A stretch of 64,000 nucleotides of DNA from Mitsuaria chitosanitabida ATCC BAA-476 = NBRC 102408 (GTDB lineage: Bacteria; Pseudomonadota; Gammaproteobacteria; Burkholderiales; Burkholderiaceae_C), in NCBI RefSeq assembly GCF_001598255.1, contig NZ_BCYP01000017.1, positions 62,001 to 126,000 on the forward strand. The letters are read 5' to 3'. How positions within the stretch are numbered: position 1 is the first letter of the stretch; each line of letters begins with the position of its first letter. Shown piece by piece: positions 1 through 64,000 of the stretch. The position numbers and the translations under genes were made by a program. A model generated the notes under the pieces. The model had not been told where the DNA came from and ran no database searches. It saw only the letters and a list, made by a program, of their open reading frames with translations.

Positions 1-336
1 GGCGACCGGCTGCGCGAGGAGGAGGACCGCGACCCTTTCACCGTCGAGCGCTCGCGCGACACGCTGGCCATGGCCTACGGGATGCTGGAGGGCAAGCTCG
101 CCGACCGCGCGTGGATGGCCGGCGCCGCCTTCAGCATGGCCGACTGCGCCGCGGCGCCTTCGCTGTTCTACGCGACGACGATCGTGCCCTTCACGGCGGA
201 GCATCCGCGCCTGGCGGCCTACTTCGTGCGCTTGATGCAGCGGCCCTCGGTCGCGCGCACGCTCGACGAGGCGCGGCCCTATTTCCAGTTCTATCCGTAT
301 CGCGAGGGGCTGCCCGCGCAGTTCCGCCCCGCCTGA
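1..336 (+). CDS. Glutathione S-transferase family protein, C-terminal part (5' end outside window)
   Basis: The reading frame is open from the first base of the window and ends with TGA at 334-336, so the N-terminal thioredoxin-like domain lies outside. The visible 111 residues are the all-helical GST C-terminal domain. The stretch 'GAAFSMADCAAAP' is the conserved N-capping-box region (S/T-x-x-D) of that domain and is followed by the helix 'HPRLAAYFVRLMQRPSV', typical of soluble bacterial GSTs. It would conjugate or reduce substrates with glutathione in the cytoplasm; the substrate cannot be told. It converges on the M48 peptidase gene that ends at 412. Confidence 0.8.
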   Translation, partial: GDRLREEEDRDPFTVERSRDTLAMAYGMLEGKLADRAWMAGAAFSMADCAAAPSLFYATTIVPFTAEHPRLAAYFVRLMQRPSVARTLDEARPYFQFYPYREGLPAQFRPA

Positions 337-411
337 GTCACCTGCGCGCATGGGCCGGCTTCCGCCGCCCCGACGCCGCGACCTGTGAACGTCGCGCGGG
401 CAGGGCGTCGC

Positions 412-2301
412 TCAGAGCAGCGCCAGCCCCGTCTTGACGACCCGCTTGCTCAGCGCGGCGTAGGGCGCGCCGTCGGTGCAGAAATGACCGGGCAGCGGCC
501 AGTCGAGCCTCACCGCCGCCTGGATGATCTCGCCTTCCTTGTCGCGCATGCGGGTCCAGCGGTCGCCGCGCAGCACCATCACATAGACCTCCGCATCGGG
601 GTCCGCCGGAATCACGCGACGCGCGATCCAGCACTGGCTGACGCTCGGCTTCACCTGCGCGAGCAGCTCCCGCATGCGCGCCAGGGTCTGCGCCGGCAGG
701 TCCACGGGGCGGACCTCGCTGTCGGCCGCGAGCACGCCGAGCTGCTGCTCGCGCGTCGCTTCCCAGTCCGCGCGCCGGTTCCAGCGATCGGCGTAGTCCT
801 TGGCGCGAGGGTCCTGACGGCTCGAGAGGAAGGCGAAGGCGCGTTCGCAGCCGGCGCGCACCGCGTCGGCGTCCAGCGCCATCGCGCGCTCCAGCAGCGG
901 CAAGCCGGTCTCGTCGTCCTTGTCCAGGCGCTGCGAGCCCTCGAGGAACAGCCCGTGGGCGTGGTCGGGGTGGCGGGCGTTGAAGTCGATCAACGCGGGC
1001 AGGTGGTCCTCGTCCGGCTGCAGCTGCAGGGTCAGATGCAGCAGCTCGGCGTCCTCGTCGGCGCCGCGCTCCGGCATCGCCTGAATCGCGGCGACGCGCT
1101 CGCGCTTCTGCGACCAGTGCTGGAACTGCTCGCGCCAGTTGTCCGAGACCAGCGAGCACCAGCGCTCCTGGAAGGCGCGCCGATGGCCGACCGCCGACTC
1201 GCCCAGCCAGGCTTGCGCCGCCGATTGCCGCGTCAGCGCGTCTGGCGCCAGCGCCATGCCGGCCTCGTCGACGCCCAGCGCGGCCAGACGCTGCTTCAGC
1301 GAGGGATGCGTGTCGGCGGCATGCGGCGCGCGGCGCAACGCGGCGTCCAGGTCCTTCTGCACCAGCTCCCGGGGCGGCGGCACCAGGGCCGTGCGCGCCC
1401 ACTGCTCCGCGAGGTCGCGCGGCGGCACGTCGCTGGAGCGGGTGGTCTTGATCGTCGCCTCCATGAAGCGTTCGTAGGCGCCGCCGCTGACGTTCACCCG
1501 CTTGAGCGCCGACACCGCCGCGGCCGTGCCGACCAGCTCGGCGGAGGCGGCGTCGGCCTGGTACTCGTTGGCGCGCGCCAGCACGAAGGTGTAGGCGTTG
1601 AAGTAGGCCGCGAAGGCGTCGACCGGCTTGCGCAGCTGGCGACCGGTCCAGCCGCGCCATTGCTCGGTGATGGCCTGGATGTTTCCCCACGACAGCCGCA
1701 TGCGGTAGATGTAGGCCGCGAAGCGGCTGTGCGAGCCGGCCAGGTGGCCGTACTCATGCGCCACGACCGCCAGCGCCTCCTCGGCGCTCATCGACTCGAG
1801 CAGCGGCAGGCCCAGCAGCAGGTAGTTGCGCGGGAAGCCGAACAGTCCGAACAGCGGGCGCTGCACCACGGCGGCGTTCATGTCCTCGACCAGCAGCACC
1901 TGGTGGAAGCGGGGGCCGCGCATGCGGCGGCGCATCTCGTCCAGCGCGTCGAAGAGGGCGGGCGCGTCGGCGCGGGTCAGCGGCGTGCCGGTGGGCGCGG
2001 GCAGGCGCTTGAACAGCGCCGACAGCGAGGACTTCACCAGGAACCACAGCGGGATGGCGAGCAGCACCAGCAGCTTGCCCAGCTTGAGCAGCACCACGAT
2101 GGCGCCCACGCCGCTGGTCAGCAGGAACAGCGCCAGCCCCGCCAGCGCGATCAGGCCCAGCCCGGCGAAGGACATCAGCACCGCGATCAGGCCGAAGCCC
2201 ACCAGGGCCAGCAGCCCCACCTTGAGCTTGTAGGCGGTCGGCGCCGACAGGCTCTCCTGCTCGAGCCGCGCCACGATGCGCTCGAAATCGGCCATCTGCA
2301 T
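412..2301 (-). CDS. M48 family membrane zinc metallopeptidase
   Basis: This 629-residue protein has a hydrophobic N-terminal block (about residues 28-90, two or three membrane segments). A peptidase domain follows with the zinc motif HEYGH at about 182-186 and a third ligand in 'NEYQAD' near residue 246, the gluzincin arrangement of the M48 (HtpX/Ste24-like) family. The long C-terminal half (about 330-629) is not typical of HtpX and probably folds as a repeat or accessory domain. It should degrade or process membrane or envelope proteins. The start at 2301 is preceded by a strong GAGGGAGGA Shine-Dalgarno; the frame is open further upstream through a repeat tract, but that extension reads as low-complexity SQSANQ peptide and is rejected. 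Confidence 0.85.
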   Translation of the reverse strand: MQMADFERIVARLEQESLSAPTAYKLKVGLLALVGFGLIAVLMSFAGLGLIALAGLALFLLTSGVGAIVVLLKLGKLLVLLAIPLWFLVKSSLSALFKRLPAPTGTPLTRADAPALFDALDEMRRRMRGPRFHQVLLVEDMNAAVVQRPLFGLFGFPRNYLLLGLPLLESMSAEEALAVVAHEYGHLAGSHSRFAAYIYRMRLSWGNIQAITEQWRGWTGRQLRKPVDAFAAYFNAYTFVLARANEYQADAASAELVGTAAAVSALKRVNVSGGAYERFMEATIKTTRSSDVPPRDLAEQWARTALVPPPRELVQKDLDAALRRAPHAADTHPSLKQRLAALGVDEAGMALAPDALTRQSAAQAWLGESAVGHRRAFQERWCSLVSDNWREQFQHWSQKRERVAAIQAMPERGADEDAELLHLTLQLQPDEDHLPALIDFNARHPDHAHGLFLEGSQRLDKDDETGLPLLERAMALDADAVRAGCERAFAFLSSRQDPRAKDYADRWNRRADWEATREQQLGVLAADSEVRPVDLPAQTLARMRELLAQVKPSVSQCWIARRVIPADPDAEVYVMVLRGDRWTRMRDKEGEIIQAAVRLDWPLPGHFCTDGAPYAALSKRVVKTGLALL

Positions 2302-2435
2302 CGCGTGTTCCTCCCTCGGATTCCGGATCTTTTGTGAGGGCGGATTCTCCGCGCTCCGCCGTCGTCCGCGCCTGGGGTTCACGCGCAGGCGGGCGGAGAG
2401 CACGCTCGGACCTGGATGGTTGGATGGCTGGCTGG

Positions 2436-2482
2436 TTGGCTGATTGGCTGATTGGCTGATTGGCTGATTGGCTGATTGGCTG
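2436..2482. repeat. 8-bp tandem repeat (TTGGCTGA), 5.9 copies
   Basis: Five perfect TTGGCTGA units run from 2436 to 2475, followed by a sixth unit missing only its last base. Degenerate TGGATGG/TGGCTGG copies flank it on the left. It lies in the 269-bp gap between the M48 peptidase start (2301) and the ABC ATPase stop (2571), in the presumed upstream region of the peptidase gene. A tract of this unit length can change copy number by slippage, which could alter promoter spacing; that consequence is inference. Confidence 0.9.
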
Positions 2483-2500
2483 GCTGGGTGGCCTGGCCTG

Positions 2501-2520
2501 GGCAGGGCAGGGCAGGGCAG
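2501..2520. repeat. 5-bp tandem repeat (GGCAG), 4 copies
   Basis: Four contiguous GGCAG units directly follow the 8-bp repeat tract in the same intergenic gap. Together the two tracts make about 90 bp of low-complexity DNA upstream of the M48 peptidase gene. Confidence 0.85.
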
Positions 2521-2570
2521 GGCCAGGCCTGCTCGACCGTGCCGTGCGGCACGACGGCGCGGGAGCGGAG

Positions 2571-3701
2571 CTACTCCGCGAGCCAGCGCAGCGAGGGCTC
2601 GGGGATGGCCACCGGCACGACGGTGCCCGGCTCGACCTCGGCGTCCTCGTGGCGGCGCCACAGCGTCAAGGTCTGCCCCCCGGGGCCCGCGAGTTCCCAG
2701 GCCACGCGTTGCTGACCGGGGTAGCTGGCCTTGAGCGTCGCGTCGAAGCGCAATGCACCGGCGGAGATCGTTCCCGAGTCCGATTCCGGAACCGAGAGTC
2801 CGGTCGAATGGGCGACCGAGCGGGTGGCCGGGCCGATGGGGGACTCGTCCGCCACGACGAGTGACTCGATCGGCGCGATCCAGTGGCCCGCGTCGCGGCG
2901 CCAGGCGCCGTCGAGCGCCGTCGCATCGAGCCGGTTGAACATGCCGAGGAAGTCGGCGACGCGGCGATTCGCCGGCGCGCGGCGCAGCTCGCGCGGCGAG
3001 GCGCATTGCGCGATGACGCCGTCGAACATGACCGCCACGCGGTCGGCCAGCTCGAAGGCTTCCTCGCGGTCGTGGGTGACGATCACGCAGCTCTGGCCGA
3101 GCTCGCGTTGCAGCTGGCGGAACTGGCGCCGCAGCGGGAGACGGAAGTGCTCGTCCAGCGCGGAGAAGGGCTCGTCCATCAGCAGCAGGGTCGGGCGGGT
3201 CGCCAGCGCGCGCGCGAGCGCCACGCGCTGCCGCTGCCCGCCGGACAGCGCCTGCGGCAGCCGGTCCGCCTGCGCCTTCAGATCGATGAGCGCGAGCAGC
3301 TCGTCGGCGCGCTCATCCGCCTTGGCGGGCTCCTCGCCGCGCGCGAGGGGGCCGAAGCGGATGTTCTCGCGCACCGACAGGTTGGGGAACAGCGCGTAGT
3401 GCTGGAAGACCATGCCGATGTCGCGTTGCCGCGCGGGCAGGGCGCTCACGTCCTGGCCGCTCAGCGCGATGCGGCCGGCGTCCAGCGTCTGCAGCCCCGC
3501 GATCGAGCGCAGCAGCGTCGTCTTGCCGCAGCCCGACGCGCCGAGCAGCGCCACCACCTCGCCGCGGGCGAGGGTGAGGTCGATGTCGCGCAGCACGGGG
3601 CGGCCGCCCAGCGCGAGACGCGCGCCCTGCACGGAGAGTTGAGGCTGCGCGGGCGCGGCAGTCGATTCGGAGGCGGGGGCGGGGGCGGGAGTCGAGGTCA
3701 T
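2571..3701 (-). CDS. ABC transporter ATP-binding protein (PotA/FbpC-like), organophosphate operon
   Basis: This 376-residue cytoplasmic ATPase energises the importer formed with the two permeases upstream. Visible motifs are Walker A GASGCGKT (about 54-61), the Q-loop (Q100), signature LSGGQRQR (about 152-159), Walker B LLLMDEP (172-178) and the H-loop VTHD (H210). The C-terminal ~120 residues form the extra regulatory/OB-like domain of the spermidine/iron/thiamine-type (CUT1-like) ATPases. It is the last gene of the seven-gene minus-strand operon starting at 11069. The gap to the upstream permease is 12 bp. Transport substrate is inferred from neighbours (organophosphate), not from this sequence. 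Confidence 0.88.
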   Translation of the reverse strand: MTSTPAPAPASESTAAPAQPQLSVQGARLALGGRPVLRDIDLTLARGEVVALLGASGCGKTTLLRSIAGLQTLDAGRIALSGQDVSALPARQRDIGMVFQHYALFPNLSVRENIRFGPLARGEEPAKADERADELLALIDLKAQADRLPQALSGGQRQRVALARALATRPTLLLMDEPFSALDEHFRLPLRRQFRQLQRELGQSCVIVTHDREEAFELADRVAVMFDGVIAQCASPRELRRAPANRRVADFLGMFNRLDATALDGAWRRDAGHWIAPIESLVVADESPIGPATRSVAHSTGLSVPESDSGTISAGALRFDATLKASYPGQQRVAWELAGPGGQTLTLWRRHEDAEVEPGTVVPVAIPEPSLRWLAE

Positions 3702-3713
3702 CGTCGGATCGGA

Positions 3714-4670
3714 TCAATGCGAGGACGCGGTCCAGCGCCGCGTGAGGCGTGCCGCCAGCGCGACGATCGCGCCGACGCCGGCGAAGGCGAGCACCATCAG
3801 CGCCGCGGCCTGGTGGCCGTTGACGTTGCGCAGGCTGTTCATCAGCGGCTGGAGCAGCTCCATCTGGCCGCCCAGCAGCAGGTTGGCGATCGCGAACTCC
3901 ATCGCCGCCGTCACCCACGCGAGCAGGAAGGCGGCCAGCAGCGCGGGCGCGAGCATCGGCAGCAGCACGCGGCGCAGCGTGTGGCCGTCGCTGGCGCCCA
4001 GGGTGCGGCCGGCCTCGATCAGCGCGGCCGCGTTGAGCTGCGCCAGCGCGGCCAGCAGCGTCTTGTGGATGAGCGGGAACAGCGTCGGCGCGACCACCGC
4101 GACATAGACCAGCGGCAAGGGCAGCCAGCCGCCCCAGCGGCCGACGAAGAGCTCCAGGGCGCTGATCGCGATCACGACGGGCGCGATCGCGAAGGGCAGC
4201 AGCGAGAGCAGGTCCAGCATGCGGCGCAGCCGGCGCGCCGAGGCGCCGTCGTCCAGCTGCAGCGCGAGCGCCGCCGGAATGGTGGCGAGCCCGCCGCAGA
4301 CCAGCGCCAGCACGGCGCTCGCCAAGGCGAGCAGCACCGTGCGCAGCACCGCGCCCTGCACACGCGGATCGAGCACCGCTTCGCCGATCCACCGCAGCGT
4401 CGGCCCTTCGGGCCACCAGTGGCGATCCCAACGCTCGGTGAGACCGTAGAGCAGCAGCGCCGCCATCGGCACCAGTACCGCGACCAGCAGTACGACCAAC
4501 GCCAACGAGGAGATGAGCGCACGCCCCCGTCTCCCGCTCGCGACGGCAGGCCCTGCCCCCGCTTGCCCGCTGCCGGGGGCAGGCCCTGGACTCCCTCTCC
4601 CGCTTGCGGGAGAGGGCAGGGGAGAGGGTCTTCGGGCTCCCGCGACGGCCTCCACACGCTTCCCGCTCAC
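3714..4670 (-). CDS. ABC transporter permease 2 with repeat-derived N-terminal extension
   Basis: Inner-membrane permease of about 318 residues with several hydrophobic segments and the EAA loop 'EAGRTLGASDGHTLRRVLLP' that docks on the ATPase. The start is a GTG at 4670 that overlaps the TGA of permease 1 as GTGA, the same coupling style as the rest of the operon. The first ~45 residues are unusual: a Pro/Gly/Ala/Ser low-complexity stretch encoded by two palindromic sequences (4552-4583 and 4593-4616), one of which recurs at 60513. The first membrane helix begins only after this stretch ('LISSLALVVLLVAVLV'). I see no better start between the repeat and the first helix, so the insertion seems to be tolerated in frame. 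Confidence 0.85.
   Translation of the reverse strand: MSGKRVEAVAGARRPSPLPSPASGRGSPGPAPGSGQAGAGPAVASGRRGRALISSLALVVLLVAVLVPMAALLLYGLTERWDRHWWPEGPTLRWIGEAVLDPRVQGAVLRTVLLALASAVLALVCGGLATIPAALALQLDDGASARRLRRMLDLLSLLPFAIAPVVIAISALELFVGRWGGWLPLPLVYVAVVAPTLFPLIHKTLLAALAQLNAAALIEAGRTLGASDGHTLRRVLLPMLAPALLAAFLLAWVTAAMEFAIANLLLGGQMELLQPLMNSLRNVNGHQAAALMVLAFAGVGAIVALAARLTRRWTASSH
4552..4583. repeat. Inverted repeat (CCTGCCCCC/GGGGGCAGG) inside permease gene
   Basis: Arms at 4552-4560 and 4575-4583 are perfect reverse complements around a 14-base loop. The element lies inside the N-terminal coding region of permease 2, next to the dispersed palindrome at 4590-4633. Confidence 0.7.
4590..4633. repeat. 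Dispersed 44-bp palindromic repeat, copy 1 (intragenic)
   Basis: The core is a perfect hairpin with arms CCCTCTCCCGC (4593-4603) and GCGGGAGAGGG (4606-4616) around a TT loop, followed by CAGGGGAGAGGGTCTTC. The 44 bases match 60513-60556 with a single difference. CCCTCTCCC...GGGAGAGGG elements are widespread intergenic repeats in high-GC proteobacteria; here the copy lies inside the 5' coding region of permease 2. Confidence 0.88.
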
Positions 4671-5500
4671 GCCCGCCCCTCCCTCAGCCGCGCCGCCAAC
4701 CAGCGCGTGAATCCGATCACCACGACCAGCATCCCGAACAGGATCAGCGCCAGCAGCGCCGACAACTCCGGCTGCGCGAAGATGTCGCCGCTGACCAGCG
4801 CGGCGATGCGCACGGCGAGCACATGCGCCGCGGTGCCGTTCAACGCGAAGGGCGTCGCGAAGGCCGCGGCGGCGTTGGCGAAGAGCAGGCCGAAGGTCTC
4901 GACCAGGCTGGGCAGCATCAGCGGCAGGCCGACGCGACGCCAGTACAGCACCGGTCCGGCGCCCAGCGTGGCCGCCGCGTCCTGCAGCGAGCCGTCGAGC
5001 ATCTTCACCGGCGCGATCAACAGCAGCACCGCGAGCGGCGCCTGGAAGCACACATAGGCGAGCAGCAGGCCGCCGAGTCCTTGCAGGTCGATCCACGGCG
5101 TCAGCCCGGCCGCCTGCATCGCCACGGTGATCACCCCCTGCGCGCCGAAGAGCAGCAGCAGCGCCACCGCCAGCGGCACGCCGGAGAAGTTGGCGCCCAG
5201 ACTCGCCAGCAGCGTCACCGGCCGCTCCAGCCGCGGCAGGCGCGCGAGCGCGATCGCCGCGCCCAGGCCGATGGCCAGCCCGATCAGCGCCGACAGCGCG
5301 CCCAGCCACAGGGTGTTCCAGGCGGCCTCGAAGTAGTAGCTGTCCGCCGTCAGGTCCGCGATCGCGCAGCCGTCGCCGTGAGCGACGCACTCGCCCAGGA
5401 TCGCGACCGCGCGCCAGCCGAAGGGCAGCAGCAGCGCGGCCGATGTCAGCCCCAGCAGCGGCCACGCCAGCCGCCAGGCGGTCCTCGCGCTCAGGGTCAT
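4667..5500 (-). CDS. ABC transporter permease 1, organophosphate operon
   Basis: A 277-residue inner-membrane permease starting 'MTLSARTAWRLAWPLLG'. It has about six hydrophobic segments and an EAA-type loop 'DAAATLGAGPVLYWRRVGLP', as in the MetI-like fold of PotB/FbpB-type permeases. Its ATG (5498-5500) overlaps the TGA of the upstream hydrolase gene (ATGA), and its own TGA overlaps the GTG of permease 2 (GTGA). It should form the heterodimeric channel with permease 2 and pass the ligand delivered by the solute-binding protein encoded at 6465-7547. Confidence 0.88.
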   Translation of the reverse strand: MTLSARTAWRLAWPLLGLTSAALLLPFGWRAVAILGECVAHGDGCAIADLTADSYYFEAAWNTLWLGALSALIGLAIGLGAAIALARLPRLERPVTLLASLGANFSGVPLAVALLLLFGAQGVITVAMQAAGLTPWIDLQGLGGLLLAYVCFQAPLAVLLLIAPVKMLDGSLQDAAATLGAGPVLYWRRVGLPLMLPSLVETFGLLFANAAAAFATPFALNGTAAHVLAVRIAALVSGDIFAQPELSALLALILFGMLVVVIGFTRWLAARLREGRA

Positions 5501-6468
5501 GCGAGCGTGCCTTGGCCGTTCACGTCCGCGCGTGCGTCGGCGCGGGGCGTGGCGACGGCGTCCGGACGCGGCTCGTGGCGCACATCGATGCCCAGCCGCT
5601 CCAGCACCCAGCCGGCGATGCCGGTCTGCCGATCGGGCAGCGTCAGGCTGACCGCGCCGTCGTGCGGCGCCCAGATCAGCGGCACCTCGCGCTCGATCGG
5701 CAGCGGGCCGCCGTGCATGCGATCGGCGTTCATGCCGTGATCGCTGGTCAACAGCAGGTCGAAACCGTCGGCATGCCAGCGCGGCAGCAACTGCGCCAGC
5801 AGCATGTCCAGCTTGCGCGCGCTCATCGCGTACTGCGTCGATTCGCCGCCGTGCACGTGGCCCGCGTGGTCCGGTCCCATCGGATGGATGAACAGCAGCG
5901 CCGGACCGCTGGTGGCGAGCACCGCGCGGCGCAGCGATTCGGCGTCGGCCAGCAGGTGGCTGTCGGGGTAGTCGTCCTCCCAGTACCAGCGCGCGGCGGC
6001 GATGCCCAGTCCCGGCAGCGTCTGGTCGCGATGCCGCAGCGGATCGAAGACCTGGCCCGCGAGCAGCTCGTAGAACCAGTGGTAGGCCGCGATGGCCGCC
6101 GGCACGCCGCGTCCCTGCAGGCGCTGGAACAGGTGGCGCTCCAGGCGCTCGCCCGCCTGGCCGTTGCCCAGGATGCCGTGCCGCAGCGGCGTCTCGCCGT
6201 TGATCACCGTGGCGTAGAGCGGGCGCGACAGGCTGGGCAGCTCGCAGCGCAGCGACCGCCACTGCGCGCGGCCGGCCTCGTTCAGCGCCTGCAGATAGCC
6301 CATGTAGTCGCGGGCCGTGTCGGCGCGCAGGCCGTCGGCCAGCAGCACCACGAGCTTGCGCGGCCCCGTGCCGACCGCGGGGGCGCCGGTCGCCGGGGAC
6401 GTCGCGTTCGCAAGGCCGGACGTCGTGCCCGTCGGGAGGCCGGGCCCGCCGTTCGTCGGACCACTCAT
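5497..6468 (-). CDS. Alkaline-phosphatase-superfamily hydrolase (NPP/phosphonoacetate-hydrolase-like), probably cytoplasmic
   Basis: This 323-residue enzyme carries the metal-binding signatures of the alkaline phosphatase superfamily: 'LLADGLRAD' (D45), 'SRPLYATVINGETPLRHGI' (about 81-99; nucleophile probably a Ser or Thr there), 'GPDHAGHVHG' (D199, H203) and 'TSDHGM' (about 240-245) with H251. These match nucleotide pyrophosphatase/phosphodiesterase-like and phosphonoacetate-hydrolase-like enzymes. The N-terminus is Gly/Ser/Thr-rich with no signal peptide or membrane helix, so it likely acts in the cytoplasm on the imported substrate. It sits between the solute-binding protein and permease genes with ATGA overlaps on both sides, tying it to the transporter's cargo. 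The exact bond cleaved (phosphomonoester, diester or C-P) is unresolved. Confidence 0.8.
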   Translation of the reverse strand: MSGPTNGGPGLPTGTTSGLANATSPATGAPAVGTGPRKLVVLLADGLRADTARDYMGYLQALNEAGRAQWRSLRCELPSLSRPLYATVINGETPLRHGILGNGQAGERLERHLFQRLQGRGVPAAIAAYHWFYELLAGQVFDPLRHRDQTLPGLGIAAARWYWEDDYPDSHLLADAESLRRAVLATSGPALLFIHPMGPDHAGHVHGGESTQYAMSARKLDMLLAQLLPRWHADGFDLLLTSDHGMNADRMHGGPLPIEREVPLIWAPHDGAVSLTLPDRQTGIAGWVLERLGIDVRHEPRPDAVATPRADARADVNGQGTLA

Positions 6469-7547
6469 CGCGCCGCCCCCAGCACCTCGCGCTGCCAGGC
6501 GCGCGGCAGCTTCTTCACTTCCTCGGTCCACACGGCGGGCTTGAGCGCGCGCGCCTTCGCGTACTGCGCCTCGGGCACGAGCAGGTCCTTGAGGTCCGGC
6601 GGGAGCGTGAGCTGCGCGATGCGGATCGGACGCGCATGACCGCGCGCCAGATGCATCTGGCCGGCGTCGCTGAAGATGTACTCGCGCGCCAGCATCGCGG
6701 CATTCGGATGCGGCGCCCAGCGGTTGATGATCGTCGAGTAGCCGCTCGTCACCGAGCCGTCCGACGGGATCAGCACCTCGTAGTCCGCCGCGTTGGGCAG
6801 CTTGGCCCGGTAGGACAGCGCATTGAAGTCCCACAGCAGGAAGACGTCGGCCTCGGCCCGCTCCATCAGCGCCGGGCTGGCGTTGACCGCCACCAGGCGC
6901 TTGTCCTTGGCCAGTCTGGCGAAGGCCTCGAGCGCGGGCTGCAGGCGCGTCTCATCGCCCCCCAGCGCGACCGCCGCCGCCAGCACCGCCGCGTTGGACT
7001 GCGCGGCGCGGCCGACCTCGCCGATCAGCACGCGGGCCTTGGACGCGAACAGCGCCTGCCAGCTGCGCGGCACCTGCGGCAGCCGCTTGCGGTTGACCGC
7101 GAAGGCGATGGTGCCGGTGTAGGCCAGCGCCCAATGGCCCTCGGGATCCTTGGCCCAGTCGGGCACCTGCGCCCAGGTCGTCGGCTTGTAGGGCTGCGCG
7201 ATGCCGCGCGCCTTCGCGATCGCGCCGAACTCGAAGCCCACGTCGCCGATGTCGGCGCTGGCGTTGGCCTTCTCCGCCTCGATCTTGGCGATCTCCTCGG
7301 CGCTGCTCATGTCGGTGTCGACGTGGGTCAGACCGTAGAGCCGCTGCAGGTCGGCCCAGGTCGCGCGCCAGTTGGCCCAGTCGTCGGGCATGCCCAGGCT
7401 GGCGATGCGGCCTTCCTTGCGGGCGGCCGTCATCAGCGCGGACAGGGCCGGCGTGGCCGGCATGCCGCCCTGCGCGAGCGCGGGCCAGGCCAGGGGTCCG
7501 CAGAGGGCGGGCAGGGTGTGGAGCAGCGTGCGTCGGGACAGCGTCAT
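6465..7547 (-). CDS. ABC transporter periplasmic solute-binding protein (family 1)
   Basis: A 360-residue protein with an N-terminal signal 'MTLSRRTLLHTLPALCG' ending near 'WPALAQ' (about residue 26). The double arginine suggests Tat or a Tat-like Sec signal. The mature part has the layout of family 1 extracellular solute-binding proteins (PotD/AfuA/2-aminoethylphosphonate-binding type), including 'YTGTIAFAVNRKRLPQVPRSW' and 'LPNAADYEVLIPSDGSVTSG'. It should deliver ligand to permeases 1 and 2. Its ATG overlaps the TGA of the PhoD-like gene and its TGA overlaps the ATG of the hydrolase gene. Confidence 0.85.
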   Translation of the reverse strand: MTLSRRTLLHTLPALCGPLAWPALAQGGMPATPALSALMTAARKEGRIASLGMPDDWANWRATWADLQRLYGLTHVDTDMSSAEEIAKIEAEKANASADIGDVGFEFGAIAKARGIAQPYKPTTWAQVPDWAKDPEGHWALAYTGTIAFAVNRKRLPQVPRSWQALFASKARVLIGEVGRAAQSNAAVLAAAVALGGDETRLQPALEAFARLAKDKRLVAVNASPALMERAEADVFLLWDFNALSYRAKLPNAADYEVLIPSDGSVTSGYSTIINRWAPHPNAAMLAREYIFSDAGQMHLARGHARPIRIAQLTLPPDLKDLLVPEAQYAKARALKPAVWTEEVKKLPRAWQREVLGAAR

Positions 7548-8803
7548 CCAGTCATCTCCTCGGCCGCCGACGTCGTGCCCGCGGTCTTCGCGCGATCCGG
7601 CCAGCGCAGGCCGGACAGCAGCAGGTCCTTCGTGATCTTCGCGTGTCCGTCGACGTCGCACAACGCGATGCGCAGGCGCAGATCTTCGCGCGGTTCCGTG
7701 ACAGTCCCGGGGGTTCCTTCGGACGCGGTCGCGGCGGCCGTGATCGGCTCGATGTCGATCAGGCCGAAGTTCAGCTCCGCCATCACCGTCGAGCGCCGGT
7801 TGCGGTTGGGCGTGGGGATGTCCCAGACCTCGGTCAGGCCGCTGGAGGTCGCGTCCCACAGCGGGTAGCCGCCGGCCACGTCGACGCTGGAGAGCTCCGC
7901 GTAGTGCATGTCGCCGCTGAGGAAGACCACGCCCTCGGCGCCGGTCTTGCGGATCAGCTCGACCAGCCGGGCCCGCTCGCGCGGGAAGTTGGACCAGCAT
8001 TCCCAGCCGCTGCCGTCGGCTGCGAACTGCACGCTGGAGCCGATCAGCCGCACGTCGGCGGGGATGCGCAGCTGCGCTTCCAGCCACTGCCACTGGGCCT
8101 CGCCGAGGATCTCGGCCTCGGGCCGGTCGTCGGGGACGTACCAGCCCGTCATCGGCTGGCCGCTGAGCTTGGCCCGCAACACCATGGCCGCGTAGCTGGA
8201 CTTGAGCTTGGGATCGGCCGTCAACGCGGTGCGGTTGAAGCGCAGGTCCGGGAGGATGACCTGGATGCGGCGGCCGAAGGCCTCGTACAGGTAGCTCGCG
8301 TACACGCCGTCGTTGCGGCGGCGCGGCGAGTCCGCCGGCTCGTTCCACGCGTCGCAGAACAGCTGCTGCGAGAGCTGCTTGTGCGGGTAGTCGCCGCCCT
8401 CGTCGTCATCGCCGTAATCGTGGTCGTCCCAGATCGCGATGTGCGGCACGGCGCGGCGGAAGGCCTGCAGCGGCCGCACGTGGTTGAACTCGACGTAGCG
8501 CTGGCGCAGCGTGGCCTCGTCGCGGGCGTCCGCGTAGAGGTTGTCGCCGAGGAAGACGAAGAGATCGGGACGGGCGGCGCCGATGGCGCGCCAGATCGGT
8601 TGCGGCTTGGACTGCTTCGCGCAAGAGCCGAACGCGACCCGGAAGCGCCGGGGCGCCTCCGTGGTCGCGTTCGTGTCGGCGGGAGCAGCCGGGGCCGCCT
8701 CCGGTCCCGTCGTCGCGCAGCCCGCGAGCGGGACCGCCAGCGGCGAGGCCAGCGATCCCGCCAGCAGCAGCTGGCGGCGCGTCAGGTGGGAGGCGCGCGT
8801 CAT
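7544..8803 (-). CDS. PhoD-like alkaline phosphatase/phosphodiesterase, exported (Tat, possible lipoprotein)
   Basis: A 419-residue metallophosphoesterase of the PhoD family. The N-terminus 'TRRQLLLAGSLAS' is a Tat-like signal followed by LAGC with Cys29, a possible lipobox. Metal-site motifs follow in order: FGSCA (about 59-63), FLGDNLYAD (85-93), IWDDHDYG (125-132), 'IGSSVQF' (about 255-261) and LSGDMHYAE (296-304). PhoD enzymes hydrolyse phosphomonoesters and phosphodiesters, including teichoic acid in Bacillus. Placed between the TonB receptor and the importer genes, it would release or trim an organophosphate in the periplasm. The stop codon overlaps the next start (ATGA). Confidence 0.88.
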   Translation of the reverse strand: MTRASHLTRRQLLLAGSLASPLAVPLAGCATTGPEAAPAAPADTNATTEAPRRFRVAFGSCAKQSKPQPIWRAIGAARPDLFVFLGDNLYADARDEATLRQRYVEFNHVRPLQAFRRAVPHIAIWDDHDYGDDDEGGDYPHKQLSQQLFCDAWNEPADSPRRRNDGVYASYLYEAFGRRIQVILPDLRFNRTALTADPKLKSSYAAMVLRAKLSGQPMTGWYVPDDRPEAEILGEAQWQWLEAQLRIPADVRLIGSSVQFAADGSGWECWSNFPRERARLVELIRKTGAEGVVFLSGDMHYAELSSVDVAGGYPLWDATSSGLTEVWDIPTPNRNRRSTVMAELNFGLIDIEPITAAATASEGTPGTVTEPREDLRLRIALCDVDGHAKITKDLLLSGLRWPDRAKTAGTTSAAEEMTG

Positions 8804-8807
8804 GCGA

Positions 8808-11069
8808 TCAGAACTTGCCGGTCAGCGTGACGTAGAACTGGCGCGGGGCGCCCGGCAGCAGCGTGGCGTAGGTGCCGGCCGCGTCGCTGTTGGTGAAGCC
8901 GTTCGAGCCGATCGTCGAGATGTAGTGCTTGTCGAACAGGTTGTTCACCGAGGCCTGCAGGCTGATCTCGCGCAGCATCATCACGTTCTTCATCTTGTAG
9001 CCGGCGCTCAGGTTGACCAGCGTGCGATCCGGCACCGAGGCGTCGTTCGTGTACGAGTAGTAGCGCTTGGACATGTAGTCCACCGAGACGTTGCCGAACA
9101 GCGCGCCGTCGTCGTAGCCCAGCTGCGACTTGAGCATGGTGTCGGGCGCGTCGGCCACGCGCTTGCCCTTGATGGCCACCGGCGTGGAGCCGCTGGTGAC
9201 GTCGTCCTGGTAGGTCGACTTCTGCAGGCTCAGGCTGTTGTACCAGGTGAGGGTGGGGCTCAGGCGGAAGGACAGGGCGCCCTCGATGCCGGTGGAGCGC
9301 ACGTCGCCGACGTTGGACAGGATGACCGGGTTGCCCTGGATGCCGCTGCCGCTCTGCACGCTCAGCAGGCGGTCCTTGAAGTTGACCAGGTAGGCGCTGA
9401 CCGAGCCCTCGTAGCCGCGGCCGCTGATGCGCCAGCCCGCCTCGAAGGTGTCGGAGGTCTCGGGCTTGAGGCTGCCCTTGATGGCGTTGAAGCCGGCGGC
9501 GCTGGTGGCGAAGGGCGAGGTGCCGGTGGCGGCGCCCTGGTAGGCGCGCATGTTGCGGGCGATGGTGCCGTAGAGCTCCTGGCTGGCCGACAGGCGGTAG
9601 TTCACGCCCAGCTGCGGCAGGAAGCCCTTGTCGGCGGTGATGGTGCCCGAGGGCATGCCGGTGCCGACCTGCAGGTCACCGTTGATCTTGACCTTGAGCG
9701 ACTTGAAGCCGGCGCCCACCGTCAGGTCCTTGGTCACCGCCCAGGTGTCCGACAGCGAGAACTGCGTGGTCTTCGTGTTGAAGCCGTACTGCCACTGCGT
9801 CAGGAAGGGGTTGCTCGGGAACTGGTAGACGCTCACGGCCGCATTGGCGGCGTAGAAGCGGCGGGCCTGGTTGAAGTTGTTGTCCTCGAACCAGACGCCG
9901 GCCTTGATCAGGTGGTCGCCCAGCTCGACCTCGGCGTTGGAGACGACGCCGCTGCGGTTGATGCCGTACTCGGTCGTGCGCACCGAGATCGGCGTGCCGT
10001 CCGGCGAGGCCTGGTAGGGCGTGAACCACAGGCCCATGCCCTTGTTGTGGTGGTAGTAGGCGGTGGTCTTCCAGGTGGCGTTCGGGGCCAGGCGCAGGTC
10101 GGCCGTGACGCCCAGCAGGTCGTCGTTGCGCAGGCCGGCGCCGGCGTAGTACTGGTCGTCGCAGGCGGCCACGTAGGTGCTGCCGTTGGCGCCGCACAGC
10201 GTGTTGGCGGCCTTCACCGCGGCGGCGAAGTCCGGGTAGAAGTTGTCGAGCGTGTCGCCCTTGCGCTTGATCAGGTCCAGCGACAGATCCTGGTAGTCGA
10301 CTTCACGACGGCGCGAGGTGTTGTAGAAGGCCGAGACGCGGTGCTCGCCGATCTCCTTGACCCACTTGAAGTTCCACTGCTCCTGCTTCTGCTGGCCGTG
10401 GCCCTTCCACTTGTCGGCGTCCTGGTCGGTGTAGCTCACGGAGAACTGGCCCAGGAGGCTCTTGCCGCTGTCCACGCGCAGGAAGGTGCGGCGGGCGGAG
10501 TCGCTGCCGAAGGTCTGCGACAGGCGGACGCCGAACTGCTGGGCCGGATCCGCCGAGTAGAACTGCAGCGTGCCGCCCAGGTTGCTGGACGAGGCCGCTT
10601 CCAGCGCGCCGGCGCCTTGCGACAGCGAGGCGCGGCCGACGTTCTCGCTGGAGATCGCGCGGCTGATGTGCAGGCCGTTGAAGTTGCCGTAGGACATGTC
10701 GCCCAGCGGCACGTCGTCCAGCGTGAAGCCGATCTGGTTCTGCGAGAAGCCGCGCACGGTGAAGCGCGTGGACCACTCGTAGTTGCCCAGGCCGTCGGCG
10801 GACTGGAAGTTCACGCCGGGCAGGCGCGACACGGTGATCAGCGGGCTGGCGCCGGCGACGGCGTTCTCGAACTCGGCGCCGCTCAGGCTCTGCACCGAGC
10901 GCAGCTGGCCGCGGCCGACGCTGATGGTGACGCGATCCAGCTCGGTGCGATCGGCGCCGGCGCTGGCGGTGTCGGCACTGGCGTTGTCGTTGGAAGACTG
11001 CGCGACGGCGGGCAGGGCGAAGGCCAGGCTCAGGGCCAGTGCCAGGGCGGTGGGCATCGGGTGCTTCAT
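8808..11069 (-). CDS. TonB-dependent outer-membrane receptor
   Basis: A 753-residue receptor with a signal peptide (about 1-24, ending PAVAQ), a possible TonB box 'DRVTISV' (about 45-51), a plug domain ('LPGVNFQSADGLGNYEWST...', 'TLDDVPLGDMSYGNFNG') and a beta-barrel ending in Phe ('FYVTLTGKF'), as needed for barrel assembly. It is the first gene of the operon, 4 bp before the PhoD-like gene, and divergent from the DeoR-type regulator. It should bring a substrate too large or scarce for porins into the periplasm. The start at 11069 gives a clean signal peptide; longer in-frame extensions have no export signal at their start. Confidence 0.9.
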   Translation of the reverse strand: MKHPMPTALALALSLAFALPAVAQSSNDNASADTASAGADRTELDRVTISVGRGQLRSVQSLSGAEFENAVAGASPLITVSRLPGVNFQSADGLGNYEWSTRFTVRGFSQNQIGFTLDDVPLGDMSYGNFNGLHISRAISSENVGRASLSQGAGALEAASSSNLGGTLQFYSADPAQQFGVRLSQTFGSDSARRTFLRVDSGKSLLGQFSVSYTDQDADKWKGHGQQKQEQWNFKWVKEIGEHRVSAFYNTSRRREVDYQDLSLDLIKRKGDTLDNFYPDFAAAVKAANTLCGANGSTYVAACDDQYYAGAGLRNDDLLGVTADLRLAPNATWKTTAYYHHNKGMGLWFTPYQASPDGTPISVRTTEYGINRSGVVSNAEVELGDHLIKAGVWFEDNNFNQARRFYAANAAVSVYQFPSNPFLTQWQYGFNTKTTQFSLSDTWAVTKDLTVGAGFKSLKVKINGDLQVGTGMPSGTITADKGFLPQLGVNYRLSASQELYGTIARNMRAYQGAATGTSPFATSAAGFNAIKGSLKPETSDTFEAGWRISGRGYEGSVSAYLVNFKDRLLSVQSGSGIQGNPVILSNVGDVRSTGIEGALSFRLSPTLTWYNSLSLQKSTYQDDVTSGSTPVAIKGKRVADAPDTMLKSQLGYDDGALFGNVSVDYMSKRYYSYTNDASVPDRTLVNLSAGYKMKNVMMLREISLQASVNNLFDKHYISTIGSNGFTNSDAAGTYATLLPGAPRQFYVTLTGKF

Positions 11070-11341
11070 GGTGTGGACTCGGCGTTCGTGGAGGTCGGGG
11101 AGAGGTGTTTGGTACGTCGATCGAACGAGCGGACTGTCACAAGAGTCCAAGACAAAACAACGACAAACACGAAAAACCACAGCCATGACGTCGTACGGTG
11201 GCGGAAATCCACAACGACACAAATGAACCCTCAAACTGTCACGAAAGCGCGCACCCGGGTTTGGGTCAATGGGAGGTCCGGCGCGGCGAGGCATGCTCGC
11301 GGCCGGCGACCAGTCCATCCGACAGGGAGAAGAAGCGATCC
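11070..11341. promoter_or_regulatory. Divergent control region between TonB receptor operon and DeoR-type gene
   Basis: The 272-bp gap separates the starts of the receptor operon (minus) and the regulator (plus). It is locally A-rich compared with the surroundings. Two CTGTCAC heptamers (11134-11140 and 11236-11242) resemble PhoB box half-sites (CTGTCAT). Between them, A-rich direct repeats (ACAAAACAACGACAAAC and ACGAAAAACC, about 11151-11178) resemble the CGAAA/ACAAA repeats often bound by DeoR-family repressors. Neither assignment has been tested. Confidence 0.45.
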
Positions 11342-12100
11342 ATGTGGTCCCAGGAACGACACGACAAGATCCTGCTGCTGCTGCGCGAGCGGCACCGGCT
11401 GACGACGGACGAGGCGGCGCGCGAGCTGGGCGTGTCGCGCGAGACGGTGCGCCGCGACCTGATCGAGCTGGAGCAGGGCGGCAAGCTGGCCCGGGTGCAC
11501 GGCGGCGCGGTGCAGTCCGAGGTCCCGGCCGAGGCCAGCTATGCGGAGCGCGCGCAGTCGCGTCGCCGTCAGAAGCAGGCGATCGCGCGACAGGCGCTGA
11601 CGCTGGTCAAGCCCGGGCTGAGCCTGTTCATCGACGCGGGCTCGACCACGCATGCGCTGGCGCAGGCCCTGATGCAGGCGCAGGAGTTGCGGGTGGTGAC
11701 GAACTCGGTGGCGGTGGCCGACGCGATGGCGGGCCGCCAGGGCCACGAGGTGCTGCTGCTGGGCGGGAGCTACGTGCCGGAGACCTCGGCCAGCTTCGGT
11801 GAGTTCACCGTCGCGGAGATCGCCCGGCACCGGGTGGACATCGCCTTCGTGTCGCCGACGGCGCTCGACGCGCGGCAGGGCGCGACGAGCTACCTGTGGG
11901 CGGAGGTCGCGGTCGCGCAGGCGATGCTGTCGCGGGCGCGGCAGCGGGTGCTGCTGGCCGACTCGAGCAAGCTGGGGCAGGGCAGCCGCATGCAGGTCTG
12001 CGACTGCGTCGACATCGACGTGCTGGTCACCGACCAGGAAGCCGATCCGCAGGAGCTGGACCGGCTGACCCGCGCCGGGGTGGCGCGGGTGATGTTCTGA
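11342..12100 (+). CDS. DeoR/GlpR-family transcriptional regulator
   Basis: A 252-residue regulator with an N-terminal DeoR winged helix ('LTTDEAARELGVSRETVRRD', followed by 'GGKLARVHGGA') and a DeoR C-terminal sensor domain ('SLFIDAGSTTHALAQAL', 'VVTNSVAVADAM', 'VLLADSSKLG'). The sensor fold typically binds phosphorylated sugars or glycerol-3-phosphate-like ligands. That suits control of the divergent organophosphate operon. ATG at 11342 follows a GGGAGAAGAAG ribosome-binding region. The gene ends 14 bp before the stop of the convergent thioredoxin-like gene. Confidence 0.88.
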   Translation: MWSQERHDKILLLLRERHRLTTDEAARELGVSRETVRRDLIELEQGGKLARVHGGAVQSEVPAEASYAERAQSRRRQKQAIARQALTLVKPGLSLFIDAGSTTHALAQALMQAQELRVVTNSVAVADAMAGRQGHEVLLLGGSYVPETSASFGEFTVAEIARHRVDIAFVSPTALDARQGATSYLWAEVAVAQAMLSRARQRVLLADSSKLGQGSRMQVCDCVDIDVLVTDQEADPQELDRLTRAGVARVMF

Positions 12101-12114
12101 GGCTCAGCCGAGGA

Positions 12115-13074
12115 TCAGAACAGCGCCATGCTCAGCTTGCGGCGGTACTGGTCGACCAGCGGGTCGGCCGGGGCCACGGTGCTGGGGCCCGACATCTGCA
12201 GGCCGCCGCCGGCCTGCGGAGCGGCCGCGTGCGCGGCCGGGGCGGGCTTGGTCATGATCTCGAGGATCGCGACGTAGGTCTTGCGCGCGGCCTGGTCGTT
12301 CCAGGCCTTGTCGCGCATGAGGATCTCCAGCAGCTCGTCCATCGCGCCGGTGAAGTCGCGGCCCGCGAACAGGCCCTGCGCCAGCGCGAAGCGCGCGTCG
12401 AAGTCGCGCTTGTTGGCGGCGATCGCGGCCTGCAGGCCGGCCGGGTCCAGGCCTTGGGCGGCGCGCTCGGCGGCCGCGATCCAGGTGGCTAGCGCGGCGA
12501 AGCGCGCATGCGGGGTGATGGTGTCGGCCGCCTGGTGCGCGACCGGCGCGAACGCCGCCTTGGCATCCTCCAGCAGATCGGCCTCCAGCAGCGCGCGGAC
12601 CAGGTCGAAGCGGGCCGTCTCGTTGGACGGGTCGGCGGTCACCGCCGCCTGCAGCATCTCCAGCGCGCCCTGGGCATCGCCCTCGTCCATCAGCGCCTGC
12701 GCCTCGGCCAGGTCCTCCTCGGCCTCGATGGCCTCGCCGGTGGGGACGTGACGGTCCAGGAACTCGCGGATCTGCGCCTCGGGGATGGCGCCCACGAAAC
12801 CGTCCACCGGCTGGCCGCCGACGAACAGCACGCAGAACGGGATCGAGCGCACGCCGAAGGCCTGGCTCAGCTGCGAGGCGATCTCCGGCTGGTCGTCGCT
12901 GTTGAGCTTGGTCAGCTTCCAGCGGCCGGCATAGGCCACCTCCAGCTTCTCCAGCATCGGGCCCAGCGCCTTGCACGGGCCGCACCAGGGCGCCCAGATG
13001 TCCAGCAGCACCGGTTGCTGCATGGAGGCCTGCAGCAGGTCGGCTTCGAAGTTTTGGAGGGTGATGTCGGTCAT
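12115..13074 (-). CDS. ybbN: Thioredoxin-domain co-chaperone (YbbN/CnoX family)
   Basis: A 319-residue protein with an N-terminal thioredoxin domain ('DIWAPWCGPCKALGPMLE', CGPC at about 31-34) and a C-terminal TPR-like helical region (about 115-290), the layout of YbbN/CnoX. These holdases protect unfolded proteins under oxidative stress and hand them to GroEL/DnaK. E. coli YbbN lacks the CxxC pair, whereas this one keeps CGPC and may be redox active. ATG at 13074 gives the standard N-terminus; a frame extension upstream reads as Arg/Pro-rich noise. Confidence 0.88.
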   Translation of the reverse strand: MTDITLQNFEADLLQASMQQPVLLDIWAPWCGPCKALGPMLEKLEVAYAGRWKLTKLNSDDQPEIASQLSQAFGVRSIPFCVLFVGGQPVDGFVGAIPEAQIREFLDRHVPTGEAIEAEEDLAEAQALMDEGDAQGALEMLQAAVTADPSNETARFDLVRALLEADLLEDAKAAFAPVAHQAADTITPHARFAALATWIAAAERAAQGLDPAGLQAAIAANKRDFDARFALAQGLFAGRDFTGAMDELLEILMRDKAWNDQAARKTYVAILEIMTKPAPAAHAAAPQAGGGLQMSGPSTVAPADPLVDQYRRKLSMALF

Positions 13075-13170
13075 GGTGGGACGGTACGGGGCAGGGGCGG
13101 GACGCCGTGTCGCGCGGGCGCGAAAGACGTGTTCGCGCAGCGGCAAGAACGGCACCTGAGGCTGCCCGCC

Positions 13171-13176
13171 TACAAT
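13171..13176 (+). promoter_or_regulatory. Possible -10 element of the pur operon
   Basis: TACAAT lies 37 bp before the GTG start of purE. No good -35 hexamer is visible at 16-18 bp spacing, so only the -10 is called. Confidence 0.3.
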
Positions 13177-13213
13177 TCAAGGTTTCACGATTTGACAGAT
13201 CGAGGACCGACCC

Positions 13214-13726
13214 GTGAGCAGCGCCACCACTCCCGACATCGCCCCCGTCATCGGCGTGGTGATGGGCTCCAGCAGTGACTGGGAGACCATGAAGCACGCC
13301 GCCGACATTCTCACCGAGTTCGGCGTGCCGTTCGAGGCGCGGGTGGTTTCGGCCCACCGCATGCCCGACGAGATGTTCTCCTATGCGGAACAGGCCGAAG
13401 GCCGAGGCCTGCGGGCCATCATCGCGGGCGCCGGCGGCGCCGCGCACCTGCCCGGCATGCTGGCGTCCAAGACGCTGGTCCCGGTGCTGGGCGTGCCCGT
13501 CGCCAGCCGCCACCTGCAGGGGGTCGACTCCCTGCACTCGATCGTGCAGATGCCCAAGGGCATCCCGGTGGCGACCTTCGCCATCGGCACCGCCGGCGCG
13601 GGCAACGCGGCGCTGTTCGCCGTGGCCATGCTGGCCCGCGACAACCCGGCCCTGCGCGAGCAACTGGCCGCGTTCCGCAAGCGCCAGACCGCCGCCGCCA
13701 CGGCCATGACCGAGGAGCTGCGCTGA
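13214..13726 (+). CDS. purE: N5-carboxyaminoimidazole ribonucleotide mutase
   Basis: A 170-residue class I PurE that converts N5-CAIR, the product of PurK, into CAIR in purine synthesis. Visible signatures are '[13 protein letters not shown]', the catalytic 'SAHRMPDEM' and '[12 protein letters not shown]', and '[23 protein letters not shown]' (family invariant). The start is GTG at 13214. The TGA at 13724-13726 shares its A with the ATG of purK, so the two are translationally coupled, as usual for purEK. Confidence 0.96.
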
Positions 13727-14886
13727 TGCCGCTGCTGCCGGGCGACGCCACGCTGGGCGTGCTGGGGGGCGGCCAGCTGGGCCGCATGTTCGTCCACGCC
13801 GCGCAGGCGCTGGGCTATCGCTGCGTGGTGCTGGATCCCGACGCGACCAGCCCGGCCGGCGCGGTCGCGCAGGAGCATCTGCGGGCGGACTACCTCGACG
13901 CCGCGGCGCTCGAGGACCTCGCCCGCCGCTGCGAGGCGATCACCACCGAATTCGAGAACGTGCCCGCGCGGGCGCTGGAACAGCTGGCCGCCACGCGCGT
14001 GGTCGCTCCCGGCGCGGCCGCAGTCGCCATCTGCCAGGACCGTGCCCGCGAGAAGGCCCACTTCGACAAGAGCGGCGTGCCCTGCGCCCCGTACGCGGTG
14101 CTGCGCTCGGAGGCGGATCTGGCCGCGGTGCCGGACGCGCTGCTGCCCGGCATCCTCAAGACCTCCCGCCTGGGCTATGACGGCAAGGGCCAGCGCCGCG
14201 TGACCGATCGCGCGCAACTGGCCGCCGCCTTCGACGAGCTGGGGCGCGTGGACTGCGTGCTCGAGCAGATGCTGCCGCTGGCGCTGGAACTGAGCGTGCT
14301 GGTGGTGCGCGGCGCCGACGGCGCGGTCGTGACCTTCCCGGTCCAGCAGAACCTGCATCGCGACGGCATCCTGGCCGTCACCGAGGTGCCGGCCCCCGAC
14401 GTCGATGCCGCGCTGCAGGCGCAGGCGCGCCAGTCCGCGTCGGCGATCGCCTCGGGCATGGGCTACGTCGGCGTGCTGTGCGTGGAGTTCTTCGTGCTGA
14501 AGGACTGCCGCCTCGTGGTCAACGAGATGGCCCCGCGCCCGCACAACTCCGGCCACTACACGATGAACGCCTGCGACCTGTCGCAGTTCGAGATGCAGGT
14601 CCGCGCGATGACCGGCCTGCCGCTGCGCGAGCCGCGCCTTCATTCCCCAGTGGTCATGCTGAACCTGCTGGGCGACCTCTGGTTCGACGCCGAGGGCCGC
14701 GAACGCGCGCCCGACTGGGCCGGCGTGCTGGCCCTGCCGGGCGCCGAGCTGCACCTCTACGGCAAGACCGAGGCGCGCCCCGGCCGCAAGATGGGCCACC
14801 TCAACGTGATCGGCGCGAGCGCGGAGGAAGCCCGCGCCAACGCCCGCCGGGCCTGCGTGCTGCTGGGCCTGCCGGACACGTGGTGA
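13726..14886 (+). CDS. purK: N5-carboxyaminoimidazole ribonucleotide synthase
   Basis: A 386-residue ATP-grasp enzyme making N5-CAIR from AIR, ATP and bicarbonate. The N-terminus '[18 protein letters not shown]' is the PurK Rossmann-like start, and 'EFENVP', 'GYDGKGQ', 'ELSVLVVRG' and '[13 protein letters not shown]' are family motifs, the last including the substrate-binding Arg/His residues. It overlaps purE by one base and tsaC by four (GTGA). Confidence 0.96.
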
Positions 14887-15896
14887 GCCCGGAGCGCGAG
14901 GCCATGGTGCTGGACGGCCAACAACCCGAGTCGGTGCGCGCCGCGGCGCGCGCGCTGGCGGACGGCGAGCTGGCGGGCGTCCCCACCGAGACCGTCTACG
15001 GCCTGGCGGCCCGCGCGGACCGCGACGAGGCGGTGGCGAAGATCTTCACCGCCAAGGGCCGGCCCAGCGACCACCCGCTGATCGTCCACGTGCTGGACGA
15101 GGCCGGCGCCCGCGTCTTCGCGCAGGAGATCCCGCCCATCGCCCATCGGCTGATCGAGGCCTTCTGGCCCGGTCCGCTGACGCTGATCCTGCGCCGGGTC
15201 CCGGGGCTGGCGACGGCCTCGGCCGGCGGCCAGGACACGGTCGGCCTGCGCTGCCCCTCGCACCCGGTGTTCCGGGCGCTGATGGCGGCGTGCCGGACGC
15301 TGGGCGTCGAGGGCCTCTCCGCGCCCAGCGCCAACCGTTTCGGCCGGGTCAGCCCGACCACGGCCCGGCATGTCGCCGACGAATTCGAGCCCGGCCTGCT
15401 GGTGCTGGACGGCGGCCCCTGCGACGTGGGCATCGAGTCCACCATCGTGGACTGCAGCCGCGGCGGCCTGGTGCTGCTGCGGCCCGGCGTGCTCACGCCC
15501 GAGCAGCTGGAAGCCGCGGCCGGCGTGGCTTTACAAGCGCCCGACGCACGGGCGCCACGGGCCTCGGGCACACTGGCCGCCCATTACGCGCCCCACGCGA
15601 CCGTCCGGTTGATGTCGACCGAGCAGCTGCGCGCGGCGCTGGCGACCGGGCGACCGGCGGGGCTGGCGGTATATTCGCGCACGTCGTTCGGACCGGACGG
15701 CGCGGGCGAGCCGCCCCTGCACCGCGCGATGCCTGCCCAGGCGCGCGCGGCGGCGCGGCAGCTGTTCGCCGTCCTGCGCGAGCTGGACGCGGCCGGCGCG
15801 ACCGAGATCTGGATCGAGGCGCCGCCCGCAGAGGCCGCCTGGGATGGGGTGCGGGACCGCTTGTCCCGCGCGGCGGCGGCGTTCGCGCCCCGCTGA
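14883..15896 (+). CDS. tsaC: L-threonylcarbamoyladenylate synthase (Sua5/TsaC2 type)
   Basis: A 337-residue two-domain Sua5-type enzyme. The YrdC domain has '[17 protein letters not shown]', '[17 protein letters not shown]' and '[15 protein letters not shown]'. The SUA5 C-terminal domain follows the linker '[15 protein letters not shown]'. It makes threonylcarbamoyl-AMP from threonine, bicarbonate and ATP for the t6A37 tRNA modification completed by TsaBDE; tsaB lies at 19401. GTG at 14883 overlaps the purK stop; an in-frame ATG at 14904 is an alternative start. Confidence 0.92.
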
Positions 15897-15918
15897 GTTT
15901 TCGAGATTTGGAGTGTTC

Positions 15919-16857
15919 ATGAAGAGTTTGAAGCGCCGTCTGGCCCTGGTGCTGGGCGCGACCGCGATGCTGGCGGCCTGTGGCGGCGGTGGTCAGCAGA
16001 TCGACCCCTTCCACCCGACGCGGATCATCACCTTCGGCGACGAGACCAGCGCGGTCCGCACCGACGGGACCAAGTACACGATCAATGGCGTGGACACCAC
16101 GACCAACCTGGTCAGCTGCAAGCTGAATCCGGTCTGGACGCAGACCCTGGCCACCTATTTCGGCCTGGTCTTCGCCGAGTGCAACCCCGACAAGCTGGCC
16201 AGCCCCACCGGCAAGATGTACGCGGCCCAGGGCGCGAAGGTCGCCGACGTGGCCGCGCAGGTGGACCGCCAGTTCGGCCTCGACGGTTTCGGCAACAAGG
16301 ACCTGGTCACGGTGATGGCCGGCGCCAACGACATCCTCGAGCTGTACGCCTCCTATCCCGCGCAGGACGCGGCCACGCTGGGCAACGCGGCGCAAGCCCG
16401 CGGCGAGGCGCTGGGCGACCAGGTCAACCGCATCGCCAACGCCGGCGGCAAGGTCATCCTGTCGACGATGCAGGACATGGGCCTGACGCCGTTCGCGCTC
16501 AAGCAGAAGGCGGCCAACTCCGACACCGACCGCGCCGCGCTGATCACCGAGCTCTCGCGCCGCTTCAACACCGGCCTGCGCCTGCGCATCATCAACGACG
16601 GCCGCATGATCGGCCTGATCCTGACCGACGAGACCATGCAGTCGGTGTCCAAGTTCGGCTCGTACTACGGCCTGTCGAACACCACGGACGCCGCCTGCCT
16701 GACCACCTCGCTGCCCCCGCTGTGCACCGACAAGACCCTGGTCGCCAACGCCACCGCGACGACCTACATGTGGGCGGGCGACACGCTGCTGAGCCCGTCG
16801 GAACAGGCCCGCATCGCGTCGCAGGCGCAGACGCGCGCGTCGAACAACCCGTTCTGA
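15919..16857 (+). CDS. SGNH/GDSL-like lipoprotein with altered catalytic residues
   Basis: A 312-residue lipoprotein: signal 'MKSLKRRLALVLGATAML' with lipobox LAAC, Cys21. The fold signals of SGNH hydrolases are visible: block I-like 'ITFGDETSAV' (about 37-46) and block III-like 'VMAGANDIL' (about 132-140, Gly and Asn kept). Block I normally reads GDS with the nucleophilic Ser, but here it reads GDE. The C-terminal block V, normally DxxH, reads 'AGDTLLSPSEQARIA' with no His. The protein may therefore be a non-catalytic member, or use another Ser. The GGAG Shine-Dalgarno before 15919 supports the start. Confidence 0.72.
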   Translation: MKSLKRRLALVLGATAMLAACGGGGQQIDPFHPTRIITFGDETSAVRTDGTKYTINGVDTTTNLVSCKLNPVWTQTLATYFGLVFAECNPDKLASPTGKMYAAQGAKVADVAAQVDRQFGLDGFGNKDLVTVMAGANDILELYASYPAQDAATLGNAAQARGEALGDQVNRIANAGGKVILSTMQDMGLTPFALKQKAANSDTDRAALITELSRRFNTGLRLRIINDGRMIGLILTDETMQSVSKFGSYYGLSNTTDAACLTTSLPPLCTDKTLVANATATTYMWAGDTLLSPSEQARIASQAQTRASNNPF

Positions 16858-16873
16858 CCGCCTGAGGCGACGC

Positions 16874-16893
16874 CCCGGACCGGGAGGTCCGGG
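16874..16893 (+). terminator. Hairpin after SGNH-like gene
   Basis: Arms CCCGGACC (16874-16881) and GGTCCGGG (16886-16893) pair around a GGGA loop, 17 bp after the stop codon. There is no T tract, so it may act as an RNA 3'-end stabiliser rather than a full intrinsic terminator. Confidence 0.5.
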
Positions 16894-16963
16894 CGTGTCG
16901 ATTGCCGACGCAAGACCCGACCCCCTGGGGGCAGGGCTTGCCGGGAAATTCCTCCCCCCTGGA

Positions 16964-16992
16964 CAGGGAGAAGCCGATGCGGCTTCTCCCTG
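16964..16992 (+). terminator. 12-bp-stem hairpin, probable transcription terminator
   Basis: CAGGGAGAAGCC (16964-16975) and GGCTTCTCCCTG (16981-16992) are perfect complements around GATGC, followed by TTCG. It is the strongest hairpin in this gap and probably separates the upstream transcript from the lipase-like gene. Confidence 0.65.
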
Positions 16993-17146
16993 TTCGCACA
17001 TCTGCGCGTCAAGTGTTGCTGTCGCGCCGCGAAGCGGACGCAATGTGCGTCCCGCGCCACGGTCGCGCTGGCATGCTGCGCCCTGTCAGGGTTTTCCTCT
17101 TGAGGACGAGGCGAACCCTGCCCTTACAGTGATTGCTGAGAAAAAC

Positions 17147-17160
17147 GAACGACCGTTCGA
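17147..17160. promoter_or_regulatory. Palindromic operator candidate CGAACG-AC-CGTTCG
   Basis: Perfect 6-bp arms with a 2-bp spacer lie 64 bp before the lipase-like gene, in an A-rich stretch. Symmetric ACGAACG/CGTTCG sites are typical of TetR-family operators controlling lipid or hydrocarbon genes. No TetR gene is present in the window, so the regulator would act from elsewhere. Confidence 0.45.
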
Positions 17161-17224
17161 TTTAGTGTCGGCCATCAAGCCTCGGCCGCACGACACGACG
17201 GAGACAACCCCTGGAGAAGTCCCA

Positions 17225-18619
17225 ATGAAGAGCCAATTCACCCTGGTCAGCGTGGCCCTGGCGGCCGCGCTGCTGAGCGCCTGCGGCGGCGGCAGCGATC
17301 CGTCCACCGACGACGCGCCCCCGGCCCGCGGCACGCTGCTGCTGGGCACGAAGGCGGGTGCCGCCACCAAGACGCAGATCGACGCCGGCACGACCGCCAA
17401 GGGCGTGATCGCGCTGACCGGCGCGGCCAAGTGCGACGTGGACGTGCGCTACGTCTACTACATGACCCGCGATCCGCAAGGCAACCCGGCCACGGCCTCG
17501 GCCGGCGTGCTGGTGCCGTCGGGCACCGATGCCGCGTGCTCGGGCAACCGCCCGGTGCTGCTCTACGCGCACGGCACGACGACGGACAAGAACTTCAACA
17601 TGGCCGACGTCGTGAACAACGCGGAGGCCTCGCTGGTGATGGCGTTCTACGCCGCCCAGGGCTTCATCGTCGTGGCTCCCAACTACATGGGCTATGACCG
17701 TTCGGGCCTGCAGTACACGCCTTACCTGAACGCCGAGTCCTCGGCCATCGACATGGTCGACGGCCTGCGCGCGGCCAAGGCCCACCTGGCCGCCGAAAGC
17801 TCGGTGCTGCCGTCGTCCAAGCTGCTGATCGCCGGCTACTCGCAGGGCGGCCACGTGGCCATGGCCACGCAGAAGGTCATCGAGCGCGACTACGCGTCCG
17901 AGTTCACCGTCACCGCCGCGGGTCCGATGTCCGGCCCGTACAACCTGTCCAAGTTCGGCGACGTGATCACCACGACCGGACCGGTCAACGCCGGCGCGAC
18001 GCTGTTCCTGCCGCTGATGCTGACCAGCTACCAGAAGGCCTACGGCAACATCTACTCGGCCCCGACCGACGTCTACCAGTCGCCCTACGCCGCGACCGCC
18101 GAGACGCTGTTCCCGTCGACCGAGACGGTCACCCAGCTGATCACCGAAGGCAAGCTGCCCAACGACCCGACCTTCACCAAGCTGTTCGGCACGGGAGGCC
18201 TGCTGACCGACTCCTTCAAGAGCGGTTACCTGACCTCCAACTTCCGCAAGGCCCTGGTGACCAACACGCTGCTGGGCTGGACCCCGAAGGCCCCGGTCGC
18301 CATGTGCGGCGGTGCCAACGACCCGACCGTGTTCTTCTTCAACACGACCGACGCGCAGGCCGACTTCGCCACCCGCGGCAAGCTGTACCCGGCGTTCAAC
18401 CTGGAAAGCCAGACCTCGCTCGCGCCGCTGGGCGCGACGGCGGCCGCCACCATCGCGCAAGGCTTCGCCGGCGCGAAGACGGCGACGTCCACCGCCGCCG
18501 GCGGCGGCGCGGCCGGTGCCGCCGCGGTCCAGGGTGCCTACCACGGCACGCTGGTCCCGCCGTTCTGCAACGCCGTGATGCGTGGCTACTTCCAGTCCGT
18601 CCTGGCGGCCAACCCGTAA
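17225..18619 (+). CDS. Secreted/lipoprotein alpha-beta hydrolase (lipase-like)
   Basis: A 464-residue protein with signal 'MKSQFTLVSVALAAALLSAC' ending in a lipobox Cys20, then a Gly/Ser/Asp-rich linker. The alpha/beta hydrolase core shows 'VLLYAHGTTTD' (oxyanion-side His-Gly), 'FIVVAPNYMGYDRS' and the nucleophile elbow 'IAGYSQGGH' (Ser206). The acid and His are probably in the C-terminal third. The arrangement is that of bacterial secretory lipases/esterases of the LIP type. It probably hydrolyses acyl esters at the cell surface and precedes an OmpW gene on the same strand (27-bp gap). Confidence 0.82.
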   Translation: MKSQFTLVSVALAAALLSACGGGSDPSTDDAPPARGTLLLGTKAGAATKTQIDAGTTAKGVIALTGAAKCDVDVRYVYYMTRDPQGNPATASAGVLVPSGTDAACSGNRPVLLYAHGTTTDKNFNMADVVNNAEASLVMAFYAAQGFIVVAPNYMGYDRSGLQYTPYLNAESSAIDMVDGLRAAKAHLAAESSVLPSSKLLIAGYSQGGHVAMATQKVIERDYASEFTVTAAGPMSGPYNLSKFGDVITTTGPVNAGATLFLPLMLTSYQKAYGNIYSAPTDVYQSPYAATAETLFPSTETVTQLITEGKLPNDPTFTKLFGTGGLLTDSFKSGYLTSNFRKALVTNTLLGWTPKAPVAMCGGANDPTVFFFNTTDAQADFATRGKLYPAFNLESQTSLAPLGATAAATIAQGFAGAKTATSTAAGGGAAGAAAVQGAYHGTLVPPFCNAVMRGYFQSVLAANP

Positions 18620-18646
18620 TTCCCAGGCAGCACGGAGACACATTCC

Positions 18647-19342
18647 ATGAAAAAGAACATCACCCTGATCCTGGGCGCCGCGCTGCTGGCGCTGGCTGGC
18701 ACCGCGCGCGCCGACGAGCCCGCGGTCGGCACCCACACGTTCTACCTGGGCCTGGCCCACATCGACGTCAACAGCAAGGCGCCCCCGCTGTCCGGCAGCA
18801 AGAACTTCCCGTCGCCGGGCGCGCAGATCCGCGTCGGCGACGCGACGACCACGGGCTTCGGCTACACCTACCGCTTCGCCGAGCGCTGGAGCGGCGAGCT
18901 GGTGCTGGGCATCCCCCCGTCCCACAAGATCTACGGCAACGGCGTGCTCGCCAACGCCGGCCAGATCGCCGTGGTGCGCCAGATGCCGCCGACGGTCTTC
19001 GTCAACTACCACCTCGGTGAGTGGCTGCCGAAGTTCCACCCCTTCGTCGGTCTGGGCGTGAACTACACCTACTTCGAGAAGAAGCGCAGCACGCCCACCG
19101 GCGACGCGATCAGCGGCGGCCCGACCCGCATCACGCTGACCAACTCCTGGGGCGCGGCCGCTCACGCGGGCTTCACGGTGCAGTACTCGAAGAACTGGTC
19201 GCTGACCGGCACGGCCGCCTATGCGGACGTGAAGAGCACGATGCGCTCGTACACGACCACGAAGGACGGCATCGAGGAGCTGAGCACCAAGATCAACTTC
19301 CGCCCGATGGTCTACACGCTGTCGCTGGGTTACTCCTTCTGA
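18647..19342 (+). CDS. OmpW-family outer-membrane protein
   Basis: A 231-residue protein: signal peptide to about residue 22 ('LALAGTARA'), then an eight-stranded barrel pattern with 'GFGYTYRFAERWSGELVLGIP', 'PPTVFVNYHL', 'FHPFVGLGVNYTYF' and the C-terminal aromatic 'YTLSLGYSF'. OmpW proteins carry small hydrophobic molecules across the outer membrane. That fits its position behind a lipase-like lipoprotein: the lipase may release fatty acyl products for which OmpW is the channel (inference). A GGAGA Shine-Dalgarno precedes the ATG. Confidence 0.9.
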   Translation: MKKNITLILGAALLALAGTARADEPAVGTHTFYLGLAHIDVNSKAPPLSGSKNFPSPGAQIRVGDATTTGFGYTYRFAERWSGELVLGIPPSHKIYGNGVLANAGQIAVVRQMPPTVFVNYHLGEWLPKFHPFVGLGVNYTYFEKKRSTPTGDAISGGPTRITLTNSWGAAAHAGFTVQYSKNWSLTGTAAYADVKSTMRSYTTTKDGIEELSTKINFRPMVYTLSLGYSF

Positions 19343-19388
19343 TCCTCCGGATCGAGGGGACGCCCCGGTCCCGGGCCGTCCAGGCCGA

Positions 19389-19394
19389 TACACT
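19389..19394 (+). promoter_or_regulatory. -10-like box immediately before tsaB (leaderless pattern)
   Basis: TACACT ends 6 bases before the ATG and there is no Shine-Dalgarno. Transcription would begin at or next to the start codon. Confidence 0.45.
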
Positions 19395-19400
19395 TGCCGC

Positions 19401-20156
19401 ATGAGCGTGTTGCTGGCCCTGGATAGCTCGACCGAACACATGGCTCTGGCCCTCGTGGGCCAGGGCCATGATTCATTTGTGGACGCCGATGGCGGGGCCC
19501 TGGCCTCGCAACGTCTGGTGCCCGATGCGATGGCGCTGCTGCGGCAGGCCGGCGTCGCGTTGGCGCAGGTGGACGCGATCGCCTTCGGCCGCGGCCCCGG
19601 CGCCTTCACCGGCTTGCGCACCGCGTGCTCGGTGGCGCAGGGCCTGGCCTTCGGCGCCGGCCGGCCGGTGCTGCCGCTGGACAGCCTGATGCTGGTTGCC
19701 GAGGACGCGCGCCAGCAGTGCACCGCCGACGGCGGCGAGGGCGCGATGCCCGCGTCGCAGGAGGTGTGGGTCGCGATGGACGCCCGCATGAACCAGGCCT
19801 ATGTCGGCCGCTACCGCTGGACCGGCGCGCGCTGGGAGACCTTGCTCGGCCCCGCGCTGACCGATCCCGAACCGCTGCGTCAGCTCTGGCGCGACGAGCC
19901 GCCCGCGCTGGTGGCCGGCACGGCGCTGTCCGTCTTCGATCTCGACACCGGCGCCGCGCGCCGCTTCCCCCGCACCGCCTCCCGTGCCCGGGCGCTGGGC
20001 GCGCTCGCGCAACAGGCCTTCGCGGCCGGTCTGACCGAGGACGCCGCCCACGCGCTGCCGCTGTACGTGCGCGACAAGGTCGCGCTGACCACCGCCGAGC
20101 GCGAGCAGGCGCGCGCCGCGCCCGCCGCGCCGACCGCCCCGGAAGGCCAGCCATGA
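19401..20156 (+). CDS. tsaB: tRNA threonylcarbamoyladenosine biosynthesis protein TsaB
   Basis: A 251-residue ASKHA-fold protein that dimerises with TsaD in t6A synthesis. Family motifs are 'LLALDSSTEHMALAL', 'AFGRGPGAFTGLRTACSVAQGL' and 'PVLPLDSLML'. The tsaB-rimI pairing is a common bacterial arrangement, and its TGA overlaps the ATG of rimI. The start has a -10-like hexamer 6 bases upstream and no Shine-Dalgarno. Confidence 0.95.
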   Translation: MSVLLALDSSTEHMALALVGQGHDSFVDADGGALASQRLVPDAMALLRQAGVALAQVDAIAFGRGPGAFTGLRTACSVAQGLAFGAGRPVLPLDSLMLVAEDARQQCTADGGEGAMPASQEVWVAMDARMNQAYVGRYRWTGARWETLLGPALTDPEPLRQLWRDEPPALVAGTALSVFDLDTGAARRFPRTASRARALGALAQQAFAAGLTEDAAHALPLYVRDKVALTTAEREQARAAPAAPTAPEGQP

Positions 20157-20650
20157 GCGCCCAGCCCAAGGACCTGAGCTGGCCCGCCTCGCTGCAATCG
20201 CTGCAGCCGCTGCGCGCGGTGGACCTGGACGAGGTGATGGCGATCGAGACCGTCGCCTACAGCCACCCGTGGACGCGCGGCAACTTCATCGATTCGCTGG
20301 CCGCCGGCTACGCGGGCTTCGTCATGCGTGACGAGCAGGCCCGGCTGTGCGCCTACTTCCTGGCGATGCAGGTGATCGACGAGATGCATCTCCTCAACAT
20401 CACCGTGATCCCGGAGCGGCAGGGCCAGGGGCTGGCGCGCCGCATGCTGGACGCGCTGGGCCTGCTGTCGCGCGCGCGTGGCTGCCATCAGATCTGGCTG
20501 GAGGTGCGCGAGAGCAACGTCCGCGCCCGCCAGCTCTACGACCGCTACGGCTTCGCGCAGAGCGGCCTGCGCCGCAACTACTACCCGGCCGACGGCGGAC
20601 GCGAGGATGCGATCCTCATGACGCTGCGCCTGACGGAGCCCGCCGCATGA
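20153..20650 (+). CDS. rimI: Ribosomal protein S18 alanine N-acetyltransferase
   Basis: A 165-residue GNAT protein with the acetyl-CoA loop 'ITVIPERQGQGLARRMLDAL' and the C-terminal 'ESNVRARQLYDRYGF' that marks RimI. It N-acetylates S18 and possibly other proteins. It overlaps tsaB (ATGA at 20153-20156) and the uracil-DNA glycosylase gene (ATGA at 20647-20650). Confidence 0.93.
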   Translation: MSAQPKDLSWPASLQSLQPLRAVDLDEVMAIETVAYSHPWTRGNFIDSLAAGYAGFVMRDEQARLCAYFLAMQVIDEMHLLNITVIPERQGQGLARRMLDALGLLSRARGCHQIWLEVRESNVRARQLYDRYGFAQSGLRRNYYPADGGREDAILMTLRLTEPAA

Positions 20651-21585
20651 GCTGGACCGACCGACAACGCGCGATGCTCGAGGCCATGGGCCTGAAGCTG
20701 TGGACGCCCGCGGGCGAGGCCGCGCCGACGGCGACCCCGACGGCTCGTCAGAGCGCGCCCGCCGCCGCGCCGATGACCGCGCCGGCCCCGGCGCCCGCCC
20801 TCGCGCGCGCGGTGCCCCCGCACGACGCCGACGTGGCCGTCGCCGAGCCGCCCGCGCAGGCGGCACCGGCCGCGCCCGTCGCGCCGCCCGCGCCGCGCCG
20901 CGTGGCCGAGGTGCTCGACAAGGTGCTGCCGCCGAACGTCGCGCCGGCCGCGGCGCCCGCGGACACCGGCTACGGCCGTCGTCTGGGCACGGACGCGATC
21001 GCCGCGCTCGACTGGCCCGCGCTGCGGGACGAGGTCGCGCAATGCCGGGCCTGCGGCCTGTGCGAGTCGCGCAAGAACACGGTCTTCGGCGTCGGCAACG
21101 AGCGGGCGCACTGGATGATCGTCGGCGAGGCGCCTGGCGAGCAGGAAGACCTGCAGGGCGAGCCCTTCGTCGGCGCGGCGGGCAAGCTGCTGGACAGCAT
21201 GCTGCGCGCGGTCGGCCGCGGTCGCGGCGAGGGCACGCCCGAGCAGCAGGTCTACATCGCCAACACGCTCAAGTGCCGGCCGCCGCGCAACCGCAATCCG
21301 GAGCCGGCCGAGCTCGCCCAGTGCGAGCCCTATCTGCAGCGCCAGATCGCGCTGATCCAGCCGCGCATCATCCTGGCGATGGGCCGCTTCGCGGTGCAGC
21401 AGCTGCTGCGCAGCCAGGAGCCCATCGGCCGCCTGCGCGGCCGGGTGCACCGCTACGAGGGCGTGCCGCTGGTGGTCACGTACCACCCGGCCTATCTGCT
21501 GCGCAACCTCGCGGACAAGTCCAAGGCCTGGGAGGACCTGTGCCTGGCGATGAAGACCGCGGACGAGGGCGGAAAGGCCGACTGA
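20647..21585 (+). CDS. Uracil-DNA glycosylase, family 4 (iron-sulfur) with long N-terminal linker
   Basis: A 312-residue protein. The catalytic domain (about 118-312) has the family 4 iron-sulfur cysteines 'CRACGLC' and 'LKCRPPRNRNPEP...QCEPYL', the active-site 'GEAPGEQED' and the HPAYLL loop. It removes uracil from DNA. The first ~100 residues are an Ala/Pro-rich linker starting with 'MSWTDRQRAMLEAMGLKLW', a short helix that resembles the Burkholderiales versions of this protein. It is translationally coupled to rimI. Confidence 0.9.
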   Translation: MSWTDRQRAMLEAMGLKLWTPAGEAAPTATPTARQSAPAAAPMTAPAPAPALARAVPPHDADVAVAEPPAQAAPAAPVAPPAPRRVAEVLDKVLPPNVAPAAAPADTGYGRRLGTDAIAALDWPALRDEVAQCRACGLCESRKNTVFGVGNERAHWMIVGEAPGEQEDLQGEPFVGAAGKLLDSMLRAVGRGRGEGTPEQQVYIANTLKCRPPRNRNPEPAELAQCEPYLQRQIALIQPRIILAMGRFAVQQLLRSQEPIGRLRGRVHRYEGVPLVVTYHPAYLLRNLADKSKAWEDLCLAMKTADEGGKAD

Positions 21586-21586
21586 C

Positions 21587-23689
21587 ATGGACACGCCGCC
21601 CGTGCTCCCGCCGGGCCGTCCGGCCGCGCTGGCCGAGCATCAGGCGGCGCAGTTCCGCCTGCTGGCCGACAACGTGCCGGTGCTGATCGCGATCTTCGAC
21701 GCGGTGGACCGCACCTGCCGTTTCGCCAACCGCGAGTACGCCCGCAGCTTCGGGCTGGACGAGCACAGCGTGCTGGGCCGCACCTTCGCCGAGATCATCG
21801 GCGAGGAGGCCGCCCGCGAGATCGCCCCCCATGTCGAGCGCGTGCTCAACGAGCGCGTCAGCGTCGACTACGAGCGGCGCCTGGAACGCGGCGACGGCCG
21901 GGCGCACTGGATCGAGGTCAACCTCATCCCCTACGTGCCGGCCGGGACGGACCGCGTCGAATCGGCCTTCGTGCTGATCAGCGACATCACCCGCTTCCGC
22001 GAGGCCGAGCGCGCGGCGCGCGAGTCCGAGGAGCGGCTGACCAAGTTCATGCAGGCCTCGATGGAGGGCATCGTCTTCCACCGCGACGGCGTCATCACCG
22101 ACGTCAACCCGCCGCTGTGCGAGCTGGTGGGCTACACGCTGGAGGAACTGGTCGGCCGCACGGCGCTGTCGACGGTGGCCCCCGACCAGGTCGAGGTGGT
22201 GCGCGAGGTGATGGCCTCCGGCCGCGAGACCCGCTATCCGACCGCCATCCTGCATCGCAGCGGCGAGCGCATCGATGTCGAATTCATCGTCCGCACGCTG
22301 TGGTTCAACGGTGAGCGCCTGCGGATGACCATCGTGCGCGACCTGCGGCCCCATCTGGACGCGCTGGCGCGCATCCAGCACCTGGCCGAGCACGATCCGC
22401 TGACCGGCCTGCTGAACCGGCCGGCCTTCATGGAGCGGCTGCGCGAGCGCCTGTCGCGGCCCGACGCGCCGCGCGCGGCGCTGCTGTTCATCGACCTGGA
22501 CAACTTCAAGCGGGTCAACGATTCGCTGGGTCACCTGGAGGGCGACCAGGTGCTCGCCACCGTCGCTGAGCGCCTGCAGGGCGGGCTGCGGGCGAGCGAC
22601 CTGGTGGCGCGCTTCGGCGGGGACGAGTTCGTCGTGCTGCTCGAGGACGTGCATCAGCGCCGCGATGTGCAGACCGTGCTGAACGCGCTGCTGAGCGTCG
22701 TCGAGGTGCCGGTGCAGGCCGACGGCCGCGACCTGTCGGTGACGCCGTCCATCGGCGTGGCGATGTACCCCGAGCACGGCGACTCGCCCGAGGAGCTGCT
22801 GCAGCACGCCGACACCGCGATGTACCTGGCCAAGACCGCCGGCCGGGCGACCTCCCGCTTCTTCGAGCCCGCGATGGCCCAGAACGCCTACGCCGACCTG
22901 GTCATCGAAGCCGAGCTCGCGCAGGCGCTGACGGCCGACGAGTTCGTGCTGTTCTTCCAGCCGCAGGTCGATGCGCAGACCGGCCACCTCACCGGTGCCG
23001 AGGCGCTGCTGCGCTGGCGGCATCCCGAGCGCGGCCTGCTCACGCCCGACGCCTTCATCCTGGTGGCCGAGCGCCACCGGCTGATGGTGCCGCTGGGCGA
23101 GTGGGTGATGCACGAGGCCGCGCGCCAGGCCCGCGACTGGCACGAGCGCGGCATCGCCGAGGTCCCGATCGCCGTCAACCTGTCCAGCATGCAGTTCCGG
23201 CTGGGCAGCTTCGCCAAGTCGGTGGCGCACGTGCTCAAGACCGCCGGCGTGCCGGGCGACTGGCTGGAGCTGGAGCTCACCGAGCGCATGCTCACCGACG
23301 AGATCGACCGCCTGCCCGAGCTCCTGCAATCGCTGCGCGCGCAGGGGCTGGCCATCTCGATCGACGACTTCGGCACCGGCTACACGGCGCTGAACCAACT
23401 GACCCGGCTGCCGCTGGACAAGCTCAAGATCGACCAGAGCTTCGTCGCGGTGCTGCCGGACGACCGCGGCGCCGCCGCGATCACCCGCGCGGTGGTGCAG
23501 ATGGCCAAGGGCCTGGGCCTGCGCGTGGGCGCCGAGGGCGTGCGCAACCCGCGGCAATGGCATCTGCTGGCGGAATGGGGCTGCGACGAGCTCCAGGGCG
23601 AGGTGATCGCCCCCGCCATGCCCGCCGGCGAATTCGAAGCCTGGCTGGCCGCGCGCGGCAAGCCCAGGCCGCCTGGACTCGACACATGA
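21587..23689 (+). CDS. PAS-PAS-GGDEF-EAL cyclic-di-GMP signalling protein
   Basis: A 700-residue cytoplasmic protein with two N-terminal PAS domains (about 22-140 and 145-255), a GGDEF domain and an EAL domain. The cyclase site reads FGGDEF with the inhibitory I-site 'RASD' five residues upstream. The phosphodiesterase site keeps 'GAEALLRW', 'NLSSMQFR', 'ELTERML', 'IDDFGTGYTALN' and 'KIDQSFV'. Both sites look intact, so net activity cannot be told. No membrane segment is seen; PAS domains probably bind a small ligand or sense redox. It begins 1 bp after the uracil-DNA glycosylase stop and overlaps the next gene (ATGA). Confidence 0.93.
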   Translation: MDTPPVLPPGRPAALAEHQAAQFRLLADNVPVLIAIFDAVDRTCRFANREYARSFGLDEHSVLGRTFAEIIGEEAAREIAPHVERVLNERVSVDYERRLERGDGRAHWIEVNLIPYVPAGTDRVESAFVLISDITRFREAERAARESEERLTKFMQASMEGIVFHRDGVITDVNPPLCELVGYTLEELVGRTALSTVAPDQVEVVREVMASGRETRYPTAILHRSGERIDVEFIVRTLWFNGERLRMTIVRDLRPHLDALARIQHLAEHDPLTGLLNRPAFMERLRERLSRPDAPRAALLFIDLDNFKRVNDSLGHLEGDQVLATVAERLQGGLRASDLVARFGGDEFVVLLEDVHQRRDVQTVLNALLSVVEVPVQADGRDLSVTPSIGVAMYPEHGDSPEELLQHADTAMYLAKTAGRATSRFFEPAMAQNAYADLVIEAELAQALTADEFVLFFQPQVDAQTGHLTGAEALLRWRHPERGLLTPDAFILVAERHRLMVPLGEWVMHEAARQARDWHERGIAEVPIAVNLSSMQFRLGSFAKSVAHVLKTAGVPGDWLELELTERMLTDEIDRLPELLQSLRAQGLAISIDDFGTGYTALNQLTRLPLDKLKIDQSFVAVLPDDRGAAAITRAVVQMAKGLGLRVGAEGVRNPRQWHLLAEWGCDELQGEVIAPAMPAGEFEAWLAARGKPRPPGLDT

Positions 23690-24882
23690 CCTCCACGACC
23701 CCTCCCTCCGGACGCGCGAACGGCGCGTCCGTCGCTTCCGTCTCCTCGTCCGCGTCCGGCGCGGCCCCGGAGGCGCCGGCCACCGATCCGGCCATGCTCG
23801 CGCGACTGCGCGAGGCGCTCGCCGAGGCCGGGGGCTGGCTGCCCTTCGACCGCTACATGAGCCTGGCGCTGTACGAGCCGGGCCTGGGCTACTACGCCAA
23901 CGCGCGGCGCAAGTTCGGCACCATGCCTCAGCAGGGATCGGACTTCGTGACGGCGCCGGAGCTCTCTCCGCTGTTCGGCCGCGCGCTGGCGCGGCAGGTC
24001 GCGCAGGCGCTGCAGCTCAGCGGCACCGACACGGTGATCGAGTTCGGCGCCGGCAGCGGCAAGCTGGCCGAGCAACTGATCGAGACCCTGGACGCGCTGG
24101 GCCAGCCGCTGACGAAGTACTTCATCGTCGACCTCTCCGGCACGCTGCGCGAGCGCCAGGCCGAGCGCCTGGCCCGCTTCGCGCCGCGCGTCGAGTGGCT
24201 GGACCGCTGGCCCGAGGAGATCCACGGCGTGCTGGTCGCCAACGAGCTGCTGGACGCGATCCCGGTCGAGCTGCTGCGCTGGGACGGCGCGCACTGGCTG
24301 CAGCGCGGCGTGACGCTGGACGCGCAGGACAAGCTGCACTTCGAGGACCGGCCCGGCGAGGCGCGTCCGCCCACGCCGCCCGAGCACGATGTCGGCTTCG
24401 TGCCCGGCACGGTGACCGAGGTCCATCCGCAGGCCGAGGCCTTCGTGCGCACGCTCGCGAAGCACCTCAAGCGCGGCGCGGCCTTCTTCATCGACTACGG
24501 CTTCCCCGAGTCCGAGTACTACCACCCGCAGCGCACCGGCGGCACGCTGATGTGCCACCACCTGCACCGGGCGGATCCGGACCCGCTGGCCCTGCCGGGC
24601 CAGAAGGACATCACCACGCACGTGAACTTCACCGGCATCGCGCTGGCGGGGCAGGACGCGGGGCTGACGGTGCTGGGCTACACGAGCCAGGCCAACTTCC
24701 TGATCAACTGCGGCCTGGTCGACCTGCTGGCCGAGGCCAACCTCGCGCAGCGCGGCATGGCGCACCGCCTGATCGCGGAGCACGAGATGGGCGAGCTGTT
24801 CAAGGTCGTCGGCTTCGCGCCCGAGGACGCGAGCTTCGACGCGCTGGGCTTCACCGCGGGCGACCGGTCGCACACGCTGTGA
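23686..24882 (+). CDS. SAM-dependent methyltransferase, MidA/NDUFAF7-like (COG1565)
   Basis: A 398-residue protein with 'GWLPFDRYMSLALYEPGLGYYAN', 'GSDFVTAPELSPLFG', the SAM motif 'VIEFGAGSGKLAEQLI' and 'HGVLVANELLDAIPVELL', all diagnostic of the MidA family. The mitochondrial relative NDUFAF7 dimethylates an arginine of a complex I subunit; the bacterial role is less defined. The first ~35 residues are a Ser/Ala-rich tail. The ATG overlaps the PAS-GGDEF-EAL stop (ATGA). Confidence 0.88.
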   Translation: MTSTTPPSGRANGASVASVSSSASGAAPEAPATDPAMLARLREALAEAGGWLPFDRYMSLALYEPGLGYYANARRKFGTMPQQGSDFVTAPELSPLFGRALARQVAQALQLSGTDTVIEFGAGSGKLAEQLIETLDALGQPLTKYFIVDLSGTLRERQAERLARFAPRVEWLDRWPEEIHGVLVANELLDAIPVELLRWDGAHWLQRGVTLDAQDKLHFEDRPGEARPPTPPEHDVGFVPGTVTEVHPQAEAFVRTLAKHLKRGAAFFIDYGFPESEYYHPQRTGGTLMCHHLHRADPDPLALPGQKDITTHVNFTGIALAGQDAGLTVLGYTSQANFLINCGLVDLLAEANLAQRGMAHRLIAEHEMGELFKVVGFAPEDASFDALGFTAGDRSHTL

Positions 24883-24912
24883 GCGCGGCGGCCCGGCGCC
24901 GCCGCGGCCGGT

Positions 24913-26910
24913 TCACGCCGCCGGGGTGGCGGGCAGACCGCCGGCGTGGCGATGAAGGAAGGCCAGCAACGCCGCCCAGTAGTCCAGCAGGTCGCCGCGA
25001 CTGGGCGAGTGACCGGACTGGAGCAGGCGCATCGATTCGACGGGGCGTCCCAGGCGCTGGAGCGCCTCCACCATGCGTGTGCTCTGCGCGGGCAGGATGC
25101 GTTCGTCGAAGACGCCATGGGCGAGGAAGACCGGCGTGCGCAACTGCTCCGCATGCTGGAGCGGCGAGACCGCTTCCAGCGCCGACCGTGCGGTCTCCAC
25201 GTCGCCGACCAGGCGCCGCATGATCTCGCGCGAGGCGGTCGAGGAATCGTCGGCCCAGTGGTTGACCAACTGGTCGGGCAGGTCGCTGATGCCGGCCAGG
25301 CTGACGCCGCAGCAGTAGAGGTCCGGGGTCTTGATCAGGCCCCACAGGGCGGCATAGCCGCCGTAGCTCGCGCCCACGATGGCGACCCGCCGGGGATCGG
25401 CGATGCCGCGTGCGATCAGGTCCTGCACGCCGTCGGTGATGTCGTCCTGCATCGCCAGCCCGAACTGCCGCAGGCCCGCTTCCTGGAAGCGCTTGCCGAA
25501 GCCGCTCGACCCGCGGAACTGCGGCTGGAACACGACATAGCCGTGGTCGGCCAGCATCTGCGCCTCGATGTCCCACCGCCAGCGGTCGCGCGTCCAAGGG
25601 CCGCCGTGGATCAGCGCGACCAGCGGCGCCGGACCGTCACCGCCATGGCGTGGCCGCGTGAGGTAGGCGGGAATCGACAGGCCGTCGCGAGCCCGGTAAC
25701 GGTAGGTCTCGACCGGCGCGACGGCCGCGGGATCGATCTCCTCCTGCGCGCTGCCGATCAGGCGGAACTTGTTGGTCCGGGTGTTCAGGATGCGCCACCG
25801 TCCGGGATCGGTGCCGCTGAAGCTGCTGATCATGACCATGCCGTCGAGCCGACCGCTCAGCAGGTTCACCGAGTCGGGCAAGGCATGGTCCACCGAGGCC
25901 TGCAAGTCGGCCCAGTCCTGCTCGAACCAGCGGGTCGTGGGCTTCAGGCCGTCCGTCACCACGCGGTCGATGCTCTCGCCCTGCAGCGACGCGGTCACCA
26001 GCACGTCCTCCTCGGGATGACCGGCGATGGCCCCGGTGAAGCGGCGCTCGACCAGGTCGAAGCGCTGCACGGCCACGGTGTCGCGGTCACCGCGCGCCAG
26101 TACCGCCAGCGATCGTCCATCCGGCAGCACGCGCAGCAGTTGCCAGAAGTCCTCGGCCACCCGGTTGTCCTGGCGGGCCAGCAAGTCCCAGGCGGCGTCC
26201 GGCTTCTCGCGGTACCAATGGCTCAGGACCGAGGCGCCGTTGGCGAAGGGCCCCCGCACCGTCGTGACCGCGATGGGGCGTTCGGCGGCGTCGAGCAGGA
26301 CCTGGGCCAGACGCTCCCGATCGGGCAGTTGCAGATCCAAGCCGATCGCCGTGCCGGTCCGCACGTCGACGATGGCCGCGTCGTGGTCGAGCGCGCCGCC
26401 GGAGCGGCGCACCAGCAGCCGCGGGTGGCCGTCCGGTCCCGGGGGGAGCACGCGGAAGATCTCTCGCTTGACCTCGTACAGCTCGCGACCGTCGATGTCG
26501 AACACGGAGTCGGAGATCAGCAGGGTCCGATCGTCCAGCCACAGCATGGGCCCGGCAAAGGCCGCGAGCCGCGTGGTCTTGCCGGTCTCCTGGTTGTTGA
26601 GCAGCGTGACCGCGCCTCGCTGGAGCCCCTGGTTCGCGCGGATGGCGACGTGCTTGCCGTCGGGCGACAGCCGCATGTCGCTGAACACCGGCGGGATGAG
26701 CCAGTGCTTGACCGGCTTCGGACGATGTGGCGATCCGGGCGTCGCGCCGGCCGCGGACGCGCCTGGCGCGGGCGGAACGGGCGGGACCTCGCCGGCCCTG
26801 GCGATCAGCTGCCATGGCGCCAAGGTCGCGACGGCTGCGGCACGGACCGCGGCGCGACGGCGGACATCGAGGGCGGGCGACGGGCGCGGGGTGGGCTTCA
26901 CGGGGGACAT
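24913..26910 (-). CDS. S9 (prolyl oligopeptidase) family serine peptidase, exported
   Basis: A 665-residue peptidase. The N-terminal half is a beta-propeller-like region ('FSDMRLSPDGKHVAIRAN', 'VFDIDGRELYEVKREI'). The C-terminal alpha/beta hydrolase domain has 'LVALIHGGPWTRDRW', nucleophile 'VGASYGGYAALWG', acid 'HGVFDERI' and His in 'LLQSGHSPSRGD', the Ser-Asp-His order of S9. The N-terminus 'DVRRRAAVRAAAVATLAPW' resembles a Tat signal. ATG at 26910 is preferred because TACATT lies 8 bases upstream, the leaderless pattern seen at other genes here; an in-frame ATG at 26979 is possible but makes a less export-like N-terminus. Confidence 0.85.
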   Translation of the reverse strand: MSPVKPTPRPSPALDVRRRAAVRAAAVATLAPWQLIARAGEVPPVPPAPGASAAGATPGSPHRPKPVKHWLIPPVFSDMRLSPDGKHVAIRANQGLQRGAVTLLNNQETGKTTRLAAFAGPMLWLDDRTLLISDSVFDIDGRELYEVKREIFRVLPPGPDGHPRLLVRRSGGALDHDAAIVDVRTGTAIGLDLQLPDRERLAQVLLDAAERPIAVTTVRGPFANGASVLSHWYREKPDAAWDLLARQDNRVAEDFWQLLRVLPDGRSLAVLARGDRDTVAVQRFDLVERRFTGAIAGHPEEDVLVTASLQGESIDRVVTDGLKPTTRWFEQDWADLQASVDHALPDSVNLLSGRLDGMVMISSFSGTDPGRWRILNTRTNKFRLIGSAQEEIDPAAVAPVETYRYRARDGLSIPAYLTRPRHGGDGPAPLVALIHGGPWTRDRWRWDIEAQMLADHGYVVFQPQFRGSSGFGKRFQEAGLRQFGLAMQDDITDGVQDLIARGIADPRRVAIVGASYGGYAALWGLIKTPDLYCCGVSLAGISDLPDQLVNHWADDSSTASREIMRRLVGDVETARSALEAVSPLQHAEQLRTPVFLAHGVFDERILPAQSTRMVEALQRLGRPVESMRLLQSGHSPSRGDLLDYWAALLAFLHRHAGGLPATPAA

Positions 26911-26918
26911 GGGCCGGG

Positions 26919-26924
26919 AATGTA
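26919..26924 (-). promoter_or_regulatory. -10-like box before S9 peptidase gene (leaderless pattern)
   Basis: On the minus strand TACATT ends 8 bases before ATG 26910, with no Shine-Dalgarno between. Confidence 0.4.
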
Positions 26925-27063
26925 GTCCGGCCGTCCGCGGCGAGGTCGGCGGCGGGATCCGTGCTTTCCCGGGAACCATGCGCGGCTCGCACGGCCTCGC
27001 GCCGGCGGCCGGGCGCCTGCTCGCGACCGGGACCGCGTGCCGCCCCGGACGGTGATGCCGGGG

Positions 27064-28311
27064 TCAGTCCTTGCCTGGTCGTCCGGCGTCGGCGTTCCGC
27101 AGCGCCGCCTTGCGGGCCTCCGTGATCGCCTGCCCGATCGCCGGGCCCTTCTTGCCGGCGGCCAGCGCGGCCGCCGAGATCGCCGCCTGATCCACCGACT
27201 GCACCGCCGCCAGGTCCGCCAGCAAGGCGGCGCGCTGCGGATAGTCGCGGTCCTGCAGGCCGGCGCGGCCTCGCGCGTCGCACTCGCAGGCCAGCAGCAT
27301 CTGCGCGAAGCGTTCCGGCCGGCGCAGTGCGTCGCAGCGCTCCAGCAGCCGCAGCCGCGCCTCGGGGCCGAGCTCCAGGCTCCTGTGGACGTTGGTGTGC
27401 TCGCGGGCGGTCAGTTCGGCCAGTTCCTTGCAGTCCGACGGCACGCGCCAGCGTTGCGACATCGCGGCGGCCAGCTCGACCGAGCGCGACTCGTGCGCCA
27501 GGTGCCGCGGCCATTCGGCCTCCGGCGTCGTGCCCTTGCCCAGGTCGTGGCACAGCGCGGCGTAGCGCACCGGCAGCGGGGCGTCCATCCGCGCGCAGGC
27601 CGCCAGCACCAGCAGCAGGTGCGCGCCGGTGTCGATCTCGGGGTGATGCGCCTCGGGCTGCGGCACGCCGAAGAGCCGATCGATCTCCGGCGCGATGCGC
27701 GCCAGCGCGCCACAGTCGCGCAGGATCTCGATCATCCGCGCCGGGAAGGCTTCCATCAGGCCGCGGGCGATCTCCTGCCAGACCCGCTCGGCGACCAGCG
27801 CGTCGGCCTCGCCGGCCTCGACCATGCCGCGCATCAGCGCCATCGTCTCCGGCGCCACGCTGAACTCGCCGAAGCGGGCGGCGAAGCGCGCCAGCCGCAG
27901 GATGCGCACCGGATCCTCGGCGAAGGCCGGCGATACGTGCCGAAGCACCTTCGCCGCCAAGTCGCGCTGCCCGCCGTAGGGATCCACCAGCACCCCGTCC
28001 TCGCCCCGCGCCATCGCGTTGATGGTCAGGTCGCGGCGGATGAGGTCTTCCTCCAGGGTGACGCCAGGATCGGTGTGGAACTGGAAACCGTGGTATCCGG
28101 TTCCGGTCTTGCGCTCGGTCCGGGCCAGTGCCACCTCTTCATGGGTCACGGGGTCCAGGAACACCGGGAAATCCTTGCCGACAGGCAGAAATCCCTTGTC
28201 GATCAAGGACTTGGGCGTCGCGCCGACGACCACCCAATCGCGGTCCTGCACCGGCAGGCCCAGCAGGGCGTCGCGCACGGCGCCGCCGACGAGAAACATT
28301 TCCATACTCAT
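27064..28311 (-). CDS. cca: Multifunctional CCA tRNA nucleotidyltransferase
   Basis: A 415-residue class II CCA-adding enzyme that adds or repairs the 3'-CCA of tRNA. Visible are '[13 protein letters not shown]', '[12 protein letters not shown]', '[10 protein letters not shown]' and the HD-domain '[14 protein letters not shown]', the last giving phosphatase/phosphodiesterase activity in the long proteobacterial form. The start is set at ATG 28311 ('[10 protein letters not shown]'); 28326 is also in frame. Neither has a clear Shine-Dalgarno. It is divergent from the small secreted protein gene at 28471. Confidence 0.92.
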
Positions 28312-28393
28312 GTTGCGGTGCAGCATCCCAAGGGTGAGGGGGGCGCCAGTAGGCTCCGCTCCGTATATTCACCGAGGCCGCCTGCAGACCAGT

Positions 28394-28410
28394 GCCTGTT
28401 TCAAACAGGC
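28394..28410. promoter_or_regulatory. Palindrome GCCTGTTT-C-AAACAGGC
   Basis: A near-continuous 17-bp palindrome lies between the divergent cca and small-protein genes, 61 bp before the latter. It could be an operator; no partner regulator is evident. Confidence 0.4.
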
Positions 28411-28470
28411 CGACTCACCGAGAGAGACGCCTGAGTTAGGCAGGTCGGCCAAGCAGTAGGGAGTTTAAGA

Positions 28471-28746
28471 ATGAAAGCAGTTGCCTTGCTCCTGTTGGGC
28501 GGACTCGGTCTCGCCGCCCAGGCGCATGCCCAGGAGCCATCCTCCTCGACCCCGCAGGTGGCCGTCGCGGCCGACACCAGCTTCAGCCGCCAGAGCCAAC
28601 CCAGCGCCCCGCAGTTGCCGGACGTGAACGAGCAGGAGTCCGACGTCGCGGCGCCGTCCTTCGTGAACGAGCCCCAGAACCAGGCCATGATGCTGGTCGG
28701 CCTGCTGGCGGCGGGCTTCCTGGTCCGCCGCCGCCGCGACGACTGA
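28471..28746 (+). CDS. Small exported protein with PEP-CTERM-like C-terminal tail
   Basis: A 91-residue protein: a signal peptide ('MKAVALLLLGGLGLAAQAHA', cleavage near 20), a ~45-residue hydrophilic Ser/Gln/Pro-rich middle, and a C-terminal transmembrane segment 'AMMLVGLLAAGFLVRRRR' ending in an Arg cluster. That tripartite end, with 'NEPQ' just before the helix, resembles the PEP-CTERM sorting signal cut by exosortase, although the PEP triplet itself reads NEP. ATG 28471 is preceded by AGGGAG. No function can be assigned beyond probable envelope sorting. Confidence 0.72.
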   Translation: MKAVALLLLGGLGLAAQAHAQEPSSSTPQVAVAADTSFSRQSQPSAPQLPDVNEQESDVAAPSFVNEPQNQAMMLVGLLAAGFLVRRRRDD

Positions 28747-28799
28747 TCGCGGCCGGGCGCCGCGCGCGCGGCGCCCCTTCGACAACCCTTCCTCGCGTC

Positions 28800-29501
28800 T
28801 TAGCGCTTGAGCGTCGGCACCGCGCCACGCACGTCGCGGTAGGGCTCCTGGATCTCCAGGAAATCCTTCTCCGCCAGCGCATCGGCGATCCATTCGCGCA
28901 CGCCGGGCGCCTCCTGCATGCGGGCGACATAGGCCTGCAGCGGCGCGGGCAGCGGCAGGCCGTAGCGCGTCACCCGCATCACCACCGGCGCGAAGAAGGC
29001 GTCCACCGCGCCGAACTCCCCGAACAGGAAGGGCCCGCCGCTCTGCGCGAGCGCGTCGGTCCAGAGCTCGCCGATGCGCGCCAGGTCGCGGTGCAGGCTC
29101 GGCTCGGTCGCCAGCAGGCGCTGGCCGACGAAGGCCAGTTCCGCGTCGATGTTCATCGGGCACAGGCTGCGCAGCTGGGTGAAGCCGCTGTGCATCTCGG
29201 CGCACAGGCTGCGCGCGCGGGCGCGCTGGCGGGCATCGCGCGGCCAGACCGGCTTGTCGGGGAAGCGCTCGGCGATGTACTCGACGATGGCCAGCGAATC
29301 CCACACCGCCAGACCCTCGTCCACCAGGACCGGCACCTTGAGCGTCGGCGTCAGCGGCGCCAGCGCGCGGTAGAACGCCGAGCCCGGCTCGAAGTCGAAG
29401 CGCACGACGCGTTCCTCGAACGCGATGTCGAGCCCCTTGAGCAGCACCCACGGCCGCATCGACCAGGACGAGTAGTTCTTGTTGCCGATGACCAGTTGCA
29501 T
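28800..29501 (-). CDS. Glutathione S-transferase family protein
   Basis: A 233-residue two-domain GST. The thioredoxin-fold domain begins 'LVIGNKNYSSWSMRPWVLLK' with a candidate catalytic Ser in NYSSWS, then 'TLKVPVLVDEGLAVWDSLAI' (cis-Pro and glutathione-binding region). The helical domain holds 'FGAVDAFFAPVVMR', the N-capping region. The NYSSWS start matches a subgroup of bacterial GSTs found next to tRNA-processing genes. Substrate unknown; cytoplasmic. Confidence 0.9.
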   Translation of the reverse strand: MQLVIGNKNYSSWSMRPWVLLKGLDIAFEERVVRFDFEPGSAFYRALAPLTPTLKVPVLVDEGLAVWDSLAIVEYIAERFPDKPVWPRDARQRARARSLCAEMHSGFTQLRSLCPMNIDAELAFVGQRLLATEPSLHRDLARIGELWTDALAQSGGPFLFGEFGAVDAFFAPVVMRVTRYGLPLPAPLQAYVARMQEAPGVREWIADALAEKDFLEIQEPYRDVRGAVPTLKR

Positions 29502-29614
29502 GGAGGGGGACTCGCTTCCTTGAGGTGACGGGGGCCGGAACGGCCCCGAGGAGGGGCGGCCGGGCGGGACGGGCCTCGTCGCCGGATGCGGCGAGGCGGT
29601 TGCCCGGCGCGGGA

Positions 29615-31678
29615 TCAGTTGCCGTTGGCGGGAATGTCCGGTTGCGACGCGGCGGCCGGGCCGATCACGCGGCCCAGGCGGTCGCGCAGCAGCGTGCCGC
29701 CCTCGCGGCCCATCAGCTGGGCGTAGATGGTCGCGTTGGACAGGACCTTGCGCACGTAGTCGCGGGTTTCCCAGATGGGGATGTTCTCGGTCCAGATGGC
29801 GGCGTCCAGCTGCGGGCCCTCGCGCCAGCGGCGCGGTCGGCCCGGGCCGGCGTTGTAGGCCGCCGCGGCCATGGCCTGCGAGCCGTCGAAGCTGTCCATC
29901 ACCAGCTTCAGGTAGCCGGTGCCCAGGCGCAGGTTGGTGTCGCGGTCATGCAGCATGTCGGGCCGGAAGTCGACGCCCAGCTTCTTCGCGGTCCACTTGG
30001 CCGTGGCCGGCATCACCTGCATCAGGCCGCCGGCGCCCACGTGCGAGCGCGCGTCCATCATGAAGCGCGATTCCTGGCGGATCAGCCCGTAGACATAGGC
30101 CGGATCGAGGCCCGCGGCCGTCGCCTGCCTGAGCACGTCGGCGCGGTAGGGCATGGGGAAGCGCTGGGCCAGGTCGATCTCGCCGCGGGTGCGCTCGCTG
30201 GTCTGGATGCAGCGCTCCCAGAGCTCGCGCTCGCAGGCGGTCTGCGCCACGGCCAGCAGTTCGCGGTCGGACAGGCCGCGCAGGCTGAAGTTCCACTCGC
30301 GCTGGCCCTCGCCGCGCAGGCCCACGGCCAGCAGCTGCAGCGCGCGCTGGATGCCCGCCTGCTGCTGCACCGCGGCCCGTTCCTGGGCGCTGAGCTCGGC
30401 CGGCGTGGGCGGGAGCGGCAGGCGCAGCTTGAGCTCGTCGGCGGCGAGCTTGCCGTAGAAGCTCAGCGGGGAGGCGATCGCGCGCAGCGACTCCTGCGCC
30501 TCGCGGCGCTGCGCGTCGCCGGCGGGACCCTTCTCGGCCAGTTGCTGCTGCGCCTTCGCGCGCCAGTACTGCCAGACGATGTCCTTCTGGTCCGACGGCT
30601 TCATCAGCTCGATCGCGGCCACCAGCTGGGCTGGTCGGCCGGCCCCGTTGTCGGCGCGCAGCGCGGCACGGGCGATCCAGGTGACGGTGTCGTCGCTCCA
30701 CTCGATGGGCTCGCGGGCCTTGGCCTGGAGCTGGATGGCGCGCGCGAAATGGTCGCTGGCCTCGTCCTTCAGGCGCAGCGCGGCCTGGCGGCCATACTGG
30801 GCCCACAGCCAGGCCGACAGGTCGTTCGGCAGCTTGGGCGCCCAGCGCTTCACGTCGTCGTCGGCCTTGTCGTAGTCGGTCGCGGCCAGGCGCATCAGCG
30901 CCAGCAGCGTCAGCTCGGCCTTGGCCCGTGGGGAGGCGGCGGCCTTGCGCTTGAGGTAGCGGTCGGGCTTGTCCATCAGCTCGGCGATGGCGTCCTGATC
31001 CGCCTTGGACAGCAGCGCCGAGGTCTGCTTCACCGCGCGCGGCTTGTTGGTCTCGACGACCAGGCGCAGCTTGCGCCACACGTCCGCGTCCTTGAACACG
31101 CCGTTCTCGTGCAGCGTGGCCGCCAGCATGTTGCAGCCCTCGTCGGCGTCGCGTTGCGCGAACCAGGCGGCGCGGGCGCTGTCGCGCAGCTCGCGCTTGG
31201 GCGGATCGGCCAGCAGCGTGTAGCAGACCACCTCGCGGTCGTCCTGCATCTTGTAGCCGGCCAGGTCGCGGCGGAAGTTGGCCCAGTCGCGGCGATGACC
31301 CAGTTCCAGCAGCCAGTCGTTGCGCAGCCGGTCCTCGACATAGCTGCCGGGCCAGCGCGCGTAGAAGGCGTTGATCTCGGCTTGCTGGGCCTCGGACAGG
31401 CGGGCGTTGAGGTCCCAGTAGTCGAACCAGGGCGCGAGCGGGTGCTGCTGGTCGAAGGCGGCCTGCCGCATGGCGGACAGCTTCGCCCGGTCGCGCACGC
31501 GCCAGGCCTCGCGGGCGTCGGTGACCAGGTCCGGCAGCGGCGGCGGCGGATTGGGCACGACGGTGAACGAGGAGGGCGACTGCGCGTGGGCCGTGAGCGG
31601 CGCCAGGGTGGCGACGGCGGCCAGGGCTGTCACGGTGGCGGAGGCGAGGGCGGTTACAGTGATCCGAGCGAACTTCAT
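29615..31678 (-). CDS. slt: Soluble lytic murein transglycosylase
   Basis: A 687-residue periplasmic enzyme: signal peptide to about residue 32 ('ATLAPLTAHAQ'), a long alpha-superhelical U-domain, then a C-terminal SLT domain with the catalytic Glu in 'YGLIRQESRFMMDA', 'GAGGLMQVMPATAKW' and 'AAAAYNAGPGRPRRW'. It cleaves peptidoglycan to 1,6-anhydromuropeptides during wall turnover. The start codon lies only 11 bp from that of the divergent cyclo-ligase gene. Confidence 0.93.
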   Translation of the reverse strand: MKFARITVTALASATVTALAAVATLAPLTAHAQSPSSFTVVPNPPPPLPDLVTDAREAWRVRDRAKLSAMRQAAFDQQHPLAPWFDYWDLNARLSEAQQAEINAFYARWPGSYVEDRLRNDWLLELGHRRDWANFRRDLAGYKMQDDREVVCYTLLADPPKRELRDSARAAWFAQRDADEGCNMLAATLHENGVFKDADVWRKLRLVVETNKPRAVKQTSALLSKADQDAIAELMDKPDRYLKRKAAASPRAKAELTLLALMRLAATDYDKADDDVKRWAPKLPNDLSAWLWAQYGRQAALRLKDEASDHFARAIQLQAKAREPIEWSDDTVTWIARAALRADNGAGRPAQLVAAIELMKPSDQKDIVWQYWRAKAQQQLAEKGPAGDAQRREAQESLRAIASPLSFYGKLAADELKLRLPLPPTPAELSAQERAAVQQQAGIQRALQLLAVGLRGEGQREWNFSLRGLSDRELLAVAQTACERELWERCIQTSERTRGEIDLAQRFPMPYRADVLRQATAAGLDPAYVYGLIRQESRFMMDARSHVGAGGLMQVMPATAKWTAKKLGVDFRPDMLHDRDTNLRLGTGYLKLVMDSFDGSQAMAAAAYNAGPGRPRRWREGPQLDAAIWTENIPIWETRDYVRKVLSNATIYAQLMGREGGTLLRDRLGRVIGPAAASQPDIPANGN

Positions 31679-31689
31679 GCCGAACTGCG

Positions 31690-32316
31690 ATGAATGCCTC
31701 CCCCAAGGATCCGACCCCGTCCGGTGCCGACACCGGCGCCGGCAAGACCTGGCCCCATGAGCGAAGCGAGCTGCGTCGCGCCTTGCTGGCGCGCCGCCGT
31801 GAATGGTCGGCCGGCGCCGAGGCCCGTCTGGCGGCCGATCAGCTGGGCGAGCAGTTGCTGCACCTGCTGCGTCAGCTCGAGCCGCTGAGCCTCGGCCTGT
31901 ACTGGCCGCTGGAGGGGGAATTTAACGCAGCGGCCTGGGCCGCGGAGCACAAGCTGGGCGCGCGGATGCAACTCGCGCTCCCGTTCGCGCGCAAGGCCGG
32001 CGATCGCGGGCCCGCGTCGATGGACTTCCGGCGCTGGGATGGCCAGGAACCGACGCTCAAGGACGAGTGCGGCATTCCCAGCAGTGGCGGCGCCGTGCTG
32101 GTGCCGGAGGTGCTGCTGGTGCCCTGCCTGGGCTACACGCGGGAAGGTTTCCGCATGGGTTACGGAGGCGGCTACTTCGACCGCTGGATCGAGGCCCATC
32201 CCGGCGTGACCACGGTGGGGCTGGCCTGGGCCTGCTGCGAGGCGCCCTTCGAGGTGCAGGCGCACGACCAGGCGCTGACCGTCGTGCTGACCGAGCGCGA
32301 AGTCATCGCGCCCTGA
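31690..32316 (+). CDS. 5-formyltetrahydrofolate cyclo-ligase
   Basis: A 208-residue enzyme converting 5-formyl-THF to 5,10-methenyl-THF with ATP. Family motifs are 'LSLGLYWPLEGEFNAAAW' and the nucleotide/folate-binding 'VPCLGYTREGFRMGYGGGYFDRW', both canonical. The first ~24 residues are extra compared with typical family members, but no downstream in-frame start is visible. A paralogue lies at 34370. Confidence 0.92.
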   Translation: MNASPKDPTPSGADTGAGKTWPHERSELRRALLARRREWSAGAEARLAADQLGEQLLHLLRQLEPLSLGLYWPLEGEFNAAAWAAEHKLGARMQLALPFARKAGDRGPASMDFRRWDGQEPTLKDECGIPSSGGAVLVPEVLLVPCLGYTREGFRMGYGGGYFDRWIEAHPGVTTVGLAWACCEAPFEVQAHDQALTVVLTEREVIAP

Positions 32317-32331
32317 GCGCTGCCCGGGCGC

Positions 32332-33318
32332 TCAACCCGAGCGCTCGTCCATGGGCGGATCGGGCTCCCCGATCGCTCGGCGGGTGAGGGCGGCCTGCTC
32401 GCCGATCCAGCGCGCGAACTCGACCACCTCGGGCCGCGAGCGCCCGTGCCGCGACAGCATCAGCCAGTACACGGTCGGACAGTCGGTGCGGCCGCCCCGG
32501 CCGAAGGGCTCGACCAGTTCGCCGCGTTCCAGCGCTTCGTAGATCAGCGGCAGACGGGCCAGCGCCACGGCCTGGCCCGACACCGCCGCCTGGATCTGCT
32601 GGTACGTGAAGTTCAGGTACATCCAGCGCCGCGGCTGCAGGTCCGGCGCGCCGTGCAGCGCCAGCCAGCGTCGCCAGCTCAGGAACAGGCCGCTGGGACG
32701 CTGGTCGTCCTCCTCGGCCAGCGTGAAATGGCGCAGATCGGCGGCCTCGCGCAGCGCGGGGCCCTGGCCCTCCGCGGCCTGGGCCGCGACCCAGGGATTC
32801 ACCACGGGCGTCAGCATCTCGCCGAACATGCGCTGCGCCGTCGGCGGCACGCCGCGGCCCGGCGTCGCGTAGCGCAACGCGATGTCGACCTCGCTGTCCT
32901 CCAGGTCCACCAGCTGGTCGTGGGCGGAGACGCGGATGTCCATGTCCGGGTGCGCGCGCTGGAAGGCCTCCAAGCGCGGAATCAGCCACAGCGAGGCGAA
33001 GGAGGCGAAGGTCGTCACGTTGACCACGCGCCGGCCACGCGTGCTGCGGATCTGGCGCACCGTCCCGTCCAGCCGGTCCAGGATGGACTCCACCGCCGAC
33101 TGCAGCAGCTTGCCGTCGGGCGTGAGCTCCACATGGCGCGTGCCGCGCAGGAACAGCGTGGCGCCCAGCTCCTCCTCCAGCGAGCGGATCTGACGGCTGA
33201 CGGCGGACTGGGTGAGGAAGAGCTCCTCGGCCGCGCCGCTGAAGCTCAGCCGCCGGGCGACGGCCTCGAAGGCGCGCAGCGGTCCCACGGCGAGTGGGCG
33301 ATTTCGGGGCTGATTCAT
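32332..33318 (-). CDS. LysR-family transcriptional regulator
   Basis: A 328-residue regulator with an N-terminal HTH ('RLSFSGAAEELFLTQSAVSRQIRSLEEELG') split over residues ~20-50 and a substrate-binding-protein-like effector domain. The GcvA-like 'FASFASLWLIPRLEAFQRAHP' follows the linker helix. It is divergent from the DUF2917 gene (126 bp between starts), a pairing common in Burkholderiales, and probably regulates it. The start has a -10-like TACCAT 6 bases upstream. Confidence 0.92.
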   Translation of the reverse strand: MNQPRNRPLAVGPLRAFEAVARRLSFSGAAEELFLTQSAVSRQIRSLEEELGATLFLRGTRHVELTPDGKLLQSAVESILDRLDGTVRQIRSTRGRRVVNVTTFASFASLWLIPRLEAFQRAHPDMDIRVSAHDQLVDLEDSEVDIALRYATPGRGVPPTAQRMFGEMLTPVVNPWVAAQAAEGQGPALREAADLRHFTLAEEDDQRPSGLFLSWRRWLALHGAPDLQPRRWMYLNFTYQQIQAAVSGQAVALARLPLIYEALERGELVEPFGRGGRTDCPTVYWLMLSRHGRSRPEVVEFARWIGEQAALTRRAIGEPDPPMDERSG

Positions 33319-33324
33319 GCGCGG

Positions 33325-33330
33325 ATGGTA
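33325..33330 (-). promoter_or_regulatory. -10-like box before LysR gene (leaderless pattern)
   Basis: Minus-strand TACCAT ends 6 bases before the ATG at 33318; no Shine-Dalgarno intervenes. Confidence 0.35.
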
Positions 33331-33444
33331 TCAATCTGCGCTGGAAGACTCATTGGACCGGGACTCGGGGGAACCCTAGTATCACGCCATGCTCACGAGG
33401 AATGCCGCCGATGCGCGCGGGGCTCGATGGGCGGGGGGTAGACC

Positions 33445-33792
33445 ATGAGCTTCACGCAAAAGTCATCAATCCAGGTCACGCACGGCGATGCGGCGTGGAC
33501 TTTGTCGCACGGCGAGGCCATGTCGCTGCCGATCGGCCCGGGCCGTCGCGAACTGCGCGTCCTGGAAGGCCGCGTGTGGCTGACGCAGCGCGGTGCGCTG
33601 TCGCTGCCGGCCGAGGACGTCTGGCTGAGCGCCGGCGACACGCTGGAAGTCGACGACGGCGCGCAGCTGGTCGTCGAGGCCTGGCCGGCCGCCCGCTTCC
33701 AGCTGCTGGTGCCGCCCAGCGCCTGCGCCGCCCGCACCGAGCGCCGCGTCAGCCGTCTGCCTTCCTTCGGCCTGCGGCTCGCGGGCGCTTGA
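33445..33792 (+). CDS. DUF2917 domain protein
   Basis: A 115-residue cytoplasmic protein. 'LSHGEAMSLPIGPGRRELRVLEGRVWLT' and 'DVWLSAGDTLEVDDGAQLVVEAW' fit the cupin-like beta pattern of DUF2917, a family of unknown function in Burkholderiales usually divergent from a LysR gene, as here. Its last 44 bases overlap, on the opposite strand, the 3' end of the TfoX-like gene. Confidence 0.82.
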   Translation: MSFTQKSSIQVTHGDAAWTLSHGEAMSLPIGPGRRELRVLEGRVWLTQRGALSLPAEDVWLSAGDTLEVDDGAQLVVEAWPAARFQLLVPPSACAARTERRVSRLPSFGLRLAGA

Positions 33793-34276
33793 TCGTGGGC
33801 GCGGCCTTGAGCGGCTTCACGCTGGTCTCGGTGCTGGGCGCGGCGGTGGTGCCGGCCCTCTTCTTCGGCGTGCTCGTCTTCGCCTTCGAGTTGGCCGAGC
33901 GCAAGGCCGACTCCATCGCCACCCGGCCCCAGGGCAGCATCAGCGCGGGCGACTCCAGCGTCTCCTCCGGCGGCCGGAAGTAATTCAGGCTGGCGACCTC
34001 CTCGCGGCCTTCCTTGCCGGTACGCGTGTACCGGAACGGCTCGCAGCCCGCGGCCTCGTAGCGGGCCTGGCTGACGGCGTCGGCTTTCAGATAGAGCTCG
34101 TCGCGGCTGATGATGGCCAGGAACAGGCCGTCCACATAGAGCCCGAAGCCGCCGAACATCCGGCGCGCGAGCACCGGCCCCAGCGGGCTCAGCAATTCCA
34201 TGCAGTGGTTGGCGAAGTCGCTGCCGGCGCCGGTGACGCGGCGGACAGTCCCGGTGGTGGTGGTGCCTCGTGCCAT
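33749..34276 (-). CDS. TfoX/Sxy N-terminal domain protein
   Basis: A 175-residue protein whose first ~105 residues match the TfoX N-terminal domain: 'LARRMFGGFGLYVDGLFLAIIS', 'DELYLKAD', 'EAAGCEPFRYTRTGK' and 'LNYFRPPEETLESP'. The last ~60 residues are a Lys/Ala/Thr-rich basic tail. In gammaproteobacteria TfoX/Sxy induces competence genes with CRP; isolated TfoX_N proteins are widespread and their role here is unknown. TACAGT 8 bases before the ATG fits a leaderless start. Confidence 0.85.
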   Translation of the reverse strand: MARGTTTTGTVRRVTGAGSDFANHCMELLSPLGPVLARRMFGGFGLYVDGLFLAIISRDELYLKADAVSQARYEAAGCEPFRYTRTGKEGREEVASLNYFRPPEETLESPALMLPWGRVAMESALRSANSKAKTSTPKKRAGTTAAPSTETSVKPLKAAPTIKRPRAAGRRKADG

Positions 34277-34284
34277 GAGCGCCG

Positions 34285-34290
34285 ACTGTA
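34285..34290 (-). promoter_or_regulatory. -10-like box before TfoX-like gene (leaderless pattern)
   Basis: Minus-strand TACAGT ends 8 bases before ATG 34276 with no Shine-Dalgarno. Confidence 0.4.
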
Positions 34291-34369
34291 GTCATCTCCT
34301 CTGGCGCCTGCCACGCGTCACGGCCACAATCGCCGCTTCCTGGGCCGCGTCCGGCCCGAAGGGAGCCGG

Positions 34370-34978
34370 ATGGATCTGCCCAACGACAAGCACCCGATGT
34401 CCCCCGCCGTCGCCACGGACCGCAAGGCCTTGCGCGAGCGCCTGATCCAGGAGCGCCTGGACCTGCCAGGTCGGCTGGACCTCGCGGACGAGCTGCAGCG
34501 CACGCTGCGCGTGTGGCTGGTGGCGCGCAAGGAACTGCGCATCGCGGCCTACTGGCCGATCAAGGGCGAATTCGATCCGCTGCCGGCGCTGTTCCGCTGG
34601 AGCGAGGTGGACGCCAAGCGCCGCATCGGCCTGCCGGTGGTGGATCGCGAGGAGGAGCGCCTGCGCTTCCACGTCTGGTACCCGGGCTGCCCGATGGAAG
34701 TCGACGGCACCGGCATCACCAAGCCCAAGGACACCGAGGCCTTCGATCCCCAGCTGCTGCTGCTGCCCTGCCTGGGCTACGGGCCGGGCGGCATCCGCCT
34801 GGGCTACGGGGGCGGCTTCATGCTGCGCACCATCGCGCGCATCGAGCCCCGTCCGATCGTCGTGGGCATCGGCTACAGCCATGGCTTCCAACCGACGCTG
34901 ACCGCCCAGCCCAACGATGTCCGGCTCGATGCGATGCTGACCGAGATGGGACTGGTCTGGGAGAATCCCCGCGCATGA
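34370..34978 (+). CDS. Divergent 5-formyltetrahydrofolate cyclo-ligase paralogue
   Basis: A 202-residue family member. 'LRIAAYWPIKGEFDPLPAL' and 'LPCLGYGPGGIRLGYGGG' align with the cyclo-ligase at 31690, but the conserved end of the second motif, Y-[YF]-D-R, is replaced by 'FMLRT'. That segment normally contacts nucleotide and folate, so activity or specificity may differ. The start follows a GGGAG Shine-Dalgarno, and the stop overlaps the ATG of the prolidase gene (ATGA). Confidence 0.85.
   Translation: MDLPNDKHPMSPAVATDRKALRERLIQERLDLPGRLDLADELQRTLRVWLVARKELRIAAYWPIKGEFDPLPALFRWSEVDAKRRIGLPVVDREEERLRFHVWYPGCPMEVDGTGITKPKDTEAFDPQLLLLPCLGYGPGGIRLGYGGGFMLRTIARIEPRPIVVGIGYSHGFQPTLTAQPNDVRLDAMLTEMGLVWENPRA
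34961..34966 (+). promoter_or_regulatory. -10-like box before pepQ
   Basis: GAGAAT ends 8 bases before the prolidase ATG, the same geometry as other leaderless candidates here, although it also lies inside the upstream coding region and the pair is coupled by ATGA. Confidence 0.25.
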
Positions 34979-36309
34979 CGTCCGCCGAATCCTCCTCCCT
35001 GAACACCCTCTACGCGGCCCACTTGGCCGAGCAGCAGCGCCGCACCGAGCACGCGCTCCAGCGCGGCGGCTACGACGCGCTGCTGATCGCGTCGGGCATC
35101 GAGAAGTTCGCCTTCCTCGATGACCGGCCCTATGTGTTCCAGACCAATCCGCACTTCAAGCTGTGGGTGCCGCTGGTCCAGCACACGGACAGCTGGCTGG
35201 TGATCCGTCCCGGTCACAAGCCGCGCCTGGTCTATTGCCAGCCCGAGGACTACTGGCACGTGCCCCCGGCCGCGCCGAGCGGCTTCTGGGTCGAGCACTT
35301 CGAGCTGATCGTCATCCGCCGTCCCGAGGACGCGCGTCAGCACCTGCTGCTGCCGGGCCGGCTGGCCATCGTCGGCGAGGCCGACGCGGCGCTGGAGGGC
35401 GTGGTCCCCAACAACCCGCCCGAGGTCCTGAACCCGCTGCACTACGCCCGCGCGGTGAAGACGCCCTACGAGCTGCTGCGCCTGCGCGAGGCCTCGACCG
35501 CCGGCGCGAGGGCGCATCTGGCCTCGCAGCAGGCGTTCCGCGAAGGACGCTCGGAAGCCGAGATCCATCGCGCCTATCTGGCCGCCAGCGGCCATGCCGA
35601 GCGCGATCTGCCCTACGGCAACATCGTCGCGCTGAACGAGCACGCCGCGGTCCTGCATTACCAGTACCAGGAGACGAAGGCGCCGGCGCAGTCGCTGTCG
35701 CTGCTGGTGGACGCAGGCGCGCACAGCGTGGGCTATGCGTCCGACATCACGCGAACGACCGGCAATGGCGACGCGAGCTTCCAGGCCCTGATCGACGCGA
35801 TGGAGGCGGCGCAACTGCGCCTGGTCGACCGCGTGCGCGCGGGCGTCGATTACCGCGACATCCATCTGGCCTCGCACCGCGAGATCGCCGGCGTGCTGCG
35901 CCAGCTCGGCATCGTGAAGATGGACGAGGACGCGATGCTGGCGGAGCGCGTCACGTCGACCTTCCTGCCGCACGGCATCGGCCACCTGCTGGGCCTGCAG
36001 GTGCACGACATCGGCGGCTTCATGGCCAGCGAGGAGGGCGGCACCCTCGACAAGCCCGAAGGCCATCGCTACCTGCGCCTCACGCGCGTGCTGCAGCCGG
36101 GCATGGTGGTGACCATCGAGCCGGGTCTGTACTTCATCCCGATGCTGCTGGACCAGTTGCGCGCGACGCCCGCGGCGGCGCAGGTGGACTGGTCGCTGGT
36201 CAAGCACCTGAGCGCCTTCGGCGGCGTGCGCATCGAGGACGATGTCGCCTGCACCGACACCGGCGCGCCGGAGAACATGACGCGGGATGCGTTCGCGGCG
36301 CTGGGCTGA
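34975..36309 (+). CDS. pepQ: Xaa-Pro dipeptidase (prolidase)
   Basis: A 444-residue M24 metallopeptidase with the PepQ layout: an N-terminal creatinase-like domain ('GYDALLIASGIEKFAFLDDRPYVF') and a pita-bread catalytic domain. Metal ligands are visible in 'LLVDAGAHSVGYASDITRTT' (two Asp), 'FLPHGIGHLLGLQVHDIGG' (His), 'MVVTIEPGLYFIP' (Glu) and 'GGVRIEDDV' (Glu). It splits Xaa-Pro dipeptides; PepQ enzymes can also hydrolyse some organophosphate triesters. Coupled to the divergent cyclo-ligase gene upstream. Confidence 0.93.
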   Translation: MTSAESSSLNTLYAAHLAEQQRRTEHALQRGGYDALLIASGIEKFAFLDDRPYVFQTNPHFKLWVPLVQHTDSWLVIRPGHKPRLVYCQPEDYWHVPPAAPSGFWVEHFELIVIRRPEDARQHLLLPGRLAIVGEADAALEGVVPNNPPEVLNPLHYARAVKTPYELLRLREASTAGARAHLASQQAFREGRSEAEIHRAYLAASGHAERDLPYGNIVALNEHAAVLHYQYQETKAPAQSLSLLVDAGAHSVGYASDITRTTGNGDASFQALIDAMEAAQLRLVDRVRAGVDYRDIHLASHREIAGVLRQLGIVKMDEDAMLAERVTSTFLPHGIGHLLGLQVHDIGGFMASEEGGTLDKPEGHRYLRLTRVLQPGMVVTIEPGLYFIPMLLDQLRATPAAAQVDWSLVKHLSAFGGVRIEDDVACTDTGAPENMTRDAFAALG

Positions 36310-36357
36310 TCCAGGCGGCCACACGGCGCGACGCCCGGCGACGCGCTGAAACGAAAG

Positions 36358-36377
36358 AAGGGCCCTCGCGGGCCCTT
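36358..36377. terminator. Bidirectional terminator hairpin between pepQ and ompW-like gene
   Basis: AAGGGCCC (36358-36365) pairs with GGGCCCTT (36370-36377) around TCGC, lying between the convergent stops at 36309 and 36412. The flanking AA/TT extends the stem; no long T run, so moderate confidence. Confidence 0.7.
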
Positions 36378-36411
36378 CGTCGTCATGGGGGTGCGGTGCG
36401 CGGGCGGTCGC

Positions 36412-37050
36412 TCAGAACCGGTAGCCGACGCCCACGCCCACCAGCAGCGGGTCGATCTTGAACTTGCCGACGGACGCGCCCTTGGAGCGCACGTCGGTGC
36501 CCATCTGGACCTTCTTGATGTCGACGTTGATCGACCACTGCTTGTCGAGCATCACGTCGAAGCCGGCCTGCGCCGCCAGACCGAAGCTGTGCTTCTTGAT
36601 GCTGGGCGCCAACGCGGCCTGAACCGCCGGATCGAAGCGCACGCCCGAGAACATCGTGTAGTTCACGCCCGCGCCGACGTAGGGGCGGAAGCGGCCTTCG
36701 GGATTGAAGTGGTACTGCACGGTCAGCGTCGGTGGCAGGTGCTTGACGCTGCCGATGGCGGCGCCGTTGCTGCGCAGCGTGTGCTTCTGCGGCACGGTCA
36801 GGATCAGCTCGGTCGCGATGTTGGGCGTGATGAAGTAGCTGATGTCGACTTCGGGGATGGTCTTGCGGCTCAGCGACAGGCCCAGGCCGGTGCTGTCCTT
36901 GTCCGCCGAGTCGATGTTCACCGCGCGGGCGCGCAGCAGCCACGGCGACGACTGCGCCTGGGCCGGCATCGCGACGGCCAGCGTCAGCGCCGCCAGCGAG
37001 GCGGCGGCGACTGCGTGAACGTGAGCGCGGCGAACGGAAATGCGGGTCAT
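36412..37050 (-). CDS. OmpW-family outer-membrane protein (second copy)
   Basis: A 212-residue protein with a signal peptide ending 'AMPAQAQ' (about residue 28) and OmpW hallmarks: 'SSPWLLRARAVNI', 'VDISYFITPNIATELILTVPQKH', 'LPPTLTVQYHF', 'FRPYVGAGVNYTMF' and the final 'VGVGVGYRF'. An AGGAG Shine-Dalgarno 7 bases before ATG 37050 fixes the start. It is a distant paralogue of the OmpW at 18647 and has no linked enzyme gene. Confidence 0.92.
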   Translation of the reverse strand: MTRISVRRAHVHAVAAASLAALTLAVAMPAQAQSSPWLLRARAVNIDSADKDSTGLGLSLSRKTIPEVDISYFITPNIATELILTVPQKHTLRSNGAAIGSVKHLPPTLTVQYHFNPEGRFRPYVGAGVNYTMFSGVRFDPAVQAALAPSIKKHSFGLAAQAGFDVMLDKQWSINVDIKKVQMGTDVRSKGASVGKFKIDPLLVGVGVGYRF

Positions 37051-37179
37051 GCGGGTTCTCCTGGTCAATGGGATGACCCGGATTGAACGACCGCCCTCGA
37101 TGCCGCTTGTTGATCCTTCACAAGGAAGGAGGGCGCGACGTCCTCGCGTCCCGCGAGGGCGCCCGCCGGTTGCGTCTTG

Positions 37180-38019
37180 TCAAGCCGCGGTCGACAGACC
37201 GAGGCGTCGGCACAACTCCAGCGTCAGCGCGCTCTGGTTGAGCGTATAGAAGTGCAGTCCCGGCACGCCGCCGGCGATCAGGCGCTCGCACAGGCGGGTG
37301 ACGACGTCCAGGCCGAAGGCGCGCACCGAGGCGGCATCGTCCATGTAGCCTTCCATCTTCAGCGCGACCCAGCGCGGGATCTCGATGCCGTCGCGCTGCG
37401 CGAACTGCGCGATGCGCGAGAAGTTGTTGATCGGCATGATGCCCGGCACGATCGGCACTTCCACGCCGAGCGCCCGCGTCGCCTCGACGAAATGGAAGTA
37501 GGCGTCGGGGTTGTAGAAGAACTGCGTGATCGCGCCGCTGGCGCCGGCCTTCACCTTGTCGGCGAAGAACTGCAGGTCGCGCGCCGCGTAGCGCTGCTGC
37601 GGGTGGTACTCGCAGTAGGCGGCGACCTCGATCTCCCAGTCCTCGCCCTGCGTCTCGCGGATGAAGCGCACCAGTTCCGACGCATAGCGGAACTCGCCCG
37701 CCGTCGCCGTGCCGCTGGGCAGGTCGCCGCGCAGCGCGACCACGCGACGGATGTTCTGCGCGCGGTAGGTGGACAGGATCTCGGCGATGTTCTCGCGCGT
37801 GGAACCCACGCAGGACAGATGTGGGGCCGCGTCGAAACCTTGCGAGGCGATGTCGGCCACGGTGGCCAGCGTCTTCTCGCGCGTGGAGCCGCCGGCCCCG
37901 TAGGTCACGCTGAAGTAATGCGGGTTCACCGCGCGCAGCTCCTGCACGACGGTCTTCAGCTTCTCGGTGCCGACCGGCGTGTTGGGCGGGAAGAATTCGA
38001 TGCTGACAGGCGTCGTCAT
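37180..38019 (-). CDS. metF: 5,10-methylenetetrahydrofolate reductase
   Basis: A 279-residue flavoenzyme reducing methylene-THF to methyl-THF for methionine synthesis. Family signs are 'SIEFFPPNTPVGTEKL' (catalytic Glu), 'FSVTYGAGGSTREKTL', 'HLSCVGSTRENI', 'VALRGDLP' and 'GAITQFFYNPDAYFHFV'. It overlaps tlyA by ATGA (38016-38019) and is the distal gene of an ahcY-tlyA-metF run that may be co-regulated by the SAH riboswitch at 40427. Confidence 0.96.
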   Translation of the reverse strand: MTTPVSIEFFPPNTPVGTEKLKTVVQELRAVNPHYFSVTYGAGGSTREKTLATVADIASQGFDAAPHLSCVGSTRENIAEILSTYRAQNIRRVVALRGDLPSGTATAGEFRYASELVRFIRETQGEDWEIEVAAYCEYHPQQRYAARDLQFFADKVKAGASGAITQFFYNPDAYFHFVEATRALGVEVPIVPGIMPINNFSRIAQFAQRDGIEIPRWVALKMEGYMDDAASVRAFGLDVVTRLCERLIAGGVPGLHFYTLNQSALTLELCRRLGLSTAA

Positions 38020-38747
38020 GGTTTCTGAACCCAGATGAAAAATTCGGTGTTGCCGTCGCCGCCGGTGACCGGGCTTTCGAACCAGCCCTTGACGACGAGC
38101 TCGCGCTTCTCGGCGGCCGCCACGGCCTGTTGCCTGAGCGTGGCGTACTGCGCCTTGTCCTTGACGATGCCGTTCTTGTTCAGGGCCTTCGGGCCCAGCT
38201 CGAACTGCGGCTTGATCAGCAGCAGCGCCTGGCCTTGGGGCTTGAGCCAGCCGACCACGTGCTTGAGCGTGCCGACCATCGAGATGAAGCTCAGGTCGCC
38301 CACGACCAGATCGAAGGGCGCGTCGGGGACGAAGTCCTTCACGTGCATGCCTTCATGGGCGGTCACGCGCGGGTCGGCCTTCAGGGACTCGTGCAGCTGG
38401 CCGTGACCGACGTCGATGCCGGTCACGTGGGCCGCGCCCGCCTTGAGCAGCACGTCGGTGAAGCCGCCCGTGCTCTGGCCCATGTCCAGCGCCGAGAGAC
38501 CCGCCGCCGACACGCCGGCCTTGGCCAGCGCGCCTTCGAGCTTGAGGCCGCCGCGCGAGACGTAACGCAGCTCGGCGTCGTCCGTCACGCGCAGGGCGGT
38601 GGTCTCGAGCAGGTCCTCGCCGCACTTGCGCACGACGGTCCAGCCCTTGGGACCTTCCCACTCGACCGCGCGCGCGTCGATCAGCCGCTGGGCGGCCGAG
38701 CGCGTGGGCGCCAGGCCGAGGGAGTGAAGAAGGTGGTCAGCTCTCAT
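38016..38747 (-). CDS. tlyA: TlyA-family rRNA methyltransferase (S4 + FtsJ domains)
   Basis: A 243-residue protein with an N-terminal S4 RNA-binding domain ('MRADHLLHSLGLAPTRSAAQ', 'YVSRGGLKLEGALAKAG') and a Rossmann methyltransferase domain with 'ALDMGQSTGGFTDVLL', 'GIDVGHGQL' and 'LVVGDLSFISM'. TlyA proteins 2'-O-methylate 16S/23S rRNA cytidines; some family members act as hemolysins when exported. Lies between ahcY and metF in the SAM/SAH cluster. Confidence 0.9.
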   Translation of the reverse strand: MRADHLLHSLGLAPTRSAAQRLIDARAVEWEGPKGWTVVRKCGEDLLETTALRVTDDAELRYVSRGGLKLEGALAKAGVSAAGLSALDMGQSTGGFTDVLLKAGAAHVTGIDVGHGQLHESLKADPRVTAHEGMHVKDFVPDAPFDLVVGDLSFISMVGTLKHVVGWLKPQGQALLLIKPQFELGPKALNKNGIVKDKAQYATLRQQAVAAAEKRELVVKGWFESPVTGGDGNTEFFIWVQKP

Positions 38748-38812
38748 GGTCAGAGTCTCTCAGCGCGTCGCGAGCGGGCGTCAGGCTAGGCGCGGGGGAT
38801 CCGGGAACCGGA

Positions 38813-38829
38813 ACGTAGCAGCGCTACGT
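38813..38829. repeat. Small inverted repeat between ahcY and tlyA
   Basis: ACGTAGC (38813-38819) and GCTACGT (38823-38829) flank AGC in the 137-bp gap after ahcY. The stem is short with no T run, so attenuation or RNA processing rather than full termination is more likely. Confidence 0.5.
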
Positions 38830-38884
38830 GAGGATTCACGGAGGGACCCGCAACGACGCATGGCGCCCGCGCAGTAGCGCCCGA

Positions 38885-40318
<1,434 letters not shown>

Positions 40319-40397
40319 GCGGACTCCTGCGAGGAAGGGCCGTCGACGCCTGCGGGCTGGGTTCGGAGGAGATGCAATCGGCGAATGCCGCTCGGTC

Positions 40398-40429
40398 CTC
40401 ACCCGGCCTGCGAAGGGTCGACGGGTGAG
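40398..40429 (-). promoter_or_regulatory. Expression-platform hairpin of the SAH riboswitch
   Basis: CTCACCCG and CGGGTGAG (plus-strand 40398-40405 and 40422-40429) form a perfect 8-bp stem. Three of the five pseudoknot bases (40427-40429) belong to this stem, so the aptamer pseudoknot and this hairpin are mutually exclusive. SAH binding would free the downstream RNA. Confidence 0.65.
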
Positions 40430-40516
40430 CGCGGTTGCCATGGCCGCGGGCATGTCGCCGCGCGGCGGTTCCGAGCCTGGCCTCGATGGGGTGGGAGGTC
40501 GCAACGCTCCTCGGAA
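40427..40516 (-). promoter_or_regulatory. SAH riboswitch aptamer in the ahcY leader
   Basis: On the minus strand the leader reads TTCCGAG-GAGCG-TTGCGACC ... GCCAGGCTCGGAA ... AACCGCGCTCACC, matching the conserved SAH-riboswitch core (CGAGGAGCGCUGC, AGGCUCG, GCGCUCA). Stem P1 pairs TTCCGAG (40516-40510) with CTCGGAA (40475-40469). GAGCG (40509-40505) pairs with CGCTC (40431-40427) as the pseudoknot. This class switches ahcY, metF and metH on when SAH accumulates; the location directly upstream of ahcY is the classic one. Confidence 0.93.
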
Positions 40517-40518
40517 CA

Positions 40519-40548
40519 GGGCGCGATTGTAGGGCCACAATCGCGCCC
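40519..40548. promoter_or_regulatory. 12-bp inverted repeat carrying back-to-back -10 elements
   Basis: GGGCGCGATTGT (40519-40530) and ACAATCGCGCCC (40537-40548) are perfect complements separated by AGGGCC. The minus strand contains TACAAT (40531-40526), placed to start the ahcY leader next to aptamer stem P1. The plus strand contains CACAAT (40536-40541), 8 bases before the HAD gene ATG. The two divergent promoters therefore overlap within one palindrome. Confidence 0.65.
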
Positions 40549-40549
40549 C

Positions 40550-41356
40550 ATGCGAACCATGACCCCGCTGGCGGCTTGTCCGCGCGCCGCCTGGCGCCCG
40601 TTGCGCGGCGTGCTGACGGACATCGATGACACCCTCACCGGCGAGTCCGGCATCGCGCCCGCGGGCCTGGACGCGCTGCATCGGCTGCACGATGCCGGCA
40701 TCCCCGTGATCGCGATCACCGGCCGTCCGGCGGGCTGGAGCGAGCCCTTCGCGCTGGCCTGGCCGGTGCGCGGCATCGTCGCGGAGAACGGCGGCGTGCT
40801 GCTGCACCGCGAGGAGGCGGGCGAGGGCAGCGCGCTGCGCGTCGAGTTCGCGCAGGACGACGCGACGCGTGCCGCCAACTTCGCGCGCCTGCAGGCCTGC
40901 GCGCGGGAGATCGTCGCCACGGTGCCCGGCGCCCTGCTGGCGCGTGACAGCGCCGGGCGGCTGACCGACATCGCCGTCGACCATTCCGAGTTCACGACGC
41001 TGGACGACGCGGCCATCGCCGCCGTCTGCGACCTCATGCGCACGCACGGGCTGACCGCGACGGTCAGCTCCATCCACGTGAACGGCTGGATCGGCGAGCA
41101 CAGCAAGTGGAGCGCCGCGCACTGGGCGGTGAAGCGCTTGACCGGCGCGGACTTCGATCCGCGCGAGTGGGTCTATGTCGGCGACTCGACCAACGATCAG
41201 CTGATGTTCGAGCGGGTGCCGCTGTCGGTGGGCGTGGCCAACATCGCGCGCTTCCTGCCGATGCTAGACCACCCGCCGGCTTACGTCACCCAGGCCGAGC
41301 GCGGCGATGGCTTCGCGGAGATGGCGCGCGCGCTGCTGGCGGCGAAGTCGGGCTGA
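40550..41356 (+). CDS. HAD-superfamily (type IIB) phosphatase
   Basis: A 268-residue cytoplasmic HAD hydrolase with '[15 protein letters not shown]' (Asp24 nucleophile, Asp26), '[16 protein letters not shown]' (Thr motif), a Lys in '[16 protein letters not shown]' and '[13 protein letters not shown]' (acidic motif). The class IIB cap, as in sugar-phosphate phosphatases such as mannosyl-3-phosphoglycerate phosphatase or Cof proteins, lies in the middle. Substrate unknown. A CACAAT -10-like box 8 bases upstream and no Shine-Dalgarno suggest a leaderless mRNA; an in-frame ATG at 40559 is also possible. Confidence 0.85.
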
Positions 41357-41878
41357 TCAGGCGGCGCGGCGGATGGCGCCGCTCGCGGGCGACGCGGCCT
41401 TGGCGGAGGAGGCGGTCGGAGCGGTGGCGCCGGCGGTCTGCGCGGGCGTCAAGGCGGCCGCGGTGACGGGGGCCTCGTCGACGACGGCGACGTGCGGTCG
41501 CGGCTGACGGCCTTCGACCGCGTCCCAGGCATGTCGGCCGACCAGCGCGGAGATCCCCGGCCAGTCATGCCCGCGCGGCAGCACCCGCGCCAGCGTCGCG
41601 TGGCTCACCCGACCGCCCAGCGCGATCAGCCGATGCGCCACCTCGATCCGCCGACGACGGATCCGCGGCAGCAGCCAGCGGTTGGTGGGGCGCTCGCGCA
41701 GCACGCTGGGATGCGGCATGCAGCGGTGCTCGGCCATCAGCAAGTGACGCAGCAGCACCTCCAGCGGCGCCGGCGGCAGGTGCCGCCAATCGGCGCTCAG
41801 CCGGGCAAGCGCGAAGCGCAGGTTGGCCTGCGCGTCGGAGCGCGGGGCGTGCAGGCGGTTCTGGCCGGTCATGAACAT
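41357..41878 (-). CDS. Hypothetical protein (173 aa)
   Basis: I do not recognise a family. The first ~120 residues look folded and Arg/His/Leu-rich ('LRHLLMAEHRCMPHP', 'RRRRIEVAHRLIALGGRVSHATLARVLPRGHDW'), hinting at a DNA- or RNA-binding helical domain. The last ~45 residues are an Ala/Thr/Pro-rich tail. No signal peptide or membrane segment. GGAGGT five bases before ATG 41878 supports the start. It converges on the HAD gene with no gap (stop codons adjacent). Confidence 0.65.
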   Translation of the reverse strand: MFMTGQNRLHAPRSDAQANLRFALARLSADWRHLPPAPLEVLLRHLLMAEHRCMPHPSVLRERPTNRWLLPRIRRRRIEVAHRLIALGGRVSHATLARVLPRGHDWPGISALVGRHAWDAVEGRQPRPHVAVVDEAPVTAAALTPAQTAGATAPTASSAKAASPASGAIRRAA

Positions 41879-42045
41879 CGAGACCTCCGGGCATCGGGCG
41901 GCGCGTCGCGCCGTCATCGGCAAGCGGAGCGCCTGTCCCTGATGTCGGCCATCCTGCGCGCGTTCTGAACCCGCGGCTGTCCCCAAAAACGTCACGAAAC
42001 GCAAACGGGGTCCTCACGGTCCCCGGGGGCGGGGTCCCGAAAAGC

Positions 42046-42070
42046 GAAGGGCCGCGCGAGGCGGCCCTTC
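42046..42070 (-). terminator. Intrinsic terminator after the oxidoreductase-like small gene
   Basis: GAAGGGCCGC (42046-42055) and GCGGCCCTTC (42061-42070) form a 10-bp stem with loop GCGAG. Read on the minus strand the stem is followed by GCTTTTCGGG, so it ends the minus-strand transcript from infA and the small gene at 42117. Confidence 0.8.
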
Positions 42071-42116
42071 AGGGGGATCGTGAGATCAGGTGCGGTGAGC
42101 GGGAGCGGTCACGGCC

Positions 42117-42365
42117 TCAGGCCGGCGCCTCCGGATGGCGGGCTTTCCACGCCCGCAGATCCTGGCGGTATTGGTCCATCGCCAGATCGTGCAGGTCGAA
42201 GATGCACGGATCGCAGCCGTTGCCGCAGCAGGCGTCGATGTCGGGCTGCTGGGGCGGCACCGGCATGGGATCGTCCACGGCGCCGCCGCTCGACGAGGTC
42301 GAGCCGGGGGCGTCGGTGGCGACAAGCGCTGCGACCTGCGAGGTCGCCTCGGTCGGGGCGGTCAT
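42117..42365 (-). CDS. Oxidoreductase-like domain small protein
   Basis: An 82-residue protein whose second half, 'PPQQPDIDACCGNGCDPCIFD' followed by 'LAMDQYRQDLRAW', matches the short oxidoreductase-like N-terminal domain found alone in many beta- and alphaproteobacteria. The four Cys in CCGNGCDPC may bind metal or a cofactor. The first ~35 residues are disordered (Ala/Thr/Ser). It lies 62 bp after infA on the same strand. Confidence 0.85.
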   Translation of the reverse strand: MTAPTEATSQVAALVATDAPGSTSSSGGAVDDPMPVPPQQPDIDACCGNGCDPCIFDLHDLAMDQYRQDLRAWKARHPEAPA

Positions 42366-42427
42366 GAGGCCGGAATCTCCGGCGCCCGCGAGAGCCGCTC
42401 AGCGACGAGCGGATCCCGCGCGCGGGC

Positions 42428-42694
42428 TCAGCGGCGAACCGGGGGGCGCGACGGCGGCGGGCCGCCCGCGGTGCGGTTCAGGTGACGGAAGGTGATGCGG
42501 CCCTTGGTCAGGTCGTAGGGCGACATTTCCAGCGACACGGCATCGCCGGCCAGGATGCGGATGTGATGCTTGCGCATCTTGCCGCCCGTGTAGGCGATGA
42601 CCTGGTGGCCGTTCTCCAGCGTCACGCGGAAGCGCGAGTCGGGGAGGATTTCATTGACCACCCCCTGCATTTCAATCAGTTCTTCCTTGGCCAT
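42428..42694 (-). CDS. infA: Translation initiation factor IF-1
   Basis: An 88-residue OB-fold protein: '[71 protein letters not shown]' covers the whole IF-1 family in its standard order (shown here by key points: [32 protein letters not shown]). It binds the ribosomal A site during initiation. The ~16-residue basic C-terminal tail ([10 protein letters not shown]) is typical of the longer betaproteobacterial copy; a second, shorter infA is usually found in the ribosomal protein operon. AAAGGAAC precedes the ATG. Confidence 0.96.
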
Positions 42695-42739
42695 ACGGGA
42701 TGTTCCTTTCTTGAATGGAGGGGTCGGATGGGCGGCCGC

Positions 42740-42955
42740 TCAATGCGAACGCGCCCAGGCGGTGCCTTCGTTCTCAGCGTAGCGCAGCGCGGCGCCACGA
42801 TTCGGAAAACTCGGCACGAATCGCATGACGCGATCGATGCTGGACATGCCGCGTCCCGAACGAATCGAGACCGAGGCGGTGAAGCCGCCGTCGGCATGGG
42901 GTTTGGTCATGGGTGAGACAAGGAAACGCCCCACCTCAATGCTTTTTGTTGGCAT
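42740..42955 (-). CDS. Small conserved-looking hypothetical protein (71 aa)
   Basis: The frame 'MTKPHADGGFTASVSIRSGR' continues to 'GTAWARSH' with a balanced, non-shadow composition (few Arg/Ala runs). The alternating pattern 'FTASVSIRSG' and 'RVMRFVPSFPNRGAALRYAENEG' suggests a small beta-alpha domain. ATG 42955 (MPTKSIEV) or 42910 (MTKPHADG) could be the start; neither has a strong Shine-Dalgarno. It lies 45 bp upstream of infA on the same strand and could share its transcript. Function unknown. Confidence 0.6.
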   Translation of the reverse strand: MPTKSIEVGRFLVSPMTKPHADGGFTASVSIRSGRGMSSIDRVMRFVPSFPNRGAALRYAENEGTAWARSH

Positions 42956-43423
42956 GGTTCTCATGAGGTGTGCGCCTTGACAGGTCCACGTGCCGGGCCG
43001 TTTCGGGCCCCAGCGCGTGGACGGTCGCGAATTGCGTAACCGTCTTGGCGCGGTTTGGGAAAGGTGGACGAAGCCGGAATTGGCTTCGCCGACGGATCGC
43101 CGATGGATATCAGCCGGCGAGAAACGCTCAAGGCACGAACCGGAGGTTGATGCTGTAGCGAGCCGCACGCGTGAGAAGGGTCCGGAGAATTGCAACGTCG
43201 GACCGGCGGGGCTGCAGATGAAGACCGCAGGGATGGTCTTGCGCGAATCAAGCGTCGGAATGTATCACACACCGGCAAATGGCGCACCAGGGGGCGAACG
43301 CAACAACAGGGGCTTCCGTGACATCTGGCGACACACTGTGTCCATACTCCCTGTCCTTGCCGCGACAAGCCCACCGGAACGAAGTACGGGCCGCGGCGAT
43401 CGGGACATGCACAGGGAGTTCCC
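42956..43423. other. 468-bp intergenic region, nothing recognised
   Basis: Frames on both strands here have stop-poor but Arg/Pro-rich shadow composition and no start with a good Shine-Dalgarno. Only a 5-bp hairpin (GGGCC/GGCCC, 42995-43010) is visible. I find no tRNA, repeat or convincing small gene. The region separates divergent genes and probably holds both promoters. Confidence 0.6.
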
Positions 43424-43663
43424 ATGGACGTACGACTGACCATCGAACGTTTGCCCAAGCTGCGCGTCATGCGGGTGGACCGCGTGATCCTCGACGGCCC
43501 CCGGCGCAATGCTGCGGTGGTGCTGTTCGACCGGGGCGAGGCGCTGACCGACATCGTGCTGACCGTCTACGTCAGCGACGCCTTCGACCCGCAGGCGCAG
43601 ATCGCCGTGCGAAGACACCTGGACCCGGAAGGCCGACAGCCGGGCTGGCGCGTCCAGGCCTGA
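43424..43663 (+). CDS. Small hypothetical protein (79 aa)
   Basis: A 79-residue protein with 'RLTIERLPKLRVMRVDRVILDGPRRNAAVVLFDRGEALTDIVLTVYVSDAF': alternating hydrophobic strands suggest a compact beta-rich fold. It is preceded by CAGGGAG six bases before the ATG. No signal peptide. I recognise no family; the balanced composition and good Shine-Dalgarno make it a likely real gene. Confidence 0.6.
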   Translation: MDVRLTIERLPKLRVMRVDRVILDGPRRNAAVVLFDRGEALTDIVLTVYVSDAFDPQAQIAVRRHLDPEGRQPGWRVQA

Positions 43664-43736
43664 GCGTCGCGGGTCGGCGGATCGCCGCCGTCATCTCTTC
43701 ATCCCGTCGCGCCGTCGCGACGCCGTGCCGCGCTCG

Positions 43737-43771
43737 TCACCCAAAGCCGTGCCATGCCGGACTTTGGGTGA
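43737..43771. repeat. 10-bp inverted repeat TCACCCAAAG/CTTTGGGTGA
   Basis: Arms 43737-43746 and 43762-43771 are perfect complements with a 15-base spacer, 66 bp after the stop of the 79-residue gene and 82 bp before the next gene. It could be a terminator without a T run or a dyad operator for the gene at 43853. Confidence 0.6.
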
Positions 43772-43852
43772 TCTCGAGGTCCGACCGCTACCATCGCCCC
43801 CGAACGACAGGTCGGCCGGGGAGGGCACGATGGATCGACAAGGCACGTCGGC

Positions 43853-44530
43853 ATGACGACGGTGGCGCGCTGGGAACCGGCCGGGAAGGGCCGGCGGCGG
43901 ATCGGGTGGGGCGCGGCGCTGCTGGTGCAGGCGGTCGCGTTGAGCGTGTGGTGGCTGGGCTTCGGCAAGGCGCTGCCCGGTCATCGGGCCGAGGACCGGA
44001 CCCTGACGGTGCGGCTGGTGACGTCGCCGCCCCGGGCCGCCCGGGGCGAGCACGAGCCGCTGGAGCCGCCCCCGATCGCGAGGCGGCCGGAGCGCCCGCG
44101 GCTGCCCGCGCCCATCCTCGTGGCCGCGCCCGAGGTGAGCATCACCGCGGCCGTCCCCGCCACGGGCGTGCAGACCGTGGCCGCCCCGGTGTCCGGCGCG
44201 TCGGCGCCGCCGCCGGGCAACGGGCGCACCACGCTCAACCTCGCGCTGCCGAAGATGCCGGCCTCGTCCGACGCGCGGCTGCGGATGGCCGATCAGGTCC
44301 GCAACGATCCGCGCTCCCACAGCGAGAAACGCACGCTGGAGTCCGCCATGGCCGACGCGGCGGGCACGCTGCCCGTCGAGACCAGCATCTCCACCAGCGG
44401 GTCCGGCTCGAAGCTGGTCCGCCAGGGCAGCAAGTGCCTGCGGGTCTACGACAACCGCGTGGCGGCGCTGAATCCGACCGACGACCGGCTCAAGGACGCG
44501 CCCATGCTGGTCAGCCGGTGCTTCAACTGA
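43853..44530 (+). CDS. Hypothetical single-pass membrane protein with Pro-rich spacer (225 aa)
   Basis: The N-terminus is short and basic, followed by one membrane segment (about 18-38, 'IGWGAALLVQAVALSVWWLG'). A Pro/Arg-rich periplasmic spacer (about 55-140) follows, then a polar C-terminal domain ending 'GSKCLRVYDNRVAALNPTDD...VSRCFN' with two Cys that may pair. The topology is like TonB or its look-alikes, but the TonB C-terminal YP motif is absent. Function unknown. The stop overlaps by 8 bp the end of the convergent AraC gene. Confidence 0.68.
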   Translation: MTTVARWEPAGKGRRRIGWGAALLVQAVALSVWWLGFGKALPGHRAEDRTLTVRLVTSPPRAARGEHEPLEPPPIARRPERPRLPAPILVAAPEVSITAAVPATGVQTVAAPVSGASAPPPGNGRTTLNLALPKMPASSDARLRMADQVRNDPRSHSEKRTLESAMADAAGTLPVETSISTSGSGSKLVRQGSKCLRVYDNRVAALNPTDDRLKDAPMLVSRCFN

Positions 44531-45530
44531 CGGCGGCCGGTGTGTCGCGCCACTTGGCCGCGTCTCGCGAGGGCGGCGCGCCGTAGAGCCGGCTGTATTC
44601 GCGGCTGAACTGCGACGCGCTCTCGTAGCCGACGGCGTGGCCGGCCAGCGCGACCTCCAGGCCCTCCGCGATCAGCAGCCGGCGCGCCTCCTGCAGCCGC
44701 AGCTGCTTCTGGTACTGCAGCGGGCTCATCGAGGTCAGCGCGCGGAAGTGGTGGTGCAGCGAGGACGCGCTCATGTGCGCCTCCCGGGCCAGCGACTCGA
44801 TGCGCAGCGGTTGCGCGTAGTGCGCCTTGAGCCAGCGGATCGCCCGCTGCACGCGCTGGGTCTGGCTGTCGGTGCGCGCGATCTGGGCGAGGCGCTCGCC
44901 CTGCCCGCTGCGCAGCACGCGGTAGACCAGCTCCCGCATCGCCATCGGCGCCAGCGCCGCATGGTCCTCGGGATGGTCCAGCAAGCGCAGCAGACGGGCC
45001 GCGGCGTCGAGCATGTCCGAGGTGAGCGCGCTCACGAACAGGCCGCGGCCGGCGTCGTCGGCACCGTCGGCCTCACGGGCGATCACGGGCGCGGGCACGG
45101 GCCGCGGCGGGCCGCTGCGCGCCACCAGCTCGGCCACTTCCTCGGCGTCGAAGTCCAGGCGCAGGCAGAGGTAGGGCCGCGCCGGGGAGGCCTCGATCAC
45201 GCGGCCGCTCACCGGCAGGTCGGTGGTGAACACCATGAAGCGCGACGCGTCGTAGACGTAGCGTTCCTCGCCCAGCCGCACCTCCTTCGCCCCCTGCGCG
45301 ATCACGCACAGCGCCGCCGGCTGCACCGCGTGCGCGAGCTCGCCCCCGGGGCCGTCCAGGCGGATCGCCCACACGCGCGGCAGCGCGGTGGGCCAGAGGC
45401 CCTCGCGCGGCGCGTGGCGCATCAGCAGGGGGATCAGGGCGGCGACCGAGGCGTCGGTCGTCGCGGAGGCCGGGGGCGTCGGGGTGGCGACGATCGGCGC
45501 CTCGGGGCGTGCGGCGGCTTGCTCGACCAT
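44523..45530 (-). CDS. AraC-family transcriptional regulator (AraC_N type), copy 1
   Basis: A 335-residue regulator: an AraC_N-type cupin domain ('ALCVIAQGAKEVRLGEERYVYD', 'FMVFTTDLPVSGRVIEASPARP') and a C-terminal double HTH ('IESLAREAHMSASSLHHHFRALTSMSPLQYQ', '[28 protein letters not shown]'). These proteins often activate divergent oxidoreductase genes. It starts 2 bp after the stop of the second AraC gene, in tandem and probably in one transcript. Confidence 0.9.
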   Translation of the reverse strand: MVEQAAARPEAPIVATPTPPASATTDASVAALIPLLMRHAPREGLWPTALPRVWAIRLDGPGGELAHAVQPAALCVIAQGAKEVRLGEERYVYDASRFMVFTTDLPVSGRVIEASPARPYLCLRLDFDAEEVAELVARSGPPRPVPAPVIAREADGADDAGRGLFVSALTSDMLDAAARLLRLLDHPEDHAALAPMAMRELVYRVLRSGQGERLAQIARTDSQTQRVQRAIRWLKAHYAQPLRIESLAREAHMSASSLHHHFRALTSMSPLQYQKQLRLQEARRLLIAEGLEVALAGHAVGYESASQFSREYSRLYGAPPSRDAAKWRDTPAAVS

Positions 45531-45532
45531 CC

Positions 45533-46474
45533 TCAGCTCGCGCGCAGGATCTGCTCGATGTCCGCCCGCGGCGGCGTGCCGAAGAGGCGGCGGTACTCGC
45601 GGCTGAACTGGGAGGCGCTCTCGTAGCCGACCTGGTGCGCGGCCGCGGCGGCGTCCAGCCCGCCGCCCAGCATGAGCCGGCGCGCGTGCTGCAGCCGCAG
45701 CTGTTTCTGGTACTGCATCGGCGACATGCTGGTCAGCTGCTTGAAGCGCTGGTGCAGCGTGGACGCGCTCATGTGCGCGACCTCGGCCAGCTCGTCGATG
45801 CTGATGGCCTCGTGGAAGCGGCGGTTCAGCTCGTCGATCGCGCGGGACAGCCGGCGCGTCGCGCTGTCCTGCTGGGCCAGCGCCCGCAGCCGCGGTCCCA
45901 GCGGACCGGTCAGCACGCGATAGAAGATCTCCCGCTGCAGCAGCGGTCCCAGCACGCGCTGGTCCTGCGGGCTGTCCAGCAGCTGCATCAGCCGCAGCGC
46001 CGCGCTGAGCAGCGACTCGGAGACCGGGGCCACGTTCAAGCCCGACTGCGCCTGAGGCGGCGCGTCGCTGCCGGCGGGACCCACCTCGAGCATCAGTTCG
46101 GCCAGGGTCGGCGTGTCGCAGCTCACCCGCACGCACAGATAGGGCTTCTCCGGCGTCGCGTCGATCACCTGGCCCTTGGGCAGCATCGTCATCGAGACGA
46201 GCAGGAAATGCAGCGGGTCGTAATACAGGGTCTCGTGGCCGAGCTCCACCTTCTTGCGCCCCTGCAGCACGATCACCAGGCCCGGCTCGTACAGCGCCGG
46301 CGCGGTGCGCGGGGCGGTGCAACTGGCCTTGATCAGCTGCAGACAGGGGATGGCCGTCGGGCGCGAGCCGTCGCCGTCGGTGTGCCGCAAGGTCAGGTCC
46401 ACCATCTGCGCCCGCAGGGCCTGCAGCGCGTCGGGGAATCCTTCTGCCAAGGGAATGGGGGTGGGGGCAACCAT
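45533..46474 (-). CDS. AraC-family transcriptional regulator (AraC_N type), copy 2
   Basis: A 313-residue paralogue of the next gene: '[40 protein letters not shown]' (cupin part) and the same HTH blocks ('[38 protein letters not shown]', '[24 protein letters not shown]'). It is divergent from the aldo/keto reductase gene (212 bp between starts) and is the likelier direct regulator of it. Confidence 0.9.
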
Positions 46475-46686
46475 GCGGTCGATTGTGCAAGTGCCTCGCG
46501 CCCGCCGCCAGCGCGCGAGGGGCCTGGAAACGGGCTTCCGGAGGATTGGGCAAGGACGGGCGAGCTTTGCGCTGGTTCCGGTGGGGGGTGAATTTCTACA
46601 GTGACGGACATCGCGGCGCCCACCCTCGCCGACGGTCGGCCCCGGTCGGCGCCCGCGATCGCATCACATCAGAAGGAGTGCCCATC

Positions 46687-47715
46687 ATGACCATCATGTC
46701 CAAGGAACCCCTCAACAACCTGCCCCAGCTCCCGCGCCGTCGCCTCGGTGCCCACGGGCCCGAGGTCTCGGCGCTCGGACTCGGCTGCATGGGGATGTCC
46801 GACTTCTACGGCCCGGCCGACGAGGCCACGTCCATGGCGGTGCTCCATCGGGCGCTGGACCTGGGGATGAACTTCCTCGACACCTCCGACATCTATGGGA
46901 ACGGCGCCAACGAGCGGCTGCTGTCGGGCCTGCTCGCCAACCGCCGCCGCGAGGTGGTGCTGGCGACCAAGTTCGGCATCGTCCGCAACGCCGACGGCCT
47001 GTCGGCCGGCGTCAACGGCACGCCCGCCCACGTCCACGCCTCCTGCGACGCCAGCCTGCGCCGCCTCGGAGTGAACCACATCGACCTCTACTACCTGCAT
47101 CGGGTCGACAAGGCCGTGCCGATCGAGGAGACGGTCGGTGCCATGGCGGAGCTGGTCCGCGCCGGGAAGGTCCGGCACATCGGTCTGTCCGAGGCCTCGG
47201 CCGAGACGATCCGGCGCGCCCACAAGGTGCATCCGATCGCGGCCGTGCAGTCCGAGTACTCGCTCTGGACGCGCGACGTGGAGGCCGAGGTGCTGCCGAC
47301 CTGCCGCGAGCTGGGCATCGCGCTCGTGCCCTACAGCCCGCTGGGCCGCGGCTTCCTGACCGGCGCCATCCGCAGCGCCGATCAGTTGGCCGCCAACGAC
47401 TGGCGCCGCGTCAATCCGCGCTTCCAGGACGGCCACCTGGCCCAGAACCTCGCGCTGGCCGATGCCATCGTGGATCTGGCGCGGGATCATGGCCTCACGC
47501 CAGCGCAACTCGCGCTCGCCTGGCTGCTGGACCGCGGTCCGGACGTGATGCCCATCCCGGGCACCCGCTCGATCGCGCGCCTCGAGGAGAACGCGATGGC
47601 CGCCAGAGTGCGCCTCAGCGACGTGCTCCGGGAGGAACTGCAGGCGGTCGTCGACCACCATCCCGTCGCCGGCCAACGGTACCCCGAGGTCTCGATGGCG
47701 TTGGTGAACGCCTGA
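46687..47715 (+). CDS. Aldo/keto reductase
   Basis: A 342-residue NADPH-dependent (beta/alpha)8 oxidoreductase. The catalytic tetrad is visible: Asp in '[15 protein letters not shown]', Tyr in DIYGNG, Lys in 'VLATKFGI', His in 'LYYLHRVD'. '[15 protein letters not shown]' near the N-terminus and '[14 protein letters not shown]' near the C-terminus match the AKR13/IolS-like group acting on aldehydes and quinones. AGAAGGAG precedes the ATG. The coding end runs into an 8-bp tandem repeat. Confidence 0.93.
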
Positions 47716-47750
47716 GCGCCTGAACGCCTGAACGCCTGAACGCCTGAACG
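47711..47750. repeat. 8-bp tandem repeat (CCTGAACG), 5 copies
   Basis: One CCTGAGCG unit (47711-47718) is followed by four perfect CCTGAACG units to 47750. The first unit carries the TGA stop of the aldo/keto reductase, so the array extends the gene's 3' end and presumably grew from its stop codon. Unit length equals that of the repeat at 2436, but the sequences are unrelated. Confidence 0.9.
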
Positions 47751-47827
47751 GCGCGTCGGCTGAGCGACTGGACGGTCGAATGGTGCAACGCCGCCGGGCG
47801 CGAGCCCGTGGCCGCGCGCCGGCGGCG

Positions 47828-48925
47828 TCAGCCCTCCAGCCCGAGGAAGGCCGCCATGTCGAAGCAGGCCTCGTCCAGGGCCGTGCGGAAGGCCGCGTCG
47901 CGCGGCCGCTTCCCGATGAAGCCGAGATCGGGCACCAGCGTCCCGTGCTCGACCTTCAGGTTGGCCCAGCCGATGACCTGCTCGCCCCAGAGCAAGGGCA
48001 GGGCGTAGTGGCCCATGGTCCGCTTCGCCGGCGGCGTGTAGGCCTCGAAGCGATAGGCCCAGCCCCAGAGCCGCTCGAAGCGGCGCCGGTCCCAGACCAG
48101 CGGATCGAAGGGGGCGAGGAAGCGCACCCGATCCGGCTCGACCTTGTGGGCGCGCGAGGCCGGGTTCTCGTCCGCCGGCCAGTACCAGACTTCTCCATCG
48201 ACCTTGGCATGCGCCCAGCGCGACTTCGCCTCCTTGAGCACGGCTCGCGCCTCCGTCTTCAGATGCGGCGCCCCGTAGCCCAGCAGGCTGGTGAGATAGC
48301 CCAGGCTCGGGGCCGGCAGCGGCGCATAGAGCGCCACGATCATGTCCAGCAGCGCGGCGGCGCGCGCATGGCGTGCCTCGGGACTGTCGTCCTGGATCAG
48401 GTGCTCGACGGCCTCATAGACGCGGGTGCCCGAGGCGCGCCGCGCCACGCGCAGCAGGCCGCGATAGTGCATGCCGTCCAGCAGGTGCGTGCTCGCGTTC
48501 AGCTCGCCGCCCCAGTAGCCCTCGACCCGACCGTGGCTGAAAGCCTTCAGCACGTCCTGCGGATGGGTGCGGCCGCGCGCCCGGATGAACGCGAGGACCT
48601 CGGCCGCGCGGGCGTTCATGTCCGCGTCCCAGACGCGACGGGCCTCGCGGGGATGGAGCAGCGCGAGCACCTCGCGCGGCAGGAACCCATAGTTGACGAG
48701 GCAATCCTCCTCGACCGCCAGTCGCGCGTAGCGCGATTCCAGCTGGCCGGCGCGATAGTCCTTCACCCGGTGCATGAGGATCAGGTCCTGCGCCCGCGCG
48801 GGCGCGCGGATCGGGTCCGCCTGCACGAAGCCCAGCCGCTGGATCGCCTTCAGCAGCGTCGTCGGCTTGAAGAAGGTGCGGGAGATGGCGTGACGCCGCA
48901 GGGCGTCCTGGTCGATCACGGGCAT
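47828..48925 (-). CDS. YcaQ-family winged-helix protein (interstrand-crosslink DNA glycosylase family)
   Basis: A 365-residue protein of the HTH_42/YcaQ family. Diagnostic parts are 'RLGFVQADPIRAPARAQDLIL' near residue 35, 'YWGGELNASTHLLDGMHYRG', 'RVRFLAPFDPLVWDRRRFERLW' and 'YGAPHLKTEARAVLK'. E. coli YcaQ unhooks interstrand crosslinks, with a QxQ/QxD-type motif in the region near 'VQADP'. It ends about 110 bp after the repeat array of the convergent reductase gene. Confidence 0.85.
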   Translation of the reverse strand: MPVIDQDALRRHAISRTFFKPTTLLKAIQRLGFVQADPIRAPARAQDLILMHRVKDYRAGQLESRYARLAVEEDCLVNYGFLPREVLALLHPREARRVWDADMNARAAEVLAFIRARGRTHPQDVLKAFSHGRVEGYWGGELNASTHLLDGMHYRGLLRVARRASGTRVYEAVEHLIQDDSPEARHARAAALLDMIVALYAPLPAPSLGYLTSLLGYGAPHLKTEARAVLKEAKSRWAHAKVDGEVWYWPADENPASRAHKVEPDRVRFLAPFDPLVWDRRRFERLWGWAYRFEAYTPPAKRTMGHYALPLLWGEQVIGWANLKVEHGTLVPDLGFIGKRPRDAAFRTALDEACFDMAAFLGLEG

Positions 48926-49064
48926 GCGACGAGGCGGGGAAGGAAAGGCTGAACGCTAACCGCGTCCGCCGACGGGTTCTGGCAGCAGGGCGTCGCCGCG
49001 CCGGGCGCGAGGGCGCCAGGCCGCGAGCCGTGAACGCGGACGCGGACGGCGCCGGCGATCGCGC

Positions 49065-50072
49065 TCACAGCGGCGCGAAGCCGCTGGGCGCCTGCTCGAC
49101 GGTGTCCATCTGCATCTCGAAGCTGAAGAAGCGGTTGCGGCCGCGTGACTTCGCGGTGTACAGCGCGTCGTCGGAACGCCTGAGCAGGCCCTCCACCGAG
49201 GTGTCCTCGCCCGGCACGCAGGTGGTGATGCCGCCGGACAGCGTGACGTAGGACTCGACCGAGTCCGGGTGCAGCATGTTGCAGTTGCGCAGGGTCCGCA
49301 TCACCGCGCGCGCGAAGGTCATGGCGCCCGAGCGCGGCGTGCCCGGCAGGATCAGCGCGAACTCCTCGCCGCCGTAGCGCGCGGCGCAATCGCGCGGGCG
49401 CCGGCAGGTCTCCTTGAGCAGCTGCGCCACCCGCTGCAGGCAGGCGTCGCCCGCCAGATGGCCGAAGCTGTCGTTGTAGCGCTTGAAGTGGTCGATGTCG
49501 CACAGCACCAGCGTCAGCGGCTGCTGGTCCCGGCGCGCGCAGGCGATCTCCTGTTCCAGCCGCGCGTCGAAGGCGCGCCGGTTCATCAGCCGCGTGAGCG
49601 GGTCCTCGCCGGACAGCTTCTCCAGCCGCTCGTTGCTGTGCCGCAGCTCGTCCGAGACTTCCTGCAATCGCGCCTGCATGCGTCGCAGCCGTTGCATGGC
49701 GCGCAGCTTGGCCTGCAGCACCGTGTTGGAGACCGGCTTGACCAGGTAGTCGTCGCCACCGGACTCGATGCCCTGCCACAGGTCCTGATCGCGGTCGCGG
49801 CTGGACAGAAAGATGATCGGCGTCCAGCCGCCGTTCTCGTGCGCCCGCATCTGGCTGGCGACCCAGTAGCCGTCGTGATCGGGCATCTCCACGTCCAGCA
49901 GCACCAGGTCCGGGTGCTGGCCGTCGAACTGGGCCAGCGCGCTGTCGCCGCAGTCGGCCTCCAGCGTGCGGTGACCGATGGCCTGGAGCTGGCTGCACAG
50001 GAATTGGCGCGTGCTCGGCTGGTCGTCCACGACCAGGATGCGAAGAGGCGGCAGCGAGGCGGACAGGTCCAT
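49065..50072 (-). CDS. Response regulator with GGDEF diguanylate cyclase domain (copy 1)
   Basis: A 335-residue protein: an N-terminal receiver domain (Asp60 in 'DLVLLDVEMP', DD at 16-17, Lys in 'YLVKPVS') joined by a coiled-coil-like helix (about 118-155) to a GGDEF domain with intact GGEEF (about 234-238) and I-site RPRD (225-228). Phosphorylation should stimulate c-di-GMP synthesis, with product inhibition at the I-site. No histidine kinase gene is adjacent. A close paralogue lies directly upstream. Confidence 0.93.
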   Translation of the reverse strand: MDLSASLPPLRILVVDDQPSTRQFLCSQLQAIGHRTLEADCGDSALAQFDGQHPDLVLLDVEMPDHDGYWVASQMRAHENGGWTPIIFLSSRDRDQDLWQGIESGGDDYLVKPVSNTVLQAKLRAMQRLRRMQARLQEVSDELRHSNERLEKLSGEDPLTRLMNRRAFDARLEQEIACARRDQQPLTLVLCDIDHFKRYNDSFGHLAGDACLQRVAQLLKETCRRPRDCAARYGGEEFALILPGTPRSGAMTFARAVMRTLRNCNMLHPDSVESYVTLSGGITTCVPGEDTSVEGLLRRSDDALYTAKSRGRNRFFSFEMQMDTVEQAPSGFAPL

Positions 50073-50208
50073 GGCCAGGCTTCATCGATCAGCGGCAGCA
50101 AGGCGTGCCGGAGCCGATTATGCGAGCCGGCCCCCGTCGGCGGGGCTCCGGGTATGCCTCAAGTCGGGGAGGGTGGGGGCGTCCCCGGACCCGGCGACTT
50201 GCACCCGG

Positions 50209-51258
50209 TCAAGCGTTGCCCGGGCCCGGCTCGGACGGCGCGGCGCCCGGGGCCGCCGAGGCGCGCCGCCGCTGCTCGGCGGTGTCCATCTGCATCTCGT
50301 AGCTGAAGAAGCGGTTGCGGCCGGTGGACTTGGCGTTGTAGAGCGCGTCGTCGGCCCGGATGATCAGGCCCTCGGCGCTGGTGCTCTCGTCGGGCAGGCA
50401 GGTCGTGATGCCGCCCGACAGCGTGATCATGCTGTCCGTGGGCGAGTCCGGATGCGGGATGGCCGCCAGCTCCATGGTGCGCATCAGCGCCCGTGCATAG
50501 GTCATCGCGCCGGAGCGCGGCGTGTTGGGCAGGATCAGCGCGAACTCCTCGCCGCCGTAGCGGCCCGCGCAATCGCTCGGCCGCCGGCAGGTCTCCTTGA
50601 GCAACTGGCCGACGCGCCGCAGACAGGCGTCGCCGGCCACGTGGCCGGCCGCGTCGTTGTAGCGCTTGAAGTGGTCGACGTCGCACAACATCAGCGTCAG
50701 CGGCTTGCCGTCGCGGCGCGCCTGCTCCAGCTCCTGCTGCAGCCGCGCGTCCAGGGCGCGGCGGTTCATCAGGCCGGTCAGGGCGTCCACGCTGGAGAGC
50801 TCCTCCAGCTGGGCGTTGGCGGCGCGCAGCTCCTCGGACATCTGCACCAGCCGCGTCCGCATCTGCGCCAGGCGCTGCATCGCGCGCAGCTTGGCGTGCA
50901 GGATCATGGCGGACACGGGCTTGATCAGGTAGTCGTCGCCGCCGGCCTCGATGCCCTTCCAGACGTCCTCGTCCTGCTTGAACTGGGAGAGGAAGATGAT
51001 TGGCGTCCAGCCGCCCGGCTCGGCCGCGCGCATCTCGCGGGCGGTCCAGTAGCCGTCGTGGCCGGGCATCTCCACGTCCAGCAGCACCAGGTCCGGCCGG
51101 TAGCGGCGGAACAGCTCCAGCGCCCATTCGGCGCTGTCGGCCTCCAGCACGCGATGACCGCTGCGATCCAGTTCCGCCGTCAGCGCGACGCGCGTGGCGT
51201 TCTGGTCGTCGACGATCAGGATGGTGAGCGGGGTCGGCGTGGAGGGCGGGGATTGCAT
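50209..51258 (-). CDS. Response regulator with GGDEF diguanylate cyclase domain (copy 2)
   Basis: A 349-residue paralogue of the previous protein with the same receiver-linker-GGDEF plan: Asp61 in 'DLVLLDVEMP', 'YLIKPVS', GGEEF with I-site 'RPSD'. The start is taken at ATG 51258 ('MQSPPSTPTPLTILIVDDQ'); a longer in-frame extension to 51333 adds residues with no domain. The two genes differ mostly in the receiver (alpha1/beta2) and in the last ~20 residues, so they may answer different kinases. Confidence 0.93.
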   Translation of the reverse strand: MQSPPSTPTPLTILIVDDQNATRVALTAELDRSGHRVLEADSAEWALELFRRYRPDLVLLDVEMPGHDGYWTAREMRAAEPGGWTPIIFLSQFKQDEDVWKGIEAGGDDYLIKPVSAMILHAKLRAMQRLAQMRTRLVQMSEELRAANAQLEELSSVDALTGLMNRRALDARLQQELEQARRDGKPLTLMLCDVDHFKRYNDAAGHVAGDACLRRVGQLLKETCRRPSDCAGRYGGEEFALILPNTPRSGAMTYARALMRTMELAAIPHPDSPTDSMITLSGGITTCLPDESTSAEGLIIRADDALYNAKSTGRNRFFSYEMQMDTAEQRRRASAAPGAAPSEPGPGNA

Positions 51259-51296
51259 CGGGCCATTCTGCCCGCGCGAAGCTGTCGGAAAGCAAA

Positions 51297-51319
51297 CAGG
51301 GTCGCCCGAGGCGACCCTG
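51297..51319 (-). terminator. Intrinsic terminator of metK
   Basis: CAGGGTCGCC (51297-51306) pairs with GGCGACCCTG (51310-51319), loop CGA. On the minus strand the stem is followed by TTTGCTTTCC, a fair T-rich tail, 110 bp after the metK stop. Confidence 0.8.
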
Positions 51320-51429
51320 ATTTGCGGGATCAAGTTGGCCGGTGTGCGGCAAATGACCGGGGGCGCGAAAGGGTTTCCTCGTCAGCCACCCTCTGGGCGT
51401 CCGGTCAATGCCGAACCGTCAACGACGGC

Positions 51430-52608
51430 TCACAGGCCGGCCGAGGCGCGCAGCGCGGCGGCCTTGTCGGTGCGCTCCCAGCTGAACTCTGGCTCCTCGC
51501 GGCCGAAGTGGCCGTAGGCCGCGGTCTTGCCGTAGATCGGACGCAGCAGGTCCAGCATCTGGATGATGCCCTTGGGACGCAGGTCGAAATGCTCGCGGAC
51601 CAGCGCTTCGATCTTCTCGTCGGCGATCACGCCCGTGCCTTCGGTGTAGACCGTGATGTTCATCGGACGCGCGACGCCGATGGCGTAGGCGACCTGGATC
51701 TGGCACTGCTTGGCCAGGCCGGCGGCCACGATGTTCTTGGCCACGTAGCGCGCGGCGTAGGCGGCCGAGCGGTCGACCTTGGTCGGATCCTTGCCGGAGA
51801 ACGCGCCGCCGCCGTGCGGGCAGGCGCCGCCATAGGTGTCGACGATGATCTTGCGGCCGGTCAGGCCGCAGTCGCCCTGCGGGCCGCCGATGACGAAGCG
51901 GCCGGTCGGGTTGACCAGGTACTTCGTGTCCTGCAGCCACTCCTTGGGGAGCACCGGCTTGATGATCTCCTCGATGACGGCCTCGTAGAACTCGGGCTTC
52001 ATCTTGTCGCCCAGCGACATCTCGGGCGAGTGCTGCGTCGACAGCACGACGGTGTCGATGCTGTGCGGCTTGCCGTCGACGTAGCGCATCGTGACCTGGC
52101 TCTTCGCGTCGGGGCGGAGGAAGGGGAGGCGGCCGTCCTTGCGCAGCTGGGCCTGGCGCTCGACGAGGCGGTGGGCGTAGTAGATCGGGGCCGGCATCAG
52201 CTCCGGCGTCTCGTCACAGGCGTAGCCGAACATCAGGCCCTGGTCACCGGCGCCGGTGTTCAGGTGGTCGTCGGACGCCTGATCCACCCCTTGCGCGATG
52301 TCGTTGCTCTGCTTGTCGTAGGCGACCAGCACCGCGCAACCCTTGTAGTCGATGCCGTACTCGGTGTTGTCGTAGCCGATGCGCTTGATCGTGTCGCGGG
52401 CGACCTGGATGTAGTCGACGTGGGCGTTCGTGGTGATCTCGCCGGCCAGCACCACCAGTCCGGTGTTGCACAGCGTCTCGGCGGCCACGCGCGAGCGCGG
52501 GTCCTGTGCCAGGATCGCGTCGAGGATGGCGTCGGAAATCTGGTCGGCCACCTTGTCCGGATGACCTTCGGAGACGGATTCCGAGGTGAAGAGGAAATCG
52601 CTCGCCAA
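51430..52608 (-). CDS. metK: S-adenosylmethionine synthetase
   Basis: A 392-residue enzyme making SAM from methionine and ATP. Family motifs: '[20 protein letters not shown]', '[21 protein letters not shown]', '[16 protein letters not shown]' and '[15 protein letters not shown]'. The start is an unusual TTG at 52608 (reads MASDFLF...); AGGAG lies 6 bases upstream and no in-frame ATG/GTG precedes it with this spacing, so TTG is the only sensible start. Rare start codons can limit translation of a dosage-sensitive enzyme. Confidence 0.97.
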
Positions 52609-52664
52609 TTTAAACTCCTGTGGTTCTACGGGCGTTGCCGTGTCTGGGAGTCAGGCGGCGAACG

Positions 52665-52718
52665 CTTTAGCGGGATTTATGAGTCGCCCCGCAAGTTGTC
52701 CAAATTAACTCGGCGACA
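52665..52718 (-). promoter_or_regulatory. metK leader with SAM-II/SAM-V-like elements
   Basis: On the minus strand the leader reads, in order: stem strand GTCGCC (52717-52712), TTAATTTGG, CTTGC, the complementary stem strand GGCGAC (52688-52683), then CATAAAT (about 52681-52675) and GCTAAAG (52671-52665). The order P1 - ATTT - TTGC - P1' - ATAAAT - GCTAAA is that of the SAM-II aptamer family. The second helix of that fold is only weakly supported here (GG..AAC with GTT..CC). The position, right after a strong promoter and before metK, suits a SAM sensor. Confidence 0.5.
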
Positions 52719-52725
52719 GGGGCGC

Positions 52726-52731
52726 ATTATA
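52726..52731 (-). promoter_or_regulatory. -10 element of metK
   Basis: Minus-strand TATAAT, a perfect consensus. The predicted transcript start, about 7 bases downstream, coincides with the first stem of the structured leader. The -35 region is unclear. Confidence 0.65.
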
Positions 52732-52766
52732 GGAACAGACAGCCTGGGAAGGGCGGCGGACGGTTG

Positions 52767-53657
52767 ATGGGAACACTCGCGACATATGCATTGATCGGCT
52801 TGCTGTGGCTTCTGCACTGGTTGCCGCTGCGCTGGCTGGCCGCCCTGGGCTGGGGGCTGGGCGGCCTGCTGCACCGCCTGGCGGGTTCGCGCCGGCGCGT
52901 GGCGTTGCGCAACGTGGAGCTCTGCTTCCCCGACAAGCCGCTGGCCGAGCGCGACGCCCTGGTGCGGGAGCACTTCGGCTGGCTGGGCCGCTCGCTGCTG
53001 GAGCGCGGGCTGCTCTGGTACGCCTCGGACAAGCGGCTGCTGCGCCTGATGCGCATCGAGGGCAACATCAAGCTCTCCGAGCAGGTGGACCGCCCGGTGA
53101 TGTGGCTGATGCCGCACTTCGTGGGCCTGGACTGGATCGGCCCGGCGCTGATGCTCAACCAGGCCCGTCCCGGCGCCAGCATCTATCAGCGTCAGAGCAA
53201 CAAGCTCTTCGACGAGGCGCTGCGCAAGGCGCGCTCGCGCTTCGGCACGACCAAGCTGGTCGACCGCCACGACGGCGTGCGCAGCGTGCTGCGCTGCATC
53301 CGGGACGGGTACTCCTTCCTGAACCTGCCGGACATGGATTTCGGTCCCAAGGACTCGGCCTTCATCCCCTTCTTCGGCGTGCCGGCCAACACGCTGCTGG
53401 CCCCGGCCAAGATCGCGCAGACCATGAAGATGGTCGTGCAGCCGGTGATCGTCACGATGCTGCCCAAGGGCGAAGGCATCGTGGTCTACGCGCACGAACC
53501 GCTGGAGAACTACCCCAGCGGCGACCTTGAAGCCGACGCGCTGCATTTCCATCACTGGCTGGAGGCCCGCATCCGTGAGAATCCGGCCCAGTACTTCTGG
53601 GTCCACAAGCGATTCAAGACCCGACCGGAGGGCGAGCCCTCCCTGTATTCCCGATAA
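52767..53657 (+). CDS. Lipid A biosynthesis acyltransferase (LpxL/HtrB family)
   Basis: A 296-residue inner-membrane acyltransferase with one N-terminal membrane segment ('LATYALIGLLWLLHWLPL') and the HX4D catalytic motif 'MPHFVGLDWIG'. Family blocks 'RVALRNVELCFPDKP' and 'FLNLPDMDFG' follow. It adds a secondary acyl chain to lipid A precursors. The start is set to ATG 52767, avoiding a preceding TTG. It is divergent from metK, separated by the metK promoter and leader. Confidence 0.9.
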   Translation: MGTLATYALIGLLWLLHWLPLRWLAALGWGLGGLLHRLAGSRRRVALRNVELCFPDKPLAERDALVREHFGWLGRSLLERGLLWYASDKRLLRLMRIEGNIKLSEQVDRPVMWLMPHFVGLDWIGPALMLNQARPGASIYQRQSNKLFDEALRKARSRFGTTKLVDRHDGVRSVLRCIRDGYSFLNLPDMDFGPKDSAFIPFFGVPANTLLAPAKIAQTMKMVVQPVIVTMLPKGEGIVVYAHEPLENYPSGDLEADALHFHHWLEARIRENPAQYFWVHKRFKTRPEGEPSLYSR

Positions 53658-53658
53658 T
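53653..53658 (+). promoter_or_regulatory. -10-like box before dapF (leaderless pattern)
   Basis: GATAAT ends 8 bases before the dapF ATG, overlapping the stop region of the acyltransferase gene; no Shine-Dalgarno is present. Confidence 0.45.
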
Positions 53659-53666
53659 CCGACCCC

Positions 53667-54542
53667 ATGAAACTGCGCTTCACCAAGATGCATGGCGCCG
53701 GCAACGACTTCGTCGTGCTGGACGCGACGCGGCATCCGATGTCGCTGACGCCGGACCAGCTCCGCCGCGTCGCCGACCGCCGCTTCGGCGTGGGCTGCGA
53801 CCAGGTGCTGGTGATCGAGGGCTCGCCCGCGCCCGGCGTGGACTTCGGCTATCGCATCTTCAATGCCGACGGCAGCGAGGTGGAGCAGTGCGGCAACGGC
53901 TCGCGCTGCTTCGTGCGCTACGTCGTCGACAAGGGCCTGACGGACAAGCGCACCATCCGCGTCCAGACCGTCAACGCGCTGCTGGAGCTGCGCCTGCAGG
54001 ACGACGGCCGCGTGACCGTCGACATGGGCGCGCCGGTCTTCGCGTTGGAGGACATCCCCTTCGACGCCGCCGGCGCCACCCCGAGGCTCGAGAACGGCTT
54101 CGAGCTCTGGCCGCTGGAACTGGGCGACGGCATCACCGCGGACGTGGCGGTGCTCTCGATGGGCAACCCGCATGCGGTGCAGCGCGTCCAGGACGTGGAC
54201 CACGCCCCGGTGGGCATCGTGGGCCCGCTGGTCGAGGCCCATGAGCGCTTCCCGCGCAAGGTCAACGCCGGCTTCCTGCAGGTGCTGAGCCGCTCGGAAG
54301 TGAAGCTGCGCGTCTTCGAGCGCGGCAGCGGCGAGACCCTGGCCTGCGGCACCGGCGCCTGCGCGGCGGTGGTCGCGGGGATCCGGCTGGGCTGGCTGGA
54401 TCCGGTGGTGGAGGTGCACGCCCGCGGCGGCGACCTGCGCATCGAATGGACGGGCATGGTCCCGGGCGGCGAGGGCCTGGGCGCCCACGTCTACATGACC
54501 GGTCCGGCCCAGACCGTATTTGAAGGAGAGATCGAACTGTGA
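53667..54542 (+). CDS. dapF: Diaminopimelate epimerase
   Basis: A 291-residue enzyme interconverting LL- and meso-DAP for peptidoglycan and lysine synthesis. Catalytic Cys residues lie in '[15 protein letters not shown]' and '[15 protein letters not shown]', with '[15 protein letters not shown]' at the N-terminus. It begins the conserved dapF-DUF484-xerC run, overlapping the next gene as GTGA. Confidence 0.96.
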
Positions 54543-55237
54543 GCGGCATCGAAGGCATCACCGAACAAGACATCGCCGACTACCTGGCGAATGACCCGGC
54601 GTTCTTCGAACGTCACGCCGAGCTGCTGGCCAACGTGCGGATCTCCCATCCGCACGGCCAGCGCGCGGTCTCGCTGCAGGAGCGCCAAGCGGAGCTGCTG
54701 CGCGACAAGATCCGCGGCCTGGAGCACAAGATCGTCGAGATGATCCGCAACGGTCAGGAGAACGTCGCGATCTCCGACCGGCTGCACCGCTGGACGCTGG
54801 CGCTGATGCTGACGCGCGACGACAGCCAGCTCCCGGAAGTCCTGCTGCGCGAGCTGCGCCACCAGTTCCTGATCCCGCAGGCCGGCCTGCGCCTGTGGAA
54901 CGTGGACCCGGGCCATGCGCTGGCCTCGTTCGCGTCCGAGGTCAGCACCGACGTGAAGACCTTCGTGGGCAGCCTGAACCAACCATATTGCGGCATCAAT
55001 TCGGGCTTCGAGGCGGCGCGCTGGCTGGAGGACGACGTGGCCTCGCTGGCGCTGGTGCCGCTGACGGCGGGCGCCCCCAGCCAGGCCTTCGGGCTGCTGG
55101 TGCTGGGCTCGCCGGACCCGACGCGCTACACCGCCGAGATGGGGACGGAGTTCCTGGCCCGTGTCGGCGAGATCGCGAGCGCCGCGCTGTCGCGCCTGCT
55201 GGACGCCGATCCGCATGCCGCCGGTCTCGCTGACTGA
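54539..55237 (+). CDS. DUF484 family protein
   Basis: A 232-residue protein starting with GTG at 54539. '[30 protein letters not shown]' and '[10 protein letters not shown]'-like '[17 protein letters not shown]' are the DUF484 signature, followed by a GAF-like domain (about 85-225, '[22 protein letters not shown]'). Its role is unknown; it is almost always between dapF and xerC, as in E. coli (yigA). Confidence 0.92.
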
Positions 55238-56141
55238 CGAGCAGCAGCGCTACCTGGACTTCCTGCGCGTGCAACGCCGGCTGGCGGAGCGCACGCTGAT
55301 CCTCTACACGGATGCGCTGCGGCGCCTGACCGCGTTCGCCGCGGCCGAGGACCTGGACCTGATGCGGCTGAGCACGCATCAGGCGCGGCGCTTCCTGGCG
55401 AAGCTGCACGGCGAGCGGCTCGGGCCGCGCAGCCTGGCGCTGATCCTGTCGGCTTGGCGGGGCTGGTACCGCTGGCTGGGCCAGGACGGCAAGGTCGACG
55501 CCAACCCCATCACCGACCTGCGCGCGCCCAAGCAGGGCAAGCCGCTTCCAAAGGCGCTGGGCGTCGACGACGCCGTGCGCCTGGCCGATCACCACCAGGA
55601 CCAGGATCCGGTCGCCGAGGCGCTGGCCGCCTGCATCGTGGAGCTGCTCTACGGCAGCGGGCTGCGGGTGTCGGAGCTGGTCGGGCTGGACCTGCGGCAT
55701 CACCCGCAGTCGGCCGGCTGGATCGTGCCCGACGCGGCCGAGGCGCAGGTGCTGGGCAAGGGCTCGAAGCGGCGCGCCGTGCCGCTGGGCGCGCCCGCGC
55801 TGGCGGCGATCCGGCAGTGGCTGGCGCAGCGTCCGCTCTGGGCGGCCGAGGGCGAGCCCGCCCTGCTGGTCGGCCCGCGCGGCGCGCGGCTGACGGCCGA
55901 CCAGGCGCGCAAGCGGCTCAAGCAGCGCGCGCTCGCGGCCGGCATGCCGACGCACGTGCATCCGCACATGCTGCGCCACTCCTTCGCCTCGCACCTGCTG
56001 CAGAGCAGCGGCGACCTGCGCGGGGTCCAGGAACTGCTGGGCCACGCCAACATCAGCACGACGCAGATCTACACGCGGCTGGACTTCCAGCACCTCGCCA
56101 AGGTCTATGACGCGGCGCATCCGCGCGCCAAGAAGAAATAA
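55215..56141 (+). CDS. xerC: Tyrosine recombinase XerC
   Basis: A 308-residue recombinase that resolves chromosome dimers at dif with XerD. The N-terminal SAM-like DNA-binding domain precedes a catalytic domain with Arg in 'YGSGLRVSELVGLDL', Lys in 'VLGKGSKRRAVP', 'HPHMLRHSFASHLL' (His-x-x-Arg), 'LGHANISTTQIYTRLD' (His and the Tyr nucleophile). ATG 55215 lies inside the end of DUF484 (23-bp overlap). Confidence 0.94.
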   Translation: MPPVSLTDEQQRYLDFLRVQRRLAERTLILYTDALRRLTAFAAAEDLDLMRLSTHQARRFLAKLHGERLGPRSLALILSAWRGWYRWLGQDGKVDANPITDLRAPKQGKPLPKALGVDDAVRLADHHQDQDPVAEALAACIVELLYGSGLRVSELVGLDLRHHPQSAGWIVPDAAEAQVLGKGSKRRAVPLGAPALAAIRQWLAQRPLWAAEGEPALLVGPRGARLTADQARKRLKQRALAAGMPTHVHPHMLRHSFASHLLQSSGDLRGVQELLGHANISTTQIYTRLDFQHLAKVYDAAHPRAKKK

Positions 56142-56281
56142 CCGACTTGTCTCCGATGGCCCGTTCCTCCTCCCCCCTCCCGCCCGTTCCGGCTCGCGCC
56201 CGCTCGACGTCCGCCCACGCAGGCCAGCGCATCCGCGGCGCCCAGTTCCGCCCGGCGCCCGTCGCCGCGCAGCGGGCCTCG

Positions 56282-57907
56282 ATGACCTTCCCGTCTCGCC
56301 CGCTGCTGCTGTGCTCGGCGCTGCTGGCCGCGGGCGTGGCCCAGGCGCAGTCGTCGGGCCCGTCCGCCGCCACGGCGACCTCGACCCTCGAGGACCCATC
56401 CCGGCCGGCGCTGGTGACGGTGCGTTCGGACGATCGCCGCGTCATCACCGCGACGGACAGCCGCCCGGCAGCCTTCGAGATGAACTGGACGCCGCTGAAG
56501 ATGCCCACGGGGGAGAAGACGGCGCTGCTGGGTCTGAACTACATGGTCGCGATCAACGAGGACTGGGGCCTGGGGCCGGCCGCGTACGGTGCCGCCAAGG
56601 GCGAGTTCGGCGGCCTGTTCACCGTCGGCTTCAACCTGCAGCGCCGCATCCGCATCGCGCCGGAGTGGCATGTGGCCGCCAGCGTGTACGCGGGCGCCGG
56701 CGGCGGCGTGAGCTCGGACAAGATCCGCCCCGGCGGCGGTCTGATGATCCGGCCGGAGCTGTCGGTGCGGCGCGAGTTCGGCAACTGGTACCTGGGCGCG
56801 GGCGTCGCGCACACGGCCTTCCCGAACGGCAGCGGCAACATCAAGGACACCAGCGTCATGCTGACGCTGGGGCGCATGGACCGCTTCCTGAGCTTCGATC
56901 CGAGCACCTCCGGCATGGACGGCCGCACGGGCGACCGCACGGGCATGGGCTTCGACGAGATCGCGCTGAGCGTGGGCGCGGAGAAGCCGCGCACGGGCAG
57001 CCGCACCCGCGGCGGCGTGCCGCTGACGGGGCGCAAGGGCAAGGCCGGCGCGGACCTGCGGCAGTACTTCGGCAACGGCGCGTCGTGGTGGGGGCTGGAG
57101 GCCTCGGGCGCGGCCTCGGGCGGTCATGACGGCTACATGGAGATCCTGGCCAACGCGGGCCAGGACTGGGGCATCGGCAGCGAGCGCCTGCGCGTCGGCG
57201 GCCAGGTGTCGGTGGGCCTGGGCGGTGGCGGCGACATGGACACGGGCGGCGGCTGGCTGGTGCGGGTCGGCCCGACGATGCGCTGGATCACGCCCTGGGG
57301 TCCGACGCTGCGGCTGGACGCGGGCTACATGAAGGCGCCCTGGGGGCATTACGACTCCTTCCAGGTGCGGGGCTCGCTGGCGCTGCCGCTGGAGAAAGCC
57401 TCGCGCATGCTGAGCAGCCCGCCGCTGGAGGCCGGCACGATCCGCGCGCAGAGCTGGTACATCGCGATGCCGCGTTTCAAGGAATTCGTCTTCAAGGACG
57501 GCTCGCGCGCGAGCGTGACGGGTCTGGGACTGGGCATGACGCGCGACTTCGGCGGCCCCTGGTACGGCACGGCGCAGGCGGGCAGCGCGGCGCTGGGCAA
57601 GGCGGGCGCGTTCTCGTACGGCATGTTCGGTCTGGGCGCGCACTCGCCGAAGTGGAACGGCGTGCGCGTGGGCGCGGAGGCGCTGGTCGGCGCGGCCGGC
57701 GGCGGCGGTGTGTCCGTGGGCGGCGGCGCGGTCACGCAGGGCGAGCTCTGGGCGCAGTGGGAAGGGACCGGCAAGGCCGACCGGCTGCGGGTCAAGCTCG
57801 GCGTCGGCCAGTGGAAGGCGCTGGGCGGCGACAAGCACTCGACGCCGCTGGTCAGCCTGAACATCGGCTGGGCCTTCGGGACGCTGGGGCCGGCGGCGAA
57901 GCGCTGA
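56282..57907 (+). CDS. Predicted outer-membrane beta-barrel protein (541 aa), function unknown
   Basis: The protein starts with a signal peptide ('LLLCSALLAAGVAQAQSS', cleavage near residue 23). The rest is Gly-rich with alternating strand patterns ('GGLFTVGFNLQRRIRIAP', 'GLMIRPELSVRREFGNWYLGAGVAH', 'VRVGPTMRWITPWGPTLRLDAGYM') ending 'LVSLNIGWAFGTLGPAAKR'. That suggests a barrel, possibly with a short plug at the front, but no named family is recognised. The frame is open upstream to 56147, but those codons read as Arg/Pro/Ser noise. Near, but not coupled to, xerC. Confidence 0.68.
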   Translation: MTFPSRPLLLCSALLAAGVAQAQSSGPSAATATSTLEDPSRPALVTVRSDDRRVITATDSRPAAFEMNWTPLKMPTGEKTALLGLNYMVAINEDWGLGPAAYGAAKGEFGGLFTVGFNLQRRIRIAPEWHVAASVYAGAGGGVSSDKIRPGGGLMIRPELSVRREFGNWYLGAGVAHTAFPNGSGNIKDTSVMLTLGRMDRFLSFDPSTSGMDGRTGDRTGMGFDEIALSVGAEKPRTGSRTRGGVPLTGRKGKAGADLRQYFGNGASWWGLEASGAASGGHDGYMEILANAGQDWGIGSERLRVGGQVSVGLGGGGDMDTGGGWLVRVGPTMRWITPWGPTLRLDAGYMKAPWGHYDSFQVRGSLALPLEKASRMLSSPPLEAGTIRAQSWYIAMPRFKEFVFKDGSRASVTGLGLGMTRDFGGPWYGTAQAGSAALGKAGAFSYGMFGLGAHSPKWNGVRVGAEALVGAAGGGGVSVGGGAVTQGELWAQWEGTGKADRLRVKLGVGQWKALGGDKHSTPLVSLNIGWAFGTLGPAAKR

Positions 57908-57940
57908 GCGGCCGCGGCGCGCCGCCACGGCCGTCTTCAG

Positions 57941-57970
57941 ACGGTCTCGGACGGTCTCGGACGGTCTCGG
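57941..57970. repeat. 10-bp tandem repeat (ACGGTCTCGG), 3 copies
   Basis: Three perfect contiguous copies (57941-57950, 57951-57960, 57961-57970) lie 34 bp after the previous stop and just before an AT-rich palindromic cluster. Confidence 0.9.
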
Positions 57971-57988
57971 ATGGGCGCGATTATTGAG

Positions 57989-58041
57989 TTTTATCGGCCT
58001 GGTCGATAAATTATCGCTTTCGCGATAATTGGCCGATAAAA
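57989..58041. promoter_or_regulatory. Nested palindromes with five TTATCG/CGATAA copies before the ATPase gene
   Basis: TTTTATCGGCC (57989-57999) pairs with GGCCGATAAAA (58031-58041). Inside it, AATTATCGC (58009-58017) pairs with GCGATAATT (58022-58030), and CGATAA-A-TTATCG occupies 58004-58016. Five copies of TTATCG or its complement fall in about 50 bp of AT-rich DNA ending 2 bases before the ATG at 58044. This looks like a multi-site operator or a structured leader for the ATPase gene. Confidence 0.75.
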
Positions 58042-58043
58042 CG

Positions 58044-59228
58044 ATGATCTCCTTCCCTCGAACCGACCTGGCCCAGCAGATGGTCCCGGCGCTGATGGGC
58101 AGGACCTTGTTCGGCGACGCCCACAACGGGCTGTTCCTGTCGGGGCCTCGCCGCACCGGCAAGTCGACCTTCCTGCAGAGCGACCTCAAGCCCGCGCTCG
58201 AGGCGGAAGGGGTGGTGGTGGTCTACACGGACCTGTGGGGCGACACGGGCCGGGACCCGGCCACGGTGATCGCGGACGCGATCGGGCGCGCGCTGCAGCC
58301 GCAGCTCGGCGTCGTCGCCCGCACCGCGAAGAGGGCGGGCCTGGACAAGCTGAGCCTGGCGGGATGGTTGCAGGTCGACACCAGCAAGATCGGCCGCCTG
58401 GACGGGCTGACCCTGGTCGACGCCTTGCGCGCGCTGCATGAGACCGCGGGCAAGCCGATCGCCTTGATCGTCGATGAAGCCCAGCATGCGCTCACCAGCG
58501 AACGAGGCGAGGCGGCGATGACCTCGCTGAAATCGGCGCGGGACCAGCTGAACAGCCGCGACGCGGTCAATCTGATGCTGGTGATGTCCGGGTCGGATCG
58601 GGACAAGCTGATGCGGCTGGTCAACTCCAGCGCCGCGCCGTTCTTCGGCTCGCAGGTCCAGCGCATGCCGCCGTTGGGGGCCGACTTCATCGCGTACGTG
58701 GCCTCGGTGATCGAGGCGCAGCGCCCGTCGCTGGCGCCCGTCGATCAAGCGACCTTGCAGCATGCGTTCGAGGCCATCGGGCATCGGCCGCAGCTCTTCA
58801 TGACGGTGCTGGGCGAGGTGTTGAGCCCGTTCTTCGGCGCGAAGGAGAGCTTCGAGCACGCCTTGCTCGGCGCCTCCGCCGAGCGCCTGCGCAAGGACGC
58901 CGACCAGATGGAGTCGGACTTCCTCGGGCTCAAGCCGATCGAGCAGGTGGTGCTCTGGCGGATGCTGGAGCAGGGCAGCCGCTTCCGCCCCTTCGATGCC
59001 GAGGCCTTGCGCTTCTACGGCGAGCTGCTCGCGCAGCCGGTCTCCCTCAGCATGGCCCAGCGGGCGCTCGAATCGCTCCGGCAGCGGACGCCGGCGCTGG
59101 TGTGGAAGTCCGCCCGCGGCGAGTACGCGGTGCAGGACTCCGCCATGCACCGCTGGTTCGAGGAACGTCGAAAGAGCGGCACCTGGCCGCCGATTCCGCA
59201 CCAGGTGCTGGGCCTGGGCGACGACTGA
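58044..59228 (+). CDS. AAA/ArchATPase-like ATPase with C-terminal winged-helix region
   Basis: A 394-residue P-loop ATPase: Walker A GPRRTGKS (about 34-41), Walker B 'IALIVDEAQ' (139-147), then a sensor-like 'LMLVMSGSDRDKL'. The C-terminal ~120 residues ('LGLKPIEQVVLWRML...AQRALESLRQRTPALVW') look like a winged helix, as in archaeal-type ATPases and STAND relatives. Some family members are toxin-antitoxin, phage-defence or DNA-processing regulators; the role here is unknown. ATG 58044 is preferred over an upstream TTG at 58029 that lies in the palindrome. Confidence 0.82.
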   Translation: MISFPRTDLAQQMVPALMGRTLFGDAHNGLFLSGPRRTGKSTFLQSDLKPALEAEGVVVVYTDLWGDTGRDPATVIADAIGRALQPQLGVVARTAKRAGLDKLSLAGWLQVDTSKIGRLDGLTLVDALRALHETAGKPIALIVDEAQHALTSERGEAAMTSLKSARDQLNSRDAVNLMLVMSGSDRDKLMRLVNSSAAPFFGSQVQRMPPLGADFIAYVASVIEAQRPSLAPVDQATLQHAFEAIGHRPQLFMTVLGEVLSPFFGAKESFEHALLGASAERLRKDADQMESDFLGLKPIEQVVLWRMLEQGSRFRPFDAEALRFYGELLAQPVSLSMAQRALESLRQRTPALVWKSARGEYAVQDSAMHRWFEERRKSGTWPPIPHQVLGLGDD

Positions 59229-59242
59229 TCCTCGCGCTCAAG

Positions 59243-59248
59243 GACAAT
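59243..59248 (+). promoter_or_regulatory. -10-like box before rlmI (leaderless pattern)
   Basis: GACAAT ends 8 bases before the rlmI ATG, with no Shine-Dalgarno between. Confidence 0.45.
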
Positions 59249-59256
59249 CCGCCCCC

Positions 59257-60438
59257 ATGAAATCAATCCGTCTCCGCGAGGGCAAGGACCGCTCGCTGCT
59301 GCGCCGGCACCCCTGGGTGTTCGAGGGCTCGATCCAGAAGGGCAAGGCCGATCCGGGCGAGACCGTGCGCGTCGAGTCCTCCACCGGCGAGTTCCTCTGC
59401 TGGGCCTCGTTCAGTCCCGAGTCCAAGATCCGCGCGCGGGCCTGGACCTTCGACGAGAAGGAACGCATCGACGAGGCCTTCTTCAAGCGCCGCATCGACG
59501 CGGCCGTCGCGCTGCGCGCCCGCATGCCGATCACGTCCAACGCGATCCGCCTGATCCACGGCGAGGCCGACGGCCTGCCGGGGCTGATCGTCGACCGCTA
59601 CGACGACCTGCTCAGCGCGCAGTTCCTGTCGGCCGGCGCGGAGCGCTGGAAGCAGACCATCGCGGACCTGCTGCTCGCCGCCACCGGCCTGACGCGCCTG
59701 TACGAGCGCTCCGACGCCAATGTGCGGCCACTCGAGGGCCTGGCGCCGGTGACCGGCTGGTTGCGCGGCGAGGGCGGCACCGAGGTCGTCATCGCCGAGA
59801 ACGGCTGGAAGCTCAGCGTCGACGTGGCCGAAGGCCACAAGACCGGCTACTACCTGGACCAGAGCGACAACCGCAAGAAGTTCGCCGAGGTCGTGCGCCA
59901 TTACGGCTGCCAGTCCGTGCTGAACTGCTTCAGCTACACGGGTGGCTTTTCCGTCGCGGCGCTGGCCGGCGGCGCGACCGAAGTCATCAGCGTGGACTCG
60001 TCGGGCCCCGCGCTGGCACGCGCGACGGCGCATGTGGCGCTCAATGGCTACGACGCGGCGCATCACACGGCGCTGGACGCGGACGTCAACCACACGCTGC
60101 GTGACATGCTCAAACAGGGGCGCCGCTTCGACGCGATCGTGCTGGACCCCCCCAAGTTCGCCCCGACCGCGGCGCATGCGGACCGGGCCTCCCGCGCCTA
60201 CAAGGACATCAACCGGCTGGGGCTGATGCTGCTCAAGCCGGGCGGTCTGCTGTTCACCTTCTCGTGCTCGGGCGGGATCGGTCCGGAGCTGTTCCACAAG
60301 ATCGTGGCCGGCGCCGGGATGGACGCGGGCGTCGACGGCCTGATCCTGGATCGCGTCGGCGCGACGCCCGACCATCCGCAGACGCTCTACTTCCCCGAGG
60401 GCGAGTACCTCAAGGGCCTGCTGATCCTCAAGCGCTGA
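59257..60438 (+). CDS. rlmI: 23S rRNA (cytosine1962-C5)-methyltransferase RlmI
   Basis: A 393-residue protein: N-terminal PUA domain ('IRLREGKDRSLLRRHPWVFEGSIQKGKAD'), an EEHEE-like middle domain ('IHGEADGLPGLIVDRYDD') and a Rossmann methyltransferase domain with 'NCFSYTGGFSVAALAGGA', 'VLDPPKFAPT' and 'SCSGGIGPELF' (catalytic Cys region). Methylates C1962 of 23S rRNA in E. coli. Starts 28 bp after the ATPase stop, with a leaderless-type signal. Confidence 0.93.
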   Translation: MKSIRLREGKDRSLLRRHPWVFEGSIQKGKADPGETVRVESSTGEFLCWASFSPESKIRARAWTFDEKERIDEAFFKRRIDAAVALRARMPITSNAIRLIHGEADGLPGLIVDRYDDLLSAQFLSAGAERWKQTIADLLLAATGLTRLYERSDANVRPLEGLAPVTGWLRGEGGTEVVIAENGWKLSVDVAEGHKTGYYLDQSDNRKKFAEVVRHYGCQSVLNCFSYTGGFSVAALAGGATEVISVDSSGPALARATAHVALNGYDAAHHTALDADVNHTLRDMLKQGRRFDAIVLDPPKFAPTAAHADRASRAYKDINRLGLMLLKPGGLLFTFSCSGGIGPELFHKIVAGAGMDAGVDGLILDRVGATPDHPQTLYFPEGEYLKGLLILKR

Positions 60439-60457
60439 GCCCGCCCGTCTTGCCTCC

Positions 60458-60487
60458 TCCCGCTCCCGCTCCCGCTCCCGCTCCCGC
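60458..60487. repeat. 6-bp tandem repeat (TCCCGC), 5 copies
   Basis: Five perfect TCCCGC units lie in the intergenic region after rlmI, next to copy 2 of the dispersed palindrome. Confidence 0.9.
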
Positions 60488-60512
60488 AAACGGAGAACGC
60501 TGAGCCCGTCTT

Positions 60513-60556
60513 ACTCCCTCTCCCGCTTGCGGGAGAGGGCAGGGGTGAGGGTCTTC
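60513..60556. repeat. Dispersed 44-bp palindromic repeat, copy 2 (intergenic)
   Basis: Arms CCCTCTCCCGC (60516-60526) and GCGGGAGAGGG (60529-60539) around TT, then CAGGGGTGAGGGTCTTC. It matches copy 1 (4590-4633) at 43 of 44 bases. It lies between the convergent rlmI and Lrp-type genes and could act as a bidirectional terminator here. Confidence 0.9.
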
Positions 60557-60564
60557 CGCGCGCC

Positions 60565-61050
60565 TCACCCCCTCGCCGCCGGCAGGCTCAGCCGCGGCTC
60601 AAACTTGGCCCGTTTCACGCTGAAGAAGGCCTTCACGTTGCGGACGTTGGCCTGCTGCGTGAAGAGCCGCTGCACCAGCGCGTGATAGGCCGGCATGTCC
60701 GGCACCTGCAGCACCAGCACGAAGTCCGGCCCTGGCGCGACGCGCCAGCACTGCTGGACCTCGGGCGCCGCGACGGCGATGAGCTCGAAGGCGTCCAGGT
60801 GCTCGGCGCCCTGGCGGTCCAGCGTGATCTCGACCAGCGCGGACAGTCCCGCGCCGAGCTTCTCCGGCGACAGGATGGCCACCCGCTTCTCGATCACCCC
60901 GGCCTCGACCAGTCGCCGCACGCGGCGCAGGCAAGTCGCTGGCGACACATGCGCGCGATCGGCCAGCGCCTGGTTGGACAGCGACGCGTCCTGCTGAAGC
61001 AGGTCCAGCACCCGCAAGTCGATGGGGTCGAGATCGATGGAAGGTGCCAT
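60565..61050 (-). CDS. Lrp/AsnC-family transcriptional regulator
   Basis: A 161-residue regulator with an N-terminal HTH ('LDLLQQDASLSNQALADRAHVSPATCLRRVRRL') and a C-terminal RAM ligand-binding domain ('ALVEITLDRQGAEHLDAFE', 'CWRVAPGPDFVLVLQVPDM'). The start could be 61050 (MAPSIDL, used here), 61065 or 61080; none has a clear Shine-Dalgarno. It is divergent from glmS, and the intervening palindrome at 61061-61112 may be its operator, allowing control of glmS or self-repression. Confidence 0.9.
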   Translation of the reverse strand: MAPSIDLDPIDLRVLDLLQQDASLSNQALADRAHVSPATCLRRVRRLVEAGVIEKRVAILSPEKLGAGLSALVEITLDRQGAEHLDAFELIAVAAPEVQQCWRVAPGPDFVLVLQVPDMPAYHALVQRLFTQQANVRNVKAFFSVKRAKFEPRLSLPAARG

Positions 61051-61060
61051 AAATAGATCA

Positions 61061-61112
61061 ATCATGAAAGGATCCATCACATCGTGAATCCGATGGTGGA
61101 TTCTTTCATCAT
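61061..61112. promoter_or_regulatory. Imperfect palindrome between Lrp-type gene and glmS
   Basis: ATCATGAAAGGATCCA (61061-61076) and TGGATTCTTTCATCAT (61097-61112) match as an inverted repeat at 14 of 16 positions; a smaller perfect dyad GAATCC/GGATTC lies within (61086-61091, 61098-61103). AT-rich bent DNA with dyads suits Lrp-family binding. It overlaps candidate starts of the regulator. Confidence 0.6.
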
Positions 61113-61201
61113 TGACTCAATATCGAAAGCATTCGCCTCGGCGAGATGCCTAGCATTCCGCCATTCGCAAATTTCAACCGGACCACCGGGGAGAGCAAAC
61201 C

Positions 61202-63076
<1,875 letters not shown>

Positions 63077-63082
63077 GAAGAC

Positions 63083-63111
63083 GCGCCCGGGACTCTGATA
63101 GTCCCGGGCGC
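63083..63111 (+). terminator. 12-bp-stem terminator after glmS
   Basis: GCGCCCGGGACT (63083-63094) and AGTCCCGGGCGC (63100-63111) are perfect complements around CTGAT, starting 7 bp after the glmS stop codon. It is GC-rich with only a short T content downstream. Confidence 0.78.
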
Positions 63112-63157
63112 ATCTCGGAATCGGCGTCAGGCGCTTTTTGCTTGATGCAAGGCGAGC

Positions 63158-63658
63158 CTAATCGAGAAGAAGCGACGAGACGATGCCTGGTACAACGCTC
63201 TTGGCCGCTGCATATGGGTCAGTTGCCTGCGCTACCTTCAATCTAGCGAAGTAGTTAGCCACCCCCAGTCCGCTTACTAGTTTTGATTCCACCACATATT
63301 CCCCAGGTGGAAGGTCGGGCATCGAATAAGTGGCAGAGCCTCGCATCTCGTAGGTGCGGAGATTGGGTTGCGAAATCAGAGCAACTGAAATCGCCCCCAG
63401 TTTCAAATTGATTGGTTGTAAATAGATCTCGGTGGTGAGGGAGGCGGCGGACGGTAGGCATTGGGCATTGGCGACGGTTGCATTCACCAGCATGCCTGCT
63501 GACAGTTGAATGGGCGTCCTGTCGCCAACAACATAATTGCTTTTGCCAATGCTGGTGTAGCTGTTGTATTGGCAACCATATGCGGCCTGTGCATGCGCCA
63601 GTTCAGCGGCGCCGATCGATGCAAACAGGATCGCAATGTGGACTAGCAGTCGACGCAT
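63158..63658 (-). CDS. Exported hypothetical protein (166 aa), low GC
   Basis: A signal peptide ('LLVHIAILFASIGAAELAHAQ', cleavage near 23) leads to a mature domain with 'YGCQYNSYTSIGKSNYVVGDRTP' and strand-rich segments ('YEMRGSATYSMPDLPPGEYVVESKL'), perhaps beta-sandwich. Two Cys (in 'YGCQY' and 'AQCLPS') could form a disulfide. No family recognised. Codon use is clearly lower in GC than neighbours, and it pairs with the next gene on the same strand. Confidence 0.65.
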   Translation of the reverse strand: MRRLLVHIAILFASIGAAELAHAQAAYGCQYNSYTSIGKSNYVVGDRTPIQLSAGMLVNATVANAQCLPSAASLTTEIYLQPINLKLGAISVALISQPNLRTYEMRGSATYSMPDLPPGEYVVESKLVSGLGVANYFARLKVAQATDPYAAAKSVVPGIVSSLLLD

Positions 63659-63672
63659 CTTCGTCCCCGAAG

Positions 63673-63987
63673 TTAGCCGAGCCACAGGCCGATAAGCTGG
63701 GCCCCGGACGCCGTGCAAGAGGTGCCGTCGGCAAACCGAGCGCGCACAATCTTCCCAGTGGAAACGGCGGTTAACCCCGTAGCAAAGTAAAACTTGGCAG
63801 CGGCGTCCGTCAATGGCGCCATACCCGACCCGCCGGAGTTCCAAGTGATCCAGATGGATCCATTGTCGGCATAGACCGAGGCCGGCGATAGCGCGCATTC
63901 AACATAGGCGTTTGCGTTGAATGAGCATGTCATCGCGACTCCGAAAGCCGTGAGGTATTTGCAGAGTGAGTACTTGATTTGAAGCAT
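63673..63987 (-). CDS. Exported hypothetical protein (104 aa), low GC
   Basis: A 104-residue protein with a signal-like start ('KYLTAFGVAMTCSFNANA', cleavage near 27) and a mature part 'YVECALSPASVYADNGSIWITW' ... 'FADGTSCTASGAQLIGLWLG' with two Cys that could pair. 14 bp separate it from the next gene, suggesting one transcript. Unrecognised; low GC like its partner, so possibly acquired. Confidence 0.62.
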   Translation of the reverse strand: MLQIKYSLCKYLTAFGVAMTCSFNANAYVECALSPASVYADNGSIWITWNSGGSGMAPLTDAAAKFYFATGLTAVSTGKIVRARFADGTSCTASGAQLIGLWLG

Positions 63988-64000
63988 GATTGGGGCGCTG

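Follow-up and report, generated by a model that had tools for sequence, protein, structure and literature searches.

The metK leader in the window, the whole stretch of 64,000 nucleotides that was analyzed, is a real, conserved SAM-II-type riboswitch candidate and a variant that falls below the Rfam threshold. We consider it likely that the leader is a SAM-II-type H-pseudoknot aptamer through which SAM turns metK off by translational, anti-Shine-Dalgarno control. Bacteria with this element probably lower SAM production when SAM is plentiful, since the leader structure resembles a known SAM sensor.

The metK leader element and its conservation

The metK gene starts with TTG at 52608 on the minus strand and is divergent from dapF and from a lipid A lauroyl acyltransferase-like gene, whose matches stayed below curated cut-offs. 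The SAM-II-like element runs on the minus strand from 52717 to 52665 and reads GTCGCC-GAGTTAATTTGGACAA-CTTGC-GG-GGCGAC-TCATAAATCCC-GCTAAAG, with an A-rich strand joining the P1 3' strand to GCTAAAG (Table 1). The initial annotation, which had pointed to this element from the letters alone, was right about its coordinates, its letters and the perfect P1 stem GTCGCC/GGCGAC of six pairs. Downstream, GCGTT (52665-52661) overlaps the P2a 3' strand and is complementary to the P3 loop AACGC, and the probable anti-Shine-Dalgarno segment follows P2a at a distance of 7 nt.

Table 1. Coordinates of metK and of the predicted elements of its leader
Feature	Coordinates	Strand	Basis
metK, methionine adenosyltransferase, TTG start	51430..52608	-	TIGR01034, 591 bits (cut-off 309.4)
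Shine-Dalgarno GGAGTTT	52612..52618	-	Sequence; GGAG ends 6 nt before the TTG start
P3 hairpin ACGG-CAACGC-CCGT, AACGC in loop	52628..52641	-	Stem and loop statistics in family leaders
Probable anti-Shine-Dalgarno segment GACTCC	52647..52652	-	6-nt complementarity to Shine-Dalgarno and permutation test
P2a 3' strand GTTC	52660..52663	-	Covariation, 55-sequence alignment
P2b 3' strand and predicted ligand pocket GCTAAAG	52665..52671	-	Invariant in 55-sequence alignment
P1 3' strand GGCGAC	52683..52688	-	Covariation, 55-sequence alignment
P2b 5' strand CTTGC	52691..52695	-	Invariant in 55-sequence alignment
P2a 5' strand GGAC	52698..52701	-	Pairs with 52660-52663, one G-U; covariation
L1 third strand GAGTTA	52706..52711	-	Counts in 111 matched leaders; position mapping by our own alignment
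P1 5' strand GTCGCC	52712..52717	-	Six pairs with 52683-52688
-10 box TATAAT (perfect)	52726..52731	-	Sequence and match upstream of P1 in relatives

The perfect TATAAT at 52731-52726 places the predicted metK transcription start near 52719, right at P1, in agreement with the earlier proposal. A -10 match of at least 5/6 was present upstream of P1 in 106 of the 111 matched metK leaders described below (mean score 5.25, versus 3.00 in shuffled sequences). The box ended 6 nt before P1 in 68 of these leaders, the gap in the own leader being 8 nt. No promoter with a -35 match was found in the own metK leader.

Conservation was analyzed in 159 genomes, including 16 of the genus, in which metK was located by protein; 149 leader loci were fetched. 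The order-level sample comprised 63 genomes with 52 fetched leaders, and some of the remaining leaders lay at the very end of a contig. The second metK match of each of two family genomes, G061 and G063, lay outside the leader sample. The pattern GAGTT..CTTGC..GCTAAAG was found in 87 of the first 90 leader loci, and two of the three misses differed by one change. A relaxed pattern, which required GCTAAAGC and [CA]TTGC and allowed only G or T at the variable place of the third strand, matched 111/149 leader loci. These included 96 of the 97 loci of the window's family, corresponding to 96/96 family genomes, and 15/52 loci outside the family, spread over 11 families, with the other 37/52 lacking the element. 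The covariance model gave 0 matches in the 38 pattern-negative leaders. Genome G058 contained two metK copies, one with the leader element (L169) and one without it (L054).

A pattern scan of titled genome contigs gave at least 120 stretches. Among the matches listed were the genera Achromobacter, Bordetella, Burkholderia, Paraburkholderia, Cupriavidus, Ralstonia, Pandoraea, Variovorax, Roseateles, and Dechloromonas. In 117 of the 120 listed loci, metK starts 76-168 nt after the pattern, and the other 3 reach the sequence end; in a first set of 80 of these loci, which includes the same 3, the distance was 76-166 nt in 77. One contig titled Akkermansia muciniphila (L265, MAG) carried a betaproteobacterial metK leader together with metK and is probably mis-binned.

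Covariation of the pseudoknot and matches to riboswitch families

Covariation was analyzed in an alignment (A1) of 55 short-insert leaders, drawn from 107 distinct aptamers after removal of 6 near-duplicates and of 46 aptamers that had long inserts (or a long L1). In the 55 leaders, the 14 pairs of P1, P2a, and P2b were formed in 98.7% of cells, and slid structures paired in 39-42%. Cells changed on both sides numbered 38 versus a shuffle mean of 9.9, and the covariation score was 0.205 versus 0.122 in shuffled alignments, with 0/500 shuffles as high in either measure. The number of pairs with a double change (5 versus 3.3 shuffled, with 46/500 shuffles reaching 5) and the number of further pair types (11 versus 9.8; 98/500 shuffles) were not outstanding.

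The 6-bp P1 was paired in 98.8% of cells of the 55 leaders, with double changes in three of its six pairs and an outer pair that was G-C, A-U, or U-A. The second helix had been regarded as the weak point of the element, a view that the covariation of P2a in the 55 leaders contradicts. P2a was paired in 97.3% of cells. Of its four pairs, two had double-sided changes, one had single-sided changes and one was invariant. One pair occurred as A-U, G-U, and G-C and another as G-C, A-U, C-G, and U-G (4 unpaired). The P2a types were GAAC/GTTC, GGAC/GTTC, GAGC/GTTC, AGAC/GTCT, and CGAC/GTCG. Two further P2a types were CAAC/GTTG, in a second element of the own genome, and AAAC/GTTT, in a metK leader from a different order of the same class. 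At least three consecutive P2a pairs were counted by eye in 109/111 matched leaders, L122 and L124 being the exceptions. P2b never varies and therefore says nothing by itself on covariation. Both the P1 stem expected of SAM-II and its P2 pseudoknot from L1 to the 3' tail (P2b plus P2a) were found. In 46 of the 107 distinct metK aptamers, extra sequence was present, mostly between the P1 3' strand and GCTAAAG (examples are L063, L083, and L168), and some of that in the long-insert aptamers apparently forms hairpins.

The Rfam family SAM_alpha (SAM-II, RF00521) has a gathering cut-off of 36 bits. In a cmscan of the whole window at gathering thresholds, nothing was found in the metK leader. The only match in the window was the SAH riboswitch RF01057 (40420-40518, minus strand, 50.9 bits), which bears out a side remark of the initial annotation on an SAH switch. 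At a relaxed threshold, SAM_alpha matched the metK leader over its full length on the same strand with 14.2 bits (E 0.53 across 4227 families), a weak match taken alone, and was slightly outscored in the same search by mir-200 (16.8 bits, E 0.46). The mir-200 and mir-7948 matches were taken as chance, both microRNA families scoring far below their cut-offs. The resemblance to SAM-II or SAM-V claimed at the outset was recovered for SAM_alpha, below the cut-off (14.2 versus 36 bits), and was not recovered for SAM-V. Two of the outcomes that would have spoken against the initial annotation, a second helix without covariation and the lack of a match to both models, were looked for, and neither was observed, so that its interpretation is supported.

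The own leader and 20 relatives' leaders, taken from 60 fetched, gave no match at E up to 10 to SAM-V (RF01826) or SAM/SAH (RF01727). SAM-II long loops (RF01726) had no match in the own leader or the same 20 leaders, long-insert ones included, and all three were rejected as the family of the element. SAM_alpha was matched in 6/20 relatives' leaders with 15.9-24.2 bits, none reaching the cut-off, and among the matches listed, five metK-linked SAM_alpha matches paired by position had 22.8-26.8 bits. Nested folding of the element was no better than that of shuffled sequences (z +1.19; 179/200 shuffles fold at least as well), a measure that is uninformative here because nested folding cannot see a pseudoknot.

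A covariance model (R1) was built from metK leaders alone, with the own leader as row 1 of the training alignment. In the own genome, it scored 80.9 bits at metK, which is partly by construction because this is a training sequence, 51.9 at a second locus, 24.2 at metX, and then 13.5. The model refound all 30 fetched family loci above the SAM_alpha cut-off (30/30) at the same positions with E 0.0028 or better. It had matches in 167/200 genomes of the order (E up to 0.1) and in 105/229 genomes of the class sample (E up to 0.01). Among nine class loci, three lay before a MetZ-like protein (by eye), one before MetK, and three contained tandem elements. In most tandems, a GATTTG element came first and a GAGTTA or GATTTA element second; SAM-II tandems that mix platforms have been described before (PMC9481103).

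Probable expression platform, predicted ligand pocket and alternative readings

No terminator was found in the own metK leader. With a crude detector that skipped elements with long inserts or less than 90 nt of downstream sequence, a terminator-like signal was present in 1/51 metK elements versus 7/30 SAM_alpha-search elements. Among later model matches, it was present in 11/14 GATTTG, 1/19 GAGTTA, and 2/8 GATTTA elements.

A Shine-Dalgarno sequence was found in 107/111 leaders, and 101 distinct loci were used for a pairing permutation. The post-aptamer segment paired with its own Shine-Dalgarno at -9.12 versus -8.11 kcal/mol with swapped ones in the 101 loci, at -9.02 versus -8.26 in 88 family loci, and at -9.79 versus -7.78 in 13 loci of other families, with 0/1000 permutations as low in each set. 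The own pairing beat the row mean in 69/101 loci, the permutations ignoring the relatedness of the sequences. Control is probably translational, because the post-aptamer segment covaries with the Shine-Dalgarno. The P3 loop motif (AA, AG or GA, then CGC), which is able to pair with GCGUU and is located between the post-aptamer segment and the Shine-Dalgarno, was present in 80/96 family leaders, with about 5% expected by chance. The P3 stem in family leaders had an own mean of 3.77 bp versus 3.30 with swapped 3' sides (0/500 as high).

In the proposed mechanism, P1, P2b (CUUGC/GCUAAAG), and P2a (GGAC/GUUC) would form around SAM at the 5' end of the metK mRNA, with SAM sitting against U52669 and the U52693:A52668.U52708 triple. 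Binding of SAM would fix GUUC in P2a, and GUUC held there would keep GCGUU from the AACGC loop of the downstream hairpin. The neighboring anti-Shine-Dalgarno GACUCC would be freed to cover the Shine-Dalgarno GGAGUUU, and metK translation would fall at high SAM. We infer that the ligand is SAM, that control runs in the OFF direction, and that GCGUU:AACGC acts as an antiswitch; for the direction, the main grounds are physiology and the behavior of known SAM-II and SAM-V switches. Translational SAM-II control has been described for metA in Sinorhizobium (PMC9373788). Nested folding of the ON and OFF states counted against this switching model. In 104/111 leaders, blocking the P2 strands left mean Shine-Dalgarno accessibility unchanged (0.131 free versus 0.135 blocked); it was lower with the P2 strands blocked in 38/104 leaders, and the alternative pairing had a probability above 0.5 in only 10/104.

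The third strand in the 111 matched metK leaders was GAGTTA in 106, GTGTTA in 1, GATTTA in 3, and GGTTTA in 1, so that the place of the third-strand U was G in 107 and T in four. The three leaders with GATTTA were from other families. GATTTG was present in 30/30 elements scanned from SAM_alpha-search loci. Of the three U residues in the SAM-II third strand (GAUUU), the own GAGUU keeps two. The GCUAAA and UUGC pocket residues of SAM-II were present in the own leader and invariant in the 55 aligned leaders, and no family genome failed the search pattern that required the pocket. The metK leader was not filed as a plain member of RF00521 because of its Rfam score and the missing third-strand U.

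In the SAM-V structure, the contacts of SAM are U47, which U8 also touches, A50, which is itself in contact with A18, and the base triple U20:A48.U9. The structure contains a second triple, U19:A49.U10, and SAM-II is said to bind SAM virtually identically (PMC6061858). By our own alignment, U52669, A52668, A52667, and A52666 would correspond to SAM-V U47, A48, A49, and A50. The triples U20:A48.U9 and U19:A49.U10 would map to U52693:A52668.U52708 and U52694:A52667.U52707, respectively. On the same mapping, A52666 would stand opposite C52695 in place of A18, and G52709 would take the position of U8, the residue in contact with the adenine-binding U47. Compared with SAM-II, the only difference is at U8, since C at the A18 place is the SAM_alpha consensus letter (CUUGC). 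The third-strand G could still donate a hydrogen bond to U47, and the SAM affinity of the G-type pocket may differ from that of the U-type.

A tentative extension of these results, which we hold to be possible though on balance doubtful, is a metK-dedicated SAM-II branch with a third-strand G, an anti-Shine-Dalgarno platform, and changed SAM affinity or selectivity, working beside the U-type metX switch in the same genomes. If this is true, the SAM level at which methionine synthesis stops differs from the level at which SAM synthesis stops, and some genomes hold G-type and U-type elements in tandem before other genes. It is rather unlikely that the SAM-II fold has changed its ligand or affinity so as to sense SAM only at high concentration, or to sense SAH or another SAM-cycle compound. 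The predominance of GAGTTA in metK leaders versus GATTTG in SAM_alpha-search elements would fit such a change, as would SAM-I variants that bind spermidine (PMC10853860). Against it, the leader keeps the counterparts of U9 and U20, which face the sulfonium, as well as those of U10, U47, A48, A49, and A50, the downstream gene makes SAM, and three metK leaders of other families retain GATTTA. An opposite direction of control, in which the SAM-bound pseudoknot turns metK on because P2a removes GUUC from a hairpin where GUUCGCC covers the start codon, appears improbable. The segment GCGUUCGCC is also complementary to the start-codon region and prefers its own in the 88 family loci, with a small effect (-14.03 versus -13.86 swapped; 0/1000), and the start-codon hairpin occurs in the minimum-energy folds of some relatives (L062, L070, and L088). 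Within the family, this pairing could reflect a coupling of another kind or of opposite direction. No such preference was seen in the 13 loci from other families (492/1000; 480/1000), and start-codon pairing was rejected as a general mechanism; we also know of no physiological sense in a SAM synthetase activated by its product.

That the leader is a conserved element other than a riboswitch, such as a site bound by a protein or a cis-acting element through which MetK regulates itself, with no more than a resemblance to SAM-II, is likewise improbable. Extreme sequence conservation with short helices and the weak Rfam score would agree with such a site, but the pseudoknot helices covary and the models match SAM-II elements in both directions. 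Chance resemblance in a GC-rich leader could draw on single-sequence statistics only, namely, E 0.53 and the lack of nested stability. It is refuted by conservation, which covers 96/96 family genomes and representatives of 11 other families; the presence of the element in all 96 family genomes examined also raises the SAM_alpha resemblance above chance.

Related riboswitches and further elements

The SAM-II-type reading of the metK leader was compared with known systems. With SAM-II (RF00521), the leader shares the P1/P2 H-pseudoknot, the CUUGC and GCUAAAG core, the pocket residues, an A-rich L3, and covariance models that match both ways. It differs in the score below the Rfam gathering cut-off, the third-strand U replaced by G, the anti-Shine-Dalgarno platform, and the long inserts in some relatives. 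It also lies before metK, whereas the SAM-II genes named in the cited passages are metX, metY, metZ, and metA (PMC4239095 and PMC9373788). SAM-V (RF01826) has the same SAM-binding core and a translational mode (PMC6061858). In contrast to SAM-V, the Shine-Dalgarno of the metK leader is not in P2a, whose 3' strand ends at 52660 while the Shine-Dalgarno begins at 52618, and no helix was seen at the place of the SAM-V P3. The SAM/SAH riboswitch (RF01727) is likewise an H-pseudoknot (PMC7367207) upstream of metK (PMC2864571) but was found in Rhodobacterales (PMC2864571) and has no Rfam match here. SAM-II long loops (RF01726) is named among the motifs in PMC2864571, where an expansion of SAM-II is mentioned, and is listed there for Bacteroidetes and marine sequences.

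The metXZ RNA element of beta-proteobacteria (Leyn et al. 2014, PMC4239095) is also a pseudoknot leader of methionine genes but, in the cited passages, is described only before metX/metZ and with a terminator. Judged by the SAM_alpha matches before metX-like genes, which fit its description, the metXZ element is probably SAM-II itself, and we read the metK leader as a second branch of SAM-II beside it. The same 2014 survey states that a search for a metK regulator in beta-proteobacteria was unsuccessful (PMC4239095). Among the papers listed in the literature searched, with most subscription papers outside it, none describes a SAM-II element ahead of metK in beta-proteobacteria. The metK leader is a concrete candidate regulator for genera including Burkholderia, Bordetella, Ralstonia, Cupriavidus, and Roseateles, and the Rfam SAM_alpha threshold misses a large branch of SAM-II-type elements. 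The U-type on metX and the G-type on metK form a natural pair in which to study the effect of one pocket base on the tuning of a SAM sensor.

SAM_alpha elements above the Rfam cut-off were found in 50/200 family genomes, several of them before MetX-like genes (by eye). The SAM_alpha copy in the own genome (L001/L226) scored 30.3 bits, below the cut-off, and is followed by an alpha/beta hydrolase-fold protein. The own genome also contains a further SAM-II-like element (L216 2300-2420; G000:C6:305798-305862), with 51.9 bits under the metK-built model, a GATTTA L1, P2a CAAC/GTTG, and CTCCG facing CGGAG. It lies upstream of a 139-aa ORF without a Pfam or NCBIfam match, and a small SRP RNA is located within about 200 nt on the other strand.

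Tandem SAM-II-like elements were present upstream of MATE-type transporters in L217, L221, L222, and L223, an unexpected target for SAM control; MatE was assigned by Pfam for L217 only, the other three transporters being recognized by eye. A small ORF beginning MYDC came first after the elements in L204/L217, L205, L208, L209, and L221. GAGTTG, GAGTTA, or GATTTA elements were located upstream of AAA/MoxR-like ATPase genes in L194/L220, L195, L230, and L231, with AAA_5 found by Pfam for L220 only and the ATPases of L195, L230, and L231 recognized by eye. In L224, two elements precede an HD-domain gene (HD_4), which is followed by a second, divergent MetK paralogue (Pfam).
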